From Mixta gaviniae (lineage in GTDB: Bacteria; Pseudomonadota; Gammaproteobacteria; Enterobacterales; Enterobacteriaceae): a DNA stretch of 64,000 nt. Where the stretch lies: the NCBI RefSeq assembly GCF_002953195.1, contig NZ_CP026377.1, forward strand, positions 3,162,001 to 3,226,000, written 5' to 3'. The position numbers were made by a program, and so were the translations under genes. The notes under the pieces are model-generated. The model had not been told where the DNA came from. It did no database searches and saw only the letters and a list, made by a program, of their open reading frames with translations. Numbering within the stretch: the stretch's first letter is position 1; each line of letters starts with the position of its first letter. Of this stretch, positions 1-64,000 are shown in pieces.

Positions 1-792
1 GAAAACTTCCTTAATGGCAGGCTGTCGCAGGTGCAGAACAACCACGCCACGCGCCAGCTGTTGCAGCAGCTGACCGGACTGTTGCCGCAGGGCAATAATC
101 GTCAGGCGGTGAGTGATTTTATTCGTCAGCAGTTTGGCCATACGGTGCTAAGTTCGCTGTCGCAGGATCAGCTGCGTCAGGTGCTGACTATGCTGCAAAA
201 CGGCCAGATGACCATTCCGCAGCCACAGCTGACCCGCAACAGCGATCGTACCCTGCTGCCGGCGGAGCATCAGACGCTGAATCAGCAGGTGGTGAAGCTG
301 GCCGCCGCTACCGGCGAGCAATCCTCCTCGGTATGGACCGCCGCCCTGAAACTGGTGGGCCTGAAAAGCGGCGATCCGATCCCGTCGCGCCATTTCCCGC
401 TGCTGACACAATATCTCCAGGTGCGCCAGACCCTGAGCCAGCAGCACGCGCCAACGCTGCAAATGCTGGAGGCGGCGCTGAAGCACCCGCCGGATCGCGC
501 CGAACAACAGCTGCTGGAGGATTACAGCCAGCAGCGTTTTCAGGCGACGCCGCAAACGGTGCTGACTGCCGCGCAGGCGCAGGATCTGCTGAATCTGCTC
601 TTTTCCCGCCGCGCCGAGCGGGTCAGCGAGAGCGAAACGCTGCGCGCCGACAGCGAAATCAATCCGCAGCCGATCTATAACCCGCAGATCCCGTGGCTGC
701 CCGCGCCGCTGCAGCCGCTGGCGGACCGGCCGATGCTGGGCGCCTTTATTGTCATGGTGGTAGTCGTACTGCTGCTGTGGCTGGTGTTCTGA
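1..792 (+). CDS. flk: Flk flagellar regulator, C-terminal part (5' end outside window)
   Basis: Flk (RflH) is an inner-membrane-anchored regulator of flagellar assembly that couples substrate switching of flagellar export to ring completion. The frame is open from the first base of the window, so about 263 residues are visible; the family is about 330 long. The N-terminal half is Gln-rich. The last 19 residues form one hydrophobic helix (MLGAFIVMVVVVLLLWLVF), the C-terminal anchor typical of Flk. A GTG at 31 is in frame but need not be the true start. It lies upstream of the yfcJ-fabB-mnmC block, as in E. coli. Confidence 0.9.
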   Translation, partial: ENFLNGRLSQVQNNHATRQLLQQLTGLLPQGNNRQAVSDFIRQQFGHTVLSSLSQDQLRQVLTMLQNGQMTIPQPQLTRNSDRTLLPAEHQTLNQQVVKLAAATGEQSSSVWTAALKLVGLKSGDPIPSRHFPLLTQYLQVRQTLSQQHAPTLQMLEAALKHPPDRAEQQLLEDYSQQRFQATPQTVLTAAQAQDLLNLLFSRRAERVSESETLRADSEINPQPIYNPQIPWLPAPLQPLADRPMLGAFIVMVVVVLLLWLVF

Positions 793-947
793 TCCGCTCC
801 CGGGCCGCGCTGCTACGGCGGCTGTTCTGATCCCCCACGCTTCCTGCGCTCCCTAATGCCTGCGGCCAGTTGAGATCCAACCGGCCGCCGCGCATCTGCG
901 TTTTCTGACCACCACCGCGCCGTTAACCGCCGCCGCAGCGTCGTGCG

Positions 948-1400
948 CTAACAGCCGCAGTCGCTGCGTGCCGCCTGCTGCGGCCATTCGCCCGGCGCAT
1001 CCCCCTCGACGATCGGATGCTGGTCGCGCCGCCAGAAATCGAGCCCGCCGATTAACTCCTTCACGCGCAGGCCGGCGCTGGCCAGCTTCCACGCCGCTTT
1101 GGTCGAACCGTTGCAGCCGATGCCGTCACAGTAGGTCACGTAAACTTTGCTTCGGTCGAGCTGCGCCAGCCGCTCCGGCGTCATATCGCGGTGGGGAAAA
1201 TTAACGGCGCCGCAGATGTGGCCCGCACGCCAGGCCTGCGGCGCGCGCGCGTCGATTACCACAATCTCTTCAATGCCGTTGGCTAAATCTTCGGCAACGT
1301 CCCAGGCGTCGGCGTAATAAGCGAGCTTGCGCGCCAGCCAGGCCGCGCTATCGGCAGCGTCAGGCGGAGGAAAGGACAGTACGGTGGATAAAGGGTTCAT
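948..1400 (-). CDS. Rhodanese-like domain protein
   Basis: A 150-residue single-domain rhodanese (sulfurtransferase fold). The CH2A-like motif VVIDARAPQAWRAGHICGA is at about residues 47-65. The active-site loop is C91-DGIG-C96-NGS with the expected cysteine at its start, followed by the closing GGLDFW segment. The C-terminus carries two more cysteines (CGC). I chose ATG 1400 because the domain begins soon after it; an upstream in-frame ATG at 1430 would add ten charged residues. It is divergent from the MocR gene starting at 1445/1487, which is therefore its likely regulator. The sulfur substrate cannot be inferred. This pair is absent between flk and yfcJ in E. coli K-12. Confidence 0.85.
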   Translation of the reverse strand: MNPLSTVLSFPPPDAADSAAWLARKLAYYADAWDVAEDLANGIEEIVVIDARAPQAWRAGHICGAVNFPHRDMTPERLAQLDRSKVYVTYCDGIGCNGSTKAAWKLASAGLRVKELIGGLDFWRRDQHPIVEGDAPGEWPQQAARSDCGC

Positions 1401-1444
1401 GGTTTTCTCCTGTGGTTTTTCTTCCATCATAATGGCGTATCGGT

Positions 1445-2929
1445 ATGATGCAGGATACCCATTCCACCCTATCGATAAGACCCATTATGGCTGCCCTCAG
1501 CGCCCGTATTCTGATGCTCTACTCCGCGCAACACAGCGCCACCCGGCGCGATCGCCTCTGTAACGCGTTGCGCCAGGCGATCGGCGAAGGCGCCCTGACG
1601 GCAGGCAACCGTCTGCCCTCTTCGCGCCTGCTGGCCGTGGAGCTGCAGCTTTCGCGCGTTACGGTGGAAGCCGCCTACGGCCAGCTGGAAAGTGAAGGCT
1701 ATCTGATGCGCAAAACTGGCCAGGGCACCTTTGTCGCCGTGACCCTGCGCGCGCCGGACGTTAAGCCGGCCGCTGGCGGCGTGCCGCAGAACGTTACCCT
1801 TTCACGTCGCGCCGCAACGGTGGTGGCGAGCGGTGGCTGTCAGGATCCGCTTTACCCTCAGGCATTCGCGGCGGGCTCGCCGGAACTGCGCGCCTTTCCT
1901 CATCAGCTGTGGCGCCGCCTTACCGCGCGTCAGCAGCGGCTGGGCAGCACGCTGATGCGCTATGGCGATCCACAGGGCTGGCTGCCGCTGCGTCAGGCGA
2001 TCGCCGCTTATCTGGCGCAGGCGCGCGGGGTGCGCTGCGTGCCCGAGCAGATTATGGTACTGACCAGCTCGCAGCAGGCGCTGCAGATGTTGTCGCTGCT
2101 GCTGCTGGATAGCGGAGAGGAGGTGTGGATGGAAAACCCCGGCTATCCGGGCGCGCGCCACGCTTTTCTCTGCGCAGGCGCCCATATTAGCGGCGTAGCG
2201 GTCGATGAACGGGGAGCCGTGCCGCCTGCCAACGGCGCGCCACGGCTGATTTACCTGACCCCCTCCCATCAGTATCCCACCGGCGCGCCGCTCAGCCTGG
2301 AGAGGCGGCTGGCATGGCTGACGCTGGCGGAGCAAAAACAGAGCTGGATCGTGGAGGATGATTACGACAGCGAGTTCTGGTACGACGCGCAGCCAATGCC
2401 CGCCATGCAGGGATTGCGGCCTGATGGCCGGGTGATCTACCTTGGCACCTTCTCCAAATCGCTGTTCCCTTCGCTGCGGCTGGCGTGGATGGTGGTGCCG
2501 GATGCGTTTATCGACCCGCTGATGCGCCTGCGCAGCGTGATGGACGGGCACAGCGCGCTGCTGCCGCAGGCAGTGACCGCTGCTTTTATCGAACAGGGGC
2601 ACTATGCGGCGCACCTGCGTCTGATGCGCCAGCTCTACCAGAGCCGCCGCGACCTGCTGCAGGAGCAGCTGAATACACGCCTCTCCGATCCGCTGCAGCT
2701 GCTGCCCTGCCGCGGCGGCCTGCAGATGACCGCCCTGCTGCGTCAGGGAGAGGAGGCGGCGCTAACGCGGCGCGCGGCGCAGCAACAGCTGCTGCTGCCA
2801 CGCCTTGCGCCCTGCTGGCCGGGGGCTGAATTCCCAAAGCAGCAGGGATGGCTGCTCGGCTTCGCCGCGCTGGAGCGCGCGGAGATTATCGCCGGAGTCA
2901 ACAAGCTGGCCGCCCTTTTCCGGCCTTAG
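1445..2929 (+). CDS. MocR-type (GntR HTH + aminotransferase-fold) transcriptional regulator
   Basis: A 494-residue regulator of the MocR/PdxR subfamily. Residues about 35-100 form a GntR winged helix ([20 protein letters not shown], then the wing GQGTFVA). Residues about 130-490 form a fold-type I aminotransferase domain with the PLP-lysine motif GTFSKSL and the VEDDYDSEF aspartate region. Such proteins use PLP or its adducts as effectors and usually control a divergent neighbour, here the rhodanese gene. ATG 1445 gives the longest product; ATG 1487 is also possible, and a TATGAT box overlaps the first start. The stop overlaps the yfcJ stop, so the two genes converge. Confidence 0.88.
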
Positions 2930-4092
2930 CCTCTGATGGCGAGCGACAGCATCATGCCGAGCGCAGCGCAGGCGGCGGCGGCGAAATAGACCGCGCCGTA
3001 GCCGAGCGAGGTCGCCAGCAGGCCGGTCAGCGGCCCGGTAACGCCATAGGCGATATCCTGAAAAGCAGCGAAGCCGCCAAGCGCCGTGCCGCGTACCTGC
3101 GGCGCCACCCGTTTCACCACCTCAACGCCGAGCGCCGGGAAGACCAGCGAGCAGCCACAGCCGGTCAGTGCGGCACCCGCCAACGCCATCGCGCCGCTGG
3201 TAGAGAAGCCCATCAGCAGCAGCCCCGCCACCTCAATTGCCAGCGACGCCGCCGCCACGCGACGGCCGCCGAGCCTGTCCGGCAGCGCGCCAAAGAAGAT
3301 GCGCATCAGCACGAAGGCGCAGCCAAAGGCGCTCAGGGCGAAACCGGCGTTGCCCCAGTTTCGCTCCGCAAACCAGAGCGAGGTAAAGGTGCCGATGGCG
3401 GCAAAGCCTACGCCCTGCAGCGCCAGCGCGCAGCCTGGCGAAAAGATTTGCCCGACCACGCGCCACAGCGAAGGGCGTTCGCCGCCCTGCACCGGCACCG
3501 GCCGGATCCAGCCATTCAGCGCCAGCGAGATCAGCGGCAGCAGCAGCGCCGCTGCGCCCAACCCGCTAAAACCCCAGCGCGTATGGATCCACAGCCCCAG
3601 CGGCGCGCCCGCCGCCAGCGCACCGTAAATCGCCATGCCATTCCATGACATCACCAGGCCGGAACGCTTCGGCCCCACCAGCCCCAGCCCCCAGGTCATA
3701 TTACCGGTCAGTAACAGGCTTTCGCCAAAGCCCAGCAGCAAACGCCCTGCCACCAGCAGCGCGAATTTCCCGGCGGCAGCCAGCGGCAGCTGGGCGGCGA
3801 GCAGATAGGCTGCGCCGACCAGCGCGATCGCCAGCATGCCTTGCTGGGTGGTGATTTTCGCCCCGTGCCGATCGGCGCGTCTGCCGGCGAAGCTGCGCGT
3901 CAGCAGCGTGGCGAAAAACTGAACGCCCACCGCCACCCCCACCATCAGGTTGCTGTAGCCCAGCGTCTGATGCACAAACAGCGGGATGACCGGCAGCGCC
4001 AGCCCGGCGGTAAGATAAGTTAAGAAAACGGCGAAAGAGGTGCAGGCGATAAGCGCCTTGCTTTGTGAAGAGTGGATTGTCGTCTCGGACAT
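2926..4092 (-). CDS. yfcJ: MFS transporter YfcJ (UPF0226)
   Basis: A 388-residue major facilitator with about 12 hydrophobic segments. It follows E. coli YfcJ closely, for example [41 protein letters not shown] and [12 protein letters not shown]. YfcJ belongs to an arabinose-efflux-like MFS branch; its physiological substrate is not established. The start at 4092 has an AGGAGAA ribosome site upstream. It sits next to fabB as in E. coli, but is convergent with the inserted MocR gene. Confidence 0.93.
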
Positions 4093-4421
4093 TCGTCACG
4101 GTTCTCCTGATTATTGCAGGCGCATATCAGCCACGTGCGCCCCGATAGCCAGCCTTACAGGCCGGAGCGGGTGCGTTGGTTGACGTGAACGCTTACGCAA
4201 TATCATGACGATATTGTTAACGGGAAACGGCGCGGCGCGGATGCGTCAGGCGCTGGCAGGGAGTGTAATAGAGATGTCCGCGCGGCACCAACAGCGGCGG
4301 GCGGCTTTTTGCTTTTCACCTGCGGGAATGCGCGTCTTCTCGCAAAAAACCACGCATCGCGCGGAAGCGCACCGGCGAAAAAAAAGCCCGGCGGGAAGCC
4401 GGGCTGATAGTAACGTATCGC
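4093..4421. other. Intergenic region yfcJ-fabB
   Basis: 329 bases without a convincing gene. It holds the yfcJ ribosome site (about 4100), a perfect inverted repeat CAATATC-N5-GATATTG at 4198-4216 about 105 bases upstream of yfcJ, and the fabB terminator at the right end. The + strand reading frame from 4205 crosses the fabB terminator and has no recognisable homology. Confidence 0.5.
4377..4404 (-). terminator. Intrinsic terminator of fabB
   Basis: On the minus strand a stem GCCCGGC/GCCGGGC (4386-4392 with 4398-4404, loop of 5) is followed by eight U. It lies 18 bases after the fabB stop. Confidence 0.85.
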
Positions 4422-5639
4422 TTACTGATATTTACGCATGGTCAGCGTGGCGTTGGTACCGCCGAAGCCGAAGCTGTTGGACATTACTGTCGTCAGCTTG
4501 CGCTCGGTGGTTTCGGTGATGATATTCATCCCTTCCGCCGCCGCATCGCGCTCTTCCACGTTGATGCTCGGCGCGATAAAGCCATGCTCCAGCATCAGCA
4601 GGGTGTAGATCGCTTCCTGTACGCCCGCCGCGCCCAGCGAGTGACCGGTCATCGCTTTGGTTGCGGAGATCGCCGGCTGCTGTTCGCCGAACACTTCGCG
4701 GATGGCGCCCAGCTCTTTCACATCGCCGACCGGCGTGGAGGTGCCGTGGGTGTTCAGGTAGTCGATCGGGGTATCGAGCCCCTGCATCGCCATCTTCATG
4801 CAGCGCACCGCGCCTTCGCCTGATGGAGCAACCATGTCCGCGCCATCGGAGGTCGCGCCGTAGCCAACGATTTCCGCATAGATATGCGCGCCGCGCGCCA
4901 GCGCATGCTCCAGCTCTTCAACCACGACCATACCGCCGCCGCCGGCGATGACGAAACCGTCACGGTTGGCGTCATAGGTACGGGAGGCTTTTTCCGGCGT
5001 TTCGTTATATTTGGTAGAGAGCGCGCCCATTGCGTCAAACTCGCAGGCCATTTCCCAGCTCAGCTCTTCGCCGCCGCCGGCAAAAACGATATCCTGTTTG
5101 CCCAGCTGGATCTGCTCTACTGCGTTGCCGATGCAGTGCGCGGAAGTGGCGCAGGCGGAGCTGATAGAGTAGTTCACGCCGTGGATTTTAAACGGCGTCG
5201 CCAGGCAGGCGGAGACGCCGGAGCCCATCGCTTTGGTGACCACGTACGGGCCTACCGCTTTCAGGCCGCGCGGGCTGCGCATTGCGTCAGCGCCGAACAC
5301 CTGGTAACGCGGAGAACCGCCGCCGGAACCGGCGATCAGGCCGACGCGCGGGTTATTCTGGTAAACCTCGTCGCTCAGGCCGGCGTCTTTAATCGCTTCA
5401 GCCATAGAGAGATAAGCATAAATGGACGCGTCACTCATAAAGCGCACAATTTTGCGATCGATGAGGCCTGTGGTATCAAGTTTAACGTTACCCCAGACGT
5501 GACTACGCATGCCGGAATCTTTCATCTCCTGGGAGAAGGTGATGCCAGAGCGACCTTCACGCAGAGATGCCAGGACTTCTTCCTGGTTGTTACCAATGCT
5601 GGAAACGATCCCCAGGCCAGTAATCACCGCACGTTTCAT
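4422..5639 (-). CDS. fabB: Beta-ketoacyl-ACP synthase I
   Basis: KAS I condenses malonyl-ACP with acyl-ACP in fatty acid elongation and is required for unsaturated fatty acids. The 405-residue protein has the catalytic triad: Cys163 (SSACATSAH), His near 298 ([10 protein letters not shown]) and His near 333 (TGHSLGAAG). It is near-identical to E. coli FabB over its length. The promoter region carries adjacent FabR- and FadR-type operators (5685-5718), so repression by FabR and activation by FadR are expected as in E. coli. A strong terminator follows the gene. Confidence 0.98.
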
Positions 5640-5684
5640 TCAAATACCTCTTCCATATCACTATTAGGATTTGACACGCACTCT

Positions 5685-5701
5685 AGCGTACACTTGTACG
5701 C
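5685..5701 (-). promoter_or_regulatory. FabR operator in fabB promoter
   Basis: The near-palindrome AGCGTACACTTGTACGC lies 46 bases upstream of the fabB start. It matches the FabR operator described for E. coli fabB (AGCGTACA-N2-TGT-like). FabR represses fabB and fabA according to the pool of unsaturated acyl thioesters. Confidence 0.82.
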
Positions 5702-5718
5702 CGAACAAGTCCGATCAG
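5702..5718 (-). promoter_or_regulatory. FadR activator site in fabB promoter
   Basis: On the minus strand CTGATCGGACTTGTTCG abuts the FabR site on its upstream side. The same arrangement is known for E. coli fabB, where FadR bound here activates transcription. The half site CTGATCGGAC resembles the FadR consensus CTGGTCNGAC. Confidence 0.72.
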
Positions 5719-5797
5719 CGAAATTGTTGTGTAAATTTGCGTGATGTGACCGGTCTCGATAAAATCCCGCCACTGCCTGATAAATGAGCCATTCCCG

Positions 5798-7807
5798 TTG
5801 AACAACGCACCGATAGAACACGCAAAACTGGACTGGAACGACCAGGGTACACCTGTATCCCGAGAATTTGACGACGTCTATTTTTCTAATCAGAACGGTC
5901 TGGAAGAGACGGAATATGTCTTTCTGGGCGGCAATAATTTGCCCGACCGCTTCGCCACCCATCCGCGCGCACTGTTTGTCGCCGCAGAAACCGGCTTCGG
6001 CACCGGGCTGAATTTTCTGACCCTGTGGCGCGCTTTCGATCGCTTCCGCCAGGCGCAACCGCAGGCGAACCTGCAGCGGCTGCACTTTATCAGTATGGAG
6101 AAATTCCCGCTGGCGCAGGCAGATCTCGCCGCCGCCCATGCGCGCTGGCCCGAGCTGACGCCCTGGGCAGACGAACTACGACGTCAGTGGCCGCTGCCGC
6201 TGCCGGGCTGCCATCGCCTGCTGCTGGATGGCGGGCGCGTCACGCTGGATCTCTGGTTTGGCGATGTTAATACGCTTATCCACCATTTTGATGACAGCCT
6301 GCAGCGTAGCGTTGACGCCTGGTTTCTGGATGGCTTCGCGCCGTCGAAAAACCCCGATATGTGGACGCCGGCGCTGTTTGACGCCATGGCGCGGCTGGCG
6401 CGGCCCGACGGCACTTTCGCCACCTTTACGGCAGCGGGATTCGTACGTCGCGGCCTGCAGCAGGCGGGCTTCGGAGCGGGTAAACGCAAAGGCTTCGGCC
6501 GCAAGCGTGAAATGCTGTGCGGCGCGCTGGAGCAGGCGCCTGAGCTGCCCCACGCCGCGCCCTGGTATGCGCGCTCCGCCGCCGAAGGAGACGATATCGC
6601 GCTTATCGGCGGCGGCATCGCCAGTGCGCTACTGGCGCTGGCACTGCTGCGGCGCGGCAAACGGGTCACCCTTTACTGCGCCGACGACGCGCCGGCGCAA
6701 AACGCCTCCGGCAACCGCCAGGGCGCGCTCTATCCTTTGCTTAATCAGCACGACCCGGCGCTGGCGCAGTTCTTCCCCGCCGCTTTCGGCTTTGCGCGTC
6801 GGCTCTACGATGCGCTGCCGGTGAGTTTTGCCCATGACTGGTGCGGCGTTACGCAGCTTGGCTGGGATAAGAAGAGCGCCGAGAAGATTGAGCAGATGCT
6901 GGCGATGGGGCTGCCGCAGGCACTGGCGCAGGGCGTGAACGCGGACCAGGCTGAACGGCTGGCGGGCGTACCGCTCGGCTGCGGCGGCATTCACTACCCT
7001 GCCGGCGGCTGGCTGGCTCCGGGCGAGCTAACCGCCGCGCTGTTTGCGCTGGCGCAGCAGCAGGGGTTGCAGGTTCGCTGGCGACACCGGCTGGAGAGGC
7101 TGGAGCCGGAAGATGGCGGCTGGCGACTCTGCTTTGTCGACGGCGCGATGGCACGCGAGAGCAACGTAGTGCTGGCCAACGGCCACGCCATCACCTCGCT
7201 GGCGCAGAGCGAAAAACTGCCCGCCTATGCAGTCAGCGGACAGGTAAGCCATATTCCCTCCCGCGACGGGCTGGCGTCTCTGCGGCAGGTGCTGTGTTAT
7301 GAGGGCTACCTGACGCCGGTCAGCCCGGCGCTCGGCACCCACTGCATCGGCGCCAGCTATCATCGCGGCGACGCTTCCGTGGCCTACCGCGAGGCGGATC
7401 AGCAGGAGAATCGGGAACGTCTGCTGCGTTGTTTGCCGCAGTGCGACTGGACCCGGGCGGTGGATGTCAGCGCCGGCGAGGCGCGCAACGGCGTGCGTTG
7501 CGCCACGCGCGATCATCTGCCGCTTGTCGGTAACCTGCCCGACTACGCCGCCACGCTGGCGCGCTATCAGGATCTGCCGCGCCAGCGCGCGCAGCAGGCG
7601 GCGATCGCGTCGGCGCCGGTCTGGCCGGGCCTGTTTGTGCTGGGCGCGCTGGGATCGCGCGGCCTGTGCAGCGGGCCGCTGGCGGCCGAGGTGCTGGCGG
7701 CGCAGCTGTGCGCCGAACCGTTACCGCTGGATCGCGCTACGCTGGCGGCGCTCAATCCGAACCGTTACTGGGTGCGTAAACTGCTGAAAGGGAAAGCGGT
7801 AAGCTGA
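5798..7807 (+). CDS. mnmC: Bifunctional tRNA wobble-uridine enzyme MnmC
   Basis: MnmC completes mnm5s2U34 in tRNA. The C-terminal FAD-dependent oxidase removes carboxymethyl from cmnm5s2U and the N-terminal SAM-dependent methylase then forms mnm5s2U. The 669 residues match the family length (668 in E. coli). The SAM site [12 protein letters not shown] is near residue 65, the methylase motif [10 protein letters not shown] near 175, and the FAD dinucleotide fold [18 protein letters not shown] near 270. The start must be the rare TTG at 5798: the nearby ATG at 5784 is out of frame and the conserved region starts at once. It is divergent from fabB. Confidence 0.96.
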
Positions 7808-7941
7808 AGAGAAGATGTTGCCTCACCGCGATTTACGTGACTAACAACCCGGCTTCATCATGGTCGGATTCCAGCGTTATAAAAAGAAAAAGCCGCGGGC
7901 TGGCACCGGCTAATCTGCGTCATTAGCCGGCGTAGACGGTA

Positions 7942-7999
7942 GCAAAGAAAGCGCTGGCGGCGGCAAAGAAAGCGCAGACGGCGGCAAAGAAAGCGCCAT
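7942..7999. repeat. Three-copy 21-bp tandem repeat
   Basis: Units starting at 7942, 7963 and 7984 each begin GCAAAGAAAGCGC and are 21 bases apart; the last is incomplete. They lie between mnmC and the shared terminator. No gene covers them. A minisatellite-like duplication is the simplest reading. Confidence 0.7.
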
Positions 8000-8039
8000 A
8001 ATGTCCAACAGCGCCCACGCCTGTGCTGCTCCACACAAT

Positions 8040-8067
8040 AAAAAAGCGGCCCGCGGGCCGCTTTTTT
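8040..8067. terminator. Bidirectional intrinsic terminator between mnmC and yfcL
   Basis: A perfect palindrome: A6, GCGGCCCG/CGGGCCGC, T6. It can end mnmC transcripts rightwards and yfcL transcripts leftwards. Confidence 0.88.
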
Positions 8068-8082
8068 ACATGCCAGTCAGGC

Positions 8083-8364
8083 TCAGGCGGGCTGGCGCGC
8101 CTGCAGGAACAGGTTATCCCACATGCCGATCACCAGCGCCTGGTCGCGCGGCGAAAGCTCGCCGGCGGCAATGGCGTTTTGCAGGCTGTTCTGCACATGG
8201 ATCTGCAACGCTTCCGCGGTATGTTCACCGCTCTGCTCCAGCTCGGCAACCGCCAGAGTGAGGTGACCGCGCAGGTAGCCGCTGGCGAATAGCTCATCAT
8301 CACTGGCATGCTCGACCATATCGTCAATCAGGGCCAGAATACGCGTTTCAAATTCTGCGATCAT
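8083..8364 (-). CDS. yfcL: YfcL family protein
   Basis: A 93-residue soluble protein matching E. coli YfcL almost throughout ([46 protein letters not shown]). The function is unknown. It is the last gene of the leftward prmB-aroC-mepA-yfcA-epmC-yfcL group and ends just before the bidirectional terminator. Confidence 0.92.
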
Positions 8365-8393
8365 CTCAATTCCTCATTAAGTCGCGCCTCCGT

Positions 8394-8945
8394 TCAGCGC
8401 AGATCTTCCGGCCAGGGAAACTGCGCCGCCGTCAGCGGGGGCGTGTGATAAAAACGCTGTAATTCAGCGATAAAACGGGCCGGGCGCGCCGGAATGCCGT
8501 TTTCAAGATAGTGCATCACCTGAGCATGAACCTGACGCTGGAAAGCGATGCGATCCGGCTCATAATCTCCATTGAGATTGTCACAACTCACGTTGAAGGG
8601 GAAGCCCGCCGCAACGCTGAACATCCACTCCAGCGCCTGGGGTTTAATTTCAACCGACTCAAACTGATGCTGCGTATTGGCATCGCGCCCGTCAGGACAG
8701 TACCAGTAGCCGAAATCGACCAGCTTGCGGCGCTCGGCGCCGGCGATGCACCAGTGCGAGATCTCATGCAGCGCGCTGGCGTAATAGCCGTGCGCGAACA
8801 CCACGCGATGCCACGGCGAAGCGTCATCCGCCGGCAGGTAGACGGGCTCGTCGTCGCCCCGGATTAAGCGGGTCTGAAAATCATCCTGAAAGCAGCGATC
8901 AAAGAGCGTAATCAGGTCCTGGTAATGGTGATGCATCGTGTCCAT
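8394..8945 (-). CDS. epmC: Elongation factor P hydroxylase EpmC
   Basis: EpmC (YfcM) hydroxylates the lysylated Lys34 of EF-P after EpmA and EpmB have acted. The 183-residue protein contains the conserved HEISHWCIAG (with likely metal-binding His/Glu), LVDFGYWYCPDGRD, PFNVSCDNLNGDYEPDR and PARPARFI blocks. The start may be ATG 8945 or the internal ATG at 8936. It sits 29 bases upstream of yfcL. Confidence 0.95.
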   Translation of the reverse strand: MDTMHHHYQDLITLFDRCFQDDFQTRLIRGDDEPVYLPADDASPWHRVVFAHGYYASALHEISHWCIAGAERRKLVDFGYWYCPDGRDANTQHQFESVEIKPQALEWMFSVAAGFPFNVSCDNLNGDYEPDRIAFQRQVHAQVMHYLENGIPARPARFIAELQRFYHTPPLTAAQFPWPEDLR

Positions 8946-9011
8946 ATCTGTAACTGTCGGCTGAAAAAAACGCGCAATTGTCGCATTTAGCGTTCGGGTT
9001 GACGAGCATTA

Positions 9012-9811
9012 TCACCAGAGGTGCGTCAGCCAGTGGCCAATGGCCGCGCCGTAATCTTCATACAACAGCTTGCTGCTCATCACTACCGAGACGATAACCA
9101 CCATCGGACGGATCAGCCTCTGCCCGCGCGACAGCACCATGCGCGCACCGAGACGCGCCCCGCATACCGATCCCACCAGCATCACCAGGCCGACGCCCCA
9201 GACCACTTTGCCGCCGAGAATAAAAAACAGCAGGCTGGTGAAGTTGGAGGTGAAGTTCAGCACCTTGGCGTGCGCCGTGGATTTCGCCAGGTTGAAGCCC
9301 GCCAGAGTAACGAACGCCAGCGCATAGAAAGATCCGGCGCCCGGGCCGAAGAAGCCGTCGTAAAAGCCGACCACGCCGCCCGCCACCAGCGCGAAAGCGA
9401 CGCCATCCAGCCGCCGCTGGCGATCTTCCTCGCCCAGCCGTGGCATCAGCAGAAAATAGAGACCGATGCCGATAATCAGCAGCGGCAGCACCTGGCGCAA
9501 AAAATCGGACTGGATATGCTGCACCAGCAGCGTGCCGCTGACCGCGCCGACAAAGGTCATGGCGATATTTAGCCGCTGTTCGCGCAGCTTGACCGCGCCA
9601 CGCCGCACGAAGTAGAGGCTGGCGGAGAAGGAGCCGCCCACCGCCTGCAGCTTATTGGTTGCCAGCACCTGCGCGGGCGACAACCCGGCGGAAAGCAGCG
9701 CAGGCACGGTCAGCAGCCCGCCGCCGCCGGCGATCGAATCGATAAACGATGCCAGCATCGCGACGAAAAACAGCACCCCAGCATCTCCGGGGAGACAACC
9801 CACCAGTCCAT
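9012..9811 (-). CDS. yfcA: TSUP-family (TauE/SafE) membrane protein YfcA, N-terminal frameshift
   Basis: An integral membrane protein of the sulfite exporter TauE/SafE family with about eight helices, including the conserved FIDSIAGGGGLLTVPALL, ATNKLQA and GFYDGFFGPGAGSF segments. The substrate is unproven. The natural start appears to be ATG 9811, 8 bases after the mepA stop and preceded by TAGGA. It would encode MDWWVVSPEMLG, which matches E. coli YfcA (VSPLLLGVLFF). That frame leaves the conserved one at the C run 9776-9779, where a fifth C would restore it. As sequenced, only the shorter frame from GTG 9803 to 9012 is open. Confidence 0.85.
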
Positions 9812-9819
9812 GTAAGATC

Positions 9820-10644
9820 CTAAAGTAGATGTTTATCCAGCAGCGCCTGACAGGATGGCGGCAGCGGCGGCGGCTCGCGCTTCACCGGCGATCCGCCGCC
9901 CGGTTTTTTCGGCAGGAACCAGCTTTCCAGCTCGGCCCCACAGCCGTCGCCCGGCGGCGGCGGCGCCTGATCTTCGCACTCCAGGCTTTCTGACGGGCAG
10001 CGCAGACGCACATGCATATGGGCGCGATGGCCGAACCACGGGCGCACCTTACGCAGCCAGTCGCGATCGCTGCCAGCATCGGCGCACAGCTGCTTTTTGA
10101 TCGCCGGATTGACGAAGATGCGCGTAACCTGCTCATCTTTCGCCGCCAGCTTGATCAGACTGTCGATTTCCGGCTGCCAGTGACGCGCCACCACGCGCTT
10201 GCCGTCAGTGCTGACCAGATCGAGCGGCTGCGGCTTCAGCAGCATCTGTGGCGTCCAGCGGCTTTTCGGCAGCTGCAGCCAGATATCGACATCCAGCCCG
10301 CTCTGATGGCTGGCGTGTCCGCTGCTGAAACGGCCGCCCGCCGCCATGCCCATATCGCCAATCAGCACCTGGCCCAGCCCGAGGTTATGCACCTGAGTGG
10401 TAAGTCGCTGAATAAACAGGATCAGGTCGGGATGGCCGAAATAGCGGCGCTGATCCTGACGCATCACCTGATAGGCCGGATTATTCAGCGGCAGCGCTTC
10501 GGCACCGACAATACAGCCGTTGGCGAAAGCGCCGATCGCCTGCGGCGACCCGGCGATAGGATGGGTAATGTTTTGCCACGGCGTCGCCGCCAGCGCCGGG
10601 GCGCTGAGCAGCAGCGCGGCCAGCAGGGAGAGCGTTTTTCTCAT
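9820..10644 (-). CDS. mepA: Penicillin-insensitive murein endopeptidase MepA
   Basis: A periplasmic LAS-family metallopeptidase cleaving D-Ala-meso-DAP cross-links in peptidoglycan. The 274 residues start with a signal peptide ([13 protein letters not shown]). The zinc ligands are visible: His113 and Asp120 in [10 protein letters not shown], and His211 in HRAHMHVRL (with His206 and His209). A proline-rich C-terminus follows. It lies 3 bases downstream of aroC and 8 bases before the yfcA start, so it is co-transcribed. Confidence 0.96.
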
Positions 10645-10647
10645 GCG

Positions 10648-11733
10648 TTACCAGCGTGGAATAGTGGTGGAAACGTCCGCGCACTGGGCGCGATGGCGCA
10701 GCAGATGGTCCATCAGTACGATCGCCATCATCGCCTCGGCGATCGGCACCGCGCGGATCCCAACGCAGGGATCGTGACGGCCTTTGGTGATCATCTCCAC
10801 CTCTTCGCCGTCGCGGGTAATGGTGTTGCCCGGCACGGTGATGCTGGAGGTGGGCTTCATCGCCAGATGGGCAATCAACGGCTGGCCGCTGCTGATGCCG
10901 CCGAGAATGCCGCCGGCGTGGTTGCTCTGGAAACCGCTGGCGCGGATCTCATCGCGATGCTGGCTGCCGCGCTGATTGACCACCGCAAAGCCGTCGCCGA
11001 TTTCAATCCCTTTCACCGCGTTAATGCTCATCAGCGCGTGCGCCAGGTCGGCGTCCAGACGATCGAACACCGGCTCGCCGAGGCCCACCGGCACATTTTC
11101 CGCCATCACCGTGACCTTCGCGCCGATAGAGTCGCCCTCTTTCTTCAGCGCACGCATCAGCGTATCCAGCGCCTCCAGCTTGTCGGGATCGGGACAGAAG
11201 AACGGATTCTGTTCCACCTGGTCCCACTCTTTCAGCTCGCAGGCGATATCGCCGATTTGCGACAGATAGCCGCGCACCTGCACGCCGAATTTCATCTGCA
11301 GATATTTTTTGGCGATGGCGCCCGCCGCTACGCGCATCGCCGTTTCGCGCGCCGAAGAGCGGCCGCCGCCGCGGTAGTCGCGCACGCCATATTTTTGTTC
11401 GTAGGTGTAGTCGGCATGGCCGGGACGAAACAGATCTTTGATGGCGCCGTAATCCTGCGAGCGCTGATCGGTGTTTTCAATCAGCAGCCCGATGCTGGTG
11501 CCGGTGGTAACGCCTTCAAACACGCCGGAGAGAATACGCACCTGATCCGGCTCGCGGCGTTGGGTGGTATAGCGCGAGGTACCCGGACGACGCCGGTCGA
11601 GATCGTGCTGCAAATCCGCCTCGGTGAGCGGGATGCCGGGCGGCACGCCGTCAACGATGCAGCCCAGCGCGATGCCGTGGGATTCACCAAAGGTGGTGAC
11701 GCGAAAAATCTGTCCAATCGTGTTGCCTGCCAT
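10648..11733 (-). CDS. aroC: Chorismate synthase
   Basis: Catalyses the last shikimate step, EPSP to chorismate, using reduced FMN. The 361-residue protein begins [20 protein letters not shown] with the family signature, and contains RPGHADYTY, the GRSSARETA segment and the terminal [15 protein letters not shown] block. It lies in the leftward prmB-aroC-mepA group, 21 bases after prmB. Confidence 0.98.
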
Positions 11734-11754
11734 CTCGGCTCCGTTATTGTGCGA

Positions 11755-12687
11755 TTAATCTTTGAAATATTTGAAGTGATGTTGTGCGTCGACAATTTGC
11801 TGACGGGTCAGCATAAATACGCCGTCGCCGCCGTTATCAAATTCCAGCCAGGTGAACGGCACGTCGGGGTATTGCGCGATCATATGCACCATGCTGTTAC
11901 CGACTTCGCAAATCAGCACGCCCTCTTCCTGCAGATAGTCCGGCGCGCAGGCCAGGATGCGGCGCACCAGCTTCAGCCCGTCGCTGCCCGCCGCCAGGCC
12001 CAGCTCCGGCTCATGGCGATACTCATTCGGCAGGTCGTCCATATCATCCGCGTCGACATAAGGCGGATTGGTGACGATCAAATCGTATTGCAGCTTCGGC
12101 AGATCGCGGAACAGGTCGGAGCGGATCGGGGTGACATGATGGATCAGGCCATGCTCTTCAATGTTCTGCTCGGCAACCGCCAGCGCATCGAGAGAGAGAT
12201 CGACCGCGTCCACTTCCGCCTCCGGGAAGGCGTAGGCGCAGGCAATGGCGATGCAGGCGCTGCCGGTACACATATCCAGAATGTGCTGCGGCGTATGGTT
12301 CAGCAGGCCAGCGAAGCGGCTGTTGATCAGCTCGCCAATCGGCGAACGCGGGACCAGTACGCGCTCATCGACATAGAACTCATGGCCACAAAACCAGACT
12401 TTGTTGGTGAGATAGGCAACCGGAATGCGCTCGTTGACGCGGCGGATCACACGTTCGACGATGCGGTGGCGCTCGCTGGAGGTCAGACGCGCGTTGCGCA
12501 TCTCTTCAGGAATATCCAGCGGCAGGTAAAGGGTTGGCAAAACCAGCTGAACAGCTTCGTCCCAGGGATTGTCCGTGCCGTGGCCATACCAGATGTTGGC
12601 CGCCGCGAAACGGCTCACCGCCCAGCGCAGCATATCCTGAATGGTGTGCAGTTCATTCACTGCTTCATCGACGAAAATTTTGTCCAA
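11755..12687 (-). CDS. prmB: Ribosomal protein uL3 (L3) glutamine methyltransferase
   Basis: PrmB methylates the glutamine of ribosomal protein L3. It has the Rossmann SAM motif [16 protein letters not shown] and the amide-binding NPPYVDADD motif of the PrmA/HemK group. The start is TTG 12687 ([13 protein letters not shown]), as for E. coli prmB, giving 310 residues; an in-frame GTG at 12699 would add MEGN. It heads the leftward operon and is divergent from smrB. Confidence 0.96.
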
Positions 12688-12852
12688 GTTGCCCTCCACA
12701 GGCCGTTCCGTAGTTACGGCAGTTAGTTTGCCATGAAGTGGGCGAGAATTCAGCGCAGGGACGTGAAAAAGCTGACTTTTGTTTACAATGCGGGTTATCG
12801 TAGCCCTCAGGCCGCGCGGCCTGCGCCCGTTAACTATCAGAAATCAGGCATT

Positions 12853-13401
12853 ATGAAGAAAAAAGAGCAGCTCAGCGCTGAAGATAAGGCGCTTTTTCGT
12901 CAGCTGATGACCGGCACCCGCAAGCTAAAGCAGGATACGCTGGTGCATCAGCCGCCGCGCAAAAAAGCGGAGGTGTCGCTAAAGCGTCAGCTGTCGGAGC
13001 AGGCGGACAACAGCCACTATTTTTCCGATGAGTTCCAGCCGCTGCTGGCTGAGGATGGCCCGGTGCGCTATGTACGCGGCGATGTCAGTCATTATGAGCT
13101 GAAGAAGCTGCGGCGCGGCAACTATACGCCTGAAATTTTTCTCGATCTGCACGGGCTGACGCAGCAGCAGGCCAAGCAGGAGCTGGGCGCGCTGATCGCT
13201 GCCTGTCGACGCGAGCATATTTTTTGCGCCAGCGTGATGCATGGGCACGGCAAGCATATTCTGAAGCAGCAGACGCCGCTGTGGCTGGCGCAGCATCCCT
13301 ACGTGATGGCCTTTCACCAGGCACCAAAAGCCTTTGGCGGCGATGCGGCCCTGCTGGTGCTGATTGAGGTGGAGGAGTGGCAGCCGCCGGAATTACCCTG
13401 A
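12853..13401 (+). CDS. smrB: Ribosome rescue endonuclease SmrB
   Basis: SmrB is recruited to collided ribosomes and cuts mRNA between them. The 182-residue protein has an N-terminal ribosome-binding extension and a C-terminal Smr domain with DLH at residues 98-100 and HGHGKH at 130-135. I chose ATG 12853 (MKKKEQLS), which matches the family; the frame is open back to 12733. It is divergent from prmB and convergent with sixA, 12 bases apart. Confidence 0.96.
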
Positions 13402-13413
13402 CGGCCTGAGGCG

Positions 13414-13896
13414 TTACATCGCTTTGGCGAGCTTGGAGGGGCTGACCTGCCATTTTAAGGCGCCTTCGCTCTTGTCGGCATCAAAATCGATGCAGGCGAT
13501 CGCGGAAGTGGCGAACATCGGCGGCGGCTCCTGCGGACAGAGTTCCGACACCAGATAGCCGACTAACGGAAGATGGGAGATAACCAATACCGAGGCGACC
13601 CCTTCTTTCGCCAGCGCCTGAATATAGCAGGCGACCAGCGCCGGATCGCCGCCCGGCGTCAGCTCCGGCAGCACTTCCTGCTCCTGCGGCAGCTGCAGTG
13701 CCTCGCGAACCGTGGCGAGCGTCTGCTCCGCACGCAGATAGGGGCTAACCAGCACCCGTTCGATATCCAGTGTCTGGCTGTTGAGCCAGCTCGCCATTTG
13801 GCGTGATTCATCACAGCCGCAATGGGTCAAAGGCCGCACAGAATCACTGGCTGCCTCAAGTGCAGCGTCGCCGTGACGCATGATAAAAACTTGCAT
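13414..13896 (-). CDS. sixA: Phosphohistidine phosphatase SixA
   Basis: A 160-residue histidine phosphatase with the N-terminal RHG motif (MQVFIMRHGDAA, catalytic His8). SixA removes phosphate from the nitrogen PTS protein NPr. Conserved RVLVSPYLRAEQT and VISHLPLVG (second catalytic His) are present. It lies next to fadJI as in E. coli. Confidence 0.95.
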   Translation of the reverse strand: MQVFIMRHGDAALEAASDSVRPLTHCGCDESRQMASWLNSQTLDIERVLVSPYLRAEQTLATVREALQLPQEQEVLPELTPGGDPALVACYIQALAKEGVASVLVISHLPLVGYLVSELCPQEPPPMFATSAIACIDFDADKSEGALKWQVSPSKLAKAM

Positions 13897-14066
13897 AAAG
13901 CACCGCTGTTGTTTAACAAAATCGTCGGATCATCAGTCTGTCCGACGCGTCATTCTGCGAATGAACGCTGTGTTGTAACCCAATGCCCTGAGTATAGTCA
14001 ACCGATTGTTTAATAAACGACCTATTGACGGAATATGGCGCCAGGCACGGCAAAAAAGCGCCTTTG

Positions 14067-16220
14067 CTAAGCCGCTGAATCATTATGGGTATTCGCTTCG
14101 TCCGGAGAATTGTAAAAGTTTTCTCCACGCTCGGCGCGCTGACGCAGCGCTTCGCACGGCGCAAAGCGGTCGCCATACTGATGCATCAGGCGGGCTAATG
14201 TGTTTACTACGTTAGCGGCCCCGAGGCTGTCCATGTAGCGGAAAGGTCCGCCGAGGAAAGGCGGAAATCCGATGCCGAAAACCGCGCCGATATCGCCGTC
14301 ACGCGCGCTACGGATAATGCCCTCATCAAGACAGCGCGCCGCCTCATTCAGCATCAGCATCACGCAGCGCTGGGCGATAAGTGCCCCGTCCAGACGGTGC
14401 TGCGGCTGGATCTGCAGCAGAGAATAGAGCGTTTTATCTGCCTGCCTGCTTTTGCCGCGCCCGTCATAGCGGTAAAAGCCACGCCCGTTTTTACGCCCTT
14501 TACGGTTATCACGCAGCACAGCGGAAAACGCCTCCGGCGCGGCGAAACGCGGTCCCCAGGCCTGCTCCAGTATCGGCAGGATTTTGGTGCCGACGTCAAT
14601 GCCGACCTCATCCAGCAGCTGCACCGGCCCCAGCGGGAAGCCGAATTTCACCAGCGCCTTATCAATATTTTCGATCGGCTCGCCCTCCAGCAGGCAGCGC
14701 ATCGCTTCATTCATATAGGGCGCCAGAATGCGATTGACGTAAAAGCCGGGGCGATCGGCCACCACGATCGGCGTCTTACCCTGCCGTTTAGCCAGCGCCA
14801 CCGTAGTGGCGATGGTAGCCTCAGAACTCTGCTGATGTGGGATCACTTCCACCAGCAGCATTTTATCCACCGGGCTGAAATAGTGCAGGCCGATCACCTG
14901 CTCCGGCCGCTGCGCCTGTGCGGCGATCTGGGCGATCGGCAACGAGGAGGTATTAGAGGCGAAAATGGTATGCGGCGCGCAGTGCTGTTCCACCTCCGCC
15001 ACCATCTGCCGCTTCAGCGCCAGATCTTCGAATACCGCCTCAATTACCACGTCGCGCTGCGCAAAACCGCTGTAGTCGGTGGCGCCGGTAATCAGCGCCA
15101 TCTGCCGCTGACGCGCGGTAGCGGTGATATGCCGGCGTCTGACTTTCTTGCTCAGCAGATCCCAGCTGTACTTCATCGCGTGGTTGACCCCTTCCACGCT
15201 GATATCTTTGATCCGCACCGGCAGCCCCGCTTTGATGGCGGTGACGGCGGCGATGCCGCCGCCCATTAGCCCGCCGCCCAGCACGCCGACCGAATGCAAC
15301 GGCAACGGCTGTGCATCGGCGCCGCGCTCTTTTTTCATCGCGGTGGTGGCGAAAAAGAGATGGCGCAGAGCGGCTGACTGCGGCGTCATGGTCAGTTCGC
15401 CAAAGGCGAGCGCCTCCGCCTCGTGACCGGCGCGCATCCCCTGCTCCAGCCCGATGCGCACCGCTTCCAGAATGCGGCGCGTCGCCGGATAGTTACCGTG
15501 GGTTTTCGCCTCGCTTTGCCGCGCCGCCAGTTTAAACAGCAGCACGCGCCCCGCCGGCCCATGCATTAGCCGCGTGCGTAGCGGCAGCGGCCGGCGCTGG
15601 TTTTTGCCCTTCAGCGCCAGCGCCGCCGCCGTTTCCAGCAGGATAGACTGCGGCACCGCATCATCCACCAGCCCCAACTTCAGTGCCTGCCTGGCGCGCA
15701 GGCTTTTGCCGGTCAGGATCAGGTTCAGCGCCTGCGAGGCGCCGATCAGACGCGGCAAACGCTGCGTGCCGCCGCTGCCGGGCAGCAGTCCGAGCTGCAC
15801 TTCCGGCAGCCCGAGCAGGGTTTTCTCATCCAGTGAACAGACGCGCCAATCGCAGGCCAGCGCCAGCTCCAGGCCGCCGCCAAGACAGGGACCGTGAATA
15901 GCCGCCACCACCGGCACCGGCAGCGCGGCGATCTCGGACATAATACGCTGCCCCTGCTCCGCCAGCTGGCGCGCCTCGTCGGCACTGTGGCAGCCATCAA
16001 TCATGCTGATATCCGCGCCGGCGATAAAGGAATCGGGTTTGCCGGAAATAAACACCAGCCCGGCCAGCGCCGCATGCTGCCGCGCCTCAGCGATGACCGC
16101 ACGGATCTGCGCAATAAAGGTTGCCCGCAGCGTATTCATTTTCTCTCCCGGCAGGTCAATGGTGATGACGCCGACGTTATCGCTGCGAACGCTAAACTGA
16201 AATGCGGATTGCTGTTCCAT
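14067..16220 (-). CDS. fadJ: Fatty acid oxidation complex alpha subunit FadJ
   Basis: FadJ combines enoyl-CoA hydratase/isomerase (N-terminal crotonase domain, with the oxyanion segment [17 protein letters not shown]) and 3-hydroxyacyl-CoA dehydrogenase (NAD site [14 protein letters not shown] near residue 315; HYFSPVDKM). It acts with FadI in anaerobic beta-oxidation. ATG 16220 gives 717 residues and starts 4 bases after the fadI stop; an in-frame ATG at 16232 would overlap fadI. Confidence 0.96.
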
Positions 16221-16224
16221 AACC

Positions 16225-17535
16225 TTATTCAACCTCCAGTACCATCGCCGCGCCCAGGCCGCCCGCCGCGCAGGCGGTCACCAGCCCCAGGCCGCCGCCG
16301 CGACGGCGCAGTGCATTCAGCGTTTGGGTAATCATGCGCGCGCCGGTGGCGGCGAAGGGATGCCCGTAGGCGATAGAGCCACCCAGTACGTTAAATTTGT
16401 CCTCATCCACTTCGCCTAACGCCTGCGGGCGATTCAGCATATCGCGGGCAAAGCGCGCGTCGCCGAACAGCTTCAGGTTCGCCAGCGTCTGTGCGGCGAA
16501 CGCCTCATGCATATCGATCAGCGTCAGATCGCGTAGCGCAATCCCGGCGCGATCCAGCGCCAGCGGCGTCGCATAAACCGGTCCCAGCAGCATATCCTGC
16601 CAGACGTCGGTAGCGGTAAAGGCGTAGCTGCGCAGATAGCCGAGCGGCGTAATACCCAGCTCGCGCGCCCGTGATTCGGTCATCAGGATCACCGCCGCGG
16701 CGCCATCGGTAAGCGGCGTGCTGTTGGCGGCCGTCACACTGCCGTGGCGCCGATCGAAGGCCGGACGCAGCCGGGCGTAATCGCTGACGACGCTGTTTTC
16801 GCGCACGTTGTTATCCTGACGAAACGCGGCACGCCAGGGCGGCACGTAAGCCGTCATCACTTCATTGTCTAAATGGCCGTCGCGCCAGGCCTGCGCGGCG
16901 CGCTGATGGGAACGATGCGCCAGCGCATCCTGCTGTTCGCGGCTGATGCCGTGACTTTTCGCCATCTGTTCGGCGGTATCGCCCATACGCAGGCCGGTAG
17001 AATACTCCGCCACCGCCGGCGGTACCGGCAGCAGATCGCGCGGACGTAGCGCGCTAAACAGTTTTAGTTTTTTACCTAAGGTGCGTGCCTTGCTGAGATC
17101 GACCAGCGTACGGCCCAGCTTTTTACTGACGCCGATTGGCAGAACGGAAGAAGAGTCAGCCCCGCCGGCGATGCCGGCGCTGACGTTGCCCGTCAGCAGG
17201 CTTTCCGCCAGGCTGGCTACAGCCTGAAAGCTGGTGGCGCAGGCGCGGCTAACGCTCCAGGCGTCGGTGCGGACATTTAGCCCGCTGCTGAGAACGATTT
17301 CACGCGCGATATTCGGCGCTTCTGGCATCTGGATCACCTGGCCGAACACCAGTTGCTCGATAATCTCCGCCGGCAGTTGGCTGCGGGCCATTAATTCGCT
17401 GACCACCATACGTCCCAGCTCAATCGCCGGAATGCCGTGCAGCGCCGTCGCCTGACGGGCGAAGGGCGTGCGCAGCCCGTGGGTAATGGCGATGCGATCG
17501 CCCTGACGCGTCAGCAAAGGAAGCGCTCTGCTCAT
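16225..17535 (-). CDS. fadI: 3-ketoacyl-CoA thiolase FadI
   Basis: The thiolase of the FadIJ complex, 436 residues. The nucleophile lies in [19 protein letters not shown], and the C-terminal motifs [17 protein letters not shown] and [16 protein letters not shown] provide the His and second Cys. ATG 17535 ([16 protein letters not shown]) fits the family; the frame extends to 17544. A FadR-like site lies about 40 bases upstream. It is co-transcribed with fadJ. Confidence 0.96.
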
Positions 17536-17575
17536 TATTCTCACCTGTTAACCGCGACCGCAGCATCATTGCCAA

Positions 17576-17592
17576 AGAGGTCAGACCTGCCC
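17576..17592 (-). promoter_or_regulatory. Putative FadR operator upstream of fadIJ
   Basis: The minus strand reads GGGCAGGTCTGACCTCT, containing the GGTCTGACC core of FadR sites. It is 40 bases from the fadI start. FadR repression of fadIJ is established in E. coli; that this site mediates it is inference. Confidence 0.65.
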
Positions 17593-17784
17593 AGTGTTAA
17601 CCAGTTTGTAACAAGGCGCCAGCAACGGGGATAGAAAATGAGAGCGGCGGCACAGTTGCCGCAGAGAGGTAAAAAAAGAGAGCGACACGGGAAGAGCGGC
17701 GCTGTTTTAGCAACGCCGCAAGCGGGAAGTTAGCGCAGAATTTAGCGCAGGCCGGGCTGGAATTTAACGTAAACCGGGCCAGGT

Positions 17785-18081
17785 TTAGCGCAGGCCGAGC
17801 TGGAAAATCAGCGTTTCCGCCTGGCAGCTAAAGGTAAAATCAACGTCCAGCTGCACGCCTTCGGCCACCTCGGTAAAGCGCGGGGTAATAACGCACGGTT
17901 CCGATTCAACGCTGCGCGCTTTTTCGCTGAGGGTCGCCAGCATTGCTTCCGCCTGCTGACGGTTATCGAACACACGGGACCAGGAAGCGGTGCAGTCGCT
18001 GTTATCCATGACGGTGCCGACATCGACACAGCAGCAGGCGGCGGTTTCATTAGTACTGCATTTATTTAAAGCATCACTCAT
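17785..18081 (-). CDS. yfcZ: YfcZ/YiiS family protein
   Basis: A 98-residue protein matching E. coli YfcZ (CCCVDVGTVMDNSDCTASWS, EKARSVESEPC, LIFQLGLR). It is rich in cysteine; the function is unknown. It lies between fadIJ and fadL as in E. coli. A copy of its last 20 or so bases lies about 43 bases further downstream (17741-17763). Confidence 0.92.
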   Translation of the reverse strand: MSDALNKCSTNETAACCCVDVGTVMDNSDCTASWSRVFDNRQQAEAMLATLSEKARSVESEPCVITPRFTEVAEGVQLDVDFTFSCQAETLIFQLGLR

Positions 18082-18302
18082 TATTATCTCCCACTATTTC
18101 GCTTTAAACGATTAACCAGATTGCGGTCTATTTTACCCCTCCCCGCCAGCCGCCACGAAATAGTGTGAGGACTATCACTAACATTATTGATCTGGCGCAG
18201 GAATAGCGCAGTCGGGCAGGCAGTGAGGCGGCAAATTTGCTACGTGGATCTTATTTCATAGATCATATTTGAAATATTTAAAAAACAATATTGCAACATA
18301 TA

Positions 18303-18343
18303 CACAGGTCAGACCTATACTGTGCGCACTGGTCTGATTTGTG
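18303..18343 (+). promoter_or_regulatory. Two tandem FadR-like operators upstream of fadL
   Basis: The 347-base yfcZ-fadL gap holds CACAGGTCAGACCTATA (18303-18319) and CACTGGTCTGATTTGTG (18327-18343). Both have the GGTCNGA core of FadR and are 24 bases apart. E. coli fadL also has two FadR sites near its promoter. The rest of the gap is AT-rich, with no gene seen. Confidence 0.75.
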
Positions 18344-18428
18344 CGTTGTATTTCAGCCCCTACAATCCCCGATCCCTTGTTACTTGGTGTAACAGAATTT
18401 ATAAAAATCACATAATGAGGTTGTGGTC

Positions 18429-19763
18429 ATGAACCATAAAAACCTGTGTGCAAAGTCAGCTTTGGCGGCTGCAGTGGCAATTGCTTCCTCCAATCTTTAC
18501 GCAGCGGGCTTCCAGCTCAATGAGTTCTCCTCGATTGGTTTGGGTCGCGCCTATTCCGGCGAAGGCGCGATGGGCGATACAGCGGCATCAGCCAGCCGCA
18601 ACCCGGCGACCATGGCATTGATGGATCGCCCGATGTTTTCCGTCGGCGCGGTATTTATCGATCCTGACGTCAATATTGATGGCGACAGCGGCTCCGGCAA
18701 CAGTCTGAAGGCGGACAATATCGCGCCGACGCAGTGGGTGCCCAATATTCATTATGTGCAGCCGATTAACGATCAATGGTGGATTGGCGCTTCCGCCTCC
18801 ACCAATTACGGTCTGGCCACCGAATTTAATAATGATTACGCCGGCGGCGCCTACGGCGGCAAAACCGACCTGATGACCTCCAACTTTAATTTAAGCACCG
18901 CCTGGCGCATGAACCAGCACCTCAGCTTCGGCGTGGGCTTTGACGCGGTTTACGCGCGCGCCAAGATTGAACGCTATCTGGGCGAATATGGCGGCGTACT
19001 GCCTGCCGTCGGCCTGCCTGCCGCGCCTGCCGATACCCAGGTCGCGCATCTGAAAGGCGACGAGTGGGGCTACGGCTGGAACGCCGGCATTCTGTATGAG
19101 GTGGATGAAAACAACCGCTTCGGCCTGACTTACCGTTCTGAGGTGAAGATCGATTTTGACGGCGACTATAAGAGTTCGATTCCGTCTCAGGCGAACCCGA
19201 TTACCGGCCCGATTGGCCTGCCTTACGGCACCAACGGCAGCACTATCCCAGGCGCGCTGACGCTGAACCTGCCGGAGATGTGGGAAGTGTCGGGCTATCA
19301 TAAAGTCGCGCCGCAGTGGGCGGTTCACTACAGCCTGGCCTACACCAGCTGGAGCCAGTTCCAGGAGTTGAAAGCGACCGGCAGCAACGGCCAACAGCTG
19401 TTCTATAAAGATGAAAGCTATAAGGATGCCTACCGCATCGCGCTGGGCACCACCTACTTTTACGATCAGAACTGGACCTTCCGCGCCGGCATCGCCTTCG
19501 ATGACAGCCCGGTTCCGGCCGATAAGCGCTCTATCTCCATTCCCGATCAGGATCGTCTGTGGCTGAGCGCCGGTGCCTCATACGCCTTTAACGATAACGC
19601 CTCGGTAGATGTCGGCGTCTCTTACATGCATGGTCAGAAAGTGACGGTACATGAAGGGGTCGATCCGGTCGCTACCGCGCGTAACGGCGTCGCAACGCCG
19701 TATGAATTCGATTCGGAAGGCAAAGCCTGGCTCTACGGCGCTAACTTTAACTACCGTTTCTGA
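18429..19763 (+). CDS. fadL: Long-chain fatty acid outer membrane transporter FadL
   Basis: A 14-strand beta-barrel that carries long-chain fatty acids across the outer membrane. The signal peptide ends near SSNLYA. The mature part begins [20 protein letters not shown] with the hatch-domain NPA motif ([10 protein letters not shown]), and the last residue is Phe. ATG 18429 (MNHKNLCAK) is preferred to the in-frame start at 18423. An intrinsic terminator follows, and FadR sites lie upstream. Confidence 0.96.
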
Positions 19764-19773
19764 TTGCACGATT

Positions 19774-19806
19774 GAAAAAAAAGACGGGAATTTCCCGCCT
19801 TTTTTA
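19774..19806. terminator. Intrinsic terminator between fadL and mlaA
   Basis: A8, then the hairpin GACGGGAA/TTTCCCGCC, then T6. The A and T tracts allow termination from both directions. Confidence 0.8.
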
Positions 19807-19877
19807 TTGGTACTGAAAGCAACACGCAGGGTACCAGAACCTGTTTCTAAGGCGGGGATCCGCCTTTTTCTTGCCGC

Positions 19878-20642
19878 TTATTCGGCGGCGTCGATATCGT
19901 CCAGATCGCCCTCAATCGCCTGCGCGTTGGGGTTCTCCTGCGGCTTCAGCTTGCCGCCGTTCGCCAGGAAATCGTGACGCTGGAAATAGGCGTTACGCAC
20001 GAAAGCGTAAGGATCGCTGGAGCTGCGCAGAATCGCATCGGAATCGAGCAGCTGCGCGCGCGTCTCTACGCCTTCCAGCGCCCACTTGCCGGCACTCAGC
20101 GGCCAGCTCAGCCAGCTCAACACCGGATAGAGCGTATCCAGATAGTCGCCGCCATCTTCACGCGGCGTAAAGCTGCCGTAGCCGGGCAGCACCACGTAAG
20201 GACCGTAGCCGACGCCCCAGGCACCGAGCGTGCCGCCGAAGCGCGGCGGCTCTTCACGCGCCAGCTTGTCGTTCGCCATGCCCGCCACGTCGATAAAGCC
20301 CCCTAACCCCAGCACAGTATTCAGGAAGAAACGGTTGAAGTGGATCATACCGCGATAGGGATCGCCGCGCAGGAAGGAGTTCACCATCGCCGCCGGCTCG
20401 TTCAGGTTGCCGAGAAAATTACTTACCCCGGTGCGCGCCGGAACCGGCACATAATCCCGCCACGCCACCGCTACCGGACGCACCACATAAGGATCCAGCA
20501 CGTTATAGTTGAAGTTAAACATCGTGCGGTTAAAACCTTCCAGCGGATCGGAACGCCCCTGCGGTTCGTTGTTATCCTGAGAGCTGGCGCAGCCGACCAG
20601 CAAAACGCTGGCCAGCGCCAACCCCGTCAGGCGGTAGTTCAT
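19878..20642 (-). CDS. mlaA: Phospholipid-removing lipoprotein MlaA (VacJ)
   Basis: An outer membrane lipoprotein of the Mla pathway that extracts mislocalised phospholipids and passes them to MlaC. The 254-residue protein has the lipobox LVGC (Cys18) and the conserved DPLEGFNRTMFNFNYNVLD, RFFLNTVLGLGGFIDVA and WGVGYGPYVVLPGYG segments. It is downstream of the ccm cluster here and next to yfdC in E. coli. Confidence 0.96.
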   Translation of the reverse strand: MNYRLTGLALASVLLVGCASSQDNNEPQGRSDPLEGFNRTMFNFNYNVLDPYVVRPVAVAWRDYVPVPARTGVSNFLGNLNEPAAMVNSFLRGDPYRGMIHFNRFFLNTVLGLGGFIDVAGMANDKLAREEPPRFGGTLGAWGVGYGPYVVLPGYGSFTPREDGGDYLDTLYPVLSWLSWPLSAGKWALEGVETRAQLLDSDAILRSSSDPYAFVRNAYFQRHDFLANGGKLKPQENPNAQAIEGDLDDIDAAE

Positions 20643-20677
20643 AATCTTCTCCCTGTATTGATTGAGTGCGTACCGCT

Positions 20678-21892
20678 TCAGGGCTGCTGTTGATCAATTT
20701 CAACAGTAAGATGCTGATGACCATCAAAAGGCGTTAACGCGCTCTCGCCAAACCAGTCGCCGGTTTGCGGAGCGGCGTTGCCGTCGCGCGCGATACGCAC
20801 GCGCACCTTCACCTGATGCTGCGCCGAAAGCAGGCGCTCCGGCATCATGGCGTTACTGTCATCCAGCGTCAGCGATAGCGGAAAATGACTCAGCGGCAGT
20901 CTCTTCACTGCCACCGGAACCGGTGAAACACCGTCAGAAACAGAAATATACAACACTCCGTCCTGCGGTAACATTTTTTCTACTTTCGAACCCAGCGAGA
21001 CGCTTAGCGCCAGCTGGCTGCTTTGCAGCCCGGCGGCGGTTTTCGCCTGTTCGATATTGCGCTTCGCCTGCGCGACGCGCGCATCATCGGGCGGCAGCAG
21101 CGTCAGCAGGGTTTGCCAGGCCTCGATCGCCCGCGGGTACTGTTGCTGCCCGAAAGCATTAAATGCCGCCAGGCTAAGTATGCGCACATTATCAGGATCC
21201 TGCTTCAACATCGCCTCCAGCAGCGTCTGCGCTTCGCGGTTATCCTGCGCATCGCTGGAGCGCGTCAGCACTTCCGCATAGTTGAGCCTGATTTCGCTAT
21301 TATTCGGCGCCAGCTGCAGCGCGCGCTGAAATGCCTGAATCGCCGTATCGCGATTATTCAGTACCATGCCGATACGGCCCAGCATCAGCCAGTCATGCAG
21401 ATCGCCGTCGTTCTGCTGTAGCGAGGTGCGCAGCCCCAGCCCCAGACGCGCCAGCTCTTCCAGCGTCAACGGCTTTGCCTGCGGATCGAGCAGCCGTGCG
21501 CGCAGCGCCGGATAGTCATCCTGCACCTGCTGCCAGGCGATCAGGCCGGGCAAGCCGCCGGTTTTCAGGTAGCAGCCCAGGCTGACGATCACCAGCAGCA
21601 GCGCGCCCGGCAGCAGCACCCAGCGCCCCAGCGGACGCGCGGGCGCGGCGGCGGGCGCGGCGGGAATGTCATTCAACAGCGTTTGCTGCAGCTCCTGCAC
21701 CATCGTCTGGCGCGCATCGATAACGCCCTGCGCCTCATCCTGCTCCAGCTCCGCCAGCCGCTGCTGGTAAAACGCTTTGTTCAGCGCGTCGCGGTCAGGC
21801 GCCGTTAAACGATCACTGCGCCAGCCGGCAACGAGAAACAGCAGCAGCGCCGCCGTCAGCAGCGCAGCCAATACTATCCAGAAAAGAGTCAT
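20678..21892 (-). CDS. ccmI: Cytochrome c biogenesis protein CcmI
   Basis: CcmI is an inner-membrane protein that chaperones apocytochrome c to the CcmFH haem ligase. The 404-residue protein starts with a transmembrane helix (FWIVLAALLTAALLLFLVAG) and a second lies near residues 92-108. A TPR region at about 160-300 (NRDTAIQAFQRALQLAPNN) and a C-terminal periplasmic domain follow. In E. coli this is fused to CcmH; here it is a separate gene overlapping ccmH by 4 bases. It ends the ccm cluster. Confidence 0.92.
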   Translation of the reverse strand: MTLFWIVLAALLTAALLLFLVAGWRSDRLTAPDRDALNKAFYQQRLAELEQDEAQGVIDARQTMVQELQQTLLNDIPAAPAAAPARPLGRWVLLPGALLLVIVSLGCYLKTGGLPGLIAWQQVQDDYPALRARLLDPQAKPLTLEELARLGLGLRTSLQQNDGDLHDWLMLGRIGMVLNNRDTAIQAFQRALQLAPNNSEIRLNYAEVLTRSSDAQDNREAQTLLEAMLKQDPDNVRILSLAAFNAFGQQQYPRAIEAWQTLLTLLPPDDARVAQAKRNIEQAKTAAGLQSSQLALSVSLGSKVEKMLPQDGVLYISVSDGVSPVPVAVKRLPLSHFPLSLTLDDSNAMMPERLLSAQHQVKVRVRIARDGNAAPQTGDWFGESALTPFDGHQHLTVEIDQQQP

Positions 21893-22350
21893 TCAGGTTT
21901 CCTGTCGCTTTCCAGCAGCGCCGCCAGACGCTTTTGCTCCGTCTCGTCCAGCCGCTCGCTCTCCAGCGGCAGACGACGGCTGCGTAAAAATATCACCAGC
22001 CCGCCCGCCACGACAAACAGCAGCGGCCCGGCCCACAGGATCAGCGTCGACGGGGTCACCGGCGGCTGATAGGTGACGAAATGGCCGTAGCGCGCCACCA
22101 TATACTGGGTAATCTGCTGCTCGCTCTGCCCCTGTTTCAACAGCTGATAGACCTTCAGACGCATATCGGCGGCGATCATGGCATTAGAGTCGGCGATGCT
22201 GTTGTTCTGGCACTTAGGGCAACGTAGCGAGGCGGTCAGCTCGCGATACTGTTGCTCCTGCCGGGCGGAATCGAACTGCCAGGTTTCTATTGCCGCCAGC
22301 GCGCTCAGGCTAAACAACAGCCCCGCCAGCAGAAGGATCAACGCTCTCAT
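21889..22350 (-). CDS. ccmH: Cytochrome c maturation thioredoxin-like protein CcmH
   Basis: A 153-residue membrane protein with a signal sequence, the redox motif RCPKCQN (Cys44, Cys47) and one C-terminal transmembrane helix (LILWAGPLLFVVAGGLVIFL). It reduces the haem-binding cysteines of apocytochrome c in the CcmFHI complex. It overlaps ccmI and ccmG by 4 bases on either side. Confidence 0.95.
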   Translation of the reverse strand: MRALILLLAGLLFSLSALAAIETWQFDSARQEQQYRELTASLRCPKCQNNSIADSNAMIAADMRLKVYQLLKQGQSEQQITQYMVARYGHFVTYQPPVTPSTLILWAGPLLFVVAGGLVIFLRSRRLPLESERLDETEQKRLAALLESDRKPE

Positions 22351-22904
22351 TTGTCCGCCTCCCGGCTATATTTTTCCCACAGCGGCCGCACTTCCTGCTG
22401 CCAGACGCGCGCGTTGAGATCGCCTGCATGGCGATAGCGGATAATGCCCTTGCCGTCGATCAAAAAGGTTTCCGGCGCGCCGTACACGCCCAGATCCAGC
22501 CCGAGCATGCCGCTGCCGTCATACAGGCTAAGCGCGTAAGGATTGCCCAGCGTATTGAGCCAGTTGACCGCTTTCGCGCGATCGTCTTTATAGTTGAGGC
22601 CGACCACACGCACGCCCTTTTCTGCCAGCGTATTGAGATAGTGATGTTCGGCGCGGCAGGTTGGACACCAGGTCGCCCAAACGTTGAGCAGCAATGGCTT
22701 GCCGTTCGCCAGCACCGACTGATCCCAGGTTTTGCCCGGGGTATCCAGCGCCTCCAGCGTAAACAGCGGCACCGGTTTACCGATCAGCGCCGACTCCAGC
22801 CGCGTAGGATCGTCGCCGTCGGCGTTGCGCGACAGCTGCCACATCAGCGCGACAGCCAGCAGCAGAAACAGGACCAGCGGAATATAGAGGATCTTCTTGT
22901 TCAT
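22347..22904 (-). CDS. ccmG: Thiol:disulfide interchange protein CcmG/DsbE
   Basis: A membrane-anchored periplasmic thioredoxin, 185 residues. It has an N-terminal anchor (IPLVLFLLLAVALMW) and the active site WATWCPTC (Cys80, Cys83), with cis-Pro region VYGAPETFLID. It keeps apocytochrome c or CcmH thiols reduced. It overlaps its neighbours by 4 bases. Confidence 0.96.
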   Translation of the reverse strand: MNKKILYIPLVLFLLLAVALMWQLSRNADGDDPTRLESALIGKPVPLFTLEALDTPGKTWDQSVLANGKPLLLNVWATWCPTCRAEHHYLNTLAEKGVRVVGLNYKDDRAKAVNWLNTLGNPYALSLYDGSGMLGLDLGVYGAPETFLIDGKGIIRYRHAGDLNARVWQQEVRPLWEKYSREADK

Positions 22905-24856
22905 ACCAGCTCCCGTTGCGCCTTTTTACGGCTGCGATAACGTGGGTCGAGCAGGCAAAGCAGGCCGCCGAACGCCATAAACAGGCCGCCGTACCATATC
23001 CAGCGCACAAAAGGTTTGTAATAAATCCGCACCGCCCACGAGCCATCTTCCAGCTCTTCGCCGAGCGCCGCATACAGGTCGCGCGTCAGGCCGCCGTCGA
23101 TGGCTGCCTCGGTCATCATGCTGCGCGCCACGCTGTAGTAGCGTTTCTCCGCCCGCAGCGTCGCTTCCGGCTGACCGTCGCGCGTTACGTCGATAATCGC
23201 CGCGCCGCCGCTGTAGTTGGGGCCGTTCAGCGCGCGCACGTCACGGAAGACAAAGTGGTAACGATGAATATCGACGCTGTCGCCCGCTTTCATACGCACG
23301 TCGCGCTCGACGCTGTAGTTTTGACTAAAGGCGATGCCGATCACCGTCACCGCGACGCCCAGATGGCCGAATACCATGCCCCAGTGGCTGCGCGGCAGGC
23401 GAGTCAGGCCGCGCAGCAGGCTGTGACGATGGGTGGCGCGCTCGTGCAGTTCCATCAGCGTCAGCAGCGCGACCCACAGCGCCATCATCAGCCCGACCAC
23501 CGTCATCGCTTCGATGCGATCCTGCATCAGCCACGGCAGCAGCAGCGAGAGCAGCAGCGTCGCCAGCAGCGCCAGCGCCAGCCGCTTCCAGAGCTTCTGC
23601 GGCTCGTCGCGGCGCCAGCGCACCAGCGGCCCAATGCCCAGCAGCAGCGCAAACGGCGCCATCAGCGCGCTGAACATGGTGTTGAAGAAGGGTTCGCCAA
23701 TGGAAATGGTGCCCAGCCCCAGCTGCTTATGCACCAGCGGCAGCAGCGTGCCCAGCAGCACCACCAGCATGCCGGCGATCAGTAGCACATTGTTGCCGAG
23801 CAGAAAGGATTCGCGCGACCAGAAATCGTTCTGCACCCGGCTGCGCACCCGGCCGCCTTTCACCGCATAGAGCAGCAGCGAGCTGCCGATCACCAGGATC
23901 AGGAAAGCGAGAATGAACATGCCGCGCGCCGGGTCGGAGGCGAAAGCATGTACCGAAACCAGCACCCCGGAGCGCACCAGGAAGGTGCCGAGCAGGCTGA
24001 GCGAAAAGGCGGTGATCGCCAGCAGCACCGTCCAGGCTTTAAAGGTGCCGCGCTTTTCCGTCACCGCCAGGGAATGGATCAGCGCAGTGCCTGCCAGCCA
24101 CGGCATAAAGGAGGCGTTCTCTACCGGATCCCAGAACCACCAGCCGCCCCAGCCCAGCTCGTAATAGGCCCAGGCGGAGCCCAGCACGATGCCGATAGTG
24201 AGAAACAGCCAGGCCGCGATGGTCCAGGGACGCGACCAGCGCGCCCAGGCGGTATCGAGCCGTCCCGCCATTAGCGAGGCGATGGCAAAGGCGAACGCGA
24301 CCGAGAAGCCGACGTAGCCCATATAGAGCAGCGGCGGATGAAAAATCAGCCCGATATCCTGCAGCATCGGGTTCAAATCGTGGCCGTCGATAGGGTAATC
24401 GGGCAGCGTGCGGGTAAAGGGGTTGGAGGTGAAGATAATAAACAGCAGGAAGCCGAAGTTGATCATTCCCATAACCGCCAGCACGCGCGCCACTGCATCC
24501 TGCGGCATACCGCGGCTGAATATGGCGACCGCCAGCGTCCAGCCGCTGAGCATCAACACCCACAGCAGCAGCGAACCTTCATGCGCCCCCCAGGTGGCGG
24601 CGATGCGGTAGTAGATCGGCAGCTGGCTGTTGGAGTTGCTGACCACATAGGCCACGGTAAAGTCATTAACGATAAAGGCCTGCACCAGCACGGCGAAGCT
24701 GCCCGCCACGCAAAGAAACAGCCCGACGGCGAGCGGACGCGCCAGCCCGGTGAGACGGCTCTCCTGACGCAAAGCGCCCCACAGCGGCCAGACGCTGAGC
24801 AGCAGCGCCAGCGCCAGCCCAAGGCAGAGCAGAAAATGTCCGATTTCCGGCATCAT
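22901..24856 (-). CDS. ccmF: Haem lyase subunit CcmF
   Basis: A polytopic membrane protein of the HemeHandling family, 651 residues and about 15 helices. The WWD motif is [18 protein letters not shown] at about residue 225. It takes haem from holo-CcmE and, with CcmH and CcmI, ligates it to apocytochrome c. It overlaps ccmE and ccmG by 4 bases. Confidence 0.96.
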
Positions 24857-25330
24857 GAGCGGCCATCCTGCGGCTGCGCCGCCGTTCCCTGATGGTTTTT
24901 CTTCATCGCGTCGGCGATCTCCGGCGGCGTATATTTCTCATCATGCTTCGCCAGCACCTCTTTCGCCTGGATAAGATTGCCTGCCTGCAGCTCGCCCTGC
25001 GCCACGACGCCCTGCCCTTCGCGGAACAGATCGGGCAGGATGCCCTCATAGCTGACGCTGACCACGCCGCTGGCGTCATAGAGTTTAAAAGAGACCTGCA
25101 GCGTTTTTTCATCGCGCTTCACGCTGCCGGCATCACCATGCCGCCGACGCGTAGCCGCTGGCCCGGCGTCGGTTTGGCATGCGCTTCGCCTTTGCCGTAG
25201 AGAATTTCGCTGGGGTATAGAAGAGATCGATATTGGAGCGCAGCGCGTACATCACCAGCGCGGTCGCCAGGCTCAGCCCGACCAGGATCGCCGCGACAAC
25301 GTAGAGGCGGTTTTTACGACGGGTATTCAC
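24853..25330 (-). pseudogene. ccmE: Haem chaperone CcmE, interrupted by two one-base deletions
   Basis: CcmE binds haem covalently through a histidine in the [13 protein letters not shown] motif, which is present. The GTG start at 25330 opens [18 protein letters not shown] and continues correctly to NIDLFYTP. There the frame slips at the G run 25212-25215 (a fifth G is expected to read TPSEIL). The middle ([19 protein letters not shown]) is intact in a second frame. A second slip lies at 25127-25128, where CCC is expected to encode MPGSV. The rest is open to 24853. Both lesions are in G/C runs and every other ccm gene is intact, so consensus error is more likely than decay. Confidence 0.9.
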
Positions 25331-25331
25331 A

Positions 25332-25559
25332 TTATTCTCCTGCCGCCTGGCTTGCGGCCTGTTTCATTTTTGCCGCTCTGATGCGGCGCTCACGCGCCTG
25401 GTGCTGACGCACGCTTTTCAGCAGTTGACGGCGCTGCCATAAGGTATGCGCCGCCAGCATCGCCAGCGAGGCCAGGGTAAAGCCGACGGCCAGCCAGACG
25501 TAAAAGCCGTAGCCGCCCATGGCGAAAAAGTCGTGCCAGGAAGAAAACGCGGGATTCAT
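25332..25559 (-). CDS. ccmD: Haem exporter protein CcmD
   Basis: A 75-residue single-span membrane protein ([20 protein letters not shown]) with a charged cytoplasmic tail. It belongs to the CcmABCD release complex and stabilises CcmC-haem-CcmE. The conserved N-terminal [12 protein letters not shown] motif is present. It overlaps ccmC by 4 bases and ends next to the ccmE start. Confidence 0.93.
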
Positions 25560-26299
25560 GCGGCGCGCCCTCCTTTATTGACCAGCGCTGCGACCCAGGG
25601 CCGGTGGCGCTCGGTCAGCAGAATAAGGTTGCGCAGGCGCATCAGCGTCAGGGTGATGAACAGCAGCAGGTATCCCAGAATCGCCCAGCGCAGCGGCGTG
25701 CGCATGCTCGGCGCGATCGCCTGTTGCAGCATGCCGGACGACCCCTGATGCAGGGTATTCCACCACTGTACCGAGAAGTGGATAACGGGAATATTAACCA
25801 CACCGACAAGGATCAAAATACTGGCGGCGCGGCCCGCCATACGTCGGTCGTCAAAGGCGTTGTAGAGGGCGATAACGCCCAGATAGAGAAACAGCAGCAC
25901 CAGCTCCGAGGTCAGGCGCGCGTCCCAGATCCACCAGGTGCCCCACATCGGTTTGCCCCAGGCGGACCCGGTGATCAGGGCGATAAAGGTAAAGGTAGCG
26001 CCCACCGGCGCCATCGCGGCGGCGGCCAGATCGGCCATTTTCATCTGCCACACCAGGCCGGTGAAGGCGGCGACGGCCATCGCGCTGTAGATCCCCATCG
26101 ACCAGATGGCCGCCGGCACATGCAGATAGATGATGCGGTAGCTTTCTCCCTGCTGATAATCCGCCGGCGCGAAGCCGAACCCCCATCCCCAGCCGGTTAG
26201 TAGCGTCAGCGCCGCCAGCAGCGCCATCCAGGGAACCAGTCGGCCGCTAAGCTGATAGAGCCGTTCCGGCTTCGCCAGCTGATGTATCCATTTCCACAT
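25556..26299 (-). CDS. ccmC: Haem handling protein CcmC
   Basis: A 247-residue membrane protein with six helices and the tryptophan-rich WWD motif WGTWWIWDARLTSEL. Conserved histidines lie on both sides (YLHVPAAIWS, IPVIHFSVQWWNTLHQG). It loads haem onto CcmE. It is followed directly by ccmD. Confidence 0.96.
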   Translation of the reverse strand: MWKWIHQLAKPERLYQLSGRLVPWMALLAALTLLTGWGWGFGFAPADYQQGESYRIIYLHVPAAIWSMGIYSAMAVAAFTGLVWQMKMADLAAAAMAPVGATFTFIALITGSAWGKPMWGTWWIWDARLTSELVLLFLYLGVIALYNAFDDRRMAGRAASILILVGVVNIPVIHFSVQWWNTLHQGSSGMLQQAIAPSMRTPLRWAILGYLLLFITLTLMRLRNLILLTERHRPWVAALVNKGGRAA

Positions 26300-26338
26300 T
26301 GTTATTGCTCACGGTAAATATAAATCGACAGTCATTTT

Positions 26339-27004
26339 TTAATGCAGGCTGATACGCAGCGCCGCCGCCGTTGCGAAAGGCGCCAGACAGGCGCTGGCCG
26401 CCAGCATCGCGCCCAGAATCGCCAGGTAGCCGCCGATCGGCAGCCCCATACCGGCCGCGTCAATCGCCGCGCTGGCGAAAATCAGCACCGGCACCGCCAG
26501 CGGCAGTACCAGCAGACTAAGCAGCACCCCGCCGCGCCGCAGCCCGACGGTCAACGCTACGCCGATGGCGCCCAGCAGGCTGAGCGTCGGCGTGCCGAGC
26601 AGGATAGTCAATGCCAGCGCCCGCCAGCCGGCGACGTTCAGCGACAGCAGCAGCGCGGCCAGCGGTGACAGTAGCAGCAACGGCAGCCCGGTGATCAGCC
26701 AGTGCGCGATCACCTTGCCCAGTACGGTCACCGGCAGCGACGTCGGCAGCAGCAACAGCTGCTCCAGCGAACCGTCGGCGAAATCGTCGCGAAACAGCCG
26801 CTCCAGCGCCAGCAGCGAGGACAGCAGCGCGGCCACCCACGCCACGCCCGGCGCAATGCGCGCCAGCAGCTGCGGTTCAGGCCCGATGCCGAGCGGGAAC
26901 AGCGTGATAACAATTAAAAAGAACCACAGCGGGTTAATCACTTCCGCGCCGCTGCGAAAAGCGATGCGCAGCTCGCGCGCGATGACGCGTCCCAGCATCA
27001 GCAA
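26339..27004 (-). CDS. ccmB: Haem exporter membrane subunit CcmB
   Basis: A 221-residue six-helix membrane subunit of the CcmAB ABC transporter. It contains [17 protein letters not shown] and the [20 protein letters not shown] segment. ATP hydrolysis by CcmAB releases holo-CcmE from CcmC. It overlaps ccmA by 7 bases. Confidence 0.95.
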
Positions 27005-27615
27005 CGCTCCCCCGCCGTCAGGCTGATTTTGCGCAGCGGACAGGCGGCGGCCGGCAGCGGCTGATGCGTGGTTAAAATCACCATGCCGCCGTTTTGCGCA
27101 TGGCGAACAAACAGCGCCATCAGTTTTTCCACGCCGTCCGCATCAATGGCCGTCAGAGGCTCATCGAGGATCCAGACCGGCGCCTTGCTGAGCCACAGCC
27201 GCGCCAGCGCAACGCGCCGTTGCTGTCCGGCCGACAGCTGCGCCGTCGCCATCTCTTCGAAACCGAGCAAATCGACCGCCTCCAGCGCATCGAAACGCTG
27301 CGTTTCATCGCAGTCGGCATGATAAAAGGCGAGATTCTCCAGCGGCGACAGCACACTTTTTACGCCAGGATGATGCCCGATAAACAGCAGGTCACGATGC
27401 CACTGCGCGCGCTGCTGCTGAATCCGTTCTTCCCGCCAGCGCACCTCGCCGCGCTCCGCGCTGCTCAGCCCCGCCAGCAGCCGCAGCAACGAAGTTTTTC
27501 CTGCGCCGTTCGGCCCCTCGATCTGAACGATATCGCCGTGATTGACAGCGAAACTGAGATCGCTGAACAGTACGCGTTCATCGCGTATGCAGGTCAGATT
27601 GGTGGCTTCCAGCAT
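26998..27615 (-). CDS. ccmA: ABC transporter ATP-binding protein CcmA
   Basis: The 205-residue ATPase of the Ccm system. Walker A is [10 protein letters not shown], the signature is [14 protein letters not shown], and Walker B is [13 protein letters not shown] chose ATG 27615 ([12 protein letters not shown]) because the frame upstream to 27660 is not family-like. It is the first ccm gene; the transcript must start in the 242-base gap to yfdC, where I see no clear promoter. Confidence 0.95.
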
Positions 27616-27857
27616 GAGGGGAATATGTCGCACTATTGAATCGGGCCGCGATAATAACATAAGTCAGTATCGCTCCGTAGCCTGACCACTGCTCAGGAAT
27701 GGGTGGATCGGGTCAAATTAGCTGCATCAGATCAATCTTTTGCCTAAAAAAACATCGATATTAAAGGTTTGTTACTTTTTCTCTAAAATTAAGTCACATT
27801 TTACTTACTTCAAAACTGGCTACGCTTAAAGGATTGTTCAACACCACTGGGGTTTGT

Positions 27858-28781
27858 ATGACATCACCACAACAGCAAGACAACGAAATCGAAGTTGAAA
27901 GCGAAGAGAAGGATCAGGGTGAAGAGATCGAGGTAGATGAGGAGCAGCTGCCTTCGCGCGCGGCAGCGATACATGAACAGATCCGCCAGGATGGCGAAAA
28001 GGAGCTGGAGCGCGACAGCATGGCGCTGCTGTGGTCGGCCGTTGCCGCCGGGCTGTCGATGGGCGCATCGCTGATGGCGAAAGGCATTTTTCAGGTGCAT
28101 CTGGCGGGGGTGCCGGGCGCGTTTCTGCTGGAGAACCTCGGCTATACCTTTGGCTTTATCATCGTGATTATGGCGCGTCAGCAGCTCTTTACCGAGAACA
28201 CGGTGACCGCCGTGCTGCCCATCATGCATAAACCTACCGGCAGCAATTTCCTGCTGCTGCTGCGCCTGTGGGGTATGGTGCTGCTGGGCAACCTGATCGG
28301 CACCGGGCTGGCCGCGCTGGCATTTGCCCATATGCCGATCTTTGATGAGCCGACGCGCCTCGCCTTTACCCATATCAGTGAAAAAGTGATGGAGAACCCG
28401 CCGGGCGAGATGTTCGCCAACGCGGTGATTGCGGGCTGGATTATCGCCACCATGGTGTGGATGTTCCCGGCATCGGGCGCCGCAAAGCTGCTGGTGATCA
28501 TAATGATGACCTGGCTGGTGGCGCTGGGCGACCTTTCGCACATTGTGGTGGGTTCAGTAGAGGTGTGGTACCTGGTGTTTACCGGCGCGCTGCCGTGGCA
28601 GGAATTTATCTGGCCTTTCGCCCTGCCGACGCTGGCCGGCAACATTATCGGCGGCACCTTTATCTTTGCCCTGCTCAGCCATGCGCAGATCCGTAACGAT
28701 ATGAGCAATAAGGCAAAAGCGCAGGCTGAAGCGGAGCGCAAAAAGCAGGCGAAAGAGAAAGAAAAACGCGGCGGCCGCTAG
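27858..28781 (+). CDS. yfdC: Formate/nitrite-transporter-family protein YfdC
   Basis: A 307-residue inner-membrane channel of the FNT superfamily. A long acidic N-terminal tail (EVESEEKDQGEEIEVDEEQ) precedes six helices, and a Lys-rich C-terminus follows. The substrate of YfdC is not established. ATG 27858 (MTSPQQQDNE) fits the family; the frame also opens at 27834. It lies next to argW, as in E. coli. Confidence 0.93.
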   Translation: MTSPQQQDNEIEVESEEKDQGEEIEVDEEQLPSRAAAIHEQIRQDGEKELERDSMALLWSAVAAGLSMGASLMAKGIFQVHLAGVPGAFLLENLGYTFGFIIVIMARQQLFTENTVTAVLPIMHKPTGSNFLLLLRLWGMVLLGNLIGTGLAALAFAHMPIFDEPTRLAFTHISEKVMENPPGEMFANAVIAGWIIATMVWMFPASGAAKLLVIIMMTWLVALGDLSHIVVGSVEVWYLVFTGALPWQEFIWPFALPTLAGNIIGGTFIFALLSHAQIRNDMSNKAKAQAEAERKKQAKEKEKRGGR

Positions 28782-28819
28782 CGGTTGTCGAGAGAATAAG
28801 CAGTCAGGCGGGTAAGTGG

Positions 28820-28848
28820 TTAATCTGCGAAAGGAATTGCGTTATACT
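28820..28848 (+). promoter_or_regulatory. Likely argW promoter
   Basis: TATACT (28843-28848) lies 10 bases before the tRNA with a GC-rich discriminator (GCCCGCC), typical of stringently controlled stable-RNA promoters. The -35 element TTAATC (28820-28825), 17 bases away, is weak. Confidence 0.5.
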
Positions 28849-28858
28849 GCCCGCCGTC

Positions 28859-28933
28859 GTCCCCTTAGTTAAATGGATATAACGAGCCCCTCCTAAGGGC
28901 TAGTTGTAGGTTCGATTCCTGCAGGGGACGCCA
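28859..28933 (+). tRNA. argW: tRNA-Arg (anticodon CCT), prophage attachment site
   Basis: A 75-base tRNA with encoded CCA, acceptor GTCCCC/GGGGAC and anticodon loop CTCCTAA. It differs from E. coli argW at only a few positions. argW is the attachment site of prophage KpLE1 (CPS-53) in E. coli K-12, and here too an IntS-type integrase lies directly 3'. The 3' end of the tRNA should form the left half of attL; the right copy lies beyond the window. Confidence 0.96.
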
Positions 28934-29001
28934 CATTCACATTACCCGCCATTTCCCCAAAGCACCAAAAACCCTTTAAACAAAGCCCAAGCGCATATTC
29001 G

Positions 29002-29096
29002 ACGTTACCCAACGTTACCCCGCATCCATTGACTACACCAAATCTTTGTGGGCATATTGCGGGCATAGTGAAAAATGACCACGGATTTATGCCCGC
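29002..29096 (+). promoter_or_regulatory. attL arm / integrase control region
   Basis: Between argW and int are two direct copies of ACGTTACCC (29002 and 29012, 10 bases apart) and a perfect inverted repeat GCGGGCATA (29059-29067) / TATGCCCGC (29088-29096). A third partial copy GGGCATA lies at 29050. The right arm ends exactly at the int ATG. In KpLE1 the intS promoter lies inside attL and is autorepressed by IntS; these repeats are candidate arm-type sites or an operator. No good ribosome site precedes the int ATG. Confidence 0.5.
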
Positions 29097-30269
29097 ATGC
29101 TTACCGTAAAACAAATCGAGGCAGCAAAGCCCAAAGAAAAGCCTTATCGCCTGGCTGATGCCGGAGGCTTGTTCCTCTTCGTTCCGCCGTCAGGAAAAAA
29201 GGTCTGGCGCCTTCGTTACCGTTTCGAGGGTAAAGAAAAAACACTGGTCATTGGCCCCTACCCTGAGATTTCCCTGACAGAAGCCCGTGCGAAGCAATCT
29301 GATGCAAAGATGAAGCTGTTGAGCGGTGTCGATCCGGCAGAGCAAAAGCAGGCGGTGAAGAAAAAAGAAAAAGAAGCCGTTGCTGATTCGTTTGGCGACA
29401 TCTTCAATGAGTGGCATGCGCACAAGTCAAAGGTCTGGTCTCATGGCTACGCCGATGAAATGCGACGGATGTTCGATGATGACATTCTGCCAATTATCGG
29501 ACATATGAAGATGGGAGAAGTAGAGCCGATGGTTTTGCTGAAAGTCATTCGCCACTTTGAAGATCGGGGCGCTATGGAGCGGGCGGATAAAGCGAGAAGA
29601 AGGTGCGGAGAGGTTTTCCGGTATGCAATCATCACCGGACGAGCCAAATACAATCCGGCTCCGGACTTAGTTGATGCTCTTAAAGGATACAGAAAAGAAA
29701 ACTTCCCTTTCCTTCCCATGAGCCGCATTCATGAGTTTCAGCGGGCGTTGACCGGTTACGGTGGCAGCGTTATAGCCAAGATAGCAACTCAGGTTCTTCA
29801 CTATACCGCGCTACGTACCAAAGAACTCCGGTCGATGGTATGGAAAAACGTCGACTTTGAGAACAGGTTAATCACTATCGATGCTTCTGTAATGAAGGGG
29901 CGCCGTATTCATGTTGTTCCGATGTCTGATCAGGTTGCCGAGCTGCTGACGTTTCTAAAGAAAGTCACAGGCCAGTACGAGCTTTGCTTTGTTGGCCGCA
30001 ATGATAAGAAAAAGTCTATCAGCGAAAACACCATACTTGGCGTGATTCGTCGAATTGGCTACGAAGGGCAGACTTCAGGGCATGGATTCCGGCACCAGTT
30101 CAGTACAGTACTGAATGAGAAGCACTGGAACAGCGACGCTATAGAAGCTCAACTGGCGCACACAAACAGCAAAGGAACGCGAGGAATCTACAACCACGCA
30201 GCATATATGGAAACGCGCATAGAAATGATGCAGTGGTGGGCGGATTGGCTGGACGAGAAAATTAAATGA
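29097..30269 (+). CDS. intS: P4-type tyrosine integrase (IntS)
   Basis: A 390-residue tyrosine recombinase. The N-terminal DUF4102 arm-binding domain (MLTVKQIEAAKPKEKPYRLA) is almost the same as KpLE1 IntS. The catalytic core has the Arg in YTALRTKELRSM, the HGFRH box, the QLAH histidine and the terminal RGIYNHAAY tyrosine region, ending MMQWWADWLDEK. The match to IntS of the argW-inserted prophage explains the site. It is transcribed away from the tRNA and converges with the tail fibre gene 66 bases on. Confidence 0.95.
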   Translation: MLTVKQIEAAKPKEKPYRLADAGGLFLFVPPSGKKVWRLRYRFEGKEKTLVIGPYPEISLTEARAKQSDAKMKLLSGVDPAEQKQAVKKKEKEAVADSFGDIFNEWHAHKSKVWSHGYADEMRRMFDDDILPIIGHMKMGEVEPMVLLKVIRHFEDRGAMERADKARRRCGEVFRYAIITGRAKYNPAPDLVDALKGYRKENFPFLPMSRIHEFQRALTGYGGSVIAKIATQVLHYTALRTKELRSMVWKNVDFENRLITIDASVMKGRRIHVVPMSDQVAELLTFLKKVTGQYELCFVGRNDKKKSISENTILGVIRRIGYEGQTSGHGFRHQFSTVLNEKHWNSDAIEAQLAHTNSKGTRGIYNHAAYMETRIEMMQWWADWLDEKIK

Positions 30270-30335
30270 TCCGGCGACATGCAAAGGATTGGCAAAGGTC
30301 ACAAACCCTTGCATGTCCCAAATTTGTCTCACCTC

Positions 30336-31631
30336 TTACTCATCGCTTCCCGGGCTCTCTTCCGGTGAAGATTCCTTCTCCGGCATCTGCAGACGAATAT
30401 CAATCCAGCTGGTAGGCGGCACGTCGATTAATGGCCCTTTCGTCAGTACGATTTCACCATCATCGCTGAGCATGTACTTGCGTTTATAGAGACGAACGGT
30501 AATGCCTCCGCTCTCTGTCTCTTCCGCTTCGACAATCCCCATGTCCCCTGACCCCATTGGGTCACGTGGTGGTGACAGCTGCCAGCCTTCTTTCGCCAGG
30601 CCAAGGGAGCCAGTCAAAACATAAACGCCGGTGTCCATTCGTGTAATAGTGATACCTGCTGCTTCTGCGTTGCGTGTGCCAGCACCGCACCATTCAAAAT
30701 CCTGTTCATCAATATCGGTGCGCTTGTTTTCTTCCTGTGATTTTGTAATACGAGCGACTGGGGAGGCGGCTTTCAGGGTGCCGTCGGCAGCTCTGGTCGT
30801 GTTACCTGTGTGATAACATGTATAGTCATACGTGATAAGCCCGTTCGCAAGATAGCGAAATCTCAGGTTGCCACTGCCTTCAACGTTTATATGGAAACAT
30901 ATGTTGTTATCGTAGCCAAGATAGATGCCGCTACCGTACGGTACGCTTCCGCTGGCTCCCCCAGACCTTCTTATCTGGCTTGGATACCTGTTATACAATC
31001 CATCAACGGTTGCGGGAGTCGTCGTCAACCACCCCCCATCGCCTTCTGATAGCATTTTCCCACTGTTACTATATGCATCACGGATAGCAGCTGTGCCCAA
31101 CCCCAGATTATTTCTGGCTGTTGCTGCATCTTTGGCACCCGTGCCACCCTGCGCAATCGAAATAGCCGTCGTCAGGGCGGACAATGACGTAATATCGTTG
31201 TTATCACCTTTGGCCGCTTTGTTATTGAGCAGCGTGGTAATAGCGCTCCATGCCGGGCCAGTAAACTGGCTACCATCCGGTAACGTAACGGTAATGTTGC
31301 CCGTTCCGCTGAATACCTGTTGCCAGTTGTTCTTGTCGAGATTCATTCCGCGAATGGCTTTGGCTACATCAGCAGCTACCTGAGCGGTAATGCCGACGAG
31401 CGTTGCGTTCGGAACGGGCGTCCAGGAAAGGCCGGTAATGGTTGGTCCGTTATAAGCTGCCAACAGCGTTAACCCGGTATTGGACTCTACTGATTTAACA
31501 CCGAGGGTATATGTTACCCCACCCACAACAACGACCAGAAAATCACTGGCGGCCAACTCATTACTAAATGACGTGCCTGTACCTGTAACGGCAGTTGAAT
31601 TATTGGTTAGCTTTATAGTGCCTGCTGGCAT
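30336..31631 (-). CDS. Phage tail fibre protein
   Basis: A 431-residue protein. The N-terminal about 120 residues are a tail-attachment domain beginning MPAGTIKLTNNSTAVTGTGT, a start common among lambdoid side-fibre proteins. A central IAQGGTGAKDAATARNNLGL repeat, typical of fibres, and a beta-rich receptor-side part follow. The acidic C-terminus resembles an adhesin or chaperone-attachment tail. It is the last late gene, preceded by a terminator at 31647. Confidence 0.82.
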   Translation of the reverse strand: MPAGTIKLTNNSTAVTGTGTSFSNELAASDFLVVVVGGVTYTLGVKSVESNTGLTLLAAYNGPTITGLSWTPVPNATLVGITAQVAADVAKAIRGMNLDKNNWQQVFSGTGNITVTLPDGSQFTGPAWSAITTLLNNKAAKGDNNDITSLSALTTAISIAQGGTGAKDAATARNNLGLGTAAIRDAYSNSGKMLSEGDGGWLTTTPATVDGLYNRYPSQIRRSGGASGSVPYGSGIYLGYDNNICFHINVEGSGNLRFRYLANGLITYDYTCYHTGNTTRAADGTLKAASPVARITKSQEENKRTDIDEQDFEWCGAGTRNAEAAGITITRMDTGVYVLTGSLGLAKEGWQLSPPRDPMGSGDMGIVEAEETESGGITVRLYKRKYMLSDDGEIVLTKGPLIDVPPTSWIDIRLQMPEKESSPEESPGSDE

Positions 31632-31646
31632 AATTATCTCCGGGCA

Positions 31647-31666
31647 TAAAAAAACCGCCGAAGCGG
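31647..31666 (-). terminator. Intrinsic terminator in late operon (before tail fibre)
   Basis: The minus strand reads CCGC-TTCG-GCGG then T7. It lies between the 334-residue tail protein gene and the fibre gene. Confidence 0.7.
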
Positions 31667-31700
31667 ATATTATTGAATGATGATTGTTGAAATCTGGCGG

Positions 31701-32705
31701 CTAGTTAAAATACTGTTCACCATCCAGAACGACGATTGGTACGGATGCTATAGGCAGAACAGCCTGATATCCGCCGGTGTCAGCCAGCAGCGTTTGTTTC
31801 CCTCGCGATGAACGGATATTACTTCCGGACATAATTAATCCTCTGTTATAAAAACTCCAGTTCATTCCGCTCTCCTTTTTCGAATCTCCACCATATATCC
31901 CCAGGCAAACCATTGGCCTCGTCACGCCTGTAGAAGCACTGGTTCCACTAACGGTAACGGTGTTTTTTATAAACATGGGGATGTATGCGCTGTTGAATGT
32001 ACACTGCCCGCTATTGTTGAAGAGGTAGAACCCATATTCAGGCATGGTAAGCGCAAACCCATTGCTGAAAACGGCAATGTTAAGCGTTACCGAACCGCCT
32101 GAGACATAAATTGTCTTATTATTATTGGTATATTCCACTACTGCGGTTGCGCTGTTCCAGTTAGCGAAAACAGAGCAGTTAGCCCTGCCCTGAACACTGG
32201 CCGGCACTGTCCATGTGCCACCATTTCCTAACGTAACCGTGGTTCGGTAAACGCAGTAGCCAGCACGCGTCGCATCGGTTATGCCTGTGAAATTTGTGCC
32301 ATCAGGAATAAAAAAACCATACGATGAGTCTGTGGGGTTAATGGTTTCATATACGTCAAACAGGAACCATCCATTGTCAGTAGTTCCTCCAATATCGACC
32401 CCTACTGAGTAGGTATTGAAATTAACAGTCACAACACTGCCAGAAACCGTGATGCTGTTAACCCCGACGGTATCAACGGCAAGGCTGGTTGAGTCCTGAA
32501 ATATACCGTACATCGTGACCGGAACGACCAGCAATGTTGTGTTTGCGCCCTTCCCTGAAATGGTAGTGCTAATGCGTGTGTTATTTCTGCCTGGCGCAAT
32601 TCTTATCCTTTGCAGATAAGTAATCGCCCGTGCGCCTCCTGAAAGCAGGTTGTAATAGCTACTACCATTGTCAGCGGTCAACCAGAAACCTTGCTCTCCA
32701 GCCAT
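31701..32705 (-). CDS. Phage tail protein downstream of gpJ
   Basis: A 334-residue beta-rich, Ser/Thr/Asn-rich protein beginning MAGEQGFWLTADNGSSYYNL. Its ATG overlaps the gpJ stop (TAATG). Proteins with this start follow the central tail fibre gene in several lambdoid phages; the exact function is unknown. An accessory tail-tip or fibre component is the likely role. Confidence 0.7.
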   Translation of the reverse strand: MAGEQGFWLTADNGSSYYNLLSGGARAITYLQRIRIAPGRNNTRISTTISGKGANTTLLVVPVTMYGIFQDSTSLAVDTVGVNSITVSGSVVTVNFNTYSVGVDIGGTTDNGWFLFDVYETINPTDSSYGFFIPDGTNFTGITDATRAGYCVYRTTVTLGNGGTWTVPASVQGRANCSVFANWNSATAVVEYTNNNKTIYVSGGSVTLNIAVFSNGFALTMPEYGFYLFNNSGQCTFNSAYIPMFIKNTVTVSGTSASTGVTRPMVCLGIYGGDSKKESGMNWSFYNRGLIMSGSNIRSSRGKQTLLADTGGYQAVLPIASVPIVVLDGEQYFN

Positions 32706-35700
32706 TATGGTTTGAACCCCATTTTGAGAAGAATAACACCCGAACTGCTTTTAAGGCCGGCGCCGGTAGAGTCAATAAAGAAGCCACTGTTTGCTGAACG
32801 GAAATTGAGCTGGTTGTTATCCTTACCAAATTGCCAGCCATTACCAGATGCGTAACCGACAGACTCAAGAGTCCCGGCTATCTTTGCGTTGGTGATAGCA
32901 GCATCCTTTATTTTTGCACTATCAATGCTGGCATCCTGTATCAGTGCAGATCGGATAAATACTTGCCCGTTAATAGCTGCAAAAGCCAGTTGATAACTTC
33001 CAGGGTTATTTCCGGTATAAATACCGAACTGGTCAGCACTAAAAGCCAGCGTTGATTTATAACCGCCCCCCGACGGCTCAATTCCCATAGCCATGCCGGC
33101 CTTGTAATACTGTCCGTTGCGAAGAATCTGTAGACCCACATCATAGAACGCACTGGCGCTACCATCTGAATTTACTGTGGCCGTCAGCTTTTGGTTAACT
33201 GAAGATGTCAGATCGCCGATTTGAGCTTGTACAAGCGTATTCTGCTCTGCCATCGCTTTGCTGACGTCTGCGATAGTGGTGCGAACAGTCAGGATGTCCG
33301 CGCGAACCTCCCCGTACTGCTGGAATTGATGGTCTACTGATGAGTTGTTATCCAAGGCGTTCTGCAGCATGCCCTCAATATTGGTATCGATTTGACTGCT
33401 TAAGTGCTCGAAGGTATCTGAGTTACGAATTGCGTCATCAATGTAATCATACATGCCAGGGATGTCCGCTGATGCCTGACCTGATACCTCTACAAAAGCA
33501 GATGTGCCAAACGCGTTTTTCGTACGCACATACATGTAATAGGTCGTGTCGGCCTTCAGCCCATGCAGAGTCCATTGTGAAGCGCGGCCAAGAAACTGAG
33601 CCTCATTCACGATGTTCGCTGCGCTGGTTGCTTTAACTTGGCCTGTATGCCAGAACTCAAAGGAAGTGTCCGTGGTGGCCGCGACGTTCATGACTGGCAC
33701 AATATCGGCGGAGAAGATGCCAGGCGTCCACTGGATAAATGAAGGTGCGGACGGGGCGCCGATAACTAAGCTGACCTGAGTCTCCGCTCCTTTCATCCCA
33801 TTTTCGTTCCGGCCGCGGACACCGAGTGTATAGCTACCCGCATTCAGGCCGTAAAACTCATAACGAAACTGGTCTGTTTCATATTGAGCCACCACTTTCC
33901 CGTCAGCGCTGTATACATATAGCTCAAACACGATCTTTTTAGTGAGCGTTGCGGTCTCCCATGTAGCTGTCACCTGAACGGTTTCGCTATTCGTGTTTAT
34001 GATGCGTAAATTTTCGATGTTCGGGACGCGATATCCATTCAGGGTATCGTTGGGCGTTTCGAACACGGTGCCGTCATCAACTACAGCTTGCTTATTAGGG
34101 TCGTGCAGTGTTGCTGAAATGCTATATACCGAGTTGTTCTCATCTTCAGAAATACCCATGATGCGGAACAGTCTTGGTGCGACCTCACCAGTGGTGATAA
34201 CAAAGACGGTTCCATCACGCACCCATGAAGGCGTTGTTTTGAGCGTAATTACCCGGCTGGCTACGCTGGCGATTTCAAACTTAACGAACTTGCCGCTTGA
34301 ACCCATCAGCGACATAGTATCGCCGCCACCTACCAGAGCTGACACATCAGCATCGACAGTTATGCTACGACCGGCATGAGAGATAATGCGTCCACCAAGT
34401 CGAGTGGCTGCATAGTTGTTATCCATAACCTCAACAACATCGCCAGGCATGAAGCGGATAGCTTCACGTGCCATCTTGAAAGTGATTTTCTTAGTCTCGC
34501 GCTTGCAGGTTTCAAGCATCCACTTGCCTGTTCTGAATGCCTGACCACGCGATGTACAGCCAAATGCTTCAAGCGTGGTTTCGTTGTAGCCGTAGCGCTC
34601 AATCATCTCATCGTCTGACACGTACTCTTTGACCTGAGACCAACCATTATTCGGATCCGTCCACGATACAATAACCGCATTAAATCGCTCTGAGCGCTTC
34701 ATTGAGCTATAGCTGAAGAGCCCATCAACCACGTTGGCGTTAGTGATTGAGGCAACAGGATCCTGTGGGTTATCCAGCATCACTGAGAAGCGCATGCCGT
34801 CCCATAACGCTATACCCCGGAACATGCCAGCAATATCATCCAGCAGGTCGCGCGCGCTTTTCTGCTCTGTGATATAAGCGTTGAGGGTAAAGCGAGGCTC
34901 TTTGCCGCCGTAGCCGTCATCAACCAGTTGATCGCAGAATTGCGACAGCACATACAAGCTGCCATCGTCCACATCGATGTAACCAGCACGTTTCGCCAGG
35001 CCATAACGCGTATTCTTTACCAGAGCGCGAAACAACCATGCCGGATTATTTGTCCAGGCTGACTTGAAACTGCCGGTCCATATTCCTGTGTAGGTTCGCG
35101 TGATCGGGTCATAGTTATCCGGCACATCGACAATCAACCCGCGAAGGTGGTAGGTTCTTGTTGGTGTATCGGTGTACTGGTCTCGGTCAACCACACAACC
35201 GGCAATAGCGGCATAAGGGTATGACAGGTTGTCATCCGTGATTTCTGTGTAGCTGTTCCAGATGGTGCCATTGTTGAGCAGGTCACTGTTGCTGTCCGGC
35301 GTTACGCGACGCAGGCGAATATCAAATGGTTTAGTTTCCGGGGCATCAAAGAGGTGAGCTTCAAGGTATTCACCTGATTGCTTACCAGTTATGGTGACCG
35401 TCTTCTGTATCTGCCAGCCGGCTGAACCAATGCGAGTTTCAATAACCATCGTCACTGACGCCTGCTTCTGGTTGCCTTTTTTGTCCTGCTCAACCAGCGC
35501 TGACACGCCGATATTCATGCGTACACGGTCAATGTCACTGTCAGTAACCGTCCTGACAAGGGGAGTTGCCTGCGTCACGTCAGCATTAACCACAGTCGTA
35601 GCCTCAATGGTGTTGAAGCCGTTAATTGGTGTCTGTGTCTCCGTCCCCGGTCGCCATGCCACACTCACGCCGTTAATGGTGGCGTTACCTGATGAGTCGG

Positions 35701-35863
35701 TAACAGGCGTTTTGTTTAGCATGAAAGATGAGAGATTATTTTGATCTACAGGGCCGTAGATTGGCCCTTCTGTTAAAAGGTCAAGAACGCGCAGGAATTG
35801 TTTTGATTTGAGATTATCGTCGAGTAGTTTGGGAGTGCTACCACCTCCGCCGCCTGAGCCCAT
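32705..35863 (-). CDS. J: Tail tip / host specificity protein J
   Basis: The 1052-residue central tail fibre, homologue of lambda gpJ, forms the tail tip and contacts the receptor. It begins MGSGGGGGSTPKLLDDNLKS, typical of gpJ. It carries the TipJ core (GPVDQNNLSSFMLNKTPV), fibronectin type III modules near residues 640-810 (MYVRTKNAFGTSAFVEVSG) and a DUF1983-like C-terminal region. Late-operon order M-L-K-I-J is kept. Confidence 0.93.
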   Translation of the reverse strand: MGSGGGGGSTPKLLDDNLKSKQFLRVLDLLTEGPIYGPVDQNNLSSFMLNKTPVTDSSGNATINGVSVAWRPGTETQTPINGFNTIEATTVVNADVTQATPLVRTVTDSDIDRVRMNIGVSALVEQDKKGNQKQASVTMVIETRIGSAGWQIQKTVTITGKQSGEYLEAHLFDAPETKPFDIRLRRVTPDSNSDLLNNGTIWNSYTEITDDNLSYPYAAIAGCVVDRDQYTDTPTRTYHLRGLIVDVPDNYDPITRTYTGIWTGSFKSAWTNNPAWLFRALVKNTRYGLAKRAGYIDVDDGSLYVLSQFCDQLVDDGYGGKEPRFTLNAYITEQKSARDLLDDIAGMFRGIALWDGMRFSVMLDNPQDPVASITNANVVDGLFSYSSMKRSERFNAVIVSWTDPNNGWSQVKEYVSDDEMIERYGYNETTLEAFGCTSRGQAFRTGKWMLETCKRETKKITFKMAREAIRFMPGDVVEVMDNNYAATRLGGRIISHAGRSITVDADVSALVGGGDTMSLMGSSGKFVKFEIASVASRVITLKTTPSWVRDGTVFVITTGEVAPRLFRIMGISEDENNSVYSISATLHDPNKQAVVDDGTVFETPNDTLNGYRVPNIENLRIINTNSETVQVTATWETATLTKKIVFELYVYSADGKVVAQYETDQFRYEFYGLNAGSYTLGVRGRNENGMKGAETQVSLVIGAPSAPSFIQWTPGIFSADIVPVMNVAATTDTSFEFWHTGQVKATSAANIVNEAQFLGRASQWTLHGLKADTTYYMYVRTKNAFGTSAFVEVSGQASADIPGMYDYIDDAIRNSDTFEHLSSQIDTNIEGMLQNALDNNSSVDHQFQQYGEVRADILTVRTTIADVSKAMAEQNTLVQAQIGDLTSSVNQKLTATVNSDGSASAFYDVGLQILRNGQYYKAGMAMGIEPSGGGYKSTLAFSADQFGIYTGNNPGSYQLAFAAINGQVFIRSALIQDASIDSAKIKDAAITNAKIAGTLESVGYASGNGWQFGKDNNQLNFRSANSGFFIDSTGAGLKSSSGVILLKMGFKP

Positions 35864-35872
35864 AATTTCACC

Positions 35873-36397
35873 TTAGCTAATAGAAATATCCCAGTCCTGA
35901 TTATTCGTTGTGTCGATGCCCAGACTGATAACGTTTGACCCAATGACCATCTCACCCAGCAACAGTGGCACCGGTCTACCCTGGCCAATGCGGTTTTCCG
36001 CGCTGGTGAATGAGTTGTTAGTAATGGAATTGGTATCCTGATCCGCTGAAGTTTTTGTTTTCATGTGCGACGTCATGTAAAGCGAGTAAGCCACCGAAGC
36101 TACTGTCACAGCGACCATAATCCATGCCGCTGCCACGGCTGAGATAGAACCCTCAACAATGGGAACAAACAGCACTCGCGCACCGTCTTTAACGTGGCGG
36201 TTCATATGGAATTCAAGGTTGTCAGCGGATATGTCACTGCCGTCGATGCGCATGCGTAACCGGGTTTGATAGAAGTCTCTTTTAAAGTCAGGACACTGCG
36301 CCAGCAGCAACCGAAGCCCCTGCGCGGGGGTGTCGACGTTCAGAGTGATTTGGCGGAAATGTCGTCGTAAATTCCCCGCAAATCCAAAAGTGAGCAT
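35873..36397 (-). CDS. I: Tail assembly protein I
   Basis: A 174-residue lambda gpI-type protein. The N-terminal ubiquitin-like part (LNVDTPAQGLRLLLAQCPDF) is followed by a hydrophobic segment (AWIMVAVTVASVAYSLYM) and a Ser/Thr-rich link ending GQGRPVPLLLGEM. It acts in tail-tip assembly. It overlaps gpK by 58 bases. Confidence 0.88.
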   Translation of the reverse strand: MLTFGFAGNLRRHFRQITLNVDTPAQGLRLLLAQCPDFKRDFYQTRLRMRIDGSDISADNLEFHMNRHVKDGARVLFVPIVEGSISAVAAAWIMVAVTVASVAYSLYMTSHMKTKTSADQDTNSITNNSFTSAENRIGQGRPVPLLLGEMVIGSNVISLGIDTTNNQDWDISIS

Positions 36398-37065
36398 TGT
36401 TTGTGTCTCCAGATAGAGTGAATCAGAGGGACATGCATCTGGCGAAGCGGCTCACGGCGGCTAAGCCTGCCATGCACTTCGTGGTGCAGGATGATGTTGT
36501 CTCCCAACCAAATCATCGCGTGGCACGGGTCGCATTCAGGAAATGCGCGACGGATAATCACATCACCCGGCTGGATGTCCTCAAAACCAACCTCATGAAA
36601 GCCATTAGCTTCCATATTTTTTAAGTAGAGGTTTTCGCCGCGCACCCACCAACCGTTAGTGCGTTCGAAGTCAGGCAAATCGATGCCGCAGAGGTGATAG
36701 GAATCGCGAAAAAGCGTGTAGCAATCCATAACCCCGTGTTCGAATCGTCTGCCCAGCAGGTGCGGCACCGGCCGGAATTTGCGAAGACGTCCATCGCTGG
36801 CTAACCACCAGTCAAGACCGGAATTAAGCTGCGCACTGCGGTCAGCAGCAGACAACACTAATTTTGAGTCAGGGTGAGAATGAAAAACGGCGGTGATTTC
36901 TCCCGCCGTCTCTGCTTTAAGCCATTCTGTTTCGTCAACGCGAAAGTTACGCGCCGGATCGGGATGGGCATTGCGACATCGCCATAATTGTTGCCCGTCA
37001 ATAATTAACCCGCAGACCTCCCCATCGGAAGAAGCTGCATATTTCAGACATTCAGATTCAAGCAT
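36340..37065 (-). CDS. K: Tail assembly protein K (MPN/JAB + NlpC/P60)
   Basis: A 241-residue protein with an N-terminal JAB/MPN metallopeptidase-like motif (HSHPDSKLVLSAADR) and a C-terminal NlpC/P60 domain, whose cysteine is in MDCYTLFRDSYHL and histidine in CHAMIWLGDN. Such gpK homologues act on peptidoglycan or process tail proteins. I chose ATG 37065, which overlaps the gpL stop as TGATG. Confidence 0.9.
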   Translation of the reverse strand: MLESECLKYAASSDGEVCGLIIDGQQLWRCRNAHPDPARNFRVDETEWLKAETAGEITAVFHSHPDSKLVLSAADRSAQLNSGLDWWLASDGRLRKFRPVPHLLGRRFEHGVMDCYTLFRDSYHLCGIDLPDFERTNGWWVRGENLYLKNMEANGFHEVGFEDIQPGDVIIRRAFPECDPCHAMIWLGDNIILHHEVHGRLSRREPLRQMHVPLIHSIWRHKQCSLLDLRGIYDDISAKSL

Positions 37066-37769
37066 CAGGACACCTTTGCAGAGCCGGGGTAACCGCCATA
37101 CGGCAACGGGCTTGGTTTGGGAAACCGCATACGGCAACCGCTGCGGTGCTTTGAGCATTTATCGCGTGACATATCAGATGTTGGGTTATCCTTCTCGTCG
37201 GCAACAGCAGGGCCAGAGTAGCCACAGCCATCGCCGCGATACACCCACTGGCAAACATCCGCCAGAATGGTTCGCGCCGGAATAATCGCGTTATCGCAGT
37301 CAACCGGAGTCGCCAGGTTATAAGTGACCGTCTCGAAAGTCTCTTCTGACATTTCTTCGATGACATAGCGAGACACGGCTTCCATAGTCGGATCTGCATC
37401 GGCATTGCCGTTCGGGAAGTTCACCGCATCCAGATGCTTAACCAGCACCTGCCGACGCGTTACTACAGCTCCCAGCGCATCGTCATAATCATGGTTGATG
37501 CCAGTAATTAACCCGGAGATGTTCGCCACCGTCATCGTGGGGCGCGAATACGTTCCTTCAGACTTAACCTCAAACCCTTCGACAGCGATCGGATAGGCTG
37601 AATAAGCTCGCCCCTGCCAGATGACATCGTTGTAATAGCCATTGGTGCCCGCGTGAAAACGGATCACATCTCCACCAAATGACTGCATGTCTACTTCAAA
37701 CAGGTCGAGCATCGCGCCTATACCTGCATCAACGCTCTCGATGATTAACTCTGCTGGGATGTCTCTCAT
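37065..37769 (-). CDS. L: Minor tail protein L
   Basis: A 234-residue lambda gpL homologue of the tail tip. The four cysteines that bind an iron-sulfur cluster in lambda gpL have likely counterparts in CDNAIIP, CQWVYRGDGCGYSG and CSKHRSGC. It starts MRDIPAELIIESVDAG. It overlaps gpM by 4 bases. Confidence 0.9.
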   Translation of the reverse strand: MRDIPAELIIESVDAGIGAMLDLFEVDMQSFGGDVIRFHAGTNGYYNDVIWQGRAYSAYPIAVEGFEVKSEGTYSRPTMTVANISGLITGINHDYDDALGAVVTRRQVLVKHLDAVNFPNGNADADPTMEAVSRYVIEEMSEETFETVTYNLATPVDCDNAIIPARTILADVCQWVYRGDGCGYSGPAVADEKDNPTSDMSRDKCSKHRSGCRMRFPKPSPLPYGGYPGSAKVS

Positions 37770-38119
37770 CGCGGCACCTGCTCAAACGTTGCGGTTAATT
37801 GATAAACGCTCCCTGTCTTTTGCATTGACCAGGAACGACACACATATAGCCCTCGCACGCCGGTATCAGATGGCGTCCAGTAGAAAGATTCCACCGCCAT
37901 GCGCGCCTTCAGGAATGCATCGACGGCTTTAGCCACGTTTGGTCGGGCACACTTCGAATCGTCATAGCCAATGAATGTCAGTGGGTATTTCCCCATTAAA
38001 GGGTTTATCCCCTTCACCTGACGCTGCTCATAGCCATCGCCTAACTTAACGACCGCTACATCAGGCGTACGCTCGCCCGTGAATCCCGCTTGGGGGATCC
38101 ATGTGAAAGTTTCTGGCAT
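37766..38119 (-). CDS. M: Minor tail protein M
   Basis: A 117-residue gpM homologue (MPETFTWIPQAGFTGE, VKLGDGYEQRQVKGIN) of the tail tip, between tape measure and gpL in lambda order. It is preceded by an intrinsic terminator at 38138-38157. Confidence 0.9.
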   Translation of the reverse strand: MPETFTWIPQAGFTGERTPDVAVVKLGDGYEQRQVKGINPLMGKYPLTFIGYDDSKCARPNVAKAVDAFLKARMAVESFYWTPSDTGVRGLYVCRSWSMQKTGSVYQLTATFEQVPR

Positions 38120-38137
38120 GGGATTGCTCTCAATAAA

Positions 38138-38157
38138 AAACCCGCCGTGGCGGGTTT
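38138..38157 (-). terminator. Intrinsic terminator in late operon (before gpM)
   Basis: AAACCCGCC/GGCGGGTTT palindrome followed by a T run on the minus strand. It ends the small beta-solenoid gene. Confidence 0.75.
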
Positions 38158-38161
38158 ACAT

Positions 38162-38452
38162 TTAATTGATGTGTGCGATAGGGTCGACTTTCGTGGTGCC
38201 GGAGTTTTCAATCAAACCTCCGTTAACCATGCCATAAATCTCGATATAACCTCCGTTGTTAGTGACACCTCCAGAGGCCATCCCTCGCAAGATGAGAATT
38301 CCGCCCGGCTCAACGGTAATTCTTTTTGTTACCATGCCAGGCACTTCCGCTTTAATACCATTTGGAACGATAAGATTACCGCACACCATGCCACGAATTA
38401 CCACGTCATTGCTTAGCAGGAGGTCGCCCTCGTGTTTACCTGTGATTTCCAT
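38162..38452 (-). CDS. Small beta-solenoid-like protein between tape measure and gpM
   Basis: A 96-residue protein with no cysteines but one. It shows repeats of a G-M-V/A-x-G unit (RGMVCGNLIV, RGMASGGVTN, YGMVNGGLIE) with about 18-25 residue spacing, which suggests a short beta-helix, as in bactofilin-like polymer-forming proteins. ATG 38452 (MEITGKHEGDLL) has AAGGAC upstream. It is an insertion in the usual H-M tail order and is followed by its own terminator, so it may be a moron. The function is unknown. Confidence 0.65.
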   Translation of the reverse strand: MEITGKHEGDLLLSNDVVIRGMVCGNLIVPNGIKAEVPGMVTKRITVEPGGILILRGMASGGVTNNGGYIEIYGMVNGGLIENSGTTKVDPIAHIN

Positions 38453-38510
38453 TATTTTTGTCCTTAAAATGAAGAATTTCCCGGACAGCATAAAACAATT
38501 CAAACACTTT

Positions 38511-38668
38511 TTATTTACGCTGCGTCAGCATTCCGCCTGGTCGCTGTTGATCCTTCATTGCTCGAAGTGACTGTTGGTAAGAGATTTGAGCAATCTGCTT
38601 GGTTAGCTCTTCAGGGTCTCCAGTTGCAGAATGGATAGTGAAGTAATTATGCTGCTCAATTACCCCGC
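38511..38668 (-). other. H: Out-of-frame C-terminal tail of the tape measure protein
   Basis: In the frame next to the tape measure stop, codons read VIEQHNYFTIHSATGDPEEL, then TKQIAQISYQQSLRAM and RPGGMLTQRK, then a stop at 38511. This is the typical C-terminus of lambdoid tape measure proteins and has no start of its own. It indicates a one-base deletion in the G/C run just upstream. Confidence 0.75.
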
Positions 38669-41182
38669 CCCACCGCCTGAACCGCCAATATCCTTATTGC
38701 TGAGCACCCGCCCATTATCCCCGGGGATCATGTACTGGCTGCCGTTGCTGGCTTTAAAGATTTCTGGCTTACCACCCTCACCAACCCGGTACATGCTGTT
38801 GGCGTTAACAGGGCCGCCGTGCTCGCGTCCGCCGCCGTATGAGATGCTACCAATGCTGGAGAGAAGTGAAGCTCCCGCACTAGCAATCGCCGCATAGTTG
38901 GCAAATTTCTGCGCTGGCGTAAGTGCAGTTGGGTCTGCCATTGCCTGTGAGATGGCGAGCTGCAGGTTTAAAGCCGCCTGCGCTACAGCAAAGCCTTTGC
39001 TCAATGCGAACATTGCCTGGTACGCGCCGCTGCTTTTACCTGCGGCGCCGGCCGCAAGATTAGCCAGTCCATCGAAACCCTGTGACACAGACCCAATGAT
39101 CGAAGAGATCGCCTGCGACTGCATGTTCGCTTCGTTCTCTGCTATCTGTTGGCGAGCATTGGCTGCCTGTCGCTGAATGGCAGTTTTGGCATCCTCATAA
39201 AGCTGCGCATTCTGTACATCTAGGGCCTGATATTTGGCTAACGCCTCGAGTTTCTGCTGTTCCTGTAGGTCAATCTGAGCTGTTGGATTCTGAACCGCGC
39301 CCGATCTAGCATCTGGCATAACCTCGGATGCAGCGATTTCCTGCTGAGCGAACTTCATGCCCTGCTTTATTTGGGCCTGTTGCTTGAGGGCGTTGTTTTG
39401 ATCCCAAATCTTTGCCGCATACTTTCCGGCCTGCTCTATCTGAGTATCAGTAGCGCCTTTGCCCAGAGACTGCTCCGCAGCAAGAATGGCTTGAGCTCGC
39501 GATAGTTCCTTTGTGGTATCTCCTACCTGCTCTGACTTAGCTCTGAGGGCCTCCAGCCTCTGCGTTACTGTTTCTGCTTGAGATGCAGACCTTTTCGCTT
39601 CTGCATTTCCAGCTTTAGTTGCAGATGTATTTTTCTCAGTGGCTGCATACTCTTCCTGCAGCGCTTTAACACGCTTACTATCGGTTATGCCGGCATCTTC
39701 AGCATCATATTGTGCCTGTAGTCTTGCTTTAGCCTGACCTTCCAGCTTTGAAAGCTCCAAGCGCCGCTGAGACTTCTTCTCCAGATCCTTGGCTTCTTTG
39801 CTGTCAGTCGTCGACTTGGGAATAACAATTTTGGACTGGCTTTCAAGCTCCTTAGTGGAAGCTGCTCGAATGCTTCTGATTTCAGACTCTGTATTTTTCA
39901 GGTTAAAAGCCGCTTGCCCAACGCGCTGCTGGTAAACAGACTGAGTCTCCCACCATTTTTGCCCTTCCTGAACCTCGCTTGTATATTGCTTTTGAAGTTC
40001 AAGCAACTTTGGCAGCCTTCCTGCATCTCCTGCATTCTTATTGAAGTAATTCAGGTTGTTTGAAAGCTGGGTCATGGCACCGGCCAGAGACCTGGTCAGC
40101 CCAATGGATTCATTCAAATCTGAAATCACGTTTTTAAATGCAACATCCAATGAGTTTTTAGCGCGTTCGACGCTTGAAGGCATTTTGTCGAATTCTTCAC
40201 TCACCTTCCCAGCCTGGGATCTTATTGCATTCAGCGCATCCTCTGCTGTTAGCTTGCCTTCGAGCATCCTCTTGCGTAAATCACCAACAGATATTCCTAA
40301 GCCGGCCGCCATCTGGCGCGCCAGTTCCGGCATCTGCTCAATAATCGAGTTAAATTCTTCCGCCCGGATAGTTCCGCCATCCAGAGACTGCCCAAATTGC
40401 CGAAGGGCTAAGCTCATTTCTTCACTGGATGAGCCTCCAACAGTACCTATTTTTTGGAGAGTTTCTGTAAGGGCGAGGATCTGAGAGTTTGATACGCCAG
40501 CAGATTTTAATGACTGAGTTAATTTTTCCCAAAGCCTTTCCGTATCATCGAGGCTGCTGCCAGTTTGAGCTGCGATAGCGCTTAAACTGGCCATTGTACT
40601 CTTTGCAATCTCAATTGAAGGTGAAAGCCGTTCAACCCTAGCCTGAAGAATGGACATCTGATCCGCTATAGAAATGATGCGACCGGCAGCTTGCAACGTA
40701 AAAGCACCTGCTATTGCCAAACCAACTCGGTTCATCATCATCTCCATCCTGCCGGATGAAGCGGACGCCTTCTCAGTGGATGATGAGGCAGTATCTTGAG
40801 CTGTCTTGAGGTCATAGAGCTGACCAGCTAAGGCAGCAACCTCCTTTCGTTGTGCAGCGGTCGCCTGTGAGCCCGCCTGAAGCTCAGCTGCCAACATGAC
40901 TGCGGCCCTTGCGCCGTTTTGCTGCCTCTCTTCAAGTATCGCGACTTGGTTTCCCAGAGACTCCATAACCTTAGAAGCTTGGCTAGCGTCATTGGCAGAT
41001 CGCGCGACCGCTTTTCCGGTTTTCTGCGCGGAACGCTCAAGGCCATCCATACTGTTTGAAGCCTTATCTGCACCTTTACCCATGGAGTCAAGAGCCGCTT
41101 TGGCTTGCGTTGAACCTTGCAGCAATGGAGCAATGTCAGCGCCAACATCGTAGTAAATTTCCCCAACCTTCTCTGACATCAC
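38660..41182 (-). CDS. H: Tail tape measure protein (C-terminus frameshifted)
   Basis: An 840-residue tape measure protein. The N-terminal tape-measure domain is YYDVGADIAPLLQGSTQAK. Long Ala/Gln-rich coiled coils and hydrophobic segments (MNRVGLAIAGAFTLQAAGRI, SLLSSIGSISYG) follow. The frame ends at GGSGGGAG with a stop at 38660. However, 49 further codons in the adjacent frame down to 38511 encode the usual tape-measure end (SYQQSLRAM..RPGGML). One extra G in the G runs at 38663-38671 would join them. Length and position match lambda gpH. Confidence 0.92.
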   Translation of the reverse strand: MMSEKVGEIYYDVGADIAPLLQGSTQAKAALDSMGKGADKASNSMDGLERSAQKTGKAVARSANDASQASKVMESLGNQVAILEERQQNGARAAVMLAAELQAGSQATAAQRKEVAALAGQLYDLKTAQDTASSSTEKASASSGRMEMMMNRVGLAIAGAFTLQAAGRIISIADQMSILQARVERLSPSIEIAKSTMASLSAIAAQTGSSLDDTERLWEKLTQSLKSAGVSNSQILALTETLQKIGTVGGSSSEEMSLALRQFGQSLDGGTIRAEEFNSIIEQMPELARQMAAGLGISVGDLRKRMLEGKLTAEDALNAIRSQAGKVSEEFDKMPSSVERAKNSLDVAFKNVISDLNESIGLTRSLAGAMTQLSNNLNYFNKNAGDAGRLPKLLELQKQYTSEVQEGQKWWETQSVYQQRVGQAAFNLKNTESEIRSIRAASTKELESQSKIVIPKSTTDSKEAKDLEKKSQRRLELSKLEGQAKARLQAQYDAEDAGITDSKRVKALQEEYAATEKNTSATKAGNAEAKRSASQAETVTQRLEALRAKSEQVGDTTKELSRAQAILAAEQSLGKGATDTQIEQAGKYAAKIWDQNNALKQQAQIKQGMKFAQQEIAASEVMPDARSGAVQNPTAQIDLQEQQKLEALAKYQALDVQNAQLYEDAKTAIQRQAANARQQIAENEANMQSQAISSIIGSVSQGFDGLANLAAGAAGKSSGAYQAMFALSKGFAVAQAALNLQLAISQAMADPTALTPAQKFANYAAIASAGASLLSSIGSISYGGGREHGGPVNANSMYRVGEGGKPEIFKASNGSQYMIPGDNGRVLSNKDIGGSGGGAG

Positions 41183-41194
41183 GATCTCCGGGCA

Positions 41195-41217
41195 ATAAAA
41201 AACCCGCCAAAGCGGGT
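41195..41217 (-). terminator. Intrinsic terminator after the moron gene
   Basis: AACCCGC-TTTG-GCGGGTT followed by six T on the minus strand, 22 bases after the moron stop and just before the tape measure start. Confidence 0.78.
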
Positions 41218-41238
41218 TGATGAATTTGTGGGTTAAAT

Positions 41239-41577
41239 CTAACTGCAGGCCTCTTTGCCTACATAATCAGCAATTGATCCGTCAACTATTGGTGAAAGGT
41301 GATCATCGGGTTTGGAGGAATGCATTTCCTCCAAAGTCTCGCCTGAACCTAAATACATTACTTTACCTGCATGGCAGTCGTAGGCTCGCTGCGAATATGT
41401 CGTTCCCGACTTACCTTCTCGCTTAGTAATGATAGTGTAGAGGTTGCCTTTGCTGCCAATATCTAAAATGGTATAGGTAGCGTTAGGATCTGACGGAACA
41501 TGTAGCTTGTAAGGGGGCTTACTTGCTCCCGTAGCGAAAAGAACTGCAACAGCTGAACCCAAAATAACTTTCTTCAT
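41239..41577 (-). CDS. Secreted small protein, moron with own promoter and terminator
   Basis: A 112-residue protein with an N-terminal signal peptide (MKKVILGSAVAVLFATGA) and a mature domain containing PYKLHVPSDPNATYTI, QRAYDC and ADYVGKEAC (two cysteines, possibly bridged). ATG 41577 is preceded by a purine-rich GGGGATAGGGAT. A sigma70-like promoter at 41609-41636 and a terminator at 41195-41217 make it a self-contained transcription unit inside the late operon. I know similar unnamed proteins from lambdoid prophages, but no function. Periplasmic or surface action in the lysogen is inference. Confidence 0.75.
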   Translation of the reverse strand: MKKVILGSAVAVLFATGASKPPYKLHVPSDPNATYTILDIGSKGNLYTIITKREGKSGTTYSQRAYDCHAGKVMYLGSGETLEEMHSSKPDDHLSPIVDGSIADYVGKEACS

Positions 41578-41608
41578 ATCCCTATCCCCAAAAGTAACAG
41601 TGGGATAA

Positions 41609-41636
41609 ATCCTAGCATGGAGTGGCCGCAAGACAA
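41609..41636 (-). promoter_or_regulatory. Sigma70-type promoter of the moron gene
   Basis: On the minus strand TTGTCT (41631-41636), 16-base spacer, TAGGAT (41609-41614), with an extended -10 TGC just upstream. The predicted transcript starts about 25 bases before ATG 41577. Confidence 0.6.
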
Positions 41637-41780
41637 TGCAAAACCATAAGCACTGATCATCTGTCAGGATTCCGCCGATTTACTTTAGAGGATATGTTCA
41701 GTACTCAGCCCGTCCATGTTTGGGGCATGGGCGCACACAGCAATGAGGGATGGCTGATTACCTCTTGTTAAGGAATCGAA

Positions 41781-41993
41781 GTGGCTAAATATCTTCTTAC
41801 AAGCATTAGCGATCTAAGGAACTTAGACAATCTTCCAGAAGGGCTGCGCACCAACATAAGTTTTGGCCTGCAAACACCAGCTGGGGTTACTGTTTTCGGT
41901 TTTGACCCACATGGATACGACATAAAAAACATGACTATTGCACAATTAGAAGAGCTGGCAATAGAACAATTTAAGAAGAGCGTTAACTCATAG
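41781..41993 (+). CDS. Small hypothetical protein on the opposite strand of the late operon
   Basis: A 70-residue acidic protein (MAKYLLTSISDLRNLDNLPE) starting with GTG and preceded by AAGGA at proper spacing. It is the only + strand gene seen between int and the window end. Its 3' end overlaps the end of the next minus-strand gene by 11 bases. No family was recognised. It may be a second moron, antisense to late transcription. Confidence 0.55.
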   Translation: MAKYLLTSISDLRNLDNLPEGLRTNISFGLQTPAGVTVFGFDPHGYDIKNMTIAQLEELAIEQFKKSVNS

Positions 41994-42135
41994 CATCCAA
42001 TCTCGCGCGCAGTTCATCAACAGCAAACTGAGCCGCATCTGATAACTGAATAATTTTTTCATTAACTGAAGTGAGTACCTGCTTTACCTCGCTCACTTCC
42101 TTTTCCAGTGCTTCTACACGCTGCTCTAAGTTCAT
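41983..42135 (-). CDS. Small coiled-coil protein after the tail chaperone
   Basis: 50 residues, an amphipathic heptad helix (VEALEKEVSEVKQVLTSV). ATG 42135 has CCGGAGAG at 5-6 bases. The frame is open upstream into the chaperone gene, but the strong ribosome site supports an independent start. Its position between chaperone and tape measure is that of the T part of lambda G/GT. Confidence 0.6.
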   Translation of the reverse strand: MNLEQRVEALEKEVSEVKQVLTSVNEKIIQLSDAAQFAVDELRARLDAMS

Positions 42136-42148
42136 ATTTCTCTCCGGA

Positions 42149-42844
42149 TTATGTCGTTTTTGCCTGCTTTCTTTCCCACTCCGCCCTTCGGCGAGCCTGC
42201 CTTTCAAGGAATTCATCCTGAACGGTGTCATATTCCTCTTTCGTAAAGCCCTTCTGTTCAGGGAACTTCGTCGCTAACAGCATCTGAAACTCCGTCATCG
42301 TCAGCTGCTCTGCTTCCTCGCGGCTCATGCCAAGATGGGTGCGAGCTGCGCTGATGTACTCGAAGGCGTTGAACTCAGATGAAGTGCTGGCCCCTTCATG
42401 CTTTTGCAACCGCCTTACTTTTGCCTTCCCGATGATTCCATGCTGAATCAGAGACTGTGCGATCAGAACCATGTCACTTACCGGCATTGCACCTTTGCGG
42501 TACACGAAGAGCCATTTACCGGATTTGCCAAGCCGTAGCTCGCCAATCAGAGGGCTAATGTCATCATCGCAGCAAGCTGAAAGCACATTCATCGCAGAGT
42601 AGGCCACATTCTTATTGAACTGTGGCCGAGCAATGTAGCTCATCAGCCACTGCGGGACACCGCCGTAAGCGGCAATTGAGCGCTTAACCAGCGAGGTGTA
42701 TTCATCGTTGTGCAGGTCATAAAATGCCTGAACAATTGCAGCAGGATCGCCAATTCGCATCATGTTTGCGAATGACGGCCGGAAAAAGTAGTCACGTTCA
42801 CCCAGCGATATCAGGCACTCGCCAATTTCTTTGTAAGGGGTCAT
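42149..42844 (-). CDS. Tail assembly chaperone-like protein (DUF6246 type)
   Basis: A 231-residue protein between major tail protein and tape measure, where lambda has chaperone G/GT. It starts MTPYKEIGECLISLGERDYF. The C-terminal third is typical of chaperones that feed the tape measure (GMSREEAEQLTMTEFQMLL, with a charged RRRAEWERKQ end). The family name is from memory; the role is inferred from position. Confidence 0.7.
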   Translation of the reverse strand: MTPYKEIGECLISLGERDYFFRPSFANMMRIGDPAAIVQAFYDLHNDEYTSLVKRSIAAYGGVPQWLMSYIARPQFNKNVAYSAMNVLSACCDDDISPLIGELRLGKSGKWLFVYRKGAMPVSDMVLIAQSLIQHGIIGKAKVRRLQKHEGASTSSEFNAFEYISAARTHLGMSREEAEQLTMTEFQMLLATKFPEQKGFTKEEYDTVQDEFLERQARRRAEWERKQAKTT

Positions 42845-42893
42845 ACGCTCTCCATAAGCATTATCAGGGGCAGCACGCCGCCCCTTGGAATGG

Positions 42894-43637
42894 TTACGGA
42901 GCGGTCACGGTAACCGCGCAAGTGCCGGTAAAATTGCCGTCATTGGATTTGAAGGTAATCGTTGCACTTCCGGCTTCCACGCCGGTTACCAGACCGGTAG
43001 AGTTCACCGTTGCTTTGGTCGCATCAGAAGTTGTCCATGTGCCTGACTTATCCGTCGCGTCAGAAGGATTAACCGAGCCTGTTAACTGTCGTGTTGCACC
43101 GACAGCAAGTGAGGTAGTCGCCGGAGTCACCGTTACACCGGTAGCGGGAACATTGGCATCAGTATCGAACACCTGGAAAGTGCTGGCATCGGCTACTTTA
43201 AACTCCGTTGAAAAAGTTACGATGTCATTGCTTCCACCGTCTGAGCTCAGTGCATTAATGAGCATATAGCCCTGCAGGGTTACCGCGCCGAATTCCATGC
43301 GAACCCAGAGTGTTGGCTGGCGCGCCGCCTGAATTTCGGTATTGAAGTACTTAATGAGGCGATATACTCCATACTGGTCGAGTTTATCGTTTTGGCGCAC
43401 TTCACCTTCAAACGAGATCGTCAGGTCAGCGTTCGTTACAATGCTCTCAACATAACCTTTCGTATCATCTGCGTCAGAGGTGACAGAATTTGGTGACATA
43501 TCGAACGATTTTGTAGTCCCGGCAGCGAGCGCCTTCCATTCAGACTCTTGGGGGACGACGTCCGGGCAGCCGTCCGCGACTTCGAGCACAATGGCTCGTC
43601 CGAAAAGTTTTGTGTTATCAGTTGGGCAGATAGCCAT
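42894..43637 (-). CDS. Major tail tube protein with C-terminal Ig-like (Big2) domain
   Basis: 247 residues. The first about 165 form the tube domain (MAICPTDNTKLFGRAIVLEV). Residues about 170-247 are a bacterial Ig-like domain (TGVTVTPATTSLAVGATRQL and VEAGSATITFKSNDG), as at the C-terminus of lambda gpV. ATG 43637 is preferred to the in-frame start at 43664. Confidence 0.9.
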   Translation of the reverse strand: MAICPTDNTKLFGRAIVLEVADGCPDVVPQESEWKALAAGTTKSFDMSPNSVTSDADDTKGYVESIVTNADLTISFEGEVRQNDKLDQYGVYRLIKYFNTEIQAARQPTLWVRMEFGAVTLQGYMLINALSSDGGSNDIVTFSTEFKVADASTFQVFDTDANVPATGVTVTPATTSLAVGATRQLTGSVNPSDATDKSGTWTTSDATKATVNSTGLVTGVEAGSATITFKSNDGNFTGTCAVTVTAP

Positions 43638-43663
43638 AACTGTTATTCCTCTTTCTTTAGGCA

Positions 43664-43688
43664 ATAAAAAACCCGCACTAGGCGGGTT
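43664..43688 (-). terminator. Intrinsic terminator after HNH gene A
   Basis: AACCCGC-CTAGT-GCGGGTT then six T on the minus strand, 18 bases after the HNH stop and before the major tail gene. Confidence 0.78.
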
Positions 43689-43705
43689 CGTTTGTTAAAC
43701 CATCG

Positions 43706-44638
43706 CTATCTGCCATGGTTTTCATGATATTCATACTCTATTTCGGCTTTCTTTCTGGCCTGCACGGCGTCTTCAAAAGTGTCAAAATTACCAAGAGATT
43801 TTCTTTTGTTTTTATGGCTATTTATGTACGCCCTGAACTTCCCTGTATCCTTTCTCTGAACAACACCTACATGACCACTAGTGTTGCTAGAGTAAGTGAT
43901 CATATTCCTCATATTCTGAACGCGATCAGTAACCCTGAGGTTGCTAAATCTGTTGTCTGTCCTACATCCGTTGACATGGTCAATCATCCCGTCTGGATAA
44001 AAACCAGTCATGATTGCATAACAAATTCGATGAGCTGGGTATTGCTTACCATTTAACATCACTTTCAGGTAGCCATATTTGCTTACAGAGCCAGCTAATT
44101 TACCAAAAAATTGCCTGTGATAGTTCTCAAACCCCGCACCGCCCTTGAAATGGCTTCTTGGCCTTTTTTTCCATGTTAGCGCGCCCGTATCAGGATTGTA
44201 GTGCAAGCATTCTTTTAGATATTTGACGTCTAAGTGATCCAATGGAGAAAAACTATCTTTCTCCATTGCAGGATTTTCAATGTGACTTTCTGACAATGAT
44301 TGCGGAACGTACTCAGAAAGGTTAATGACTCTATTATCACGCTTATCGCCATTTAAGTGATAAACCTTTGAGGTCGGCAACCTTCCATGAAAAATAGTGA
44401 AAATTATGTCATGTAAATAATACCAGTCGCACCCTATCTTGACTGATATTGAGGTGTCTGGCCTTTCGAATCCGGCGATCTTATTCGCGAATCGGTTATT
44501 TACGCTTACCTGTGCCGCCTTAGTTTTAAAGTGACTGAGCGGCCTGCATTTCCAGAGAAGAGTTCCATTTTCTGGATCGCAGTCAAAGCATTCTTTTAAA
44601 AACTCAGGCGTGATTCCTTTTGCAGCTAAATTTCTCAT
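43706..44638 (-). CDS. HNH homing endonuclease with duplicated domain (HNH A)
   Basis: A 310-residue protein made of two similar units. The C-terminal unit has a standard HNH core (HRICYAIMTGFYPDGMIDHV then NGCRTDNRFSNLR) followed by an AP2-like DNA-binding part (TGKFRAYINSHKNKRKSLG, ending ENHGR). The N-terminal unit (FLKECFDCDPENGTLLWKCR, VYHLNGDKRDNRVINL) repeats it, but the acidic residue before the central His is missing and the segment is divergent. ATG 44638 has ACGAGGTT upstream; an in-frame ATG lies at 44665. It is inserted between tail terminator and major tail genes, with a structured leader and its own terminator. Confidence 0.85.
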   Translation of the reverse strand: MRNLAAKGITPEFLKECFDCDPENGTLLWKCRPLSHFKTKAAQVSVNNRFANKIAGFERPDTSISVKIGCDWYYLHDIIFTIFHGRLPTSKVYHLNGDKRDNRVINLSEYVPQSLSESHIENPAMEKDSFSPLDHLDVKYLKECLHYNPDTGALTWKKRPRSHFKGGAGFENYHRQFFGKLAGSVSKYGYLKVMLNGKQYPAHRICYAIMTGFYPDGMIDHVNGCRTDNRFSNLRVTDRVQNMRNMITYSSNTSGHVGVVQRKDTGKFRAYINSHKNKRKSLGNFDTFEDAVQARKKAEIEYEYHENHGR

Positions 44639-44674
44639 TACAACCTCGTCAAAGTTGCTCGTCATTTGATGGGT

Positions 44675-44734
44675 GTGGCAACCCGGCGACGAAACCGGGC
44701 TTTCGGGGATCAGCCTAGCCACTTCTTTATTATA
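44675..44734 (-). promoter_or_regulatory. Conserved structured leader of HNH gene A
   Basis: Right after the tail-terminator stop comes TATAAT (44729-44734), then stem P1 GTGGC (44718-44722)/GCCAC (44675-44679), a 17-base linker TAGGCTGATCCCCGAAA, and stem P2 CCCGG/CCGGG (44695-44699, 44682-44686). The same architecture, with changed but still paired stem bases, precedes HNH B (45744-45803). TATAAT may be a -10 box, but no good -35 is present. Confidence 0.6.
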
Positions 44735-44739
44735 CTCTT

Positions 44740-45123
44740 TTATTCCCCATACAAAACAGCGAACTGCAGGCGCCAGACGAGGCGGCCTTCTGTTGTGAGC
44801 ACCGGCGAAGGGATTCCGCCAATATTCTCGATGTGCCCGATGCAATCGTTAGGCATTGGGTATTTCTGGACGTAATCGATAATGTCGCTAACCGCTTCTT
44901 CAGTGACGCGGAAGTTATCAACCGGGCTGATTACATCGACCATGACGTAATATTCAGAGCTAAGGTCATTACGAATTGCAGAGCCGCCATTGGGGCGGAA
45001 CACGATGAACCGGTCAGCTTTATTTCCCGTGTCGCGCCAGACCAGCATTTGCACCACCGAGTTATCGCAAAGGCCAGCGACACCGAATAACTCACGCACG
45101 CGGACATGCATTTGAGGAGTCAT
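44740..45123 (-). CDS. Tail terminator-like (gpU-type) protein
   Basis: A 127-residue protein (MTPQMHVRVRELFGVAGLCD, VVQMLVWRDTGNKADRF) in the place of the tail terminator, between the HK97 gp10-like gene and the major tail gene. The fold is inferred from position, size and the EGRLVWRLQFAVLYGE end. It is separated from both neighbours by HNH cassettes. Confidence 0.7.
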   Translation of the reverse strand: MTPQMHVRVRELFGVAGLCDNSVVQMLVWRDTGNKADRFIVFRPNGGSAIRNDLSSEYYVMVDVISPVDNFRVTEEAVSDIIDYVQKYPMPNDCIGHIENIGGIPSPVLTTEGRLVWRLQFAVLYGE

Positions 45124-45133
45124 AAAAACACCA

Positions 45134-45158
45134 TTAAAAAAGGCCGCCTAAGCGACCT
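45134..45158 (-). terminator. Intrinsic terminator after HNH gene B
   Basis: AGGTCGC-TTAG-GCGGCCT (one G-T pair) then six T on the minus strand, directly after the HNH B stop. Confidence 0.75.
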
Positions 45159-45163
45159 TGATT

Positions 45164-45706
45164 TCACCTTCCATGATTTTCATGGAAGCCGTATTTCCGG
45201 CTTGCTATAAGTCTGGCCTTCTTTGCCTCTTCAATTGAGTCAAACCGACCAAGTTTTATTTGCTTACCATCAACCTGAATTCTAGCCTGTATCCTGCCGC
45301 CATCATTGGGAATGCAAACTCCAATGACACCAGTTGAGTTATGAGATGGAATTTTTACATTCTTCCCATTTTCTGCATGACTGACCGATCGAAGATTCCC
45401 TATTCTGTTATCAGCAGGCGAGCCATTTATATGGTCAATCTCTTGAGGCCAAGAACCGTTCATGTATAGCCATGCCAGCCGGTGGGCGTAGTAACACTGC
45501 TTGTGAATACGAATTAACACGTAACCACTCTTCATAAGAGCGCCAGCTTGTTTGCCGGAATACTTGGTATTCCATATTTTTTGAGCGCGCGCGTCTTTGA
45601 AATGCTCAATCGGCCTAACATTCCAAGTGAACACCCCTGCATATGGATTATAGGATACGCATTCACGAAGATAATCAGCGTTAATTTCTAATTTTGTAGT
45701 TTTCAT
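45164..45706 (-). CDS. HNH homing endonuclease (HNH B)
   Basis: A 180-residue single-unit HNH protein: N-terminal YLRECVSYNPYAGVFTWNVR, HNH core HRLAWLYMNGSWPQEIDHIN then NRIGNLRSVSH, and an AP2-like C-terminal part ending FHENHGR, almost the same end as HNH A. The ribosome site is ACGAGGTT. It sits between the gp10-like and tail terminator genes with its own leader and terminator. As a free-standing homing endonuclease it would copy itself into phages lacking it. Confidence 0.88.
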   Translation of the reverse strand: MKTTKLEINADYLRECVSYNPYAGVFTWNVRPIEHFKDARAQKIWNTKYSGKQAGALMKSGYVLIRIHKQCYYAHRLAWLYMNGSWPQEIDHINGSPADNRIGNLRSVSHAENGKNVKIPSHNSTGVIGVCIPNDGGRIQARIQVDGKQIKLGRFDSIEEAKKARLIASRKYGFHENHGR

Positions 45707-45743
45707 ATAAACCTCGTAGTTGGCTTATCGTAGATGGTAGGTT

Positions 45744-45803
45744 GTGCCAGAGCGGTCTACGTTCCGCCTTTTCGGGAGCTACCCTAGGCACTGCTTAATT
45801 ATA
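45744..45803 (-). promoter_or_regulatory. Conserved structured leader of HNH gene B
   Basis: After the gp10-like stop: TATAAT (45798-45803), P1 GTGCC (45787-45791)/GGCAC (45744-45748), linker TAGGGTAGCTCCCGAAA, P2 GCGG/CCGC (45764-45767, 45752-45755) extended by a G-U pair. The linker has the same length as in leader A and shares TAGG-N-T and CCCGAAA. Within the linker GGG/CCC can also pair, giving a three-way junction. Confidence 0.6.
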
Positions 45804-45809
45804 CCTAAA

Positions 45810-46178
45810 TTACAACGACATTTCTTTCTTAATCACCCTGTCGATTACGTCTTTTGAGTCCTCAAATCCCTTGGTTAAAAATTCCTTTTGAGCTGTAGCT
45901 CTCCTGAAATTCTGTGGGATATTTGGATCATGAACATATGCCGCATAAGATGCCGTGTAACCCACGCGGCCTGTAAGTCTCGCTCCATTCGCTGATAATT
46001 CTCGATACTGAGAGTTTAGTAGCGTTGACGTATCTATCGGGGTAAAAAGAGCAGCCTGAGACGAGCCGATAATCATCGCGCTCTGCAGCGCTCGCACCGC
46101 CTTACGTCCCTGAATATCATTGATAAGTGCATCCAGATTTTGCTGAGCCTGACGGACACCTTTAATCTTCACGCCCAT
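45810..46178 (-). CDS. HK97 gp10-like head-tail connector protein
   Basis: A 122-residue protein typical of the HK97-gp10 family of neck/tail-completion proteins (GVRQAQQNLDALINDIQGRK, TPIDTSTLLNSQY, GYTASYAAYVHD). It starts MGVKIKG. It is followed by HNH cassette B. Confidence 0.82.
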   Translation of the reverse strand: MGVKIKGVRQAQQNLDALINDIQGRKAVRALQSAMIIGSSQAALFTPIDTSTLLNSQYRELSANGARLTGRVGYTASYAAYVHDPNIPQNFRRATAQKEFLTKGFEDSKDVIDRVIKKEMSL

Positions 46179-46180
46179 GG

Positions 46181-46528
46181 CTACGCTCCGGTAATTATTG
46201 CCCAGTCATCAGTTACACGATCAAGGGTGTCACCCCAGCGAGTAACGTGCGCCACTTCATCCGCACCCGCAGCAATCGGATCGGCCTCGGTAGAGTTGCC
46301 TATCAATACGTAATCACCTTTATCAGCACCCGGAAACTCAGTAAAAAAGGTGTTTTTAACAACAATCTCTTTCCCTATGGAGCCAACCTTTTCGCTTAGG
46401 CCGCCAATGTAATCACACATGATAGTTATTGGCGCATCGAAACCAAGCGAGTCACCATACTCATCTATGCCGCGATTTTTCCAGAGCGTGCATGGCGCAG
46501 TGTTGGCCCATGCTGCTGTAGATGACAT
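46181..46528 (-). CDS. Head-tail joining protein (putative)
   Basis: 115 residues (MSSTAAWANTAPCTLWKNRG, CDYIGGLSEKVGSIGKEIVV) in the connector block. The start is ATG 46528; the frame extends to 46594, but the upstream part overlaps the next small gene and is not family-like. The role is inferred from position only. Confidence 0.65.
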   Translation of the reverse strand: MSSTAAWANTAPCTLWKNRGIDEYGDSLGFDAPITIMCDYIGGLSEKVGSIGKEIVVKNTFFTEFPGADKGDYVLIGNSTEADPIAAGADEVAHVTRWGDTLDRVTDDWAIITGA

Positions 46529-46530
46529 AG

Positions 46531-46701
46531 CTATTCCCTCCAGGCGATTACGGCCGGATTCGCAGCAGCAATGCGCGGGCAGTGAATCACCCACTTGCCG
46601 CTGTTGTTCACATGCCCGGTTGTCTGCCGGCCGTCAGAGGTTTTTATCCAGACACGAGCGAATGGTTTTGGTTGCTTCTGATTGGCATCATTCCACGTCA
46701 T
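46531..46701 (-). CDS. Small conserved phage protein in connector block
   Basis: 56 residues, MTWNDANQKQPKPFARVWIK then GRQTTGHVNNSGKWVIHC. Its ATG overlaps the preceding stop (TAATG), showing translational coupling. It is likely a small beta domain; the function is unknown. Confidence 0.6.
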   Translation of the reverse strand: MTWNDANQKQPKPFARVWIKTSDGRQTTGHVNNSGKWVIHCPRIAAANPAVIAWRE

Positions 46702-47102
46702 TAGCGCCCCCCACTGCACATGCAGCCACCTTTCCCAATCCAGATACCTGCAAAAGCCTGCTGAGTGGGGTCGTCGGGGATTAATGCCGTTGCGCAGCCA
46801 TTTTTATCAAGACCTCTCAACAGTGCTAAGGAACCCTTCCACCTGTCGGCAAAAGACTGATAGCGGAACGACCTCGAAGCACCTGACGGGGCTGACTGAG
46901 AGCTGATATAGCGATCGCCCTGCCCCAGCCCCATCAGTCCTAACAAATACATCTGGATAAGCAACGCTGTCGCTGACGGATAGTTGGCATCAAGACATTC
47001 CTGAATGCTGTTAACCTGCTCAATCAGCGCATCAAGAATAAAATCGGGCAGCGTGATGCCAACCGACTCCAGATATTCCTTCGCCTGTGCTGTGGTAATC
47101 AT
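46701..47102 (-). CDS. Head-tail adaptor-like protein
   Basis: A 133-residue, mostly helical protein (MITTAQAKEYLESVGITLPD, LIEQVNSIQECLDANYPSAT) at the place of a head completion/adaptor gene (gpFII or HK97 gp6 type). It ends in a Cys/Gly-rich tail. The role is inferred from order. Confidence 0.65.
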   Translation of the reverse strand: MITTAQAKEYLESVGITLPDFILDALIEQVNSIQECLDANYPSATALLIQMYLLGLMGLGQGDRYISSQSAPSGASRSFRYQSFADRWKGSLALLRGLDKNGCATALIPDDPTQQAFAGIWIGKGGCMCSGGR

Positions 47103-47137
47103 GCTGACCTCAAATATCAGCCCTCCGCAGAGGGCAT

Positions 47138-47159
47138 AAAAAAACCGCCATCGCGGCGG
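47138..47159 (-). terminator. Intrinsic terminator in late operon (after HeH-like gene)
   Basis: CCGCC-GCGAT-GGCGG then seven T on the minus strand, 4 bases after the stop at 47163. Confidence 0.72.
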
Positions 47160-47162
47160 CTG

Positions 47163-47459
47163 TTATTCAGCAGGGAAAAGCTTATCGAGTTCGCCCTCCG
47201 GCAGCAGCTCTGCCAGCTTATCGGCGCCCAGATTGCCTTTGTATTCAATGCCCAGCTCATCCAGTCGTTTGGTAATCGCCTGCTTACGTGCCTGCTTATC
47301 GGTAGATGCATCAGGCGTGGACGGAGTCAGCTCTGCTGATGCCTTACCGGAAAGCTTGCGGACATGTGATTTCAGCGAAGGATGCAGCTTTTCAAGCTCA
47401 ACCACATCACCGAGGGCAACACCATGCCACGGACGGGTTACTTCGTATTTATCAGCCAT
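47163..47459 (-). CDS. Hypothetical phage protein with C-terminal HeH-like motif
   Basis: 98 residues. The C-terminal about 35 (ITKRLDELGIEYKGNLGADK then LAELL) resemble the HeH/LEM helix-extended loop-helix fold found in terminators and Rho-like or phage head proteins. The N-terminus (VTRPWHGVALGDVVELEKLH) may be a small beta domain. It follows the capsid gene. Confidence 0.6.
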   Translation of the reverse strand: MADKYEVTRPWHGVALGDVVELEKLHPSLKSHVRKLSGKASAELTPSTPDASTDKQARKQAITKRLDELGIEYKGNLGADKLAELLPEGELDKLFPAE

Positions 47460-47469
47460 GATTTATTCC

Positions 47470-48567
47470 TTATGCCAGATTAGCGCCGTAAACCACACCA
47501 GACAGGCCTTCGCCGTCCTTTTTAATCTGCAAGCCTTCAGCAGACATGATCTGGAAGTTGTAGTTACTCTGCGGCATCAGGCGAGGAAGCGGAACAACAC
47601 CAACAGCCATGCCAACCAGCGGTGAAATAACGTCCTGACGACGCTGATAGCCGAAGAACTCATTGCCGCTAAGCGCGAAGGTCGGGCGGATTTCTTTGGC
47701 CGGGATGAAGCGAGAAATTGCATCGGCCACGGTGCCACTTACCAGCGCATTGCTGCCGGCGTTAACGTTGATGAGGTATGGCTTGGACATGTTTGCCCAA
47801 ATCTCAGCACTCACCCACAGGACATCATAGGCAGCGACTTTGTTGCGGCGAGCAGTCAGGCCAAAAGCACCAGTCGGGCCGAAGAATGCCAGCATGTCAG
47901 CCGGCGAGGCAGTAGTCAGGTCGATATTCGCACCGCCCGCGCCGCTGCCGAGGTTAATCTTCGCAGTGTTTCGGTGGTTACGGATGCCCTGACCTTTGTA
48001 GCCATCGACAGAAATGCTGTCATCGCCATTCAGGTAGTACGCGACGCGCTTTTTGTGGAACTTGCGCATCTTGGCAGCCTGCGAGTCCAGCGCCAGGTCA
48101 ATACCAACGGTGCTCAGGCCTGCAGCGTGACGCCAGTTAACACCATAACCTGCTGTAAATACCGGGATTGGGTCGCCATCGCCACCGTACTCGGTGTGGT
48201 CGAAGGAATATGGCGCCTGACCATCAATGCTGATTGATACGTCATCAGCAATATCACCTGAAACGGTATAGAGCTTGGTGGTTTTTCCGATAGGCAGCAC
48301 GGTCTGTACGCCTAACAGGTCGTTGATGATTTCCATACCATCTTCTTGATCGCGCATCTGGATAATCTGTCGGTCAATCTCAGCCCAGAATTCGCGAGTA
48401 AAGCCGCCAACAGCGTTAGCTGCCAGCATTTCGGCGGTCATGCTTGGACGGTAGGCATTAACCATCATGTCGTGCTGATGATTGAAGATGTTGCGGTTCG
48501 CCCACAGCTCGTTCCAGTGTCCGCGCAGTCGGCTGTTAGCAGCCAGTGTTTCAGCGGTAAAATACAT
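47470..48567 (-). CDS. Major capsid protein
   Basis: 365 residues starting MYFTAETLAANSRLRGHWNE. It shows the long helix and beta features of HK97-fold shells (EIDRQIIQMRDQEDGMEIIN) and ends ISPLVGMAVGVVPLPRLMP, FQIMSAEGLQI. It lies between the decoration gene and the connector genes, as expected. I assign it by position, size and high codon quality; the subfamily may be DUF6260. Confidence 0.82.
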   Translation of the reverse strand: MYFTAETLAANSRLRGHWNELWANRNIFNHQHDMMVNAYRPSMTAEMLAANAVGGFTREFWAEIDRQIIQMRDQEDGMEIINDLLGVQTVLPIGKTTKLYTVSGDIADDVSISIDGQAPYSFDHTEYGGDGDPIPVFTAGYGVNWRHAAGLSTVGIDLALDSQAAKMRKFHKKRVAYYLNGDDSISVDGYKGQGIRNHRNTAKINLGSGAGGANIDLTTASPADMLAFFGPTGAFGLTARRNKVAAYDVLWVSAEIWANMSKPYLINVNAGSNALVSGTVADAISRFIPAKEIRPTFALSGNEFFGYQRRQDVISPLVGMAVGVVPLPRLMPQSNYNFQIMSAEGLQIKKDGEGLSGVVYGANLA

Positions 48568-48581
48568 TCTTATTCTCCTGA

Positions 48582-49034
48582 TTAAGCGCCAGCGGCTGCG
48601 GCAACGGTGCCAACGCGCATACGCACGCGGATGAAATCGGTAGTGTCAGCAGCAATAGTCGCTTCGTCCTGGCTGTAGCCGATCACCGAGTCGGTGTCAG
48701 ATGCAGCGGCGGCGAACTGACCGTTATCGCCCAGCGTGATCGGGGTGTCTTTCTGGTAAGTGCCCGGAACACAGCGCAATGCCAGCTCTCGCCCTTCTTC
48801 GACATAATTACCGACAGCGGAATCGCCTTCGGGGATCGGGTCGTTGATACCCAGCCCCTGATGGTATGCGCAGTCGATCACGTACAGACGACCGGTCAGC
48901 GCAGTTGCCTGTGCAAACTCATCGTCGCCATTAATTACTGCAGCGGTGCCTGGCAGGATTGCGGCGGCCGCGGCGCGGGTTTCGGTCTTGTACAGAGACT
49001 GACCGTCAATATTGACTCGACGATAACGTGCCAT
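48582..49034 (-). CDS. Capsid decoration / structural protein
   Basis: A 150-residue, Ala- and Asp-rich protein (VNIDGQSLYKTETRAAAAAI, GYSQDEATIAADTTDFIRVR) just upstream of the capsid gene, where lambda-type phages have a shell-stabilising protein. Its ATG overlaps the preceding stop (TAATG). Confidence 0.65.
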   Translation of the reverse strand: MARYRRVNIDGQSLYKTETRAAAAAILPGTAAVINGDDEFAQATALTGRLYVIDCAYHQGLGINDPIPEGDSAVGNYVEEGRELALRCVPGTYQKDTPITLGDNGQFAAAASDTDSVIGYSQDEATIAADTTDFIRVRMRVGTVAAAAGA

Positions 49035-49387
49035 TACGCAGCACCTCCAAAGTAAGTTTTGAAATCAGGTGCGCCAGTTTCGGTCTGGTTCTGTGCGGAG
49101 TTAGCACCCAGCGGAGCCGCCTCACCCAGCGATTTGAACATCGCATCGAGCGCATCGCCTGACAGGGCGTTAGCAACAACCTCGCCGTGCTTCGCAGCGA
49201 CTGCTGCGCGCTTGGTTTGCTCTTCCGCGCGAGAATTGGCGGTAAGCGCTTCTGCCAGCTGATTGTGATTTGCCTGCAGCGCATCAACCTTTTCAGTAAT
49301 GGGTTTGAGCGCTTCAGCGAAGTTAGCGGCCAGACCTTTACCGATTTCCGTAATCAGCTCTTGTTTCTCTTCAGTGGTTAAAGGCAT
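49034..49387 (-). CDS. Putative nested scaffold protein from internal start
   Basis: In the same frame as the DUF2213 gene, ATG 49387 (MPLTTEEKQELITEIGKGLA) is preceded by GGAGG 5 bases upstream. It would give 117 residues, largely helical (FAEALKPITEKVDALQANHN). Lambda makes scaffold Nu3 from an internal start in the protease gene C in the same way. No protein evidence is available here. Confidence 0.55.
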   Translation of the reverse strand: MPLTTEEKQELITEIGKGLAANFAEALKPITEKVDALQANHNQLAEALTANSRAEEQTKRAAVAAKHGEVVANALSGDALDAMFKSLGEAAPLGANSAQNQTETGAPDFKTYFGGAA

Positions 49388-50308
49388 GTCGCCCTCCGTT
49401 TTGTGGTTTGTTGCAGGAGCATCCTGCGGTGTGAAAAGTGATTTGAATTTGTTGCCGATGAGGGATACCCATGACTCCTGACGCACAACCTGCGTGCCTG
49501 CAGTATCAAAGGTGATTTTTCCGCCTTCTGAGGTGTACCCGTATACCTGCGCATCTCCGCCATTGCGGATGATGACCGCCTGCGAATCGGTGAAGTCAGC
49601 CACCCAGCAATATTCATCTGTGCCACTGGCAAACTGGTCGCGTGCTGCCTTTTCTAGGCGGCGCTCACGCTCGCGATAGCTCTCGCCTACCAGCGCACCG
49701 GAATTGGTTTTGATGGATTGCGCCTGGTCAGCGTTAACCATCAGGCCCACACCTTGTTCAGGCTGCGCGGCGCCAACCTCATGCAGCAGGATGGCGTCAT
49801 GGTCCATTACGTTGATTTTTGCGACCCACTCAATGCCCTGAGCTTTCTGCTGCTCATTGGCTTCAAGCTGGTCAAGGAACACAGCAACACTGGTATGGAT
49901 AGGCGGCACATCATCGCCGCGTTCAATAGCTGCCACGCGCTCCAGAAGCTCGCGACCACCTTCACTCTGGTTAGCAACCTGAACATCGACCCACTTCTCC
50001 GCATAAACCCGGTTACCGGATTTCTTCACGTTGCGGTTCCATGCGCCGATATGGCCTACGTTGATTCCTTCTGGAGAGAAAGCAGATACAAACTTTCCAT
50101 CAACAGTAGGGTGACCGAGCGGCGCCAGAGTGCCTTCCAGACCCTGATAGTGAGCGTCGATTTCAGATGCGGGATAAAGCCCGCCGTTCATTACTACGTT
50201 TGCCGGCAGCGTATAGCTGGGGAGAACCAGATGTTCGCGCCCGTTATACGTCTCACGGCGAATAGACTGGCTGTTCACCTTTGTGGTGACGTTAACCTGC
50301 ATTGTCAT
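49034..50308 (-). CDS. Prohead protease/scaffold fusion (DUF2213)
   Basis: 424 residues. Residues about 1-210 are a DUF2213 prohead-protease-like domain (GGLYPASEIDAHYQGLEGTL, APLGHPTVDGKF, VMDHDAILLHEVGAAQPEQG). Residues about 308-424 are an acidic helical scaffold-like part. A strong Shine-Dalgarno before an internal ATG at 49387 suggests a separately made scaffold. The start may be 50308 or ATG 50302. This resembles lambda C/Nu3. Confidence 0.82.
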   Translation of the reverse strand: MTMQVNVTTKVNSQSIRRETYNGREHLVLPSYTLPANVVMNGGLYPASEIDAHYQGLEGTLAPLGHPTVDGKFVSAFSPEGINVGHIGAWNRNVKKSGNRVYAEKWVDVQVANQSEGGRELLERVAAIERGDDVPPIHTSVAVFLDQLEANEQQKAQGIEWVAKINVMDHDAILLHEVGAAQPEQGVGLMVNADQAQSIKTNSGALVGESYRERERRLEKAARDQFASGTDEYCWVADFTDSQAVIIRNGGDAQVYGYTSEGGKITFDTAGTQVVRQESWVSLIGNKFKSLFTPQDAPATNHKTEGDMPLTTEEKQELITEIGKGLAANFAEALKPITEKVDALQANHNQLAEALTANSRAEEQTKRAAVAAKHGEVVANALSGDALDAMFKSLGEAAPLGANSAQNQTETGAPDFKTYFGGAA

Positions 50309-50324
50309 GGGTGATTACTCTTGT

Positions 50325-51293
50325 CTATGCCGCGTGTTTGCAGCAGTGATGTGATTTATTTGCAGCCATGCGCTTGCCCCACGTCTGGGCATACTCTTTC
50401 CTGGCAATATCGATAACGCTGGAGTTGAGCGGGACGCCCTTCTCATCGACCAGCACAGTGACCTGAGAGCATTTGCAGTTAATCGCATTGCCATTGATGC
50501 TGTACCACTCCCTGACCTCATCTGAGGTGTAGAGGTGCCCGTGTCGCAAAGCGTGAGTACGACGCGTGGTGGGACTTAATGCGGAAATATGAAGCAGCCT
50601 GACATTCAGTCCCAAATCGTCTTTTGCCTGGTCATGCTCATCCCATCGCGCTCGCCGGAGTGCTGTCGTGATTTCCGTTCGCGCAATGCGGTTAGCTCTG
50701 CTGCGCTCAATATCAGTCTGTGCAGTGATATTTCTGGCAACGTCGCGAGGATTCAGTCCGCGTCCGATACCGTCTGTTAGCACACGAGACAGATTGGCCT
50801 TAACCTGATTGCTCAGGCCTTTCATTTCTTCAAATTCACGAGCCCTGACCAGTATCAGGCGGGACTGGTACGCTTCACTGAGCAGGATGTTATCCAGGCT
50901 TTCCCGGTCAGCGGCGTATGCAGCGGACTGCTGCGACAGGTTACTGAACTCCTGAGCCGTGCCGCGCTGGTAAGCGGTAGACGCATAATCCTGCCAGAAC
51001 CACAGATTCAATTCCCCGCCCTGCAGCAAAATGTCATCGATGAGCGATTCGCCGTTCTGCAGCAGCATAGAGAGAAGATTCTGGTCAAGGCGGAAGGTGT
51101 AGCGCTGGTTTACTGCTGGTTCCGATGGGATGCGGTTGAGTAGCTCGATATACCCCTTGCCGATTTTGCGTAGCCGCTTGCTGAACTCGCGCATTGCGCC
51201 GCGCTCCAGCCGATCTACACCGGTCGGGTCTTGCTTATTGGCCGGTAATATCGCTGGTTTCGCCGGCCTCTTCGCTTTCTTCGTCATCTTCAT
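50325..51293 (-). CDS. Mu F-like minor head protein (SPP1 gp7 family)
   Basis: 322 residues. The C-terminal half has the phage head morphogenesis domain motifs TRRTHALRHGHLYTSDEV and NAINCKCSQ. The N-terminal half is helical. Such proteins bind the portal and enter the prohead. It overlaps the portal gene by 59 bases. Confidence 0.9.
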   Translation of the reverse strand: MKMTKKAKRPAKPAILPANKQDPTGVDRLERGAMREFSKRLRKIGKGYIELLNRIPSEPAVNQRYTFRLDQNLLSMLLQNGESLIDDILLQGGELNLWFWQDYASTAYQRGTAQEFSNLSQQSAAYAADRESLDNILLSEAYQSRLILVRAREFEEMKGLSNQVKANLSRVLTDGIGRGLNPRDVARNITAQTDIERSRANRIARTEITTALRRARWDEHDQAKDDLGLNVRLLHISALSPTTRRTHALRHGHLYTSDEVREWYSINGNAINCKCSQVTVLVDEKGVPLNSSVIDIARKEYAQTWGKRMAANKSHHCCKHAA

Positions 51294-52575
51294 CCTCAGT
51301 CAGTGGTTTACCCAGCGGCTCATAACCAGCTGCGACGCGGATTTCATTGGCGGTAAAAACCTGCTCGCCCGCTGCCAGTGACTTCTGGTTGATGTCACTC
51401 ATCTTGCTGGCGCTATCCAGCTTGTCGGAAGGTGACTGTTCATTCAGGTCATCCCATACAATGCTGAACTTGGCTACCGGCTTCAGGATTTGCAGGTCGA
51501 TTAGCTTGTTGACCATATCTTCGATATCGAATGACAGGTCACCACGGCGCGACTGACAGCGGGCGTTGAAGTAAATCTGGTCTTCAGTGCTGGCCCGCTC
51601 ACCGGACTGATTGCCAACAAGGATGCGCGAGGGGATATCTACCGATGCTGCAAACGTCTTCAGGTTCACATCATAGGTAGGAGAAGGGTCAGCAACCGCA
51701 GTTACCAGCGGCGTGACAGAAGCGCCCTGTGTTGTTAACAGGACGTCATTGCCACGGTTTACCTCTGCGGCCGCCTCATTGAACTTATCCTGTAGCTCGG
51801 TAACGCTGACGCCGTACATTGACGCGAGGTTGCTGAAGTTAATCTCTTTATCGAAATTGACGTTCAGCTGGCGAGCTGCGTTCTTCAGGAAAGACTCACC
51901 ACTGCCACCCTCGACCTTTTCGAGGCTCACGGCCGCGTTGTAGCCAGGCTCCAGAAAGCCAATTTCATCATCGGACATGTCACCGATAATCAGGATTCGG
52001 TCTGGATGGATATCGCGCTGAACTCTACTCCCGTCAGGCTGCACTTCTGTGTACTGCCACTTGGTGATGTTTCCGTTGTCGTCGCGTGCAGCCACCTTTA
52101 ATGCACTGGCCCATGCTGGCGTAATCTTCTGCAGCGCACGGCCTTTAACTACCGGATCATCCCAGCGCTTGTTGTCTTTGATGTGCAGTAGAATGCCAGC
52201 CCAGCGACCGACAAGACGACGCGTATCGGCTTTGGCAAAAGAGCGCCAGAAACGATGCGTAAGCACCTGGTTGCTGCTCTTCTCCCATGCAGAAAGCTGC
52301 TTCGACTTATCAGAAACCTCACCCTCAATAACTTGCGGGTTTGTTTTCCAGCAGTTGGAAACCAGCTTATCTACGGCGCCGTTAGCGATTCCTCCGCGGC
52401 GATAGAGTTTATAGAGGTCATGGAAGTCTAAATCTTCCTTGAACCCGTATTCACACCATGCGCTGCTGCGCTTGGCATCAAGCCCCATGCCGGGGTTAAG
52501 CATACCCATGCGCGCACGGGCAAGCCGCAAATCACTGATAGCGTGATTCACCGCTAATGTAAGTTTGTCGGTCAT
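51235..52575 (-). CDS. Portal protein (DUF1073)
   Basis: A 446-residue portal of the DUF1073 (Acb1-like/portal) family: WCEYGFKEDLDFHDLYKLYR, TPAWASALKVAARDDNG, GYNAAVSLEKVEGGSGESFL, PSRILVGNQSGERASTEDQ. The C-terminus is acidic (EDEDDEESEEAGE). The dodecameric ring forms the DNA entry vertex. It is next to the terminase genes. Confidence 0.9.
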   Translation of the reverse strand: MTDKLTLAVNHAISDLRLARARMGMLNPGMGLDAKRSSAWCEYGFKEDLDFHDLYKLYRRGGIANGAVDKLVSNCWKTNPQVIEGEVSDKSKQLSAWEKSSNQVLTHRFWRSFAKADTRRLVGRWAGILLHIKDNKRWDDPVVKGRALQKITPAWASALKVAARDDNGNITKWQYTEVQPDGSRVQRDIHPDRILIIGDMSDDEIGFLEPGYNAAVSLEKVEGGSGESFLKNAARQLNVNFDKEINFSNLASMYGVSVTELQDKFNEAAAEVNRGNDVLLTTQGASVTPLVTAVADPSPTYDVNLKTFAASVDIPSRILVGNQSGERASTEDQIYFNARCQSRRGDLSFDIEDMVNKLIDLQILKPVAKFSIVWDDLNEQSPSDKLDSASKMSDINQKSLAAGEQVFTANEIRVAAGYEPLGKPLTEDEDDEESEEAGETSDITGQ

Positions 52576-52593
52576 GGTTTGTCCGTTTGGGGG

Positions 52594-53847
52594 TTATCTG
52601 CCTTGCAGGCGTTTAGGTATCATCATTCCGGCCATCTGGCCCTTACGCTTGATATGGCCGTCAAGGCTGTAGCGGATAGCGTCCCATGTATGCTCGTCAC
52701 CGTCTGCCAGCTTCGGCAGCACCTCACCGGTAATGCGATCAGTTTTGTATGACCACATGCGAGCTTCGCGGGCAACGTTTTTGCAGCGCGGATGGATGAT
52801 GATTTCTTCAAACCCGCGGAGGTGGGCAATGCCATCCTCTACGCTGCCCTGCCACTTTTCAGCAGCGGAGATGTTGAAACCCTGACGCTTCAGGTAGCTG
52901 ATGGTCTCAGGGCGAGCAGAGTCAGCCTTAATCGGCCATTCACGAGAGCCGGGGATCGTGTCGTAGAGTGTCGGCATGTGATCCAGTTCAGTCTGCATGC
53001 CATAGGCTTCATATTCGATATAAAGCCGGTTATGCAGAATGAATGAGCGGGTCAGCGTGTTAGGGTCTTTAGCGAAGCCAAAGTCAGCACCGAAGAATAA
53101 GCGCTCAGCCTCTTTCCACAGTTCATCCGAGAATTCAGCAACACGGTATTTTCCGGCCAGCACCTGCTTATCAGAGTTTTCGAGATAAGCCCCTTCCCAT
53201 ACCCATGCATAGGTTGCCGGGTCAAGGCGCCGCTGGTCGTTTTGCCGCTCACCTTCCAGTACATCAGGGAACCACGGATTATCCGTGTAGTTCATCTCGA
53301 CAGTAACGCAGTCGTCACCAGCCTCTTTGCGGAAACGCTTATCAGTGGCGCTGCCATCTCTTTCAGGGTTCCATGTCACCCAAATCTCTGAGCCTTCTTC
53401 ACGAACCGTAGGGCTGAGCTTCTGCCACGCTGTTTCACTGACTGATTCGGCCTCATCGACCCAGCACAGAAGAATGCGTGCTTTCGACTTAATGCTGTCG
53501 AGGTTATGGCGCAGGCCGCAGAATACGTAGCTGACGCTTTTATCGATGGTGCGGATATATTTCTCGCCAATGTCGAAGTTGGCAGCCAGCCATGGTACTG
53601 AAAGGATCGCCTGCTTCACTTCCTGCATGCTCGACTCTTCAAGCGAGTTCATGAACTCACGCGCGCAAAGCACTACGCCGCTTTCACCATTCATCATGGC
53701 CTGATATGCCTTTACGGCCGTCATCAATGCGAATGTTCGTGTCTTGGCGCTACCACGGCCGCCATGTGAGCAGCGATAGCGCTTATTGGCAGCGGTGAAT
53801 AACGGAGCGAGTTTGGCAGGAATCGGAAGCTGGACAGATTCACTCAT
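52594..53847 (-). CDS. Terminase large subunit (PBSX family)
   Basis: A 417-residue packaging ATPase/nuclease. Walker A is HGGRGSAKT at residues 28-36, Walker B is ILLCWVDEA near 125-133, and the motif III-like GSEIWVTWNPERDG follows. Nuclease-domain acidic residues lie in FFGADFGFAKDPNTL. It overlaps the small subunit gene by 8 bases. Confidence 0.95.
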   Translation of the reverse strand: MSESVQLPIPAKLAPLFTAANKRYRCSHGGRGSAKTRTFALMTAVKAYQAMMNGESGVVLCAREFMNSLEESSMQEVKQAILSVPWLAANFDIGEKYIRTIDKSVSYVFCGLRHNLDSIKSKARILLCWVDEAESVSETAWQKLSPTVREEGSEIWVTWNPERDGSATDKRFRKEAGDDCVTVEMNYTDNPWFPDVLEGERQNDQRRLDPATYAWVWEGAYLENSDKQVLAGKYRVAEFSDELWKEAERLFFGADFGFAKDPNTLTRSFILHNRLYIEYEAYGMQTELDHMPTLYDTIPGSREWPIKADSARPETISYLKRQGFNISAAEKWQGSVEDGIAHLRGFEEIIIHPRCKNVAREARMWSYKTDRITGEVLPKLADGDEHTWDAIRYSLDGHIKRKGQMAGMMIPKRLQGR

Positions 53848-54256
53848 GCTTTGGCTCTACAGGTAGAAGCTGAATAGTTGTTGGCTTCGGAGACATGCTG
53901 CCATCAGATGACTTGTTATCGACTTCCTGCTTCTCGGCATAACCATGCTTGGCAAGGAGTAGCTTGGCGATCGTGGGGTTATAGTCCCCCTTCAGCCCGC
54001 CATTCAGGAGCTTATTCTCCTGCAGGGACAGAATTCCCTCTACGATGTCCGAAAAGCCATCTTCTGACTTATCTTCTCCGGCCCATTTATAGATGGATGA
54101 CCTTGCGACACCGAGATAACAGGCAAGCCCTGCCACGCTGGGAACTACGTCACCAATGGTCTCATAGCCGCCCAGCAAATATTCTCTCGCTTTCTCTTTC
54201 GATTCGGCGAGTTTACTTGGGCGGCCGATTTCATTTTTACTTTCTTCGGTCGCCAT
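53840..54256 (-). CDS. Terminase small subunit
   Basis: 138 residues. An N-terminal HTH (PSVAGLACYLGVARSSIYKW) binds the packaging site. The central helices are GDYNPTIAKLLLAKHGY and the C-terminal peptide contacts the large subunit. It starts MATEESKNEIGRPSKLAESK. Confidence 0.9.
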   Translation of the reverse strand: MATEESKNEIGRPSKLAESKEKAREYLLGGYETIGDVVPSVAGLACYLGVARSSIYKWAGEDKSEDGFSDIVEGILSLQENKLLNGGLKGDYNPTIAKLLLAKHGYAEKQEVDNKSSDGSMSPKPTTIQLLPVEPKHE

Positions 54257-54265
54257 AATTATTCC

Positions 54266-54538
54266 TTACTCTGTTGTCTCTTCAGCCGAATCAGTTTCAT
54301 CGGCCGGCGCTGATTGTTCGGTTTCAGTCTCTGACTTGGGTTCAGGCTCAACCTCTTTAACCGGCTCAGGCACGTACTCCATCTTCAGCACGTCATCAGG
54401 CGCCAGATATACCCAGGCGCCATCTTCACGAGCAATACTGATGAAGCCATTAACGATTTCAGGCTGCGATCGGTTCATCAGGCCTTCATGCGTCTCGCCT
54501 GACTTTGTGGTTACTGTAATGCGGTAGGTGTCAGCCAT
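54266..54538 (-). CDS. Hypothetical phage protein with acidic tail
   Basis: 90 residues. The beta-rich N-terminal half (YRITVTTKSGETHEGLM, EDGAWVYLAPDDVLKMEYV) is followed by a Glu/Pro/Ser-rich tail. It is just upstream of the terminase genes in transcription order. The function is unknown. Confidence 0.65.
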   Translation of the reverse strand: MADTYRITVTTKSGETHEGLMNRSQPEIVNGFISIAREDGAWVYLAPDDVLKMEYVPEPVKEVEPEPKSETETEQSAPADETDSAEETTE

Positions 54539-54674
54539 TGAGCGTTACCGTTTCACCTTCTTTTACCGGCTCTCTTTTATAGCAAATATCAGTTAGCCAG
54601 TTGCATTTGGTAAGAGATGCAAGCATAAGCACAGGCTTCATATAAGGACGCAAAGTTACTTTCCAGCTCGCCAT
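54531..54674 (-). CDS. Small hypothetical protein (47 residues)
   Basis: MASWKVTLRPYMKPVLMLAS then LTKCNWLTDICYKREPVKEG; the stop lies inside the start of the next gene (ATGGCTGA). GAGGAAA sits 6 bases before ATG 54674. The N-terminal half is amphipathic. Small proteins of this type occur before terminase genes in other lambdoid phages. Confidence 0.55.
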   Translation of the reverse strand: MASWKVTLRPYMKPVLMLASLTKCNWLTDICYKREPVKEGETVTLNG

Positions 54675-54727
54675 ACAATTTCCTCATTTTGAGATTGAAA
54701 ACATTCGACAGGTATTTCCCGCCATGG

Positions 54728-54955
54728 CTACTCCGTAAATTTGGTAACTACTGCTACTGCGCTCTGACCAGATGCGACACGCAGATATAGCGACACTGGC
54801 GGGCTGACATTTATCATCCTATCCGCACGATGCCACGCATCACTGTCTGCGCTGTCAGCATATTCAATGAAGCCCTCTGACACGGTTACATGCGCACTGT
54901 TCGTGCCATCTGTTATCTGTACCGGAGTGAGTGTTACTGCTACGCGTTCTGACAT
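54728..54955 (-). CDS. Small hypothetical phage structural protein
   Basis: A 75-residue beta-rich protein (MSERVAVTLTPVQITDGTNS, HRADRMINVSPPVSLYLRVA). GAGGAAA precedes ATG 54955. It looks like a virion surface or fibre-support domain; position next to the head-fibre-like gene fits. Confidence 0.58.
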   Translation of the reverse strand: MSERVAVTLTPVQITDGTNSAHVTVSEGFIEYADSADSDAWHRADRMINVSPPVSLYLRVASGQSAVAVVTKFTE

Positions 54956-54957
54956 CG

Positions 54958-55902
54958 TTATTTCCTCATCTCAATCCGTTGAATGTAGCGTTCGCCCCAG
55001 TTATTGGTTGCAGGGGGCAGCGTGAATGTATCGCCGGTTATCTGATGCGTGTCGCTTGTGCCGTCGCTAAAATGAATCAGCAGCGAAGAGAAGCCAGCCG
55101 TCTGCACTGTCACGGAAGATGCGGCACGCTTTCCCTGCACGCCTGCCGCAGAGATAATCGGTGATGTTGCCAGCGTGCCTGCTTCAATTTGTGGATAAGC
55201 AGCACTGAACCCCGCAGCTGTATCAGCGATTACCACTGGCACAGAGTCATCCGTCACGGATGTGGGCGATGTCAATAACCCGTTATTAGCTCCGAAGTAC
55301 GGGAATGCAGCTCGGAATATAAACGCCTCATCCGACACGATTGTTGTTGAAGCAGAAACGTAGCCGCTTCCTACATAACCAACCTGCCGGTTGTTGATTC
55401 CGATGTTTTGAAATGTATTACCCAAGAAGCCGGCACGAAACGCCAGATTATTGCGCCCCCTGTGCATGAGCATCAGAGAGTAAGTAATATTCCCTGACAG
55501 AGCGCCTGACGTCCGAAATTGAGTCCGGTGAAATACAGATCCGGAACCAGACTCACGATATTCTGTAAATCCGTCAGAACCAGGCAGGCTGGTCATATTC
55601 TCCAGCATGATAGAGCCAAACAGGTTTGTTGCCGCTGGTTCTGGCTCATGCCGCCCCACTGCTACGCCATTCACATATTCAAGCGGCCATTCATTCTCTG
55701 CTGAGGTGCTGAGCTTTCCGTCAGAACCGAGATAGCTGTGGGCGGGACCGGTATAAGTCAGGCGGCTATCAAGCTGAGTGGTAGTGAGGTCGATTACCAC
55801 ATTCTGCGAACCTGCCTTCACCCTGCCGATTGTTACTGCACCCGGCGTCCAGATGCCTCGACGCTTACCCCCAATCATTGGGGTATTGGGGATAGTTATC
55901 AT
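54958..55902 (-). CDS. Head fibre/spike-like phage protein
   Basis: A 314-residue protein whose plan (short N-terminal motif TIPNTPMIGGKRRGIWTPGA, PEPAATNLF, lectin-like beta domain, then EAGTLATSPIISAAGVQGKR) is seen in phage head-spike or fibre proteins. ATG 55902 has GGAA at 7 bases; in-frame ATGs also lie at 55914 and 55938. A carbohydrate-binding role is inference. Confidence 0.62.
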   Translation of the reverse strand: MITIPNTPMIGGKRRGIWTPGAVTIGRVKAGSQNVVIDLTTTQLDSRLTYTGPAHSYLGSDGKLSTSAENEWPLEYVNGVAVGRHEPEPAATNLFGSIMLENMTSLPGSDGFTEYRESGSGSVFHRTQFRTSGALSGNITYSLMLMHRGRNNLAFRAGFLGNTFQNIGINNRQVGYVGSGYVSASTTIVSDEAFIFRAAFPYFGANNGLLTSPTSVTDDSVPVVIADTAAGFSAAYPQIEAGTLATSPIISAAGVQGKRAASSVTVQTAGFSSLLIHFSDGTSDTHQITGDTFTLPPATNNWGERYIQRIEMRK

Positions 55903-56044
55903 ATTCGTTTCCATTAAACCGATGTCGCGCTGCTTCACAGCAGTGCTAACCGTGACACAGGAGTGATGATGGCAGTCATCATCATGCCCGCTTGTTTAAA
56001 CGGGCATTGTGATAAAAGCCGTTGTGAAAGAGGCTCTCTATTTA

Positions 56045-56551
56045 TCAGGAGCCATTCATACCATGATTTGCAAAATCTCTGTGGTGCCTTGTTCTAAATA
56101 GCCTTACCGCTATCTCTGCATCTGCTTTATCTTTATATCGACCTATGTTGTACAGTTTTTTATCAACCATACATTGAGCATGCCAGCGCTTATGTTTCTT
56201 ATCCCAGCTAACCCCTTTTATGCCAGAAGTGTTAGTTTTCGGGGCGTTTTGATTCCTTTGATTTTCTGATCGCGTTGCCTGACGAAGGTTGGAAATCCTG
56301 TTATCTGTTTTGATTCCATTGATATGATCAATCTCTCCGTCTGGCCATGACCCATTGATGAAGAACCAAGCCAGTCTATGCGCTCGATAAATCTTTTTAT
56401 CAAGGCATATAGTGATGTAACCAGCTAGATTTTGGCAGCCCGCGTAACTTCCAACAGTAATTCGCTTACGAGGCTTTACCCATGTAAACAAACCAGTTTC
56501 TTTATTGTAATAAAGGTTATCTATTAAATATTCATGAGTTAACAACTTCAT
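56045..56551 (-). CDS. HNH homing endonuclease (HNH C)
   Basis: 168 residues. N-terminal YLIDNLYYNKETGLFTWVKP; HNH core HRLAWFFINGSWPDGEIDHI then NRISNLRQATRSE; AP2-like end KGVSWDKKHKRWHAQCMVDK. I chose ATG 56551 (MKLLTHEYL) with AAGGAA upstream. It lies between Rz1 and the head-fibre gene, with an 86-nt hairpin leader. After the gene a 7-bp hairpin without U tract lies at 55984-56007. Confidence 0.88.
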   Translation of the reverse strand: MKLLTHEYLIDNLYYNKETGLFTWVKPRKRITVGSYAGCQNLAGYITICLDKKIYRAHRLAWFFINGSWPDGEIDHINGIKTDNRISNLRQATRSENQRNQNAPKTNTSGIKGVSWDKKHKRWHAQCMVDKKLYNIGRYKDKADAEIAVRLFRTRHHRDFANHGMNGS

Positions 56552-56562
56552 TGTGTATTCCT

Positions 56563-56648
56563 TTTGGAGATGACCCTCAGTGCCCAGAAATGACAGCCCA
56601 TAGAAGCTCACCAGCTATACCGGCATTCCTCTGAGGGGCATTTCCAAA
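56563..56648 (-). promoter_or_regulatory. Structured leader hairpin of HNH gene C
   Basis: On the minus strand TTTGGA-A-ATG-C-CCCTCAG pairs with CTGAGGG-T-CAT-C-TCCAAA: 16 base pairs with two 1x1 mismatches. Inside are TGCC/GGCA and an AGCT-GGTG-AGCT hairpin. The ribosome site AAGGAA follows the stem at once. It may control access to the start codon. Confidence 0.6.
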
Positions 56649-56696
56649 CGGATCTATGGTGGTTTTGACGCCGGGCGAGGCGCTTTTTTTTGGTAT

Positions 56697-56721
56697 AAAA
56701 AAGCCCGACCGAAGTCAGGCT
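56697..56721 (-). terminator. Intrinsic terminator after Rz1
   Basis: AGCCTGAC-TTCG-GTCGGGCT with a UUCG tetraloop, followed by six T, on the minus strand 41 bases after the Rz1 stop. It ends the lysis cassette. Confidence 0.85.
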
Positions 56722-56762
56722 GATGTTGCTCTGTTACTGAAGGTGAATCTTCTTGGGGTTTG

Positions 56763-57056
56763 TCACTGTGATCTGGAAATTTCGATTTGCCGAATAGCTG
56801 CCCGGTCAATATTGCACTGACCAAGCACGCCATACAGCTCTGCATTAAGCTCTACGCTTTCGCCAAATGTCAGCGTCTCGGGCACGGACGGAACATCAAT
56901 GGGGCTGGTAAGCTCCGCCGGCAGGCTGATTTGCGGACTTTTTATCGCCCTGTATTCCACCTGCGGATTTTGCGGCTTCGCGCAGCCGGTCAACAGCATT
57001 GCTGTCAACAGGAGCGACAGCGCACTTGTCCGCCGCCAGATAGCGCTTGATTTCAT
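56763..57056 (-). CDS. o-spanin Rz1 (outer membrane lipoprotein)
   Basis: 97 residues, starting inside Rz in another frame. The lipobox LLTGC is near residue 25 and the mature part is Pro/Ser-rich (QVEYRAIKSPQISLPAELTS). With Rz it bridges and fuses the membranes in the last step of lysis. It extends 133 bases beyond the Rz stop. Confidence 0.82.
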   Translation of the reverse strand: MKSSAIWRRTSALSLLLTAMLLTGCAKPQNPQVEYRAIKSPQISLPAELTSPIDVPSVPETLTFGESVELNAELYGVLGQCNIDRAAIRQIEISRSQ

Positions 57057-57351
57057 TCTGGAGCTTCCTGTTTTGCTGTGCTGTTAAAGCCCGTTGCTCA
57101 GTGACCTGAGACATGACGGCATTTTGCTGATTTACTGCAGTGACCAGAGCATCAACGCTGGATGCCAGGTCATCATTTTTCGATCGCAGGTCGTTTATTT
57201 GTTCGTCTTTACTGTTTGCGAGCTTTTCCAGCCTGTCGTTGGTTGCCATCAACTGGCCGTTGCGGGCATTCAATCCCCACAAAGCAATGCAGACGAGACC
57301 GATAATGATGATATGTGAGTAATTTCGGATGAAGCTGATTACGTTGAGCAT
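56896..57351 (-). CDS. i-spanin Rz
   Basis: A 151-residue type II membrane protein with N-terminal anchor (HIIIIGLVCIALWGLNA) and a long periplasmic coiled coil (LEKLANSKDEQINDLRSKND). It overlaps the endolysin gene by 13 bases. Classical embedded-overlap Rz/Rz1 arrangement. Confidence 0.88.
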   Translation of the reverse strand: MLNVISFIRNYSHIIIIGLVCIALWGLNARNGQLMATNDRLEKLANSKDEQINDLRSKNDDLASSVDALVTAVNQQNAVMSQVTEQRALTAQQNRKLQNEIKRYLAADKCAVAPVDSNAVDRLREAAKSAGGIQGDKKSANQPAGGAYQPH

Positions 57352-57971
57352 AGAATCCCCTTAGCCTTTGTGAGGCGGGATTTCCTGTCATCTAAACCGT
57401 TAGAGCCACCGTTAATGATTCTGGTGATGCGGGTAACATCATCAGAATCAGCAAGTTCATTTAATCCGTGATTCTTCCACCATGCCGCAGCCGATTCGGC
57501 AGCCAGCTTGTATCCGGTCAGCAGGTCAGGATTGCCAACCACGTCAGCACCAAGCTGTTCTACCAGAGCGGCATAGTTAGCCTTGCCGGTAATCTGAATC
57601 AGTCCGCGCCCGCGATAGCGATAGCCGTCACCTGATTCGATATCGCCATTGCCGTTCCGGTTCGCGTAAATGATGCTCGCGATCATCTTCTGGTCGGCAG
57701 CGTGAAGCTCGTTGCGGCCGTACTTCTTGGCCTGTGTCGGGGTAATGCGCTTACTGAACATGGAAAGCAGTGCGCTTTCGCTGTAGTTCAGTCCCTCTTC
57801 CACCTTGCGGAAGCCAGAAGATTCATGGCCGGTCTGTGCAATGAAATGAGCCTGACGCAGCGGCGTGTTAATGCCGTATTTGCTCATCGCCATTGCAATG
57901 TTTGTGTACCAGGCATCGCGCAGAACATCACTGACGCCGGCAGCTCTTTGAAACTCACTGGCTGTTAACAT
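57339..57971 (-). CDS. GH19-type endolysin
   Basis: A 210-residue chitinase-class I-like muramidase. The catalytic Glu is in QTGHESSGFRKVEEGLNYS (Glu50 and Glu59 region), with YRYRGRGLIQITGKANYAAL and the conserved Asn/Trp segment AAAWWKNHGLNELAD. There is no signal peptide from ATG 57971, so release needs the holin. The frame upstream (to 58103) overlaps the holin and is not used. Confidence 0.92.
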   Translation of the reverse strand: MLTASEFQRAAGVSDVLRDAWYTNIAMAMSKYGINTPLRQAHFIAQTGHESSGFRKVEEGLNYSESALLSMFSKRITPTQAKKYGRNELHAADQKMIASIIYANRNGNGDIESGDGYRYRGRGLIQITGKANYAALVEQLGADVVGNPDLLTGYKLAAESAAAWWKNHGLNELADSDDVTRITRIINGGSNGLDDRKSRLTKAKGILCST

Positions 57972-58317
57972 CACTGTCTCCAAATCGTTTATCAATCTGG
58001 CGCCGGATTTTCGACGAGATGTAATCCACACCAAGGAAGCCAAGGAAAACAGCAGCAACGCGAGTCGTGTCTTCACTGAAGTTCCAGTTAAATACAGAGC
58101 CAATCACCTGCAGCGTTGGCTGAAGGAAGAAAGCAAAGAAGCTGCACATCGCCGCATCGAGAAGACGACGAGGCCACGGCTCTTTACCGAGATATGTCGC
58201 GCGGAGGAGAGCCATTACGCCCGCAAGTCCTGCATAACCGGATTCGTTTCTGTGGGCATAGAGCCAGGCTATAAGGCTTGCCCAGAACCCAGGATCTTTT
58301 TCGGGCATACGTTTCAT
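57955..58317 (-). CDS. Holin
   Basis: 120 residues with about three hydrophobic segments (YAGLAGVMALLRATYLG, AAMCSFFAFFLQPTLQVIG, VAAVFLGFLGVDYIS), of the phage holin 3/lambda-like group. GGAGGT lies just before ATG 58317; a GTG at 58323 is in frame. It overlaps the endolysin by 17 bases. The leader contains a long imperfect inverted repeat (58371-58423). Confidence 0.85.
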   Translation of the reverse strand: MKRMPEKDPGFWASLIAWLYAHRNESGYAGLAGVMALLRATYLGKEPWPRRLLDAAMCSFFAFFLQPTLQVIGSVFNWNFSEDTTRVAAVFLGFLGVDYISSKIRRQIDKRFGDSDVNSQ

Positions 58318-58430
58318 CTCCACCTCCCGCCTTCGGGGTGGCTGTGTGTCATTGTTGAAAGGAACAAAATGCGCATCGACGACAAGGGATCACGAGGAGT
58401 GTGGTAAGGGATTCGTCGTGCGCAAAAACG

Positions 58431-58453
58431 AAAAAACCAGCTCTATGGCTGGT
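58431..58453 (-). terminator. Intrinsic terminator directly after the phage tRNA
   Basis: ACCAGC-CATAGA-GCTGGT then six T on the minus strand, 10 bases past the tRNA CCA. It separates the tRNA from the lysis genes. Confidence 0.75.
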
Positions 58454-58463
58454 CTTATAGATA

Positions 58464-58540
58464 TGGTGCTATCGGACGGAATTGAACCTTCAATCGACCG
58501 ATTATGAGTCGGGTGCTTTAACCAATTAAGCTACGATAGC
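58464..58540 (-). tRNA. Phage-encoded tRNA with CAT anticodon (Met or Ile2)
   Basis: 77 bases with encoded CCA fold as a full cloverleaf: acceptor GCTATCG/CGATAGC, D stem GCTT/AAGC, anticodon loop CTCATAA, T loop TTCAATT. The anticodon stem carries C29-G41 and A73, as in tRNA-Ile2 (lysidine-modified CAU), unlike E. coli elongator tRNA-Met. Its acceptor does not match either host tRNA well, so identity stays open. It lies between two terminators at the head of the late operon. Confidence 0.9.
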
Positions 58541-58546
58541 AAAAAC

Positions 58547-58575
58547 AAAAAAGCCCCGACGGGTTATGTCAGGGC
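58547..58575 (-). terminator. Intrinsic terminator between late promoter and tRNA (tR'-like)
   Basis: AGCCCTGAC-ATAACCC-GTCGGGGCT (one T-G pair) then six T on the minus strand. It is 40-odd bases after the late promoter, the place where a Q-type factor would act. Confidence 0.82.
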
Positions 58576-58618
58576 TGAGATTCTGTTGCTCAACGACTTT
58601 TGTCACGAGCATAACAGA

Positions 58619-58647
58619 AATGTACCAGGCCCAAGTGACGTTTTCAA
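58619..58647 (-). promoter_or_regulatory. Late promoter (pR'-like)
   Basis: TTGAAA (58642-58647), exactly 17 bases, TACATT (58619-58624) on the minus strand, downstream of the Q-like gene and upstream of a terminator. A perfect palindrome TGCGATAAATCGCA at 58667-58680 lies just before it. Confidence 0.65.
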
Positions 58648-58681
58648 GTGAATCGGTAAATATTTTTGCGATTTATCGCAT

Positions 58682-59296
58682 TTACGCAGCATTATCGAAT
58701 CTTTTAGCTTCCACTTCATTCCTGATTGCGTGATATACGGAAGCCTCAAGCAACTGACGACACCATTTGATACGCGTTTTAGCGTTTTCAGGGTGAATGC
58801 CGGTTAGCCGCGAAAGCTCGTACGCAATATCTTGCGCGCATTTGCGATCGCAGTAGTATTTAATGGCTACATGACGAATCGGGTTATCAGGTGCGAACGT
58901 ACTGCAGATGACGGATTCAACCAGGTCAGCATCTTCCTGCTCGTTGGCGCGGTCGAGAAGATTGCTTACTGAGTGCTGTGGGTTAATGAGCTGCTTCGCT
59001 TTGATGAACAGCTCATCTCCGCGATAGCCCTGCTTATGCAGATTGTTCACAACATCCATAATCCGCTCTGATTCCCTGTCGTTCCACTCTTGCCGAATCA
59101 TCAGGCGGCCGATTACGCTGCATTTCCCACTATCCGGCCCTACTCTTCCGCCGTACTTCTCGCCCCACACATCAAGCAGGCAACGAACCCATGCTGACTG
59201 CAAAGGGGTTATGAGCTTTACGGGCTTGAGGTAACGCTTCTTCAGGTCGGATTTTCGCATAACCTGTGCTAACTGAGTCAGTGCTTCAGCGTGCAT
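58682..59296 (-). CDS. Q-like late antiterminator (DUF1133)
   Basis: A 204-residue DUF1133 protein (LQSAWVRCLLDVWGEKYGG, KYYCDRKCAQDIAYELSRL then TGIHPENAKTRIKW HTH). It holds the place of lambda Q, just before the late promoter, and the late operon is full of terminators, so an antitermination role is likely. It starts MHAEALTQLAQVMRKSD, overlapping the end of ylcG. Confidence 0.82.
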   Translation of the reverse strand: MHAEALTQLAQVMRKSDLKKRYLKPVKLITPLQSAWVRCLLDVWGEKYGGRVGPDSGKCSVIGRLMIRQEWNDRESERIMDVVNNLHKQGYRGDELFIKAKQLINPQHSVSNLLDRANEQEDADLVESVICSTFAPDNPIRHVAIKYYCDRKCAQDIAYELSRLTGIHPENAKTRIKWCRQLLEASVYHAIRNEVEAKRFDNAA

Positions 59297-59411
59297 GCTT
59301 AACCCCCATGATTTTCGCTGTGTTGCGGATGATCCGGTAATTTATCTCTGCCATGCCGCGCATTTTCATGATGCGAAGCTTCAGCCACTTCTCTTTGAGG
59401 TATTCGGTCAT
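59286..59411 (-). CDS. ylcG: YlcG-like small protein
   Basis: 41 residues: MTEYLKEKWLKLRIMKMRGM then AEINYRIIRNTAKIMGVKHA. It shares the W-x2-LR and YRI-x2-N-AK pattern of DLP12 YlcG, which also lies just before Q. ATG 59411 forms an ATGA overlap with the preceding HNH gene. The function is unknown. Confidence 0.7.
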   Translation of the reverse strand: MTEYLKEKWLKLRIMKMRGMAEINYRIIRNTAKIMGVKHAR

Positions 59412-60048
59412 GCTGCCTCCGAAGTTTTTGGCCCTTGGTATTCGCCGTAAAGAGGAGTCCTAGATTTAGCTTTGGTGCCGCGGTGAGTTATCTTTTCGCC
59501 AAAGAGCGCTTGCTCAACCGTCATTCCTCTTTTGAGACGCAGGATTATCGTTTTCCCGGCGACGGTAACCCTTGGGTCTCTTGCCCATTCAGTTGCTGTT
59601 TTCGTTACCCCGTTAAATGTGATGGCATGTCGGCGCTTCACAGTGTGCTGAGGTATATGAACGCGTGAGCGCATGACGTTGCAGGCTCTGCATAAAACCC
59701 TCAGATTTCCTTTGCGGTTGTTGTCTACAGAGTCATCTTTGTGATCGATATGTGCCGTTTTCCAGTCAACGACTTTCATGCACAGTTCACATGGGGGAAG
59801 GTTTTCGCCATATTGGTCGTACACCACTTTGCGGTGTTCATAGACTGAGCCATTTGCCATAGCCAGCGGATGGTCTGGAAGGTGAAGCATTTGATAGCCC
59901 TTTGCATTTTTCGAGCGGGGCTTCCTCTTTCCATTTTTTGTGAGTTCATACGTGCCATAGCGCATCATTCTGAAGTAATGCATCTGACATACCCCTTGCC
60001 GGGATAGTGATTGCATTCACGATCGCACCCATCAACCTTGCATTTCAT
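59408..60048 (-). CDS. HNH endonuclease in nin region, frameshifted near the N-terminus (HNH D)
   Basis: About 213 residues. From ATG 60048 (ATGA overlap with ninG) the frame reads MKCKVDGCDRECNHYPGKG and then goes out of frame. The rest (GVCQMHYFRMMRYGTYEL, then HNH core CELCMKVVDWKTAHIDHKDD and LRVLCRACN, then a C-terminal DNA-binding part) is open in the next frame to 59408. One more C in the run 59992-59995 would restore a single protein of the usual form (C-x3-C N-terminal knuckle then HYFR). Confidence 0.8.
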
Positions 60049-60653
60049 GCTGCCTCCAGATGTCTTTTGCGTAGCTTTTCGTAATGACGGGCCCGGCGCG
60101 TGAAGATGGCCTTCATTCGCTTCAGGTAGTCGATATCGAATTTGCGCGGCGTGTTGTCGTGTTCGAGTTTCTCGACGCGATCAGCGCCAATCTTCTCGAT
60201 GAGGTTTATGCGGAACGGGATGAGATTCCCGGATAGTTCGCGGTTGCACCGAACGCAGCCCGCATGGATGTTAAAAACGTTATACCGAAGATGTGATGCC
60301 GAGCCTCGTGACCGGTAGTGACTTGCGTCTACTGCCCCGCCCCGGACGCCGTAGTTAAGTGTCCTACTGCAAGCTATGCATGGCTTCCCATAATCGCGCC
60401 AGAAGATATACCGATTAACCGCAACCTGAGCCTCTTTAGACCAGTCCGATTTTGTCTTGAGTCTTTCCCTGCGTATGCGTAATTCATCGCGCTGTAGCTT
60501 CTCCTGACGCTTTCTGTTGCGTTCAGATAACTGGTTGGCGAGTTGGATGGCGCATTTAGGGGAGCAAACTGTCTGGGTGGTGCTGCGGGGGATAAACTTC
60601 TCAGGGCAGATACGGAACTTCTTTGGCTTCGGCGGTTTAATCGCCTTTGGCAT
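60045..60653 (-). CDS. ninG: NinG recombination protein (Rap)
   Basis: 202 residues, NinG/Rap family, a Holliday-junction-type nuclease stimulating recombination in lambda. N-terminal Cys motif (FRICPEKFIPRSTTQTVCSP), conserved core CIACSRTLNYGVRGGAVDAS then HYRSRGSASHLRYN and NIHAGCVRCNRELSGN. ATG 60653 has GGGGGT upstream; an in-frame ATG is at 60659. Confidence 0.93.
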   Translation of the reverse strand: MPKAIKPPKPKKFRICPEKFIPRSTTQTVCSPKCAIQLANQLSERNRKRQEKLQRDELRIRRERLKTKSDWSKEAQVAVNRYIFWRDYGKPCIACSRTLNYGVRGGAVDASHYRSRGSASHLRYNVFNIHAGCVRCNRELSGNLIPFRINLIEKIGADRVEKLEHDNTPRKFDIDYLKRMKAIFTRRARHYEKLRKRHLEAA

Positions 60654-60789
60654 TATCACCCCCTATGTCGTAATAGTTCGGGTCTCTGAATATCGTGTAG
60701 AAAGCACAGCAGTCACTGCATACGAATGTCTCGTCTGGTGACAGGGGCATTCCACAGTCAGCACAGGTTGGATCTTCATGCTGCGTCAT
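60637..60789 (-). CDS. ninF: NinF-like small zinc-ribbon protein
   Basis: 50 residues: MTQHEDPTCADCGMPLSP, then DETFVCSDCCAFY and FRDPNYYD. Two C-x2-C knuckles and a terminal DPN, as in lambda NinF. It overlaps the HNH stop upstream and ninG downstream. The function is unknown; zinc binding is inferred from the cysteines. Confidence 0.72.
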   Translation of the reverse strand: MTQHEDPTCADCGMPLSPDETFVCSDCCAFYTIFRDPNYYDIGGDNAKGD

Positions 60790-61201
60790 TGGATTGCTCC
60801 TGATATTTCTCGAACCAGAAAACGATTGGCGATGCCGTTACCTGGATTTGGCCGAAACGCTCAGCTGTGCGGAAGTTGACGCTATATAGCCTGGCTCTTT
60901 CCACTTGCTCAGCTATCTGCTCCCTGAATGTTTCTAGGCTAAATGTGGCTTTGAAGAGATTACATGGGGCGCATGCCGGGAACAGGTTCTCCATTACGTC
61001 ATGCTCAGGGCGCCAATGTTCGCCTGTGGCTACCGTCCGCCGAGAACCATCTGCGCGGCGCGGCCCGAACTCCCACTTCCTCAATGCGGCTTCGACATGG
61101 TCTGCATGCCAACCCTTCTCCGGTAATTCACAACCGCAATAGGCGCAGCGCCCACCAAATTTCATTCGCAGAATTCCACGTTGTTTTGGTGTTAGTTTCA
61201 T
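60776..61201 (-). CDS. HNH endonuclease in nin region (HNH E)
   Basis: 141 residues. MKLTPKQRGILRMKFGGRCA, zinc pair CAYCGCELPEKGWHADHVE, and C-x2-C-N at FPACAPCNLFKA give a full HNH core with metal knuckle. ATG 61201 overlaps the ninE stop as ATGA. It ends with GCAGCATGA. It may be a resident nin gene or a homing element. Confidence 0.86.
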   Translation of the reverse strand: MKLTPKQRGILRMKFGGRCAYCGCELPEKGWHADHVEAALRKWEFGPRRADGSRRTVATGEHWRPEHDVMENLFPACAPCNLFKATFSLETFREQIAEQVERARLYSVNFRTAERFGQIQVTASPIVFWFEKYQEQSNDAA

Positions 61202-61371
61202 CGCGCCGTCCTCACCCGATTCCACATAGCAACACGCAGCCGATAGCCGTGGTCGTATGATGTGACCTGGCTGGCGGGAGGTATTGGCTTGGGTTTGTTT
61301 CGGGAGCGTTTCGTGGGCTGGAATATCAGGTTGTCTAAAGCGCGCTGGGTAAGGCTCACTCTTTGTCGCAT
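61198..61371 (-). CDS. ninE: NinE-like protein
   Basis: 57 residues. The block PTKRSRNKPKPIP is nearly the same as in lambda NinE, followed by a basic end (YRLRVAMWNRVRTAR). It overlaps ninH by 16 bases and HNH E by 4. The function is unknown. Confidence 0.8.
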   Translation of the reverse strand: MRQRVSLTQRALDNLIFQPTKRSRNKPKPIPPASQVTSYDHGYRLRVAMWNRVRTAR

Positions 61372-61571
61372 TTCCCTTCCCTCTTGTGCGCGCCAAGCTG
61401 ACCGCGAAAAACCATCAGGACACCGTTCACAATGGCATGCTGGGTCGCGTTGAAGTCGCGGGCGTATTTCCGGACAGTGCGGCGATTGGAGTTAAGCTGA
61501 CGAGCAAGGTCTGATAAGTTGCCACGGTTGGTAACGAGTAGCTCTGGGATGGTCTGAATGGTTGCGTTCAT
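61356..61571 (-). CDS. ninH: NinH-like DNA-binding protein
   Basis: 71 residues with a Fis-like HTH: LLVTNRGNLSDLARQLNSNR then RTVRKYARD, and the NinH signature HAIVNGVLMVFRGQ. It matches lambda NinH in plan and place. Confidence 0.85.
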   Translation of the reverse strand: MNATIQTIPELLVTNRGNLSDLARQLNSNRRTVRKYARDFNATQHAIVNGVLMVFRGQLGAHKREGKCDKE

Positions 61572-61849
61572 GCTGCCCTCACTGATTTCAGAAGAGTGTC
61601 AAACATTGAGATATTGGCGCTGCGGCCGAAGGCGAACTTCTCTTTCCCGATGCGGAAGCGGCAGTGTCGGGCGCCGGTCTCTTCTCGCTCTTTGATGATT
61701 TCACCACTGCCAGACATGGTGTGGAGAGCGGAGTTAACCTGTACCCTGCTCGCGCCGGTCTTTTTGCATACTGCGTCGAGGATGTCGGTAGACGAGTACC
61801 AGAAACCGTCTGACAGTACGTTGTGGATTTCTTCTCTGACGATACTCAT
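61568..61849 (-). CDS. Winged-helix-like small phage protein
   Basis: 93 residues. SIVREEIHNVLSDGFWYSST then VQVNSALHTMSGSGEIIKER looks like a winged helix with wing strands at RHCRFRIG. No named family was recognised. Coupled by ATGA overlaps to HNH F upstream and ninH downstream. Confidence 0.65.
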   Translation of the reverse strand: MSIVREEIHNVLSDGFWYSSTDILDAVCKKTGASRVQVNSALHTMSGSGEIIKEREETGARHCRFRIGKEKFAFGRSANISMFDTLLKSVRAA

Positions 61850-62322
61850 GCTGCGCTCCTGTTCTGTTCTCCCCAGCGCTTAGTAACGTGAGACCAAAGC
61901 TGCCCTCGCTTTATGCGTCCGGTTGTCATCTCTGTTACCCCATATATTTTTGCGAGCTTAATGTTTGACAGTTTTGAGTGGTAAATCTCAAGCACTTGGC
62001 GCTCAGTGAGTTTCGCTCCGTGATGTCGCTCCCCACGGGCATTTCTACCCCTGTCCTTACAGTCTTTATTGTTTTGAGATATAGTCCCTGTACATAGATG
62101 ATCTGGGTTTATGCACTTGGGGTTATCGCATTTGTGCCTGACGACGTGACCTTCAGGTATAGGGCCAACATTTAGTTCATATGAAAGCCTGTGAACTCGA
62201 TATTTTTTGTAGTTCCAGCTTATTTGTCCGTATCCATCCCATACATAACTTCCCCTCCACTCAATGCAGCCGCTAGGCATTAGCTCTGACTTTTCTCTTA
62301 GTCTTCTCAGGATTTTTTCCAT
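61846..62322 (-). CDS. HNH homing endonuclease (HNH F)
   Basis: 158 residues of the HNH_3/AP2-less type: GCIEWRGSYVWDGYGQISWN, KYRVHRLSYELNVGPIPEGH then HKCDNPKCINPDHLCTGT, followed by a resolvase-like HTH (LTERQVLEIYHSKLSNIKLA). ATG 62322 has GGAGA upstream. Its first 50 bases overlap the end of ninB in another frame. Confidence 0.88.
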   Translation of the reverse strand: MEKILRRLREKSELMPSGCIEWRGSYVWDGYGQISWNYKKYRVHRLSYELNVGPIPEGHVVRHKCDNPKCINPDHLCTGTISQNNKDCKDRGRNARGERHHGAKLTERQVLEIYHSKLSNIKLAKIYGVTEMTTGRIKRGQLWSHVTKRWGEQNRSAA

Positions 62323-62767
62323 CTTTATCTCCAAATCTTTTAGCCCATTCCAGTTCGAGGCGGGACTCGTCGCTGAATTTCACGTTCTGCTCTGTGCCAA
62401 ACCAGTAGATAGCCTCAATGACCTCTACCATCTCGCTTACCCGCATCTTGCTCGTTCGTGAACCGAACATGACAACGCCGCCGCCGATACCTGGTGCGGT
62501 GCGCTGCTGTTCGTTTTTCGTTTTCGCTACGAGGGCAGTAATCAAATCCTTCCAGTCGTCCGGGCTGTACTTCTGGCCGAACCAAACCACCTGACGCGAC
62601 AAATCCTGCAGCAGAGGCCACATGCGTTTGTTTTGTGAGATTGTTCTTTTTCGTTCCTGGATGATTACTTCGATGGGGTGCTGCGGGTCTGTCTGGAGGT
62701 TATAGATGGCTTCTATGCAGTTCTGGCGTATTCGGTTATCTCTGATGAGATACGTTTGTTTCTCCAT
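62273..62767 (-). CDS. ninB: NinB recombination protein (Orf)
   Basis: 164 residues of the NinB/Orf family, which binds SSB-coated DNA and helps Red recombination. MEKQTYLIRDNRIRQNCIEA, RTISQNKRMWPLLQDLSRQV, KYSPDDWKDLITALV and FGSRTSKMRVSEMVEVIEAI are typical. The last 16 codons overlap the HNH F start. Confidence 0.93.
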   Translation of the reverse strand: MEKQTYLIRDNRIRQNCIEAIYNLQTDPQHPIEVIIQERKRTISQNKRMWPLLQDLSRQVVWFGQKYSPDDWKDLITALVAKTKNEQQRTAPGIGGGVVMFGSRTSKMRVSEMVEVIEAIYWFGTEQNVKFSDESRLELEWAKRFGDKDGKNPEKTKRKVRANA

Positions 62768-62942
62768 CGCTCTGCTCCTGTTTGCTCGCTATTGCTGCCT
62801 GCCATGCCATCCAGAAGCCGTATTTAATATGCGGCACTGCATCGGTGTATTTGGAAGATTCGAGGTGCTTGTATTCAGAATCAAACCAGCATTCAAACTT
62901 CTGTCGCTCAAGGTCGCGTACATGCTCATCTTTGTCGCTCAT
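62736..62942 (-). CDS. Hypothetical small phage protein
   Basis: 68 residues (RDLERQKFECWFDSEYKHLE, YGFWMAWQAAIAS). The FxxWxxxx...YxxWxxWQAA pattern is common in small early proteins of lambdoid phages; no function is known. It overlaps ninB by 32 bases. Confidence 0.62.
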   Translation of the reverse strand: MSDKDEHVRDLERQKFECWFDSEYKHLESSKYTDAVPHIKYGFWMAWQAAIASKQEQSDGETNVSHQR

Positions 62943-63163
62943 ACATCCTCCGGTTCGTCATCGTAAATCCAGTGCAGAATGTAATTGGAATCAAAGTGCT
63001 TTCCAGCAGCGAATATTCCACCTCCACTTTTACGACGTTCGGTTGCCAGCCCTTCACCAAGAAATCCGCTATGCTCTGCCCATACCTTCAGTCTTCTGCC
63101 ATTTAACGGCCTCTCCTGGGGGAAATAATTTGCCCATTCATTTTCGCCAACTTTAAGCCTCAC
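62939..63163 (-). CDS. Hypothetical small phage protein
   Basis: 74 residues (MRLKVGENEWANYFPQERPL, SNYILHWIYDDEPEDV). The end resembles DUF551-type phage proteins only weakly. It overlaps both neighbours by 4 bases. Confidence 0.6.
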   Translation of the reverse strand: MRLKVGENEWANYFPQERPLNGRRLKVWAEHSGFLGEGLATERRKSGGGIFAAGKHFDSNYILHWIYDDEPEDV

Positions 63164-63495
63164 CCTTCACTCCCATCATTCTCAATCACCCGATAGGCGA
63201 TGATGTCAGTTGACACTCCGAATTGTTCCCAATTCAATCGTCCAGATACCCTGTCAGTGAATTGTCCATAATCCCGGAGTTTAATATCTACTCTATCTCT
63301 GATGTCTGTGGGACACTCACCGCCCTTCCACTCAATCCAGCCATCACTCTCTTGCTGCTCCAGCACTGGCAGGGCTATCTCTAAGGCTTGTAGGTACTTC
63401 TCTTCCCTCAGGCTCAGGCCTACATGCGGGTCTGCCTGATGCTCACGCAGATGGACGATGTCCATGCGCGCCACTTCAGCGGTTAACTTATTCAT
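63160..63495 (-). CDS. Hypothetical phage protein
   Basis: 111 residues. N-terminal helical part with a region typical of early lambdoid fusion proteins (SLREEKYLQALEIALPVLEQ), then WIEWKGGECPTDIRDRVDIK, a domain seen at the end of many small phage proteins. Its ATG overlaps the helicase stop (TGATG). Confidence 0.62.
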   Translation of the reverse strand: MNKLTAEVARMDIVHLREHQADPHVGLSLREEKYLQALEIALPVLEQQESDGWIEWKGGECPTDIRDRVDIKLRDYGQFTDRVSGRLNWEQFGVSTDIIAYRVIENDGSEG

Positions 63496-64000
63496 CAGAA
63501 TCCCCCTCTCTTCTGCGGCTTGGCTTCGCGCTCTGCGGCCTTAGCCTGATATGCCAGCTGGTCAGCGTCGTAGATGGCGCCGTTCTTCTGTTCTGCGTAC
63601 ACAACGCCGGTCTTGCCGTGGCGGTTAAGTCGCAACAGCAGCTCTGTTTCATGCTGCGGATAGTTCTCGTCGTAGGCGCCTTCGCGGTAGATACCCAGCC
63701 AGTAGTCGCAGTCCTGCTCAATCTGTCCGGTGTCGCGTGAGTCGCTTGGGAGTGGTCGCTTGTTGGTGCGCTTCTCAAGGTCGCGGTTAAGCTGCGTCAG
63801 AAGCACCACAACGCAACCAAGCTCTTTAGCCAGGTTCTTCAGCCCTTTCGTGATTAAGCCGAATGACAGGTCATTGCGGTCGGCCTTTTCGCCAGTCATC
63901 AGTGTCAGGTAGTCAACCATCACCATGCCGACGGCGCCCTTCTCACGCTTAATGCGGCGGGACTCTGCAACGATGTGCGCCAGCGTGATGCCGGGCGTAT
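63495..64000 (-). CDS. DnaB-type replicative helicase, C-terminal part (5' end outside window)
   Basis: About 168 residues run off the right edge. RecA-fold motifs: VMVDYLTLMTG (Walker B), VVLLTQLNRDLEKRTNKRPL (motif H3), DSRDTGQIEQDCDYWLGIYR, and LLLRLNRHGKTG. It would be the P22 gp12-type helicase of the phage replication module, followed by the nin region. The frame is open to the edge; ATG 63926 is internal. Confidence 0.92.
   Translation of the reverse strand, partial: TPGITLAHIVAESRRIKREKGAVGMVMVDYLTLMTGEKADRNDLSFGLITKGLKNLAKELGCVVVLLTQLNRDLEKRTNKRPLPSDSRDTGQIEQDCDYWLGIYREGAYDENYPQHETELLLRLNRHGKTGVVYAEQKNGAIYDADQLAYQAKAAEREAKPQKRGGF

Follow-up and report, generated by a model that had tools for sequence, protein, structure and literature searches.

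The stretch of Mixta gaviniae DNA analyzed here (the window, 64,000 nucleotides) carries two HNH endonuclease genes, A and B, on the minus strand, and each of them is preceded by a structured leader. Leader A (44675-44734) and leader B (45744-45803), both on the minus strand, were found at the positions given by the first-pass annotation. The letters described there as shared were present in both, i.e., a TATAAT and a 17-base linker with common ends, which reads TAGGCTGATCCCCGAAA in leader A and TAGGGTAGCTCCCGAAA in leader B. The two helices were also recovered. P1 is GTGGC/GCCAC in A (44718-44722/44675-44679) and GTGCC/GGCAC in B (45787-45791/45744-45748), and P2 (44682-44699 in A, 45751-45768 in B) is CCCGG/CCGGG and GGCGG/CCGCT, respectively. 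Between A and B one pair in P1 and two pairs in P2 are changed on both sides with pairing kept, in one case as G-U. A third helix, P3, is located at 44705-44715 in A and at 45774-45784 in B, and the 3' end of both leaders is ACGAGGTT.

Downstream of each leader come ACGAGG at the spacing of a ribosome site, an HNH_3 gene ending in ENHGR and a terminator-like stem; the first pass had already noted a ribosome site, an HNH gene and a terminator. Assigned from open reading frames and Pfam, gene A (43706..44638, minus strand) encodes 310 amino acids starting with MRNLAAKG, and gene B (45164..45706, minus strand) encodes an HNH_3 protein of 180 amino acids. In protein A, Pfam detected two HNH_3 stretches, which look like a duplicated HNH unit, and an AP2 match under its cut-off. 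The terminator scan placed an intrinsic-terminator-like stem followed by a T-run at 43669..43689 for A and at 45140..45159 for B, both on the minus strand. Five terminator-like sites were found in 2.7 kb compared to 3.1 (SD 2.2) in shuffled sequences, a count that by itself is unremarkable. Elsewhere in the window, genes for tRNA-Arg (CCT) and tRNA-Met are located at 28859-28933 and 58464-58540, respectively.

The TATAAT strings are present in both A (44729..44734) and B (45798..45803), but a two-hexamer sigma-70 promoter was found at neither leader. A promoter scan of positions 43500-46200 gave a single promoter-like site, away from leaders A and B, compared to a mean of 4.9 in shuffled sequences. 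We refer to the TATAAT as a -10-like box with a putative promoter role. In 49 of the 198 related elements described below, a TATAAT-like box was found at a distance of 17-22 nt upstream of the U in CUAG, and an own promoter therefore belongs to only part of the family elements.

Insertion Sites of the Two Cassettes

The proposal that leader and gene form a mobile cassette with a structured RNA was supported by relatives that share the neighboring genes and lack the whole of cassette A (loci L034 and L035) or of cassette B (L114-L116). Comparison to these relatives also located the insertion borders, with site A after the stop of the tail-terminator gene and site B at an ATGA overlap. In L034 and L035, where B is present and A is absent, the next ribosome site follows a few bases after the tail-terminator stop, and the window carries 1.1 kb extra at site A compared to these loci. 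In L114-L116, where A is present and B is absent, the two genes overlap as ATGA; cassette B of the window (45123-45812) occupies that overlap and brings a new TAA stop. This pattern of presence and absence between conserved neighbors supports the view that A and B are mobile HNH cassettes of the homing type. Judged by eye, the tail-terminator gene downstream of cassette B was left with a weak ribosome site. Also by eye, a terminator-like stem was seen at site A of a further locus (L037:2470-2540) with the HNH gene absent, which may be a scar or a terminator of older origin.

Relation to the int-alpA Family

The first-pass annotation knew of no named family for the leaders. Leader B does have one: its core (45743..45792, minus strand) matches Rfam RF02996 (int-alpA) with 36.0 bits compared to a gathering cut-off of 35.8. 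The core of leader A (44674..44723, minus strand) scored 25.6 bits, below the cut-off (E 0.011 in 1.5 kb). Leader B is an int-alpA member by Rfam's rule, and leader A is a near relative and no formal member, since our model R1 scores it at 40.2 bits and its P3 sequence recurs in L012, a locus itself matched by RF02996 at 66.5 bits. The P3 version of B is present in the RF02996-matched loci L016 and L025.

Model R1 holds 42 other elements, none of which came from loci fetched with the HNH proteins of the window. The core patterns used to collect them had been taken from A and B; the score is thus independent for P1 and P2 but not for the core. In the 64-kb window R1 matched only A (E 1.9e-9) and B (45.8 bits, E 4.3e-11) at E<=10, and in the whole 4.5-Mb genome again only A and B at E<=1. 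The likeness of A and B is therefore not due to chance. Of the 274 genomes searched in the class, 37 have an RF02996 match (E<=0.1), as do 51 of the 398 searched in the phylum (E<=1e-4). For R1 the numbers are 12 of 149 in the family (E<=0.001) and 23 of 398 in the phylum (E<=1e-4). A random draw of 20 elements from the core-pattern collection (loci <=9 kb) contained 15 that reach the RF02996 cut-off.

The name int-alpA implies a position between an integrase gene and alpA. No such position is seen in the window, where A and B flank the tail-terminator gene (PF23842, Pfam); among 30 RF02996-matched loci, read by eye, many lie directly after an apparent integrase gene. Rfam lists RF02996 under the type 'Gene; sRNA', and its consensus has conserved CUAG and GAAA joints and a U-rich stretch after P1. 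The family is said to stem from work by Weinberg et al. in 2017. One paper names int-alpA among the small RNAs predicted for two genomes, without pursuing it further. In the accessible literature, to which the int-alpA source paper does not belong, we saw no account of a leader with the decoy and Shine-Dalgarno (SD) pairings described below; the loop-tail pairing may already be drawn in that source paper.

Collection of Family Elements

A total of 84 loci were fetched by HNH protein similarity. Many further loci came from exact core patterns, three of which were scanned in viral contigs and a fourth in genome contigs; the resulting counts are lower bounds. At least 336 distinct elements were parsed by a structural descriptor requiring C-U-A-G, G-A-A, six of six pairs in P1 and a fully paired P2, followed by a core-type filter. 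Among the matches listed, 324 of the 336 elements had a start codon at a median of 34.5 nt after P1, chosen partly by SD likeness and never by the match to the loop. Removal of look-alikes and the requirement of a start 24-60 nt after P1 left a test set of 198 elements. A later set of 67 loci gave 28 tested elements, as 30 loci were not parsed by the strict descriptor, eight duplicated other loci or belonged to the first set and one had no fitting start. A MAFFT alignment of 60 elements (A3) misaligned P2 and was left out of all counts. On multi-copy genomes a relaxed pattern returned one element in 18 stretches, and the copies were then read by coordinates.

Of 80 named loci, 66 were parsed; their genome contigs include Proteobacteria, Nitrospinota and Planctomycetota, with single cases elsewhere. 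Some of these single cases may be chance matches, since a 17-letter pattern yields such matches in so large a collection. Clusters of elements within one genome were seen in L644 (G436:C33) and L646 (G519:C2), with three elements within 2.5 kb and two within 0.8 kb. In L410 a group I intron (1205-1415) is located on the opposite strand, about 0.3 kb from an int-alpA element. The annotated start of CDS AUR95728.1 of Vibrio phage 1.211.A (L574:2490-3107) is upstream of the RNA element, and the CDS runs through it; the true start is likely after the element, at about 2583.

Support for the Helices

Exact-core matches taken regardless of their flanks provide a test that is free of selection for P1 and P2. 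Both helices were found to form in 143 of 219, 80 of 95 and 76 of 92 distinct matches, among the matches listed, compared to 7-13% with the 5' flanks permuted and 1-2% with the 3' flanks shuffled. In alignment A4, which contains 42 elements of the same geometry that were pre-selected as paired, 93.9% of the cells pair compared to 63.0% in shuffled alignments, and 178 cells are changed on both sides compared to 48. The covariation score was 0.776 compared to 0.164 in shuffles and at most 0.170 in slid controls. All three values exceed those of all 500 shuffles, although the conserved joints and the 93.9% pairing were partly selected for, since the descriptor demanded them. Two cruder A4 measures did not stand out from the shuffles: the number of pairs in which both sides vary (10 compared to 9.6, reached by 335 of 500 shuffles) and further pair types (36 compared to 33.0, reached by 76 of 500).

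Genes Downstream of the Elements

The first-pass annotation regarded the RNA as an element of HNH genes. The RNA is, however, not tied to HNH genes. The 294 downstream proteins, among the matches listed, fell into 183 groups; only complete proteins of at least 60 amino acids were used, and the threshold for similarity between groups was E 1e-5, required over half of the length. Small genes lacking any Pfam match were found behind leaders that share 74-81% identity with A (four of these genes were scanned: L326, L197, L564, and L172). Conversely, 70 of the 84 HNH-homologue loci were searched with R1, and 12 of the 70 had a match at E<0.01, several of them near-identical. An HNH-specific RNA was rejected on these grounds. 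A leader of this kind without an HNH gene, one of the refuting cases set by the first-pass annotation, is thus seen elsewhere, although at both sites studied here the leader and its gene are missing as a unit.

Of 274 representative downstream proteins, 269 were compared to Pfam, in sets of 146 and 123, and the 146 also to PHROGs. The commonest families were nucleases, i.e., HNH_3 (16 of 146 and 4 of 123) and Endonuclease_7 (7 and 1), and PHROGs likewise returned mostly HNH and endonuclease VII families. Next were antirepressor-type families (pRha, Bro-N, KilA-N, AntA, P22_AR_N), DUF1376, DUF6387 and others. Tad3 (anti-Thoeris), TIR_2 and an IS605-type OrfB were each matched by a single gene behind an element, and the leader may also head defense and counter-defense genes.

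One Loop with Two Possible Partners

The predicted pairing of the P2 loop with a string after P1, which we term the decoy, and the second copy of this string at the SD are absent from the first-pass annotation and are added here. In A, UCGUC of the P2 loop (UUUCGUCG, 44687..44694) is complementary to GACGA just after P1, in the decoy UGACGA (44659..44664, read from the sequence), and to GACGA at the SD. The second copy, GACGAGG (44644-44650), is located inside the SD-containing hairpin P4 (CAAC-UUUGACGAG-GUUG, 44641..44658), which was drawn by eye and is paired differently when A alone is folded by free energy. In B, CGUAG(A) of the P2 loop (AACGUAGA, 45756..45763) is complementary to (U)CUACG after P1, the decoy UCUACG (45729..45734) seen in the sequence and the family-wide pairing test, and to CUACG at the SD. 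Here the second copy, CUACG(AGG) (45712-45719), is inside a P4 (AAGCC-AACUACGA-GGUUU, 45709..45726) that contains the SD and is backed by the family hairpin test. All of these features are on the minus strand. The loop, our proposed switch strand, can form five Watson-Crick pairs with its own tail in A and six in B; the loop of A can form four with the tail of B and the loop of B three with the tail of A, an appreciable cross-pairing that counts against the proposed switch.

A pairing run was defined as at least five Watson-Crick pairs, with G-U permitted within the run. Such runs were found between loop and decoy in 152 of the 198 elements (permuted 11.8%, z 33) and between loop and SD window in 124 (permuted 17.7%, z 19). 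Both runs were present in 103 elements; 46 had no decoy run and 74 no SD run. Control pairings (loop with upstream sequence, loop with codons 1-4, P1 strand with SD) gave z 1.5-2.4. In the later set of 28, loop/decoy runs were found in 19, loop/SD runs in 21 and both in 14, and the observed means were reached in 0 of 1000 permutations. The elements are related, also in the later set, where several share one loop, and the z-scores overstate their independence. Reading 20 further elements from other genomes by eye, we found the pattern in most, and two G436 copies had no obvious decoy. In loci with two elements a loop fitted its own tail with 5.3 pairs (n = 13) compared to 4.3 for the tail of the other element (n = 16), in a sample that includes doubtful parses.

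The two pairings largely use the same bases, as 91% of the loop bases were common to both in the 156 elements with both runs >=4. The start of the decoy helix is at a median distance of 9.5 nt from P1 on its 3' side, and a median of 8 nt separates the end of the SD helix from the start codon. A hairpin score >=12 was found for the SD region in 143 of 198 elements (72%), compared to 27% in shuffled sequences and 29% inside the gene, and in 103 of these 143 the hairpin loop spans position -9. Calculated for isolated duplexes, without pseudoknot or kissing geometry, the mean energies were -7.55 kcal/mol for the decoy and -7.67 kcal/mol for the SD, compared to -3.84 and -5.29 kcal/mol for permuted loops. 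The gap between the two was at most 2 kcal/mol in 116 of 198 elements, with 41 favoring the decoy and 41 the SD by more than that. The values for decoy and SD were -7.6 and -8.0 kcal/mol in A and -7.2 and -6.1 kcal/mol in B.

These data can also be read as a static structured leader, in which the loop-decoy pseudoknot is the sole functional fold, serving ribosome standby or the stability of the mRNA. The likeness of SD and decoy would then come from both being purine-rich ribosome-binding sequence. The stronger loop/decoy signal (z 33 compared to 19) and the nearly fixed decoy position are in agreement with this. However, the SD match is specific to each element, as the fit declines when loops are permuted. 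This holds for the later set, too, and for the 65 elements with a weak canonical SD, where the loop fit to the own SD was 4.75 compared to 3.52 (SD 0.11). Since the weak-SD elements still fit their own SD, the match does not reflect generic SD likeness. The mean energies of the two duplexes are moreover balanced, and we regard a static leader as unlikely.

A trans-acting small RNA or a transcription attenuator would fit the Rfam label and the U-rich stretch that the consensus of RF02996 has after P1. T-runs of at least five within 12 nt after P1 were, however, found in only 25 of 198 elements and in neither A nor B, and a terminator or attenuator was rejected on this ground; the start codon that follows P1 in 324 of 336 elements and an SD that covaries with the loop likewise speak against such RNAs, for which we see a small chance. 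Smaller still is the chance of a self-cleaving ribozyme akin to type II hammerheads that trims the 5' end of a mobile-gene mRNA. In the accessible part of PMC3088659 these have a like layout (an open stem and two hairpins, with a hairpin loop paired to the 3' tail) and occur in a like setting, i.e., in prophages close to integrases and beside varied genes, but the CUGANGA box was found in 1 of 198 elements and is absent from A and B, and Rfam gave no hammerhead family at E<=5 in 44500-46000 and none at the cut-off in 20 loci, so that a hammerhead identity was rejected. Equally improbable is an element acting as DNA, in which the cassette is moved via a site for recombination or homing and folding is only incidental: cassettes A and B are missing as units in relatives and similar leaders precede different genes, but changes to G-U and A-U keep the helices paired and loop and SD covary at ribosome spacing, both of which argue for RNA.

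A Proposed Translational Switch

Altogether, the comparison establishes a predicted three-way domain (P1, P3, P2) whose loop is complementary to both decoy and SD, with the SD in the P4 loop in most elements. We consider it probable that A and B act as cis-acting translational switches of the int-alpA family, each carried with its gene and terminator as an expression cassette. With the loop on the decoy the SD would be free and translation ON, and with the loop on the SD the ribosome would be blocked and translation OFF. A two-state switch is the simplest reading, since the loop has room for only one of the strands at a time and each of the two matches is element-specific. The three-way domain with its CUAG and GAAA joints would be the likely sensor. 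As both duplexes are similar in energy, translation would be set by whatever stabilizes or melts this domain, be it a ligand, a protein or a ribosome finishing the upstream gene before P1.

The stop of a long upstream frame is within reach in 168 of 198 elements (in 11 the flank was too short and 19 had none) and 1-30 nt before P1 in 93 of these 168, which makes upstream translation a candidate signal. Compact phage genomes would likewise place stops close before P1, and we do not rely on this observation. The tail-terminator gene and the cassettes are taken to lie in a late operon, and in this prophage the switch would restrain two homing-type nucleases adjoining the tail-terminator gene.

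More tentatively, and with the balance in our judgment somewhat against it, int-alpA as a whole may be a gene-independent two-state switch of mobile elements. Its anti-SD loop would toggle between the decoy and the SD of the carried gene, loop, decoy and SD would evolve as a three-part code, and the three-way junction would sense one signal common to many bacterial groups, e.g., a metabolite, a ribosomal protein or upstream translation. An RNA family filed as sRNA would thereby gain a mechanism and a possible role in the translational control of swappable phage and satellite genes (nucleases, antirepressors and others). If true, phages own a standard plug-in control part with a loop/decoy/SD code adapted to each gene, the presence of a homing nuclease in a late operon without mistimed production could be explained, and the leader would be usable as an expression switch.

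Comparison to Known Systems

The core helices and conserved letters of leaders A and B are those of RF02996. The int-alpA family was known already; added here are the decoy/SD alternative and the gene-independent use. Whereas the family is filed as sRNA, the elements studied here precede many unrelated genes and have the decoy/SD alternative and a hairpin at the SD.

In the preQ1-II and SAM-II riboswitches, a pseudoknot sets access to the SD. SD access via a pseudoknot is common to these and to the proposed switch, but in int-alpA a ligand is only a candidate trigger and the decoy copy is extra. A riboswitch changes SD access with a ligand; what the comparison shows is two alternative pairings, and we do not call leaders A and B riboswitches.

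The type II hammerheads of prophages, as far as described in the accessible part of PMC3088659, have the same pseudoknot between a loop and the 3' tail, the prophage setting and varied neighboring genes, but the hammerhead core is absent from int-alpA elements.

For homing endonucleases of the T4 type (I-TevI, mobE, segB), the available part of PMC3014915 reports a leader structure that hides the SD and limits translation. A nuclease gene held back by its leader, as we propose for A and B, is thus a common trait, and this reported hiding of the SD makes control of the nuclease a plausible purpose for A and B. In the T4-type leaders, as presented in that part, helices sequester the SD or the start codon, whereas here a predicted anti-SD loop could choose between decoy and SD in a module common to unrelated genes.
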